A stretch of DNA of 23,404 nt. Source: a virus. The DNA is taken from the IMG/VR virus record IMGVR_UViG_3300044655_000132, positions 1-23,404 of that record. One strand, written 5' to 3'. Positions 1 through 23,404 of this stretch are shown one piece after another. The notes under the pieces were generated by a model that was not told where the DNA came from, did not search any database, and saw only the letters and a program-made list of their open reading frames with translations. The position numbers were made by a program, and so were the translations under genes. Every line of letters begins with the position of its first letter. Within the stretch, counting starts at the first letter, position 1.

Positions 1-417
1 GATACAGATAAAAGACCGTTTGCCGACATGATTAACGCGGTGTTTTCTATATACAACAAAGGCGCACCCGAAAAGGAAATGTTGCGTATATGGTGGCATA
101 AATTAGAACGCTTTGAATTTAGCGTTGTAGCAAAAGCCCTTGATGTATGGACAGACACCCCAAACAAATTGCCACAGCCTGCTGACATTATTGCCTTATG
201 CAAGCCAAGGGAAGATGTTTACTTTGCATTGCCATCACCAGTTAATTACGCAGAAAACAAAAAGCACATAGAAGAATTAAATACATTTGTTGCAAAGAAA
301 CTGAAGCCAAAGACCAATTACCGTGCATGGGCAACACGCATCATTGACAACCCACAGAATTTCCCCGAAATCAGTTTGAAATACGCACAGGAAGCAATGG
401 CACATGAAATGGCTTAA
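1..417 (+). CDS. Helicase-loader-like replication protein (5' truncated)
   Basis: The reading frame is open from base 1, so the gene begins upstream; the first ATG at 28 is probably internal, because the residues before it continue the same pattern. The visible part has an acidic/aromatic helical region (MINAVFSIYNKGAPEKEMLR, then WWHKLERFEF, then a segment ending PQPADIIALCK). This layout resembles phage helicase loaders of the G39P (loader and inhibitor of G40P) type, which bring the replicative helicase to the origin. The second half is basic and helical, ending with an RAWATRIIDNP segment. Position just upstream of recombination genes fits a replication role. The family assignment rests on pattern resemblance alone; a generic phage replication protein is the alternative. 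Confidence 0.5.
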   Translation, partial: DTDKRPFADMINAVFSIYNKGAPEKEMLRIWWHKLERFEFSVVAKALDVWTDTPNKLPQPADIIALCKPREDVYFALPSPVNYAENKKHIEELNTFVAKKLKPKTNYRAWATRIIDNPQNFPEISLKYAQEAMAHEMA

Positions 418-580
418 ATTAGACAACTATTGCATCAAATCGGGCGAATGGTTTATTGCTAAGTATTACAAAGCCGATGGAACAGTTAAATACGGTTTAT
501 CGCATAAGAACACTAACCACGGGTATTTTGACAGCGCAAAAGAAGCCAAGGAATTGGCTGAAAGGTTAAATAATGGTTGA
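404..580 (+). CDS. Small conserved-looking phage protein, 58 aa
   Basis: An ATG at 404 lies inside the end of the preceding gene and opens a 58-codon frame ending in TGA at 578-580, which overlaps the next ATG at 573. The product starts MKWLKLDNYCIKSGEWFIAK and ends in a charged helix rich in Lys, Glu and Ala. Tyr, Trp and Gly in the first two thirds suggest a small beta-sheet followed by a helix, as in many short phage proteins of unknown role. Evidence for coding is the tight overlap at both ends and the filling of an otherwise empty 155-base gap. I do not recognise a function. Confidence 0.6.
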   Translation: MKWLKLDNYCIKSGEWFIAKYYKADGTVKYGLSHKNTNHGYFDSAKEAKELAERLNNG

Positions 581-863
581 TAGATATATAGGCACAAAAT
601 ATAAACATAGTGGCGCAGATTGCAATCAAGATTTTAGATACAAAACAAAAATCTTTGGTGAAAAAGTTTTAATTTTTAAAAAATTATATACAGAATTGTC
701 TATTTTTTTGGGGAGTAATGTTGCTGTTAATAAAGCATTAAATTTAGGACATGATACGGCTTATGTTTTTGATAAACAATTAAGTTACGATATTGCATTA
801 AAGATTTTAAATTTGCATAAAAAAACAATTATAAAAAAAGAATTAAACAATGGCAAAGTGTAA
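573..863 (+). CDS. Hypothetical protein, possible HTH, very AT-rich
   Basis: The 96-residue product begins MVDRYIGTKYKH and is rich in Lys, Ile, Phe and Asn. Residues of about 42-85 (around LSIFLGSNVAVNKALNLG) have the spacing of a helix-turn-helix: a small-residue helix, a Leu-Gly turn, then a second helix ending before KILNLHKK. This would suit a Cro-like or antitoxin-like DNA-binding protein, but the match is weak. By hand count the gene has 70 G or C in 291 bases (about 24%), clearly lower than the neighbours. It overlaps the gene before by 8 bases and the next by 14. The composition suggests late acquisition. Function unknown. Confidence 0.6.
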   Translation: MVDRYIGTKYKHSGADCNQDFRYKTKIFGEKVLIFKKLYTELSIFLGSNVAVNKALNLGHDTAYVFDKQLSYDIALKILNLHKKTIIKKELNNGKV

Positions 864-1155
864 AGAATGTGGGCAAGAACCAAAAAGGTCATTACCGCAG
901 AACAGCAGATTGCATTTGTTGTTTACTGAAATTGCCGCTAATGTGCCTGCCGCCGATGGCTTATATCATCCTGCTATGTGGTGGAAAGCCTGTATGAAAG
1001 CCCAATGGCTTGGCTTCAACGAATATAAGAAATCAAACGGTGATATTATTTACGAATTGAAATCAACTGCTGACTGCAATGTTGCTGAATTAAACGATTT
1101 TATGGCGCGTGTTGAACGATGGGCGGCTGAACATGACATTTGGTTGCAGGACTGA
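850..1155 (+). CDS. ninB: NinB-like recombination protein
   Basis: The 101-residue product has the NinB signature near the N terminus: RSLPQNSRLHLLF at residues 13-25, matching the R-x-x-x-QN-x-x-L pattern of the family, followed by an aromatic-rich segment (HPAMWWKACMKAQWLG) and a C-terminal helix with VERWAAEH. In lambda, NinB (Orf) is a recombination mediator that binds single-stranded DNA and SSB and can replace RecFOR. The N terminus adds a CKECG knuckle (C4, C7), a possible half zinc ribbon. It is followed directly by three nuclease genes, consistent with a recombination cluster. I am fairly sure of the family; the biochemical role is by analogy. Confidence 0.75.
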   Translation: MAKCKECGQEPKRSLPQNSRLHLLFTEIAANVPAADGLYHPAMWWKACMKAQWLGFNEYKKSNGDIIYELKSTADCNVAELNDFMARVERWAAEHDIWLQD

Positions 1156-1157
1156 TT

Positions 1158-1703
1158 ATGTTTAATTTCCCCATAAAGCCTGAAATAATCGCGCATGGGC
1201 AATATCTAGTGAAAAACACCAATTATGGCAATCGTGGTGTTGATGATGGTAAAAAAATTGACCAGTTAATTGGTATGGTTGCCCAATCAGCAATAATGGA
1301 TTTATTGGGTTATGAATTACCGCAAATATCAGACAAACCTGACGGCGGCATTGACATCCAATATAGTGGAATCAAAATTGACATTAAATCAACCGCAACA
1401 AATTACCATCCAAAATTAGATTACTTGGTAAATATCTTTGAAGCGCAAAAGCATTACAATACCGATGTGTATATTTTTAGCATTGTTCATAGGGAACAAA
1501 GAACAATTACCGTAACTGGATGGATGGATAAAAAAGAATTTTTTGAAGTCGCTAAATTTAGACAAAAAGGCGATGTCATAAATTCAAGACTAACCTTGCG
1601 TTCAAGTGATTACGCATTAAGCATTGCTGAATTAAACCAAGTAAACAGTTTGACGGATTTGATATGGGGATTAGATGAGTATTGCGGAAAAGAAACATTT
1701 TGA
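1158..1703 (+). CDS. PD-(D/E)XK-type nuclease
   Basis: I place the start at the ATG at 1158, two bases after the stop of the NinB-like gene and preceded by AGG, rather than at the in-frame TTG at 1140; this gives 181 residues. The core resembles a restriction-endonuclease fold: an N-terminal helical part, then PDGGIDIQYSGIKIDIKS (residues 61-78) with D66 and D75-x-K77, the arrangement of the metal-binding active site, followed by a beta strand and helix (DVYIFSIVHRE). The Asp at the usual Glu position is a tolerated variant. Phages often encode a branch- or end-processing nuclease at this point, after ninB, where lambdoid phages carry RusA. A Holliday-junction or replication-fork role is inference. 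Confidence 0.65.
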   Translation: MFNFPIKPEIIAHGQYLVKNTNYGNRGVDDGKKIDQLIGMVAQSAIMDLLGYELPQISDKPDGGIDIQYSGIKIDIKSTATNYHPKLDYLVNIFEAQKHYNTDVYIFSIVHREQRTITVTGWMDKKEFFEVAKFRQKGDVINSRLTLRSSDYALSIAELNQVNSLTDLIWGLDEYCGKETF

Positions 1704-1965
1704 TAAACTAAGTCAGATTGGATGTATAGTTTGCCACAGGGAAGGGTTCGGTTATACAATGCCACATATTCACCACATTCGGCATGGTGCAGGAATGGGG
1801 CAAAAGTCGCATTATTTATTAGCAATACCTTTATGCCCGTTACATCATACCAATGGCGGTTACGGTGTAGCATTCCATTCGGGAAAAACGGCATTTGAAG
1901 CCAAGTATGGAACGGAAACTGAATTGCTTGAACATACCACAAAGATTTTAAGGGGCGAAATATGA
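1675..1965 (+). CDS. Ref-like HNH nuclease (RecA-dependent nuclease family)
   Basis: The 96-residue protein carries a zinc-supported HNH layout: C17-x-x-C20 (GCIVC), then PHIHHIRHGAGMG (His31, His33, His34), then IPLCPLHH (C54, H57, H58), and a C-terminal FEAKYGTETELL helix. This matches the C-terminal catalytic part of phage P1 Ref, a RecA-dependent endonuclease that cuts within D-loops; P1 Ref is longer, with an N-terminal DNA-binding tail missing here. The gene overlaps the preceding nuclease by 29 bases and ends in an ATGA overlap with the minicistron at 1962. The family is likely; dependence on host RecA is by analogy. Confidence 0.75.
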   Translation: MSIAEKKHFDKLSQIGCIVCHREGFGYTMPHIHHIRHGAGMGQKSHYLLAIPLCPLHHTNGGYGVAFHSGKTAFEAKYGTETELLEHTTKILRGEI

Positions 1966-1997
1966 AACACACATTTAAAGTAAGGGGAACAACATGA
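1962..1997 (+). CDS. 11-codon minicistron bridging two genes
   Basis: ATG at 1962 overlaps the TGA of the Ref-like gene (ATGA at 1962-1965). The frame runs MKHTFKVRGTT and stops at TGA 1995-1997, which overlaps the ATG of the next gene at 1994 (ATGA again). AAGGGG stands before each start (about 1950-1955 and 1982-1987). A peptide this short probably has no function of its own; the act of translating it could couple the two flanking genes by termination-reinitiation. It could also be chance. Confidence 0.3.
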   Translation: MKHTFKVRGTT

Positions 1998-2227
1998 ATG
2001 TAAAAACAGCAGTTGAAACATTAGTGGCAAGTTATGGCGACATAGACAGGGAAGTTGCCAGTTACGGCAATTTAGACCCTAAAGATATATTGGCGGCATT
2101 TCAAAAGGCAACACCCGATACGGCTGAATACTTAGTGTTAGGCAAGTTGGCATCAAAGTTTCCAGTTGAAACTGGCACAAAGACTGTTAAGGATGTGGTA
2201 ACGCCTAAGTCTGTTATTAACGACTAA
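1994..2227 (+). CDS. Hypothetical protein, 77 aa
   Basis: The product starts MNVKTAVETLVASYGDIDRE and contains a near-repeat of the tract VASYGDIDREVASYGNLDP (residues 11-29). The rest is mostly helical, with an acidic first half and a basic tail (TKTVKDVVTPKS). There are no cysteines and no membrane segment. The start has a clear AAGGGG ribosome binding site six bases upstream. Its TAA overlaps the next ATG by one base (2227). It sits between two HNH nuclease genes, but nothing in the protein says what it does. Confidence 0.6.
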   Translation: MNVKTAVETLVASYGDIDREVASYGNLDPKDILAAFQKATPDTAEYLVLGKLASKFPVETGTKTVKDVVTPKSVIND

Positions 2228-2640
2228 TGCCCTATGCGCCATTAAACAAAGAATGTAGGGAATTGGGATGCCATGAACCTAAAACAAGCAGGTCAACATT
2301 CTGCGTTAAACATGGTGGCGGCATAACGGATAAGGGTAAGGCGAACAGCAAACTATATTCAACAGCCGCATGGAAGAAACAACGGGTGGCACAGTTAAGC
2401 CAAAAGCCATTATGTGCTGGATGCTTATGTGCAGGTAAGGTGGTGCAGGCTGAACACATAGACCATGTGTTTCCACACAGGCAGAACGATGTGAAGTTTA
2501 GGCGCAACCTATTTCAATCATTATGCCAGCCATGCCACACACTAAAGACACAGATGGAAGCGCACGGGCAATACTTGTATTACACACCTGAAGGGGTGCA
2601 TACCTACACGGATGCTGATTACAATAGAATAGTGGGATAA
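2227..2640 (+). CDS. HNH endonuclease with zinc knuckles
   Basis: The 137-residue protein has an N-terminal zinc site (C10, C15, C26, H29), a linker (YSTAAWKKQR), then the HNH core: C63-x-x-C66, EHIDH with H77 and H80, RRNLFQSLC with N94, and C100-x-x-C103-H104. HNH proteins of this type lie beside the terminase genes in HK97-like cohesive-end phages, where they join the terminase in cutting concatemers at packaging. Here it is two genes upstream of the small terminase, which fits. A free-standing homing nuclease is the alternative, less likely because it is tightly packed between phage genes with a one-base stop/start overlap. Confidence 0.85.
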   Translation: MPYAPLNKECRELGCHEPKTSRSTFCVKHGGGITDKGKANSKLYSTAAWKKQRVAQLSQKPLCAGCLCAGKVVQAEHIDHVFPHRQNDVKFRRNLFQSLCQPCHTLKTQMEAHGQYLYYTPEGVHTYTDADYNRIVG

Positions 2641-2643
2641 GAC

Positions 2644-3078
2644 ATGAGTAAGCCACGCAGTAAGTTAAGGATTGATAAATCAACACGCACACGACAAGCC
2701 ATCATGGATATTTGTCATTACGACATATTAACTATTAGACAGATAGCGGAACGATTGGACATACCATGCCAAGGCATCAACATCCATTTGCTTAACCTAG
2801 TGGAAGGTGGATATATAGCCAAGCATGAACGGGTTGCTAAGTATAATGGGCAATGGTCATGTGGCTACACAACGATAAGCGACCAGCCTTATGTGTGGAA
2901 ATACCGCGACCCAAGTAAGAACATAGAAGAACCGATTGAAGAACCAACAGTTCAGTTGCCTGACATGGACATCAGTTTAATGGTGAAATTAGGCTATACA
3001 AACATCATTCCAAGGGCAGGTAAGGTTCACCTTGGTTTCATGTCGCATAACGCCGGGAAACGCGCTGTAAATGAATAA
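2644..3078 (+). CDS. Winged-helix DNA-binding protein
   Basis: In the 144-residue product, residues 14-70 form a helix-turn-helix with a wing: TRTRQAIMDICHYDILTIRQ, then IAERLDIPCQGINIHLLNLV as turn and recognition helix, then a two-strand wing (GYIAKHERV, WSCGYTTIS). The C-terminal half is acidic and proline-rich (KNIEEPIEEPTVQ) followed by a short helical end. This is the layout of small phage transcription regulators and of some replication or packaging DNA-binding proteins. Its place just before a regulatory-looking gap (3079-3189) and the terminase genes suggests it controls or binds there; that is inference. Confidence 0.55.
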   Translation: MSKPRSKLRIDKSTRTRQAIMDICHYDILTIRQIAERLDIPCQGINIHLLNLVEGGYIAKHERVAKYNGQWSCGYTTISDQPYVWKYRDPSKNIEEPIEEPTVQLPDMDISLMVKLGYTNIIPRAGKVHLGFMSHNAGKRAVNE

Positions 3079-3189
3079 CTTAAACATTTTGGCAACGCCC
3101 TACTAGCAAACGGGAACACAATCGTTCGCAAAACGATTTTGAAAACGGGGGTAGTTTCAGGGATTTCCCTAAACGCAAAAGGAAAAGAC
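3079..3189 (+). promoter_or_regulatory. Gap before terminase; possible operator or packaging site
   Basis: This 111-base gap precedes the small terminase gene. It contains the perfect inverted repeat AATCGTT-CGCAA-AACGATT (3120-3138) followed by TT, and a short AGGGA-TT-TCCCT palindrome (3159-3170). I see no convincing -35/-10 pair. The stem is AT-rich with no long T tract, so it is a poor terminator. A binding site for the winged-helix protein upstream, or part of a cos/pac region recognised by the small terminase, are both possible and untested. Confidence 0.3.
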
Positions 3190-3657
3190 ATGACAAAGAA
3201 AACATTACCATCAAACTTACGCATTGTTCGGTCAACTGACAAGGAAGTTGTCTTGCCTGAAAAAATCCGCGCACGCATTCCCCAAGCCGACTGGTTAGAA
3301 AACCCCGATGCGTGGAACGCAAGCAAGTTCATCAAAGAAACTTCAGACTTCATGTATGACATTTACGGCATAGACGCTGACCAAGACAAACATTTGCTGG
3401 CAATGTTGGCTGACCAAATTTCCATGTATGTTGAAGCGAAGAAAGGTGTGGCGCGTGAAGGTCTGATTACTGAATTTAATGGTGGCGTTACCAAGGGTGC
3501 GAACATTTACTTTTCAATTATGAAAGAAACCCTAAGCAAGATTGTGGTGTTGATGAATGAATTAGGATTAACGCCTAAAGGCAGACTAAACAAAACATCT
3601 ACCAACACCGGTTCTTATAATGATTTATTGGCAGGCGTTAAAGTTACCAAAAAATGA
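3190..3657 (+). CDS. terS: Small terminase subunit (P27 family)
   Basis: I choose the ATG at 3190 (AAAGGA about ten bases upstream) over the in-frame TTG at 3139; the added residues would lie in the gap and look non-conserved. The 155-residue product has a basic N terminus, the segment IPQADWLENPDAWN, then long helices including DKHLLAMLADQISMY and a glycine turn before the tract TKGANIYFSIMKETLSKI, and a C-terminal LGLTPKGRLN motif. The last is characteristic of P27-like small terminases, which recognise phage DNA and hand it to the large subunit. The TGA overlaps the large terminase start by four bases, the usual coupling. Confidence 0.85.
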   Translation: MTKKTLPSNLRIVRSTDKEVVLPEKIRARIPQADWLENPDAWNASKFIKETSDFMYDIYGIDADQDKHLLAMLADQISMYVEAKKGVAREGLITEFNGGVTKGANIYFSIMKETLSKIVVLMNELGLTPKGRLNKTSTNTGSYNDLLAGVKVTKK

Positions 3658-5309
3658 ATTTAGAAGATGGTATTTTTTATGCGATAGATGTTGTCAAAGG
3701 CAACAAACTTGTTTGCAATAATGTCAAACTGGCTTGCCAACGATTCTTAAATCAACTTGAAGACAAGCATTGGGAATATGAATTTGTTGCCGACCATGTT
3801 GACCATGTGTTGAAATTCTTTGGCACGCTTAAACACACCAAGGGTGCGGATGCTGGCAAACCCTTAATTTTAGAACCATTCCAAATCTTTGCGCTTTGTG
3901 CCATCTATGGTTTCCGTAGTAAGAAAGACCATGAAAAGCGGATGGTAACGGATGTCATTATTTTCATTCCACGCAAGGCAGGCAAGTCAACATTCACCGC
4001 AGGCATTAGCCTTTACGAATTGCAGTTTGGCGAAACCGGTGCTGAAGTGTTTACATTAGCGACCAACCGCGAACAGGCAACGATTGTATTTGATGCCGCC
4101 AAAGGCTTTGTTGATAATATGCCAACCGAAGTTAAGAATGTATTTGATGTTAGCAAGTATGAAATTAAAAAGACCGGCGATTTGCAATCAATGTTCAAAG
4201 CCCTATCACGCGACAATAAAAAATCAGGCGATGGAAAAAATTGTTCTTGTTGTTTGGTAGATGAAGCCGCCGCCATTCACGATAGGAACAGCATAGAAGT
4301 CTTGCATTCAGGCATGGTTGCCCGGCGCAATCCCCTTAGGATATACATTACGACTGCCAGTTTTACGAAGGACACAAAGTTTTACGAAGACTTGCAAATG
4401 TTTGAATCTATGTTGCATGGTGAAGCGGCAGACAATCCACGCTGGTTTGGTTTGTTATATGGACTTGACCAACAAGATGATTGGCGCGACCCGACAACAT
4501 GGGCAAAGGCTAACCCTATGCACGGCATTAGCATATACCAAGAAGCCATTGCAGAACGATGCGAACAGGCTAAATTAAAACCAGCCGCGTTAAATGAATT
4601 TTTATGCAAGACGCTTAATGTTTGGGTGTCCGCTAATACCGCATGGATTGACCGACAGTTTTGGGATGATAGCGTTGGGGAAAATAAACCCGAACCCGAA
4701 TCGGTTTATATCGGCTTTGACTTGGCGGCAACACGCGACTTAAACGCCGTTTGCACTTTGAAGCGTTACAGCGATACAGACTTCTATGCTGACTTTAAAT
4801 TTTTCCTGCCTGAAGACGGGCTGGCTTTAGTGCCGACACACTATCGGGATATATTTGACCAAGCCGTTCGGTCAGGCATTTTGCAAATTACCGAAGGCAA
4901 TGTAATGGATGACAGGGAAATTTCAGATTACATTAAGAATCAAGCGCAACTATATGATGTAAAAGAAGTTGGTTATGACGCGTATAATGCGGCAAGTTTA
5001 ATTGCCCGGTTAAACGAAACCGGCATACCAGTTAAAAAGGTTGGGCAAGGCATGGCGGTGTTAAGCAATCCATCTAAACATACTGAAAAACTTATTATGT
5101 CAAAAGCCATAAGGCATAGTGGCAATCCGTTCTTAGGCTGGCAAATTTCTAATAGCGAATGCTATGTGGATGTAAATGGCAACATCAAGGTGCGTAAAAA
5201 TGAAGCAGACAAGTCGGCAAAGGTTGATGGGGTAATTGCTTTGATTATTGCCATCCATTGTTCGTTAGACCATCCATTGACAACAAACTTTGGTTTCAGA
5301 AGTTTTTAA
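3654..5309 (+). CDS. terL: Large terminase subunit (HK97-like)
   Basis: The 551-residue protein is the packaging motor and concatemer-cutting nuclease. ATPase motifs: Walker A PRKAGKS at 106-112 (K111), Walker B CLVDEAAA at about 200-207 with D203 and E204, and the coupling motif ITTAS at 232-236. The RNase H-like nuclease domain follows with D356 in GFDLAATRDLNA, D442 in VGYDAYNA, and D525 in KVDGVIAL, the three acidic metal ligands. Length is normal for the family. It begins in an ATGA overlap with the small subunit and is followed by a 115-base gap, so the two terminase genes probably end one transcription unit. Confidence 0.95.
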   Translation: MNLEDGIFYAIDVVKGNKLVCNNVKLACQRFLNQLEDKHWEYEFVADHVDHVLKFFGTLKHTKGADAGKPLILEPFQIFALCAIYGFRSKKDHEKRMVTDVIIFIPRKAGKSTFTAGISLYELQFGETGAEVFTLATNREQATIVFDAAKGFVDNMPTEVKNVFDVSKYEIKKTGDLQSMFKALSRDNKKSGDGKNCSCCLVDEAAAIHDRNSIEVLHSGMVARRNPLRIYITTASFTKDTKFYEDLQMFESMLHGEAADNPRWFGLLYGLDQQDDWRDPTTWAKANPMHGISIYQEAIAERCEQAKLKPAALNEFLCKTLNVWVSANTAWIDRQFWDDSVGENKPEPESVYIGFDLAATRDLNAVCTLKRYSDTDFYADFKFFLPEDGLALVPTHYRDIFDQAVRSGILQITEGNVMDDREISDYIKNQAQLYDVKEVGYDAYNAASLIARLNETGIPVKKVGQGMAVLSNPSKHTEKLIMSKAIRHSGNPFLGWQISNSECYVDVNGNIKVRKNEADKSAKVDGVIALIIAIHCSLDHPLTTNFGFRSF

Positions 5310-5424
5310 AAACACATTGCATTTATAATGTTTTTTATTTATTATAGGATTAAAATAAGTGCAACATACTTATTCCTATAAGATACGATATAATTTATTA
5401 TGCGAAAGCATTTAAGGAATAAGC
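5310..5424 (+). promoter_or_regulatory. Regulatory gap before portal: bulged hairpin and promoter-like sites
   Basis: Three signals lie in this AT-rich gap. First, a weak AT stem ACATT/AATGT (5314-5318 with 5327-5331) runs into a T tract. Second, TTATAGGA (5342-5349) pairs with TCCTATAA (5374-5381), and inside it AATAAGT (5354-5360) pairs with ACTTATT (5368-5374), giving one bulged hairpin. Third, TATAAT at 5389-5394 is a perfect -10 hexamer, though no good -35 lies at the right distance. The 11-mer CCTATAAGATA (5375-5385) recurs at 22907-22917. AAGGAA about ten bases before the portal ATG is its ribosome binding site. A promoter for the head operon is the likely reading. Confidence 0.5.
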
Positions 5425-6828
5425 ATGGCAATCCTAGATATATTCAAAAGAAAACCAACCGCCAATGAAAGCAATACGCTTTTCGGGCAAACAGCCCTTG
5501 GCAACAATGTATTACGAAACACCAATTCTTATCCAACATCTGCCGCATATCAATTATTATATGTAACGACTTCAAGCGTTACTGAAGCCGGGCGAACCGT
5601 TGATATGTCCGTGCTATCACGGAACAGCACCATCATGTCTTGTATTGGTGTCAAAGCCCGTGCGGTTTCACAACTGCCAATTAAGATTATGGCTTATGGC
5701 GATGATGGCACATTGATTGATGCTTGCACTAATCCTAATGTTTCAGCCCGTGATAAAGCAAAAGCGCGTTCCGTTGCTAGTTTGCTACAAAACCCTAACC
5801 ATTTCCAAAGCCAATACGAATACTGGTATCAGTTTATGATGTGGCATGAATTGGCTGGCGAAACATTTACATTGCTATGGCGCAAAGACCAAGACCAAGT
5901 TTTGCAAACGCCACTTGAAATGTATATTCTTGATTCAACCCTTATTACAGCGCAATTAACGGAAACCCGTTACCCTGCTTATAGGTTATCAACCCCGACT
6001 TATGGCTTTAGTAAAGACGAACCTTTGAAGGCACATCAAATCCTTCATGTTATGGATGCGGCTTGGCAAGGTTCGGGTTCATTTAACAAAGGCATATTGG
6101 CAACTGAATTAGTTGGTCTTGACCAAGACATAGACTTATACGCCAACTTTGTAATGCAGAACGGTGCGAAACCCACAGGCATATTTAGAACAGAACAGGT
6201 CATACCCGATTCACGCTATAAAGAAATCGCGGCACGCTTGAAAGAAGCATGGTCAAGCATGATGGGTTCTAAACAAACCGATTTAAGCAAACCCGGTCAA
6301 TCCATGTTGCTAGACAACGGCATGGTTTACGAATCAATCAAAATGCTAACATTGCAAGATGCGGATGCCGCAACGCTTAAAATGCAGACCATGAAACGGA
6401 TTTGTGGTTTGTTTGGTGTGCCGCCGCAAATGATTGGCATTGATGAAGGCAAGTTTAATAATTCACAAACTGTTATTGATGAATTTTACAAAACAGCAAT
6501 TTATCCTTTGTTAGTAAACATACAGCAAAAGTTAAAAGCAAGTTTGTTACAAGGTTATCCAAACCTTTGCATTGAATTTCAAACCGATGATTTCTTAAAA
6601 GGCGCACCGTTAGACCAAATGAATTGGGCGGTTGCTGGCGTTACCAATGGTTTACTTACGCCAAATGAAGCGCGTGAATATCTTGGCAAGCCAAACAAGG
6701 CTGGCGGCGATGAATTAAAAGATACAAGCAAACCTGCAACAGCAATCGCAGGCACAAGCCCACAAGATACTGGCGGCGGCGGCAACACATCAAGCGTTGG
6801 CAAAACAGGTCAAGCAGGTAAAGCATAA
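5425..6828 (+). CDS. Portal protein (HK97 family)
   Basis: The 467-residue product forms the dodecameric ring at the capsid vertex through which DNA enters and leaves. It begins MAILDIFKRK, as HK97-type portals commonly do. Family landmarks include SRNSTIMSCIGVKARAVSQL, LLQNPN with the aromatic run YEYWYQFMMW, GETFTLLWRK, the segment ICGLFGVPPQMIGI, and NNSQTVIDEFYKTAIYPLL with the following helix. The C-terminal tail is Gly/Ala/Thr-rich and low complexity (TGGGGNTSS), typical of a disordered end. It is the first gene after a likely promoter and leads the head operon. Confidence 0.93.
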   Translation: MAILDIFKRKPTANESNTLFGQTALGNNVLRNTNSYPTSAAYQLLYVTTSSVTEAGRTVDMSVLSRNSTIMSCIGVKARAVSQLPIKIMAYGDDGTLIDACTNPNVSARDKAKARSVASLLQNPNHFQSQYEYWYQFMMWHELAGETFTLLWRKDQDQVLQTPLEMYILDSTLITAQLTETRYPAYRLSTPTYGFSKDEPLKAHQILHVMDAAWQGSGSFNKGILATELVGLDQDIDLYANFVMQNGAKPTGIFRTEQVIPDSRYKEIAARLKEAWSSMMGSKQTDLSKPGQSMLLDNGMVYESIKMLTLQDADAATLKMQTMKRICGLFGVPPQMIGIDEGKFNNSQTVIDEFYKTAIYPLLVNIQQKLKASLLQGYPNLCIEFQTDDFLKGAPLDQMNWAVAGVTNGLLTPNEAREYLGKPNKAGGDELKDTSKPATAIAGTSPQDTGGGGNTSSVGKTGQAGKA

Positions 6829-6963
6829 ATGACAAAAAAAGATTTGAAGGAATTAAGGTTATTATTATTGACCGTTCAAATGAAACAAGCGGCTGACAAA
6901 CGCATTACATTGCCGCTTAATCAAAACGGTGTAAAAAACAAAGGGGTTAATATCCATGACTAA
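6829..6963 (+). CDS. Small hypothetical protein, 44 aa
   Basis: An ATG directly abuts the portal TAA (6826-6828), and the frame ends in TAA at 6961-6963, overlapping the protease start at 6956 by eight bases. The product begins MTKKDLKELRLLLLTVQMKQ, one basic amphipathic helix, then a basic tail. Without it the portal-protease gap would be 127 bases, long for this operon. It may only keep ribosomes moving into the protease gene, or be a small head protein. No function recognised. Confidence 0.5.
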   Translation: MTKKDLKELRLLLLTVQMKQAADKRITLPLNQNGVKNKGVNIHD

Positions 6964-7762
6964 AGATGTGAAGTTTTACTATGAAAGCGAAGTCGCTTTA
7001 GGCGTTAGTGCCGATGAAGCGGAAATGTGCGGAACGATTGAAGCGCAATTTACGACTTGGGGGGCAAGAAGCGGCGCAGACGGGCGTAAATTTAATTATA
7101 AGGCTGAACCATTCCTTGAATGGGCAAAAGCCTTAGAAGCGTCAGGAAAGCCCTTGCCGATGTATTTCCAACACAATGACGAATCAATGCCTGTTGGTGA
7201 ATGGACTTCATTTGAATTTGACGACAAAGGTATGTCCGGCACAGGTCGTTTGTTTACAAACACAAGCGTTGGCAAAGACCTTTATACTATAATGAAGGAA
7301 TCGCCAAACATGGTTGGTGGTGTTTCAGTTGGCGCATACGCTGACGAATACTGCATGGTTGATGCTGAAGGCAATATGCTTGATGCTGGTATTGCGGCAG
7401 ACGAAGGTTATTTCCAAATAACTAAAGGTGGTTTGCGCGAAGTGTCAATCGTTATGCAACCAAACAACCTAGAAGCAAACATTAGAAAACTAGAATCATG
7501 CCTTGAAGCAGATGGCACGATTAACCCAAGAAATTTGGAATCTGCCTTGCGTGATGCAGGGGTTTCAAAACAGAATGCGGCGGTTGCCGTTTCTGTATTT
7601 AAGGGCGTATTGGAAAGTCGGCGTGATGCTGGCGAAACAGTTACCCTTAAAAACGACACGGTTCGGCGTGATGCTGAAGCGGAAGCCGCCAACAGCGAAT
7701 TGCTTGCCGCACTTGCGGAACGCGATTTGTTAAAAAAACTTAACCAAAGAATTAAAGGATAA
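6956..7762 (+). CDS. Prohead serine protease (HK97 gp4-like)
   Basis: The 268-residue protein matures the procapsid by cutting the scaffold part from the major capsid protein. Visible landmarks: MCGTIEAQFTTWG at 24-36, catalytic His73 in MYFQHND, a beta segment VGEWTSFEFDDKGMSGTGRL, catalytic Ser124 in GGVSVGA, and GLREVSIVMQPNN, the usual closing strand. The last 80 residues (from about LESALRDAGVS) are charged, helical and probably disordered or scaffold-like, as in relatives. Its ATG lies within the preceding small ORF. It ends three bases before the first capsid gene. Confidence 0.92.
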   Translation: MTKDVKFYYESEVALGVSADEAEMCGTIEAQFTTWGARSGADGRKFNYKAEPFLEWAKALEASGKPLPMYFQHNDESMPVGEWTSFEFDDKGMSGTGRLFTNTSVGKDLYTIMKESPNMVGGVSVGAYADEYCMVDAEGNMLDAGIAADEGYFQITKGGLREVSIVMQPNNLEANIRKLESCLEADGTINPRNLESALRDAGVSKQNAAVAVSVFKGVLESRRDAGETVTLKNDTVRRDAEAEAANSELLAALAERDLLKKLNQRIKG

Positions 7763-7765
7763 ATC

Positions 7766-9112
7766 ATGTCAAAAGAAATCATTGAAAAACTTGACGCTAT
7801 TGAAGCACAAAATACTGCTGAAATTGCAAAAGTTACCGAAGCAGTTGCATTGCAAGTAGCGGCTGTTGAAGAAAAACTAACCCAAGAATTTGCAGAAAAA
7901 GTTGCGGCTTTAGAAGCAAAAGTTGCTGATATTAAATCCCCATCAATCATCAAAGTTCAAAAGACTGTTGGTGCTGATGTTAATAAACGCGTTAAAGAAG
8001 CATTGTCTTCATTCTACAAAGGCAACAGCCGTCTTGAAAAAGAATTTGCTTTGTTTGCTGATGAATCAGAACACGAAGCGTTTATGAAAGAAGCGTCTGC
8101 CTTAACTGGTTCAGGTGCAGGTATCGGTGGTCGCACGGCTTATGACCCTGTATTTACACCATTGCGTTTGGCTAACCCTTTGCGTGGTGTTGGTCGTAAT
8201 GTAACAACTGACGGTTCTACCTATCAATTCCGTGCGCGTGTTGGCAATCCGGGTGAAGGCTGGGGCTATCCTGTTGTCAACAATACTGCGGCAACAACTG
8301 AAAACACAAACATTTGGCAATTAAACTTGCAAGATTTGAATGTGCAATTTCCAGTTAGAACAGCGGCTTTAGATGACATTGACGGTTTGGAAGCAAACAT
8401 TGTTTCAGACATGCTTAGTTCATTTTCGGAAAGTGAAGGTCTTTCAATGGTGCAGAACAATGACCAAGGTGCGACCACATTACCATACGGCGGTTCAAAC
8501 GGCTTACGCGGTTTAAATCAATATCCGGGTGCTAATGCAACTTACACAGGCGGCAAAACTTCAACAGCGTCATTTGGCACAAGCGGCACAGGTTCATCTG
8601 CTGGTTTACACAGCATTGCAACTTACGACCAATTGACAACCAATGGCAACACCATTACTAACAATGTAAATTACAAAGATATTGTTAATTTCATTTACGC
8701 ATTGCCACAACAATACTGGACTGAATCTGCTAAATTTATGATTAGCCCGTTAATGCTTGCCGCAATTCGTGGTTTAACTGACACAAATGGTCGCCCAATT
8801 TACATTGACGGTTTATCACGCACAGACGGCATTGTTGGTTCATTGCTTGGTTTTGATGTAGTAGTCAACAAATACCTAGATGTTCCTTCAATCACTTCAA
8901 CTGCAAGCACCGACAGCCTATATCCAATGTATTTTGGTGATTGGTCAAAAGCCTTTGCAATCGTTGATAGATTGAACATGGTATTGCGCCGCTACGACCA
9001 AACGACACCGGGTTCAATTGTGTTTTTTGGCGAAAAGCGTGTGGCTTCTTCCATCGTTGACTGCAATAGTATTATTCGCTATCGTTCAACAGCAACAGTA
9101 ACAAAACCATAA
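7766..9112 (+). CDS. Major capsid protein 1 with N-terminal scaffold (HK97 fold)
   Basis: The 448-residue product has an N-terminal coiled coil of about 60 residues with heptad spacing (IIEKLDAIEAQ, then VAAVEEKLTQEFAEKVAALE), the delta-type scaffold removed by the protease. After a linker, the mature shell begins near EASALTGSGAGIGG (about 112-125). Capsid landmarks: LRLANPLRGVG, IWQLNLQDLNVQFPVRTAAL, DDIDGLEANIVSDML, NNDQGATTLPYGGSNGLRG, ALPQQYW, and the C-terminal RRYDQTTPGSIVFFGEKR. AAAGGA stands seven bases before the ATG. It is followed by an intrinsic terminator and then by a second capsid gene related to it. Confidence 0.93.
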   Translation: MSKEIIEKLDAIEAQNTAEIAKVTEAVALQVAAVEEKLTQEFAEKVAALEAKVADIKSPSIIKVQKTVGADVNKRVKEALSSFYKGNSRLEKEFALFADESEHEAFMKEASALTGSGAGIGGRTAYDPVFTPLRLANPLRGVGRNVTTDGSTYQFRARVGNPGEGWGYPVVNNTAATTENTNIWQLNLQDLNVQFPVRTAALDDIDGLEANIVSDMLSSFSESEGLSMVQNNDQGATTLPYGGSNGLRGLNQYPGANATYTGGKTSTASFGTSGTGSSAGLHSIATYDQLTTNGNTITNNVNYKDIVNFIYALPQQYWTESAKFMISPLMLAAIRGLTDTNGRPIYIDGLSRTDGIVGSLLGFDVVVNKYLDVPSITSTASTDSLYPMYFGDWSKAFAIVDRLNMVLRRYDQTTPGSIVFFGEKRVASSIVDCNSIIRYRSTATVTKP

Positions 9113-9126
9113 CATCGGTGAAAATT

Positions 9127-9154
9127 GGGGGTGGCAAGCCCATCCCCTTTTTTT
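9127..9154 (+). terminator. Intrinsic terminator between the two capsid genes
   Basis: GGGGGTGG (9127-9134) pairs with CCATCCCC (9140-9147) as an 8-bp stem with one G-U pair and a five-base loop CAAGC, followed by seven T (9148-9154). It lies 15 bases after the first capsid stop. This is a strong rho-independent terminator. The head and tail genes continue on the same strand, so it must be read through in part or overcome, and would lower expression of everything after the first capsid gene. Confidence 0.88.
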
Positions 9155-9175
9155 AATTTTTTAGGAATCAAAACC

Positions 9176-10219
9176 ATGAAGACTGAACAGATTTTAAATG
9201 GCATTAAGGAAGCGTTGATTGATGGAAAGTCAATGGTAAAGTTTTCCGAAAAAGCCCAAGTAGTAAACGAAGCATCGGATTTAACAGGTAGCGGTTTAGG
9301 CATTGGTGGTAAGTATTATTTTGATGATGCTTTTGCCGCATTGCGTTACGCAAACCCTTTCCGTCAAGGTTCACGCCAAATAGTTGGCAAAGGTTCTGCC
9401 GCACAATTCGTTGCCAAAACTGGTAACGCTACAAGCGCGACAAATCCTTTTGGATATACGGTTGACCCTAATAGTGGTTCACCAAACATTGCAACATCGT
9501 TTTGGCAATTGCCAATGCGTGTTATATCAGCACAGTTGCCTATTCGTAGTGCGGTGCTAGATGACATAAACAACTTAGAAGAAGCGGTTGTTCAAGATTT
9601 AATGCTAGAATTTTCGGCTGTTGAAGCCGCATCAATGGCAATCAATGATGACCAATCAGGTTCAACAACATTAACAACAGGTGGCACAGATGGTTTGCGT
9701 GGTTTTGTAAACTATACAACAGGCACAACTGCGGCTTATGGCACAAGTGGCACAGCCATTACAAACGGGTTGCACACCATTAAAACAATTAGCCACAGCG
9801 TAACAACTATTGATTACAATATGGTTACTGACATTGTTAATGCGTTGCCAGCACAATACTGGTCATTGCCATCAACTGCTTGGCACATTCACCCAACTTT
9901 AATCAATTCAATTCGTCAGTTAAAAAATACTGCCGGTTTGCCTTTGTTCTTAGAAGTTGGTGATGATGATGGCGCGGCAGTTGGCTATATGTTTGGCTTC
10001 CCTGTTATCCCTAACCCATACCTTGCCGAACCTGCTGTTGGCGCAATACCATTAGTGTTAGCAAATTGGGATAGATTTATAACCATCGTTGATGGCGAAG
10101 AAATGACAATCCAACGCTTTGACCAAACACAGCCCGGCACGGTAGTTCTTTATTGCGAACGCCGTATGGCTAGTAGCGTGCGCGACCCATTTGCAGGTGT
10201 GTTCTTAAAAGGTGTGTAA
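9176..10219 (+). CDS. Second capsid paralogue lacking the scaffold domain
   Basis: I choose ATG 9176 (TAGGAA upstream) over the in-frame TTG at 9125, which would translate the terminator. The 347-residue product aligns along its whole length with the shell part of capsid protein 1: EASDLTGSGLGIGG, LRYANPFR, FWQLPMRVISAQLPIRSAVL then DDINNLEEAVVQDLM, NDDQSGSTTLTTGGTDGLRG, ALPAQYW, and RFDQTQPGTVVLYCERR at the end. It has only about 32 residues before the EAS motif and no coiled coil. So it is an HK97-fold shell protein that needs no delta cleavage. It may co-assemble with capsid 1, form pentons, or be a minor or decoration component. Function inferred; homology is clear. Confidence 0.88.
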   Translation: MKTEQILNGIKEALIDGKSMVKFSEKAQVVNEASDLTGSGLGIGGKYYFDDAFAALRYANPFRQGSRQIVGKGSAAQFVAKTGNATSATNPFGYTVDPNSGSPNIATSFWQLPMRVISAQLPIRSAVLDDINNLEEAVVQDLMLEFSAVEAASMAINDDQSGSTTLTTGGTDGLRGFVNYTTGTTAAYGTSGTAITNGLHTIKTISHSVTTIDYNMVTDIVNALPAQYWSLPSTAWHIHPTLINSIRQLKNTAGLPLFLEVGDDDGAAVGYMFGFPVIPNPYLAEPAVGAIPLVLANWDRFITIVDGEEMTIQRFDQTQPGTVVLYCERRMASSVRDPFAGVFLKGV

Positions 10220-10221
10220 AA

Positions 10222-10872
10222 ATGAGTGATACCGCATACGGACAAGTTGCATATTCAGCGACACGCAACCCTTTCAATTATGAAAAAATTGAACAGATTA
10301 ACCGTGCCTTAAACACAAGTTGGCTAACACTTGATGAAATAACAAATCAATTAAACTTGTTTCAAGATGAATCGCAAGATGCTTATTTGCAAAGTTTAGA
10401 ATATGCAGTTCGTATGCACATTGAAGATTACTTGGGGATGCCTATTTTCCCGATTACTTTTCGCACTTATTACGGCATTAGTTCACAATACAACACGCCA
10501 ATGTTTTTAGATTTGCCTGAAGTTTCGCAAAACGCAACCGTTATCAATAGTGTTAAGTTTTATAATGCAGACACGCCAAGCATTCTTGAAACATTAGCGA
10601 CTTCAACTTATTACTATGACGCAACTGGCAACAAGGTGATTTTAAATGGTGGCATTCCATCTAATATAAGCACTTTTAGAACATCGCCAATCGTTGTTGA
10701 ATATACTGTAAGCCCAAGCATATTGTCGCAATATCCGGTGATTAAGCAGGCTGGCTTGTTGTTATTGACACACTTATATAACAATAGAAGTGATACAACA
10801 TCAACAGCATTACAAAAAATACCGTTTGGCGTTGATGCTTTATTGCGCCCTTATAAACCTTTGGTAATGTAA
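10222..10872 (+). CDS. Head-tail connector (HK97 gp6-like)
   Basis: The 216-residue protein contains WLTLDEITNQLNL followed by QDESQDAYLQSLEYAVRMHI and EDYLGMPIF (about 32-74), the helical core of gp6-like adaptors that form a ring under the portal. A beta-rich middle (YYYDATGNKVIL) and the C-terminal helix YPVIKQAGLLLLTHLYNNRS, with the closing segment IPFGVDALLRPYK, complete the family pattern. Length is within the longer (phiE125 gp8-like) branch. The start is two bases after the preceding stop. Its place after capsid and before the head-closure protein is the standard order. Confidence 0.85.
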   Translation: MSDTAYGQVAYSATRNPFNYEKIEQINRALNTSWLTLDEITNQLNLFQDESQDAYLQSLEYAVRMHIEDYLGMPIFPITFRTYYGISSQYNTPMFLDLPEVSQNATVINSVKFYNADTPSILETLATSTYYYDATGNKVILNGGIPSNISTFRTSPIVVEYTVSPSILSQYPVIKQAGLLLLTHLYNNRSDTTSTALQKIPFGVDALLRPYKPLVM

Positions 10873-10881
10873 GGGTTTAAC

Positions 10882-11226
10882 ATGGGCATCGCACGATTTG
10901 AAAATGTAGATGTAAACACACTAACATTTGCGATAGACAGTTATGGTTCAGGCAATACTGTAATAACAAAAAAATTTACAAGCCGACCATTGGTTTCATC
11001 CGTAAGAAATTCGGTTGCAATCTTGGAAAAGTATCGTGTTTATTCTGATTTGATTCAGTTCAAATTTAATTACACGCCTTGGGTTCGCGATGTAGTTATT
11101 AACCAAAATCTTTATTCATTCACATGGAATGGTCAAGATTGGCGCGTTACGGATGCTATTGAATCCAATGATAGAATGTCCGTAACTGTTATGTGCTACC
11201 GTTCAGACCCGGCGACAAAGGTATAA
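10882..11226 (+). CDS. Head closure / head-tail joining protein
   Basis: The 114-residue product is almost all beta, with the family-typical ending FTWNGQDWRVTDAIESNDRM-SVTVMCYR: a short barrel strand where the word 'W-R-V' precedes a residue-rich loop, then the last strand. Phage head-tail joining proteins (SPP1 gp16-like, head-closure class) share this. They close the connector channel after packaging and offer the tail docking site. It sits between the gp6-like connector and the tail-terminator-like gene, exactly where this class is expected. The stop is one base before the next ATG. Confidence 0.75.
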   Translation: MGIARFENVDVNTLTFAIDSYGSGNTVITKKFTSRPLVSSVRNSVAILEKYRVYSDLIQFKFNYTPWVRDVVINQNLYSFTWNGQDWRVTDAIESNDRMSVTVMCYRSDPATKV

Positions 11227-11227
11227 G

Positions 11228-11653
11228 ATGACAACACAAAATAACATAACGCAATATGCACAAGCAATTCAAGAACAGTTGACAAGTATATTTTCACCTG
11301 TTCCCGTGTATTCATTGTTCAACAGGAATTTTGCAACACAACCAAAGTTTGTTACATGGCAGTTAAGGAATGTTCATCAAGATGTCTATACAGGCTATCA
11401 GACCAACAAGGGTATTGATAGACCGACATTCCAAATAAGCATTTTCACTTCTAACTTACAAACTGGAATGGCAGACGGATTGGCATTGACAAATACTTTG
11501 CTTCAATCATTGCATGGCTATTCAGGGATGTTTGGCACAACGCATGGATTTAATATATCCAAAGCGGATGTAACAATGTTGTATCATGGATATGATGATG
11601 AAATTGATTTGTTTAATGTATTTTTGGATTGCACATTAGACATTCCAGCATAA
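11228..11653 (+). CDS. Tail terminator / tail completion protein
   Basis: The 141-residue protein starts with a helix (ITQYAQAIQEQLTSIF), then PVPVYSLFNR and a series of strands (PKFVTWQLRNVHQDVYTGYQ, then PTFQISIFTS), then a second helix (MADGLALTNTLLQSLHG) and a final strand. The alpha-beta order matches DUF3168 or lambda gpU-like tail terminators, which cap the tail tube at its final length and join it to the head. The position between head closure and the tail tube genes supports this. The subfamily is uncertain. Confidence 0.75.
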   Translation: MTTQNNITQYAQAIQEQLTSIFSPVPVYSLFNRNFATQPKFVTWQLRNVHQDVYTGYQTNKGIDRPTFQISIFTSNLQTGMADGLALTNTLLQSLHGYSGMFGTTHGFNISKADVTMLYHGYDDEIDLFNVFLDCTLDIPA

Positions 11654-11693
11654 TAAGACAGAAATTTTTAACTATTTAAAAGGAATTTTAATC

Positions 11694-12188
11694 ATGGCAT
11701 TACCAAATAAAGTTTTACCGGGTTTTAGTGCAACCCTATATATGCAACCAACATCAACACCAACACCGTTGACAGTAGCGCAACTTTCATTAGTGGCAAG
11801 CGTTTCACCAATAGCAATTTCAGGCAACGCAGTTCCAGTTGAAAACATCCCTGCGTTTGGTGCTGACGATGCTGTTGCTTCATTTGGTGTTGCTGGTTCA
11901 CGCCAAGGCGACAAAATACCGGTGCAAAATGCGCCAACATCCATGTCAATCACAGCGGCATGGAATCCTTCTGATGCACAATTATTGTTAATCCGTGGCG
12001 ATTCTTACAATGGCACAGTTGACCGCACCTTTGTTATTGCCGCAACAGATGGCACAAACATTGTTTACTATGCGTTCAATGGTCGCGTAGGTAATTTTCA
12101 AATTGATTCTGCCGTTGGTGCTGAAGCGAAATGTATGTTCACCATCCATCCGCGTGGCAATCAATACGGTTGGTCAAACAACGCTTAA
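11694..12188 (+). CDS. Major tail tube protein 1
   Basis: The 164-residue product is beta-rich. It begins MALPNKVLPGFSATLYMQ, then a variable segment (about 14-45), then a conserved block (AVPVENIPAFGADDAVASFG onward) to the end (IHPRGNQYGWSN). Size, composition and place between the tail terminator and the chaperones and tape measure fit a lambda-type tail tube protein, which polymerises around the tape measure. It is preceded by AAAGGAAT, a strong ribosome binding site as expected for an abundant protein. The next gene is a close paralogue. Confidence 0.85.
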   Translation: MALPNKVLPGFSATLYMQPTSTPTPLTVAQLSLVASVSPIAISGNAVPVENIPAFGADDAVASFGVAGSRQGDKIPVQNAPTSMSITAAWNPSDAQLLLIRGDSYNGTVDRTFVIAATDGTNIVYYAFNGRVGNFQIDSAVGAEAKCMFTIHPRGNQYGWSNNA

Positions 12189-12203
12189 TTAAGGGGATAT
12201 AAC

Positions 12204-12722
12204 ATGGCATTACCAAACAAAGTATTACCCGGCTTTTCAGCCGCACTATGGATGCAGTCAGCGGCAACGCCAACACCATTCACAACAGCAAACTTGGCTA
12301 TATGGACAGCCCAAGTTGCAACAATCGTTGGCACAGCGGCAGGTGGCACAGGCGCGGCTGGCATGGCAGTTCCGGTTGAAAATGTTCCAGCATTCGGCGC
12401 GGATGATGCGGTTGCTTCATTCGGCGTTGCAGGCAGTCGCCAAGGGGATAAAATACCAGTTCAAAACGCACCAACTTCAATGTCTATAACAGCCGCTTGG
12501 AATCCATCCGATGCCGCGTTGCTACAAATACGCGCTGATTCATACAACGGCACGGTTGACAGGACATTTGTTGTTTCTGCTTATGATGGCACAAACACCG
12601 TTGCTTATGCTTTCAATGCGCGTGTAGGCAATTTCCAAATTGATTCAGCGGTAGGTGCTGAAGCCAAGTGTTTATTTACTATTCACCCACGCGGCAATCA
12701 ATACGGTTGGTCAAATTCATAA
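12204..12722 (+). CDS. Major tail tube protein 2 (tandem paralogue)
   Basis: The 172-residue protein repeats the first tail protein: the same first 13 residues, a divergent Ala/Thr/Gly-rich segment with nine extra residues (about 14-54), then 106 of 117 identical residues from AVPVEN to GYWSN-like end (GNQYGWSN). The DNA is far less similar: in the first 40 codons of that block 24 codons differ and 23 of the differences are silent. AAGGGG stands before the ATG. It is probably a second tube subunit; the variable segment may be a surface loop. An intrinsic terminator follows. Confidence 0.85.
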   Translation: MALPNKVLPGFSAALWMQSAATPTPFTTANLAIWTAQVATIVGTAAGGTGAAGMAVPVENVPAFGADDAVASFGVAGSRQGDKIPVQNAPTSMSITAAWNPSDAALLQIRADSYNGTVDRTFVVSAYDGTNTVAYAFNARVGNFQIDSAVGAEAKCLFTIHPRGNQYGWSNS

Positions 12723-12729
12723 TGAAGTC

Positions 12730-12758
12730 AGCCCTGCTTGGAAACTTGCAGGGCTTTT
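12730..12758 (+). terminator. Intrinsic terminator after tail tube genes
   Basis: AGCCCTGC (12730-12737) pairs perfectly with GCAGGGCT (12748-12755) across a ten-base loop, followed by only TTTT (12755-12758). The eight-pair GC-rich stem is strong, the T run short, so termination is likely partial. Phages often set high tail tube to low minor-tail ratios with such a site right after the tube gene. Confidence 0.75.
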
Positions 12759-12770
12759 AAAGGATAAGAT

Positions 12771-12995
12771 ATGACAGAAATAAATAAGAACAGCGATTTA
12801 CTTGGTTTCCTTGTTATGAAAATGGCAAGCGAAAAAAAGGATTGGTTTGGCTTTTCTGAACAGCGCGTTACCGGCATAAACTTAGTGCATGAAATTGCAA
12901 AGCACCATGCGGATAAGATGTCGCCGCAGGATGTTGTTGATTATGTCAAAGACTTAAACGATGCGATTTACCAAGGCTTCATTAAGGTTAGATAA
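12771..12995 (+). CDS. Hypothetical protein, 74 aa
   Basis: The product is helical and charged: SDLLGFLVMKMASEKKDWFG, a turn, then INLVHEIAKHHADKMSPQDV and a final helix ending GFIKVR. AAAGGA lies ten bases before the ATG, just after the terminator. Its TAA overlaps the next ATG by one base. It lies between the tail tube genes and the gp10-like gene, where I know of no fixed family. Function not recognised. Confidence 0.6.
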   Translation: MTEINKNSDLLGFLVMKMASEKKDWFGFSEQRVTGINLVHEIAKHHADKMSPQDVVDYVKDLNDAIYQGFIKVR

Positions 12996-13552
12996 TGTCA
13001 AGAAGCACAAACACAACCAAGTTTGCAATCAACGGATTAAGCGAAACGCTTGAAGTGTTTAGGTTATTGGAAGAAGAAATTGGCGATAAAAAAGCCCGTT
13101 CAAAAGTTCTAATTCCAGCGGCAAAAGAAGCAATGAAAACCGTATTGACTGCGGCAAAAAAAGACGCACCTTATGACGATTCGCCTGACCACACAGGACT
13201 TCATTTAAAAAATTCATTGTCAATTTTTGCAAGGCGACCAACTAGAAACGACAAGCGTTCGCTTTATGTTTCAAAGACTGATTCAGTCATTGCAATGGTT
13301 ACAACAAAACCAATTCCTAAGAAGTTAAAAAAACAAACCGTAGGGATGAAAAGAAAAGAAGCCAAAAAGTTTTATGCCAGCAAAGGCATAATTTATGATG
13401 GTCGTGCAATAGCCAATGAATTTGGAACGGCTAAAATGGCGGCACAACCATTTATGCGACCAGCATTAGAATCAAACGCCGGCATAGTTATATCAAGGCT
13501 TGGCGAAATTTTAAAACAAAAGATAGAACAATATAAGGCGAAAAATATATGA
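12995..13552 (+). CDS. HK97 gp10-like head-tail/tail protein
   Basis: The 185-residue protein has the HK97 gp10 pattern: an N-terminal helix (EVFRLLEEEIGDKKARSK), KEAMKTVLTAAKKDAPYD, the substrate-like region with THTGLHLKNS-type sequence (DHTGLHLKNSLSIFARR), and the signature near the C terminus, IANEFGTAKMAAQPFMRPAL. Members take part in completing the head-tail interface or tail. In most HK97-like genomes it lies before the tail tube gene; here it follows both tube genes. Strongly basic. It overlaps the genes on both sides (one base before, ATGA after). Confidence 0.8.
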   Translation: MSRSTNTTKFAINGLSETLEVFRLLEEEIGDKKARSKVLIPAAKEAMKTVLTAAKKDAPYDDSPDHTGLHLKNSLSIFARRPTRNDKRSLYVSKTDSVIAMVTTKPIPKKLKKQTVGMKRKEAKKFYASKGIIYDGRAIANEFGTAKMAAQPFMRPALESNAGIVISRLGEILKQKIEQYKAKNI

Positions 13553-14028
13553 GTAAATTAGGCAATGCTTTAGGTAGCAAATATCAAGAAAACAAACTTT
13601 CAATTCTTACTCGCACATTCGTTTTAGGCGACCACACTTTTAAAGTTCGCGTTCCAACAGCCGGTGAAATAGAAGCAATTTTTGCTTATTACAAAACACC
13701 AAACGAAGATGATGTTGAAAAGATTTTTCAAGAAATCACAACCAACTTGCGTAACAGTAAAGAAAACAAAGCCGATGGTGTTGAATTTACCAATGATGAT
13801 GTAATCGTTGATGGTCGTTCAATGCGCGAAACAGCAAGGACAAAGGCTGGCGTTCAGCATGGTATTGTTGAATATATGAAATTGCTTATACCGGAAACAG
13901 GGGCAAGCCTTGAAGATTTAACTTATGCCGACATTGAAGAAGATTTTCCATTTGCCGTGCAACTGCAATTCCTAGATAAAATCAGGGAAACAATCAGCAC
14001 CGACTATAAGGAAACGCGCCAAAAGTAA
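13549..14028 (+). CDS. Tail assembly chaperone (gpG-like)
   Basis: The 159-residue protein precedes a second small ORF and the tape measure gene, the constant position of lambda gpG-like chaperones, which bind the tape measure and recruit tube protein. Visible: a beta start (RTFVLGDHTFKVRVPTAGEI), acidic helices, and a charged end (TDYKETRQK). The last codons are CAA-AAG-TAA inside CCAAAAG, where a -1 slip would join the downstream frame. The frame downstream is open in -1 from 14010. Confidence 0.75.
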   Translation: MSKLGNALGSKYQENKLSILTRTFVLGDHTFKVRVPTAGEIEAIFAYYKTPNEDDVEKIFQEITTNLRNSKENKADGVEFTNDDVIVDGRSMRETARTKAGVQHGIVEYMKLLIPETGASLEDLTYADIEEDFPFAVQLQFLDKIRETISTDYKETRQK

Positions 14029-14369
14029 TAGGTTCGTTGCGAACGCAAGTTAAGGCGGCAATGATTTTCAACGGACACACGCAAGATAGTATTGCCGAAT
14101 TGGATGAAATAACTATGTCTGAAATCATGGTTATGTATGCAGATGGAATTATAGGTAATCATGGATTGTTGCAAAGTTCAGCAAGTTTAACCGCTGGCGT
14201 TTTTAATTATTTAAGGGGTGCAAACACGCCACCTTATACTGTAAAATCCATATTAGGTAATTGTTATGCCTACATTTATGATGATGAAGAATTGCCTGCA
14301 AACGATAGTCTGTTATTATTTATGACACAGGCGCAAGGGTTTGATTTAAGTAAGTTTGAAAAGGGTTAG
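14010..14369 (+). CDS. Tail chaperone extension (gpT-like), probably made by -1 frameshift
   Basis: This frame is in -1 relative to the gpG-like gene. It opens just after TAA at 14007-14009 and runs to TAG at 14367-14369. The only initiator-like codon near its start is TTG at 14037, with no ribosome binding site, so independent translation is unlikely. The product includes TQVKAAMIFNGHTQDSIAEL and ends FDLSKFEKG. In lambda, a small fraction of ribosomes shift to give gpGT, which binds the tape measure. The candidate slip site is CCAAAAG (14019-14025). Exact fusion junction is inferred. Confidence 0.7.
   Translation, partial: GNAPKVIGSLRTQVKAAMIFNGHTQDSIAELDEITMSEIMVMYADGIIGNHGLLQSSASLTAGVFNYLRGANTPPYTVKSILGNCYAYIYDDEELPANDSLLLFMTQAQGFDLSKFEKG
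14019..14044 (+). promoter_or_regulatory. Candidate -1 frameshift signal
   Basis: CCAAAAG (14019-14025) is in phase as C-CAA-AAG, directly before the stop codon TAA. After a six-base spacer comes the small hairpin GTTCG-TTG-CGAAC (14032-14044). Re-pairing is good for Lys (AAG to AAA) but has a middle mismatch for Gln (CAA to CCA), so the heptamer is not canonical. Position and geometry support it. Confidence 0.55.
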
Positions 14370-14372
14370 ATA

Positions 14373-16496
14373 ATGTCAATTATTTCAAGGTTAGGCGTAG
14401 TTTTAGGACTTGATACAGCCGAGTTCAACAAAAACTTAGGCATCGCTAATAATGCCTTGAAACAATTTGCTACCGTGGCTGGCGCATCATTAAGTGCGGT
14501 TGGTCTTACCGCATTAAAGTATGCCGACCAAATCAATGATGTTGCCAAAGCCAATGAAGTGGCTGTTGAAACAGTCTTAGAATTATCCACAGCCCTAACC
14601 CTTAATGGTGGTGAAGCCGAAAATGTAGGCAAACTATTTTCATCATTAGCCAACAAACTTGACGAAGCCGGCACAGGCAATAAGAAAGCCGAAGAAACAT
14701 TTGCCAAACTTGGCGTTTCAATATCTGACATTAAGAAATTAAGCCCCGATGAATTGTTTAGAAAAACCCTAAACAGTCTTGCCCAAATAGAAAATCCAAT
14801 GACACGCAATGCGATGGCAATGGAATTGTTTGGCAAAGCCATTAAAGGCATAGACATTAAAGGCATGAACGCCGACTTAGAAAAAACTAAGGGCGCGTTT
14901 GAAGGAACAGGTAAAGCATTTAAAGAAGCAGGCGAAGCATTTGACATACTTGACCGCATTTTTATAAACATGAAGGCAGGCTTTTCGGAATCATTGGGCG
15001 GCGCATTTAAAGCGTGGGCGCAAGGTGCTGAAACTTTTGTAAGAATGTTGGTTGCGGCAAGGAAAGAATTGGCAGGGTTGTTTGAAGATGGTTCTGTTTT
15101 GTCTAAATACCAAGCAAGTGGAAACAAAGGTAAACAAACATTAACGGATGTGTTTGGCGGTTCAAGCGATTTAATTCAGCCAACTAAAGATGATGGTTTT
15201 AAAGACTATGATGGCACATTAAAATTACAACAACGCACTAGCCCAATTAAAACAAAAGATGAATTGGCTAAAGATGAAGTTGCCCGTAAAGCAGAAATTG
15301 CGCGTCTTGATAAAATCATTGCTAACAATGAAGCAAAGCAAGCGGAAGCCGACAGACAAAAAATTAAAGATGCTGAAAAGTATGCAGACCAAGTAAAAAA
15401 ACAAAAAGAAGATTTGGAACGCAAACTTATTTTAACTAAGTCTGAAACAGAAAACATGGGCAAGACCCTAACCGAAGTTCAAAAACTTAATTTAGAATTT
15501 GAAAAAGGTGGGGCTTATGACAAGGTAAAAGATGAAGCCTTGAAAAAGCGCATGATAGATGCGGCAACGGCAAAAGACTTAGCCCTTGCAGAATTGAATT
15601 ATCAGAAATTATCAATGGAAGCCGAATTAGAAAAAGGCAAACTTAAACACGATGCGCGTGAAGCAAACAAACTGGAAATTAAAACCCTTGAAACTGCTAC
15701 CGAAAGATTAGGCATTGAAAAATCAATGGCAGGTCAAAGCGACACACAAGTTCAATTAGCGTTGCGCTATTATGATTTGCAACAAGCCATCTTGGATAAA
15801 AAAGAAAAAGGCTTAGAAACTGACCAACAAATTTATGACTTTGCTATTGCAAGCATGAATAACATTGAAGCGGAAGAAGCCAATGCAAGGGCGCAAAATA
15901 CTTTCCAAGCCGGATGGAACAAAGCCTATAACAACTTTGTTGAAAGGTCGCAAGATAGTGCGGCTTTAGGTGCTGAAGCATTTAACACAATGTTTAATAG
16001 CATGAATACCGCATTAGATAGATTTGTTGAAACAGGTAAACTTTCATTCGGAAGTTTAGTTTCAAGCATGATTAAAGATTTATTGCGAATGTCTATGCAA
16101 GCGCAAATGAGTGGCATATTTGGAATGCTTGGCGGTGGTCTTGGTGGGATTATTGGTGAAGCCCCGTTGGGAAGTGCAGGAACAGGTTCAGGTGTTATGG
16201 GATTTCTTAGCGGAATGTTTAGGGCAGACGGCGGCGACATAAATGCAAACAGTCCTTATATTGTAGGCGAACGCGGTGCTGAATTGATTGTGCCTAGAAA
16301 TTCAGGAACAGTTATTCCTAATCATGCTTTAGGTAATATGATGGGCAGTCAGCCACAAACTGTTTATAATGGAACGGTAATACAAAATATGAGTGCGATT
16401 GATACGCAAAGTGGTGTTCAATTTCTTGCTAAAAACAAGAACGCTATATTTGCCGCCAATCAATCTGCAACACGCAGTTTGCCACAATCAAGGTAA
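14373..16496 (+). CDS. Tail tape measure protein
   Basis: The 707-residue protein sets tail length and is later ejected. It begins with a typical small-residue helical start (RLGVVLGLDTAEFNKNLG), then long helices, including a coiled-coil stretch at about 300-360 rich in Lys, Glu and Ala. A glycine-rich hydrophobic part (about 575-615, GMLGGGLGGIIGEAP) is a candidate membrane-active segment. It ends with the lambda-like motif FRADGGDINANSPYIVGERG followed by AELIVP (about 615-640). At about 1.5 angstrom per residue a tail near 105 nm would be expected. It starts three bases after the chaperone stop. Confidence 0.92.
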   Translation: MSIISRLGVVLGLDTAEFNKNLGIANNALKQFATVAGASLSAVGLTALKYADQINDVAKANEVAVETVLELSTALTLNGGEAENVGKLFSSLANKLDEAGTGNKKAEETFAKLGVSISDIKKLSPDELFRKTLNSLAQIENPMTRNAMAMELFGKAIKGIDIKGMNADLEKTKGAFEGTGKAFKEAGEAFDILDRIFINMKAGFSESLGGAFKAWAQGAETFVRMLVAARKELAGLFEDGSVLSKYQASGNKGKQTLTDVFGGSSDLIQPTKDDGFKDYDGTLKLQQRTSPIKTKDELAKDEVARKAEIARLDKIIANNEAKQAEADRQKIKDAEKYADQVKKQKEDLERKLILTKSETENMGKTLTEVQKLNLEFEKGGAYDKVKDEALKKRMIDAATAKDLALAELNYQKLSMEAELEKGKLKHDAREANKLEIKTLETATERLGIEKSMAGQSDTQVQLALRYYDLQQAILDKKEKGLETDQQIYDFAIASMNNIEAEEANARAQNTFQAGWNKAYNNFVERSQDSAALGAEAFNTMFNSMNTALDRFVETGKLSFGSLVSSMIKDLLRMSMQAQMSGIFGMLGGGLGGIIGEAPLGSAGTGSGVMGFLSGMFRADGGDINANSPYIVGERGAELIVPRNSGTVIPNHALGNMMGSQPQTVYNGTVIQNMSAIDTQSGVQFLAKNKNAIFAANQSATRSLPQSR

Positions 16497-16502
16497 TTAG
16501 AT

Positions 16503-17186
16503 ATGACAACATTAAATACAATTTTATCTGTTGCTGAATCGGTTGGCATAAATGACCAACGGTTTGTTGGGCAAATGGTTTCACGCAACCAACGCATAAG
16601 CACATCGGAAGTTTTAACCGTGCAACCTTTTGGGTTTGACATTAAGCCAATGTCATATTTGCTTTATAGCCAAAACCGCCCATTGTTAAGCGCATTGCGT
16701 GAAGCCGACAAAGCAACTGAACAATATCTAAATTTTGGTTCAACTGGATGGGTAAATTATATTGCTTATCAAGGGGGGCTTTCTAGCGGTCAAATAAGTG
16801 GTTGCCAATGGCAGACATCCAGCGCAAATAAAACGCTTGTTCTAGGTGCGTTGCCAGCAGTTTCAAGCGGCACATACATAGTTCGCACGGGTGATTTTTG
16901 CCAAGTTGGTCGTTATGCTTATATTGCAACCGCCGATGTGTTGCGCGGTAGTGGAACAACTGTAAACATTCCTGTTCATCGCAATTTAATTGCGACATTA
17001 GCAAGCCCTGTTAATGCAGTAATAGGTCAATATGGAACGACCATTGCTTTAGGCGGTGGCACATTTACAGGCACAACCTTTTGCGTTATCTTGCGTGAAT
17101 ATCCAACTTATACATTAGTTCCAATGACTAATGACAGTTTTATTTCATGGAACGGCAATTTTAAAGCGTTTGAAGCGGTTTTATAA
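16503..17186 (+). CDS. Minor tail protein / distal tail component
   Basis: The 227-residue beta-rich protein is the first gene after the tape measure, the place of lambda gpM or distal tail proteins that form the ring below the tube. It contains VQPFGFDIKPMSYLLYSQNR and a helical DADKATEQY-like stretch (READKATEQYLNF), then a beta half with Gly/Thr-rich loops and ends WNGNFKAFEAVL. No enzyme motif is seen. It has a one-base overlap (TAATG) with the next gene. The role comes from position and composition rather than a clear family motif. Confidence 0.55.
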   Translation: MTTLNTILSVAESVGINDQRFVGQMVSRNQRISTSEVLTVQPFGFDIKPMSYLLYSQNRPLLSALREADKATEQYLNFGSTGWVNYIAYQGGLSSGQISGCQWQTSSANKTLVLGALPAVSSGTYIVRTGDFCQVGRYAYIATADVLRGSGTTVNIPVHRNLIATLASPVNAVIGQYGTTIALGGGTFTGTTFCVILREYPTYTLVPMTNDSFISWNGNFKAFEAVL

Positions 17187-17812
17187 TGCAAACAATAGCA
17201 CCGTTACAGAATACAAATAACATTCGCCTAGCGGACTTTGTGCGCGTTACAACGGTGGTTGCTGGCGTAACAACGGTTTCGTTATTTTCAACAGCCCCTT
17301 ATGCCATTACTGTTCCTGCCGTAGATGCAAATCCGTTTAATGGATTATCAGCCTTGGTGCAAATAGGTGAAGTTCAACGCGATATTAAATCAACCGCTAA
17401 TGAAACAACAGTTACGCTTGTTGGGATTGATACAGCATTGCTTGGTTGGGTATTAGGTCAAAACATTAAAGGTTCAAAGATTGAAATGTGGCATGGTTTT
17501 TTTGACACAAATAATGCTTTGATTACAACAGGTGGCACAGGTGGTTTATATAAATTTTTTACAGGTTACATAAATTCATTTGCACTTAGCGAACAATGGA
17601 TGGAAGAATTAAGAATGTATGTTGGCACAATCAATGTTGCCGCATCAAGCATACAAATTATTCTGCAAAACAGAACGGCAGGGCGATTTACCAATGACAA
17701 TGCTTGGCAATTTTTTAGCCCCGGTGATACATCAATGAATCGTGTAAATTATATTCAATCAATCAATTATTTCTTTGGAAAAAGCCAAGACAAAAAAGCA
17801 TACAAAACATGA
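17186..17812 (+). CDS. Minor tail / baseplate hub-wedge protein (gpL-like)
   Basis: The 208-residue protein opens with strands containing RLADFVRVTTVVAGVTTVSL, a middle with GEVQRDIKSTANETTVTL and KFFTGYINSF, and a C-terminal motif FTNDNAWQFFSPGDTSMN followed by RVNYIQSI and FFGKSQ. The 'R-x-T-x-D-x-W-Q-F-x-x-x-D-x-S' end is shared by minor tail proteins that sit beside the tail tip in siphoviruses. Order (tape measure, distal protein, this, then tip J) parallels lambda M, L, K/I, J, although no cysteine cluster of gpL is seen. ATGA overlap with the acetyltransferase gene. Confidence 0.6.
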   Translation: MQTIAPLQNTNNIRLADFVRVTTVVAGVTTVSLFSTAPYAITVPAVDANPFNGLSALVQIGEVQRDIKSTANETTVTLVGIDTALLGWVLGQNIKGSKIEMWHGFFDTNNALITTGGTGGLYKFFTGYINSFALSEQWMEELRMYVGTINVAASSIQIILQNRTAGRFTNDNAWQFFSPGDTSMNRVNYIQSINYFFGKSQDKKAYKT

Positions 17813-18243
17813 TACGCCTAGCCAACAAGTTTGACAAAGATGGCATTATGGATTTGATGCGAATGTTTAGGGATGAAAGTCCTATTCAGCAATATAAAGA
17901 TTTAAACAATGTTGAATATATAAGCCGCTTGTTAGACACGCTTATTGCTGGTCAAGGTGTAATATATATTGAAGAAAATGTTGGCATGATTATTGGCGTA
18001 ATTCAACCAACAATATGGTGCGATAAAACTTTTGCATTATACGAATTGGCTTGGTATGTTAAGCCTGAAAATAGAAACACAAGCGTTGGTTATCGGCTTT
18101 TAAGCGCGTATGTGTTGCACGCTAATAAGTTAAAAAATGAGGGAAGAATTAAATTGTTTACAATGAACAAAATGATTACTAGCCCTGATATTAAATATGA
18201 AAAGTTTGGGTTTACTAAAATAGAAGAAGGCTGGATGCAATGA
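17809..18243 (+). CDS. GNAT-family acetyltransferase in the tail operon
   Basis: The 144-residue protein has the GNAT fold layout: N-terminal strand and helices (MIRLANKFDKDGIMDLMRMF), central strands (GVIYIEENVGMIIGVIQP, FALYELAWYVKPENRN), then the acetyl-CoA loop region NTSVGYRLLSAYVLHANKL at 90-108, and the closing EKFGFTKIEEGW, a common GNAT end. The pyrophosphate-binding loop is degenerate: R89-N-T-S-V-G94 where R-G-x-G-x-G/A is usual. It lies where lambda has K and I, with ATGA overlaps at both ends, so it is made together with tip proteins. Substrate unknown: a host protein or tail component are possible. Confidence 0.82.
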   Translation: MIRLANKFDKDGIMDLMRMFRDESPIQQYKDLNNVEYISRLLDTLIAGQGVIYIEENVGMIIGVIQPTIWCDKTFALYELAWYVKPENRNTSVGYRLLSAYVLHANKLKNEGRIKLFTMNKMITSPDIKYEKFGFTKIEEGWMQ

Positions 18244-21200
18244 TTAAATTTTTACTGCTTTTTATAATTTGGTTTACCTGTTCAATGCCAGCGTTTGCTG
18301 TTGCATCGCTTGTTTTAACAACAGCGTTTTTAGCAACAACGGCAGGAATGATTACAGCCTTTGCAATTAACATGGTTGCAACAATGATTATTTCAAAAGT
18401 TCTTATGCCAAGCGTGGGCGGTCAAGAACAACCAAACCCTGGTAATCGCCAACAAATACCGCCTGCTGGCGACAACAAATTGCCAGTTCTTTATGGTTCT
18501 GCGTATATTGGCGGAACAATTGTTGACTTAAGCATTTCACAAGACAATCAAGACATTTATTATGTTTTAGCATTATGCGAAGTTACCAATAGCGAAAACG
18601 GAAACACGCCCGATGTTTATACTTTTGGCGATGTTTATTTTGGCGGAAAAAAATGTGTCTTTGGTGGATATGCGCCTATTCATGCCAATGCTTTAGATAT
18701 TGGAACAACCTATACAATTACAACTATTGGTTCAACTAATTGGACATTGTTTGGTGCGGCATCAAATACAGTTGGATTGCAATTTACAGCAACAGCCGTT
18801 GGCGTTAATAATTATCTTGGGCAAGGCAATGTTGGTTCGGGAACGGTTACGCAAGTTGGTGGTGGCGAATTAGTTACAGGCTTGTTAGATGAAAGCACAG
18901 GCGAAACGCAAGATGTTACAGGCTATTTAGATATTTGGCTTTATAGGAATGGTTCAAGCAATCCATCAAATACATCAACAAACGCTATTTCGGTTATGCA
19001 AACGACAGGTCTTGTTTACACATGGGATAGTTCAAAGGAAATGAGTGATTGTGCATTTGCAATTGTTCATATTAAATATAGCCAATCAAGAAATTTGGTT
19101 GCGTTAAATCAAACAAAATTTCAAGTAAATAGTCCGCGAAATTCAGCAGGCGATTGCATACAGGATTATTTAACTAGCACAAGATACGGTGCGGCAATAG
19201 ATATTACCAATGTTGATACCGCAAGCATTACTGCTTTAAATACATATTCAAACGCGTCATTCACTTATACTGATTACAATGGCGCAACTAGCACACAACC
19301 AAGATTTAAGTTTAATGGCACATTAGATACTAATCAAAAAATAATGGTCAATTTGCAAAACATGGCTGATTGTTGCGATTGTTTAATTCGCTATTCTGAA
19401 ATTACATCGCTATGGGGCGTTATAGTTCAAAAGCCAACCAACACTATTGCTATGGACATAAACGACAGCAACATGGTGTCAGCAATTCAAATTAGCCCTA
19501 TTGATTTAGCCAATTCATTTAACATTGTTGAAGTTAAATTTCCCGATGGCACAACGCAGGATGGATTTAACAGCGCAACTTTTGATTTGTCGGTTGTTAA
19601 CCCTGCATTATTATTTCCTAATGAACCCGTAAATAAACAATCTGTAAGCCTAGTTTTATGCAATAACAATGTGCAAGCGCAATACATAGCCAATCGTTTT
19701 TTAGAAGCGGCGCGTGAAGATTTGCAAATGCAAGTAGATATAGATTACACAGGATTACAACTAGATGCTGGCGATATAGTTACTGTTACTAATGCCAATT
19801 ATGGTTGGGTTGCAAAACAATTTAGAATTACTAAAGTTACACAAAAGTTTAGTGATAGCGGTCAAGTTACCGCAGGATTAAGTTTGACTGAATTTAATGG
19901 TGCTGTTTATGATGATGTAAATATCACCCAATTTCAACCAAGCCCAAATTCAGGTTTAGGTTCACCAACAACTTTTGGCAATATACCTGTTCCAACTGTT
20001 TCGGGAATTTTACAAAATGCCGCCAATCCTGCATTTAATGTAAATGTTACATCATCAAGTAAGGGCGTTACGCAATATGCCGAAGTTTGGTATTCGTTTT
20101 ATCAATTTCCATCCGATGCACAAAGAATTTTTGCAGGCACAACTGAAATTGCCGCAAGTGGGCAACCTTATGGTCAAAGTCAATTATTGCCACCTGTTCA
20201 ACTTTTTAACATCCCTGCTGGTAATTGGTATTTTTTTAGTCGCATGGTAAACAACATTGCAACAAGTAATTTTTCATTAGCATCAAATGTTTTGCAATGG
20301 CGACCAACCACATTTCAATTTACTAATCGTTGGTTAAGCGTTGCATTTGCAGACACGCAAACGGGAACAGGTTTTTCATTAAGTCCAACAAATAAACAAT
20401 ACTATGGCTTATTAGAACAAACAAATGATACGGAAACGCCATTATCCCCATCAACAACGGCAAGCGACTATAAATGGTATTTGGCAGACCCGACATTTGG
20501 AACAAACAAATATCTTGTCTTTATCAATTATGGAAACCGCCGTTTTGCGTTTGATACCGATTTTGCTGTTTATGCAAATGGTTCTGCTAGTTCAGGTATT
20601 TTTGTGCCTGCAACAACAAACAAATTTGACATTCGTTTATGGTCGGCATTAGACCCAACGGAAGCCGCCCCTAATACTTATGCAAACGCCATTGATTTAG
20701 ACCATGCAACAGGTCAAGTTATTCAAAATGGATTTGTAACAGGAAGTCCATCAACAGGTTCGCTTGCTATTGATAACACCAACGATGGTCGTTTAACGGC
20801 AACACTTGAAGTGTTTTTGCCACAAATTCCTGAAGGCACTTATTTAACAGGTTCGGCGGCATTTATATCTGTTGATAGATTTGGTCGGGTTGTTGGATTT
20901 ACATCGCCCGATGAATTTTATTTTAATCAACAATTCTTTACAGCAACAAGCGGTCAAACTGTATTTACCCCAACTGCAAGGGTGTCAGGGTATAAAACAG
21001 GGCAAGATTTAATCTTTCAAAATGGGCTGTTACTTGATACTAGCGAATATACCGAAACAAGCACAACCTTTACATTAAGCGTTGGGGCAACGACAGGCGA
21101 TGTTATTACTTGCCTTTCAATGCGTGCTGTTTCAAGTGGCGAATTTTATGAACCAACATTTTTATCTGTTCAATCAACATCAACAAACACAATGGTTTGG

Positions 21201-21830
21201 ACAGCAAGCCAAATGCCTTATCAACTAATAAATGCAGGCGATAAAATAACTTTTGCAAATACAGGAACACCAACGCAATATACAGTCAGCGCGGTTAATT
21301 ACACAACCCGAACAATAACATTTACAACCAACCCAACCGCAAGCGCAGGGGCTTTAATTTATCGTTATCGCGCGGCAAGTTCATCTTATCCTGTATTTAG
21401 CCGTTGGAATTTTGATTTAACAGCCGCTAATTCTTATTTGCCAACAACATGGGCATTTAATAGTGGATATGAAGTGCCATTTTTAAACGGAACAATAGTT
21501 AATGAATTGGATTACGATTTAATAAGTGGCGCAATAACAAACTTTCCTGCGTCAGCAACAGGTAAAATGACAATCATTCAATTTTCAGGAAGTAATTTAG
21601 ACCAACCAAGTGGAAGCATTGCAAATGTTTTAACAAATACGGTTGCAGGAAACGCGTTATATTCATTTAACTATAATTCAAATGCTTTTAATCTTTATGC
21701 GAATGGTTGTTTGTTAAGATTAACATCGGATTATGCAACTGCGACAAATTCTTATACACTTACAATTACACCTGATAATTCAACAACAACTTTGGTTCAA
21801 CAAACTTTTGCATCAAGTGGTGCGGCATAG
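18240..21830 (+). CDS. Tail tip / host-specificity protein (J-like)
   Basis: The 1196-residue protein forms the central tip and contacts the host. The N terminus MIKFLLLFIIWFTCSMPAFA looks like a signal peptide (possible cut after A20), followed by another hydrophobic segment to about 60. The hub region (about 70-560) holds NKLPVLYGSAYIGGTIVDL and a J-type tail-hub segment with SLVLCNNNVQAQYIANRFLE. A small beta module is inserted at about 151-205 (IGTTYTITTIGSTNWTLFGA). After 580 come a fibronectin-like domain, a fibre beta module at about 900-968 (YKTGQDLIFQNGLLLDTSEY) and a low-complexity receptor-binding end. Normal length for J. ATGA overlap with the acetyltransferase. Confidence 0.88.
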   Translation: MIKFLLLFIIWFTCSMPAFAVASLVLTTAFLATTAGMITAFAINMVATMIISKVLMPSVGGQEQPNPGNRQQIPPAGDNKLPVLYGSAYIGGTIVDLSISQDNQDIYYVLALCEVTNSENGNTPDVYTFGDVYFGGKKCVFGGYAPIHANALDIGTTYTITTIGSTNWTLFGAASNTVGLQFTATAVGVNNYLGQGNVGSGTVTQVGGGELVTGLLDESTGETQDVTGYLDIWLYRNGSSNPSNTSTNAISVMQTTGLVYTWDSSKEMSDCAFAIVHIKYSQSRNLVALNQTKFQVNSPRNSAGDCIQDYLTSTRYGAAIDITNVDTASITALNTYSNASFTYTDYNGATSTQPRFKFNGTLDTNQKIMVNLQNMADCCDCLIRYSEITSLWGVIVQKPTNTIAMDINDSNMVSAIQISPIDLANSFNIVEVKFPDGTTQDGFNSATFDLSVVNPALLFPNEPVNKQSVSLVLCNNNVQAQYIANRFLEAAREDLQMQVDIDYTGLQLDAGDIVTVTNANYGWVAKQFRITKVTQKFSDSGQVTAGLSLTEFNGAVYDDVNITQFQPSPNSGLGSPTTFGNIPVPTVSGILQNAANPAFNVNVTSSSKGVTQYAEVWYSFYQFPSDAQRIFAGTTEIAASGQPYGQSQLLPPVQLFNIPAGNWYFFSRMVNNIATSNFSLASNVLQWRPTTFQFTNRWLSVAFADTQTGTGFSLSPTNKQYYGLLEQTNDTETPLSPSTTASDYKWYLADPTFGTNKYLVFINYGNRRFAFDTDFAVYANGSASSGIFVPATTNKFDIRLWSALDPTEAAPNTYANAIDLDHATGQVIQNGFVTGSPSTGSLAIDNTNDGRLTATLEVFLPQIPEGTYLTGSAAFISVDRFGRVVGFTSPDEFYFNQQFFTATSGQTVFTPTARVSGYKTGQDLIFQNGLLLDTSEYTETSTTFTLSVGATTGDVITCLSMRAVSSGEFYEPTFLSVQSTSTNTMVWTASQMPYQLINAGDKITFANTGTPTQYTVSAVNYTTRTITFTTNPTASAGALIYRYRAASSSYPVFSRWNFDLTAANSYLPTTWAFNSGYEVPFLNGTIVNELDYDLISGAITNFPASATGKMTIIQFSGSNLDQPSGSIANVLTNTVAGNALYSFNYNSNAFNLYANGCLLRLTSDYATATNSYTLTITPDNSTTTLVQQTFASSGAA

Positions 21831-21838
21831 GAACAAAC

Positions 21839-22447
21839 ATGACACAGGCATATAATCTTTCACAATTTGGAAATAAAGTAAACACCAACGGACAGGCAAG
21901 TTTAACGACAGCCGTTTCGGGCATTTTGCCTGTTGCCAATGGTGGAACGGGGGCTTCAACATTAACGGCTAATAATGTAATGCTTGGCAATGGAACAGGT
22001 GCAATTCAATTTGTTGCACCAAGCACTAGCGGAAATTCATTGGTAAGTAATGGAACATCATGGGTTAGTTCTACACCATCAAATCCACCAAAACTATCAA
22101 CTGCTTCAGGTTCAGCCCCATCTTATTCAACAAGGGCTTTTGTAAACTTTAATGGAACAGGAACGGTTGCTATTCGTGGCAGTAAAAATGTTTCATACAT
22201 TACTGATAACGGTGTTGGCAGATATGCTGTTTATATGACGGTGGCAATGCAAACAGTTGATTATATTGTTACAGCAACGCCATCGGGAACGGCTAGTGAT
22301 ATGTATTGCGTTGCCGCAGAAGTAAATTATCATGGCGGAAGTTTGTTTACGCCAACTGTCAATGAATTTCAAATTTGGACTGAAGTTACAGGTCAAAATA
22401 ACGCATATCGCGACCCATTGTATGTTATGGTCAATGTTATTGAATAG
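21839..22447 (+). CDS. Distal tail fibre protein
   Basis: The 202-residue product contains the short fibre motif ILPVANGGTGASTLTANNVM and LGNGTGAIQF at about 29-58, repeated widely in phage fibres as a triple-stranded beta stem. A Ser/Thr/Pro hinge (SSTPSNPPKLSTASGSAPSY) follows, then a compact beta domain (about 100-202) that could be the receptor-binding head. It follows the J-like gene with a nine-base gap. Receptor contact is inferred from position and from the stem motif. Confidence 0.78.
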   Translation: MTQAYNLSQFGNKVNTNGQASLTTAVSGILPVANGGTGASTLTANNVMLGNGTGAIQFVAPSTSGNSLVSNGTSWVSSTPSNPPKLSTASGSAPSYSTRAFVNFNGTGTVAIRGSKNVSYITDNGVGRYAVYMTVAMQTVDYIVTATPSGTASDMYCVAAEVNYHGGSLFTPTVNEFQIWTEVTGQNNAYRDPLYVMVNVIE

Positions 22448-22455
22448 GATATAAT

Positions 22456-22647
22456 ATGAAGCGAATTATTTATAAAAAAGATGATGGCGGTGTTGCGGTA
22501 ATTATCCCAACTGCTGAATTTTTAGAAACAAATACTATTGAAGATTTAATTAAAACATTACCTAAAAATGTTAAATTTAAAATTGTAAACACAACTGACA
22601 TTCCGTCAGACAGAACATTTAGGGATGCTTGGGAGTATGCAGAATGA
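22456..22647 (+). CDS. Tail-fibre-linked protein, N-terminal half of a usually fused protein
   Basis: The 63-residue product ends IPSDRTFRDAWEYAE. In many phages this motif is followed in the same protein by a sequence like the next gene here. The start follows AGGATAT after the fibre stop. The role is probably in fibre or tail assembly, from the company it keeps; no biochemical function is known to me. The stop TGA overlaps the next ATG (22644) in an ATGA, so the two halves are made separately but coupled. Confidence 0.6.
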   Translation: MKRIIYKKDDGGVAVIIPTAEFLETNTIEDLIKTLPKNVKFKIVNTTDIPSDRTFRDAWEYAE

Positions 22648-22868
22648 TTACTATAAATTTTGATAAAGCAAAAGAAATAACAAAGACAAGGTTACGCGAA
22701 GAACGCGCACCATTGTTGCTTGAACAGGATGTTTCGTTTCAACGCGCATTGGAAAATGGACAAGACACTTCACCCGTTGTTGCTGAAAAACAAAGATTGC
22801 GCGATATTACAAAACTTGCTGATAGTGCAAAATCATTGGATGAATTAAAAGCAATTACAGCAATTTAA
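22644..22868 (+). CDS. Tail-fibre-linked protein, C-terminal half
   Basis: The start is the ATG at 22644, not the in-frame TTG at 22629. The 74-residue product, MITINFDKAKEITKTRLREE onward, has the amphipathic helical pattern RAPLLLEQDVSFQRALENG and VVAEKQRLRDITKLADSAKS, then LDELKAI. This matches the C-terminal part of small fibre-associated proteins found at the end of phage tail operons. The gene is the last before the promoter/leader gap, so it closes the tail operon. Confidence 0.65.
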   Translation: MITINFDKAKEITKTRLREERAPLLLEQDVSFQRALENGQDTSPVVAEKQRLRDITKLADSAKSLDELKAITAI

Positions 22869-22974
22869 TTTGTTGCATAACTAAATTAGTTATACAATAG
22901 TTAGAACCTATAAGATAAAATAAGACCGCGTTCGGTGAGGGCATCGGCGCGTCATTACCTTGTAGGGGAAAAAC
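22869..22974 (+). promoter_or_regulatory. Promoter/leader region with palindrome and GC-rich structured leader
   Basis: The first half is AT-rich with a 17-base palindrome ATAACTAAATTAGTTAT (22877-22893), then CCTATAAGATA (22907-22917), also present before the portal gene, and AAAATAAG. The second half (22924-22970) is suddenly GC-rich: GACCGCG (22924-22930) can pair with CGCGTC (22948-22953) with one bulge, and TTACC (22955-22959) could mask the AGGGG ribosome site (22964-22968). A promoter start with a regulatory 5' leader is the likely reading. No good -35 was found. Confidence 0.5.
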
Positions 22975-23404
22975 ATGGCAGTATTTAACAAAAACAGCAT
23001 TACCCAAGTTTCGGGTTTTGATAATCCGTGCATAACTGGCGAATTAGTTTATCAACAAAAGACCTTTTGGAATTTAACGCTAACAGCAGAAGATGGCGTT
23101 TCCCCTGTTAGTTTGACTGGCGCAACTATAAACGCGCAAATTATTCGTAGAACACTAACCAATGTGCAAGATTCCCGTTATGGGCTTTCATTTGATATTG
23201 GTGATTACACACCAACACCCACAGCCATACCATTGACCATAGCCAATCGTAATGACACGGCTGGTTCATTCACTTTACTGATTGATGATACATCATGGAT
23301 TGCCGTTGCAAGCGACCCAAGTCTTGCCATTGATAGCGTAAACGGTGCAGGCTTTTCAGGTCGCATCAAAATAAGTTTTCCATCAAGCGGTGGCGGTTCA
23401 ATCC
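22975..23404 (+). CDS. Hypothetical structural-type phage protein (3' truncated)
   Basis: ATG at 22975 follows AGGGGAAAAAC and the frame is open to the window end (143 codons seen). The product starts MAVFNKNSITQVSGFDNPCI and shows strands with FWNLTLTAED, the segment TGATINAQIIRRTLTNVQDS, and a late SGRIKISFPSSGGGS. It is beta-rich, with no membrane segment. Similar proteins occur after tail fibre genes in environmental phages, to my memory, without a known function. A role in fibre decoration or the baseplate is a guess. It begins a new transcription unit after the leader region. Confidence 0.7.
   Translation, partial: MAVFNKNSITQVSGFDNPCITGELVYQQKTFWNLTLTAEDGVSPVSLTGATINAQIIRRTLTNVQDSRYGLSFDIGDYTPTPTAIPLTIANRNDTAGSFTLLIDDTSWIAVASDPSLAIDSVNGAGFSGRIKISFPSSGGGSI

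Follow-up and report, generated by a model that had tools for sequence, protein, structure and literature searches.

Tandem HK97-fold capsid genes in a family of small freshwater siphophages and their possible division into hexon and penton proteins

The DNA analysed here, referred to as the window, is positions 1 to 23,404 of the IMG/VR virus record IMGVR_UViG_3300044655_000132 (23,404 nt). Pfam and PHROG matches indicated a head operon in the order terminase, portal (5425–6828), Peptidase_S78 protease, the capsid genes C1 and C2, and the head-tail adaptor Ad1, followed by the tail genes. The prohead (head maturation) protease (6956–7762, plus strand; PF04586, 39.9 bits; phrog_80) lies directly 5′ of C1 in relatives, and Ad1 (10222–10872, plus strand; PF05135, phrog_40) lies 3′ of C2 in relatives. 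The head genes other than the C1/C2 pair adjoin or overlap their neighbours. Two nuclease genes (1675–1965 and 2227–2640) are found just 5′ of the terminase genes; one encodes a RecA-dependent nuclease-like protein (PF16786), the other an HNH protein (PF01844).

The tail region holds a GNAT acetyltransferase gene (PF13508, 17809–18243) and tandem tail tube genes (major tail protein-like, phrog_158; 11694–12188 and 12204–12722) whose long central stretch is nearly identical. The tail tube gene is present twice in 64 of about 246 relative loci and once in the remaining loci and in phage P19250A. Identity is 0.76 between the copies of one genome and 0.69 between first and second copies across genomes. 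As the copies within a genome are the more alike, this suggests concerted evolution or repeated duplication.

C1 (7766–9112, plus strand) is a major capsid protein of 448 aa with a delta (scaffold) region and is proposed here as the hexon protein. It matches the Pfam family PF05065 (Phage_capsid) with 102.9 bits, the cutoff being 24.2, and is 61% identical to the major capsid protein of P19250A. The delta or coiled-coil region, absent from C2, covers about residues 1–65 (7766–7960, plus strand), which form C1-only columns 1–65 of the alignment. The original prediction placed a coiled-coil delta domain on C1 only, and this agrees with a long N-terminal helix (residues 2–52, low confidence) that AF2 predicted in C1 and that is missing in C2. 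A coiled-coil delta region with an adjoining prohead protease, as in HK97-type self-scaffolding, is found for C1 only.

C2 (9176–10219, plus strand) is an HK97-fold capsid protein of 347 aa without the delta region and is our proposed penton protein. It matches PF05065 with 62.9 bits (cutoff 24.2). In the Pfam search no other family rose above its cutoff in C1 or C2, and no cargo or other domain was recognised in C2. Structure prediction, which had been recommended for both proteins, returned an HK97 fold for C2 (pTM 0.71; Z of 22 to the RcGTA capsid and of 16–18 to HK97), whereas the C1 model was poor overall (pLDDT 58). The PF05065 matches and the C2 fold model confirm the claim of two full-length HK97-fold capsid reading frames.

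C2 starts with ATG at 9176, and ATG is the start codon in 140/140 distinct relatives analysed; a TTG at 9125 would be a possible extension. The ribosome binding site region (9160–9175, plus strand) contains AGGA, and a Shine-Dalgarno core of 3–4 nt is present in 138 of the 140 relatives. In the joint alignment M1 of C2 is aligned to K66 of C1, which places the start at the boundary between the delta region and the N-arm, and C2 has its own segment of 25–30 aa ahead of the EASxLTGSG motif. The earlier statement that C2 begins just before the shell is refined to this boundary.

The E-loop of C2 (about residues 67–113; 9374–9514, plus strand) holds a C2-specific insertion of 3 aa. In four relatives (L229, L239, L240 and L333) this loop carries an extra domain of about 60–70 aa, which is Thr/Gly-rich, probably beta-structured and includes the stretch ..GTGTGGTGTYTV.. 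This domain has no Pfam match, and none was flagged among the distinct complete C1 copies. The four C2 copies were at one point considered truncated and proved to be intact with the inserted domain; one more flagged copy merely has a shorter N-terminus. The A domain of C2 (about residues 171–316; 9686–10123, plus strand) is without three insertions of 6–8 aa each. These are the core-shell insertions special to C1, all of them in its A domain, and the N-arm of C1 has further, shorter extra segments.

BLASTP aligned residues 101–432 of C1 with residues 24–337 of C2 (37% identity over 337 aa, E=1e-59), which rules out C2 being a chance reading frame or one half of a frameshifted gene. The homology across the shell and the four motifs named for it were all found (EASALTGSG/EASDLTGSG, LRLANP/LRYANP, ALPQQYW/ALPAQYW and RYDQTTPG/RFDQTQPG in C1 and C2, respectively). 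In the HK97 fold the A domain lines the capsomer axis. C1 and C2 differ at 14 of the 41 conserved positions of the A domain and at 7 of the 43 in the P domain plus E-loop; this enrichment does not reach significance (Fisher p=0.10, A domain versus the rest), and we dropped it as proof of capsomer specialisation. Many invariant positions of the P domain and E-loop are common to both proteins.

The spacer between C1 and C2 usually measures 50–80 nt and contains a GC-rich hairpin with a T-run behind it. In the window the terminator-like hairpin (GGGGGTGG-CAAGC-CCATCCCC) lies at 9127–9147 on the plus strand, with T7 after it. A strict rule for hairpin and T-run was matched by 79 of 115 distinct spacers versus 1.8 expected, and, relative to mononucleotide shuffles, the fold has a z below −2 in 98% of 112 spacers. 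The letters of the stem vary across relatives and the pairing is preserved. Taken alone, the hairpin region of the window is not exceptional (z −1.7 versus dinucleotide shuffles), and its support is this conservation. The C2 start follows the T-run after about 10–30 nt with the Shine-Dalgarno site in between, which leaves no room for a separate promoter, so that C2 would most simply be translated from read-through transcripts. Because a conserved terminator-like hairpin separates the genes, C2 should be made in a smaller amount than C1, a dosage effect predicted from the spacer. Of 32 outgroup loci, 12 have a similar hairpin 3′ of their single capsid gene; it may therefore be an ancestral feature and not one that arose for the pair, which weakens the hairpin as proof of a dosage evolved for the two genes. 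A few relatives have extra DNA of about 0.3–0.6 kb between C1 and C2, namely L118 (spacer 5889–6230, with an open frame in the insert), L062 and L293.

A search of 50,697 phage records gave one record with a relative of C2, the Methylophilaceae phage P19250A, which is the only isolate we found with the C1/C2 pair and in which C2 is annotated as a “hypothetical protein”. IMG/VR holds hundreds of contigs with C1/C2 relatives, and the long ones are mostly 36–39 kb. The gene order protease-C1-C2-Ad1 is constant throughout the relatives. Where a distinct C1 3′ end has 500 nt or more of sequence beyond it, C2 follows C1 in 248/248, in one of them after an insertion of about 0.6 kb. L293, which had been considered a locus without C2, contains C2 beyond its insertion. 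One IMG/VR sample within this count was drawn on a C1 motif alone, so this sample is not biased towards C2. In the family, C2-less loci are those where the sequence stops within 115 nt of C1. A prophage scan of a genome collection yielded five MAG contigs only, with unreliable host assignment. The C1/C2 pair is thus a constant trait of a large family of small freshwater siphophages.

Phylogenetic analysis by maximum likelihood, with 28 single-capsid relatives as the outgroup, placed C1 and C2 together in one clade (100/100) and C2 as monophyletic (99/99) on a long stem of 0.78 changes per site. As the outgroup loci carry a single capsid gene, the tree shows one duplication inside this lineage after its split from the single-capsid relatives. 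C1 and C2 are as similar within a genome (identity 0.399) as across genomes (0.397), indicating no gene conversion since the duplication; this equality and the tree rule out a recent duplication or gene conversion. With median dN/dS values of 0.198 and 0.200, respectively, C1 and C2 are under equal purifying selection. C2 lineages diverge down to 46% identity (median 60%) and are nevertheless intact. Broken second genes in related phages had been named as an observation that would count against the original prediction: of the 235 distinct complete C2 copies, 2 have frameshifts (L125 and L299), possibly as sequencing errors, and all 222 distinct complete C1 copies are intact, an outcome that favours the prediction. 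The expectation that both genes are kept in related genomes is borne out by the constant co-occurrence, the one old duplication and the dN/dS of 0.20 for each gene.

We propose that C1 and C2 are paralogous HK97-fold shell proteins that would co-assemble in one head. C1 would be the abundant hexon subunit that brings its built-in scaffold, the delta region, and drives procapsid assembly. C2, which would have lost delta after the one duplication in the ancestor of the phage group, would be unable to scaffold; it would have to be recruited into the C1-driven procapsid, in lesser amount, and would fill the pentameric vertices. We infer a co-assembled head of T=7, as expected for a genome of 36–39 kb, which would give about 55 copies of C2 to 360 of C1. 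C2 is very probably a second subunit of the virion shell that is made in a lesser amount than C1. It is probably the vertex or penton protein, a place assigned from the gene pair and the parallel with T4, in which C2, as the scaffold-less, lower-dose and always-kept copy, matches the T4 logic. The core of the original interpretation, a second shell protein that lacks delta and is retained because it serves a function, has strong support. Of the roles originally offered, the penton role fits best, with the adjacency of the genes, the loss of the propeptide, the terminator between them and a divergence leaning to the A domain. Against it, the closest single-capsid relatives manage without C2, and a vertex protein is thus not required in principle.

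The main rival explanation, which we regard as unlikely, is that C2 sits beside C1 in hexamers (and pentamers) at variable or specific sites and tunes the stability, curvature or surface of the shell, as in the two-component Family 2B encapsulin. A co-assembling HK97-fold pair is known in Enc1/Enc2 of S. lydicus (PMC12407261), and the invariant positions shared in the P domain and E-loop would permit mixed contacts. Such capsomers, however, would have to tolerate the three C1-only A-domain insertions beside C2 subunits; the strong divergence on the C2 stem and the absence of later exchange between the genes speak against them, and universal retention suggests a defined position over random mixing. 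An improbable reading is that C2, without being the general penton protein, sets the triangulation number of the head or labels particular capsomers, for example around the portal vertex. Its lack of a scaffold region, the lower amount to which the hairpin points, and the order C1-C2-Ad1, which puts C2 beside the connector genes, would suit this role, but the genome size is in the ordinary T=7 range where known phages need no such factor, and a sequence feature for portal interaction was not found.

The fold matches of C2 include encapsulins, which would suit a separate particle or a non-structural role outside the phage shell. We consider this very improbable, as in the relatives the gene is flanked, inside the head operon, by those for the capsid and the head-tail adaptor, and PF05065 alone is recognised in the protein. 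That C2 is a redundant duplicate in the course of being lost and retained by chance could be read from its two frameshifted copies; this idea has practically no probability left and is already largely refuted, since the dN/dS equals that of C1, C2 is retained at every locus counted and its divergent lineages are intact. The same evidence led us to reject a decaying duplicate.

We lean towards regarding the penton assignment of C2 as a second independent viral case in which hexons and pentons have HK97-fold proteins of their own, here throughout a large family of freshwater siphophages of ordinary size. If true, two specialised subunits can share the building of a head of T=7 size, which bears on how one HK97-fold protein builds pentamers as well as hexamers and on why T4 abandoned that. 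A small pair with many natural variants and an isolate would then make penton and hexon determinants readable from sequence and testable in such a head. The analysis also corrects the “hypothetical protein” annotation in freshwater phages.

Among known systems, P19250A (KX815270; host LD28 strain IMCC19250) is a true relative with the same pair in the same order, each protein being about 61% identical, and differs in its tail tube gene, which is single there and doubled in the window. In profile and fold comparisons, the RcGTA capsid Rcc01687 and HK97 gp5 are the closest solved structures. HK97 shares a delta-domain capsid and an S78-type protease, but RcGTA and HK97 use a single capsid protein for pentons and hexons. 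The Family 2B encapsulin of Streptomyces lydicus resembles the pair in its two co-encoded HK97-fold shell proteins, Enc1 and Enc2, which co-assemble into irregularly tiled mixed shells (PMC12407261). It is, however, a cellular nanocompartment with random mixing and no portal, protease or terminase, whereas C1 and C2 belong to a phage head operon; terminase, portal, protease and adaptor genes stand alongside them in place of a non-viral operon with cargo.

T4 is the single virus named as having separate hexon and penton HK97-fold proteins in a 2025 paper (PMC12407261), and no pair of this kind in tailed phages beyond T4 was reported in the open-licence papers searched. T4 gp24 is thought to be derived from gp23 by duplication, gp23 loses 65 N-terminal residues as a cleaved propeptide and gp24 only 10, and the mutations that bypass gp24 map to the gp23 A domain (PMC9958956). 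A terminator is predicted 3′ of gene 23 in 6/6 T4-like genomes compared (PMC1524935). C1/C2 resemble gp23/gp24 as HK97-fold paralogs by duplication, with a long putative propeptide on the copy predicted to be abundant and a predicted terminator after the first gene. The genetic marks of a T4-like division, that is, adjoining paralogs from a single duplication, one of them without the long propeptide and a terminator between, are all found here. The myophage T4 has a prolate head, a genome of 169 kb and a separate scaffold core, whereas the C1/C2 genomes are siphophage genomes of 36–39 kb, or roughly 38 kb for the lineage. T4 gp23 and gp24 are about 20% identical, as against 37% for C1 and C2, which are PF05065 proteins. 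A match of C1 or C2 to the Gp23 family was not found at E up to 5, and by sequence they do not belong to the T4 gp23/gp24 family. The hexon/vertex split is so far established for T4, and C1 and C2 are outside the T4 family and have arisen in their own lineage. A division between a C1 hexon and a C2 penton, similar to that of gp23 and gp24 and independently evolved, is probably the best explanation of the pair.
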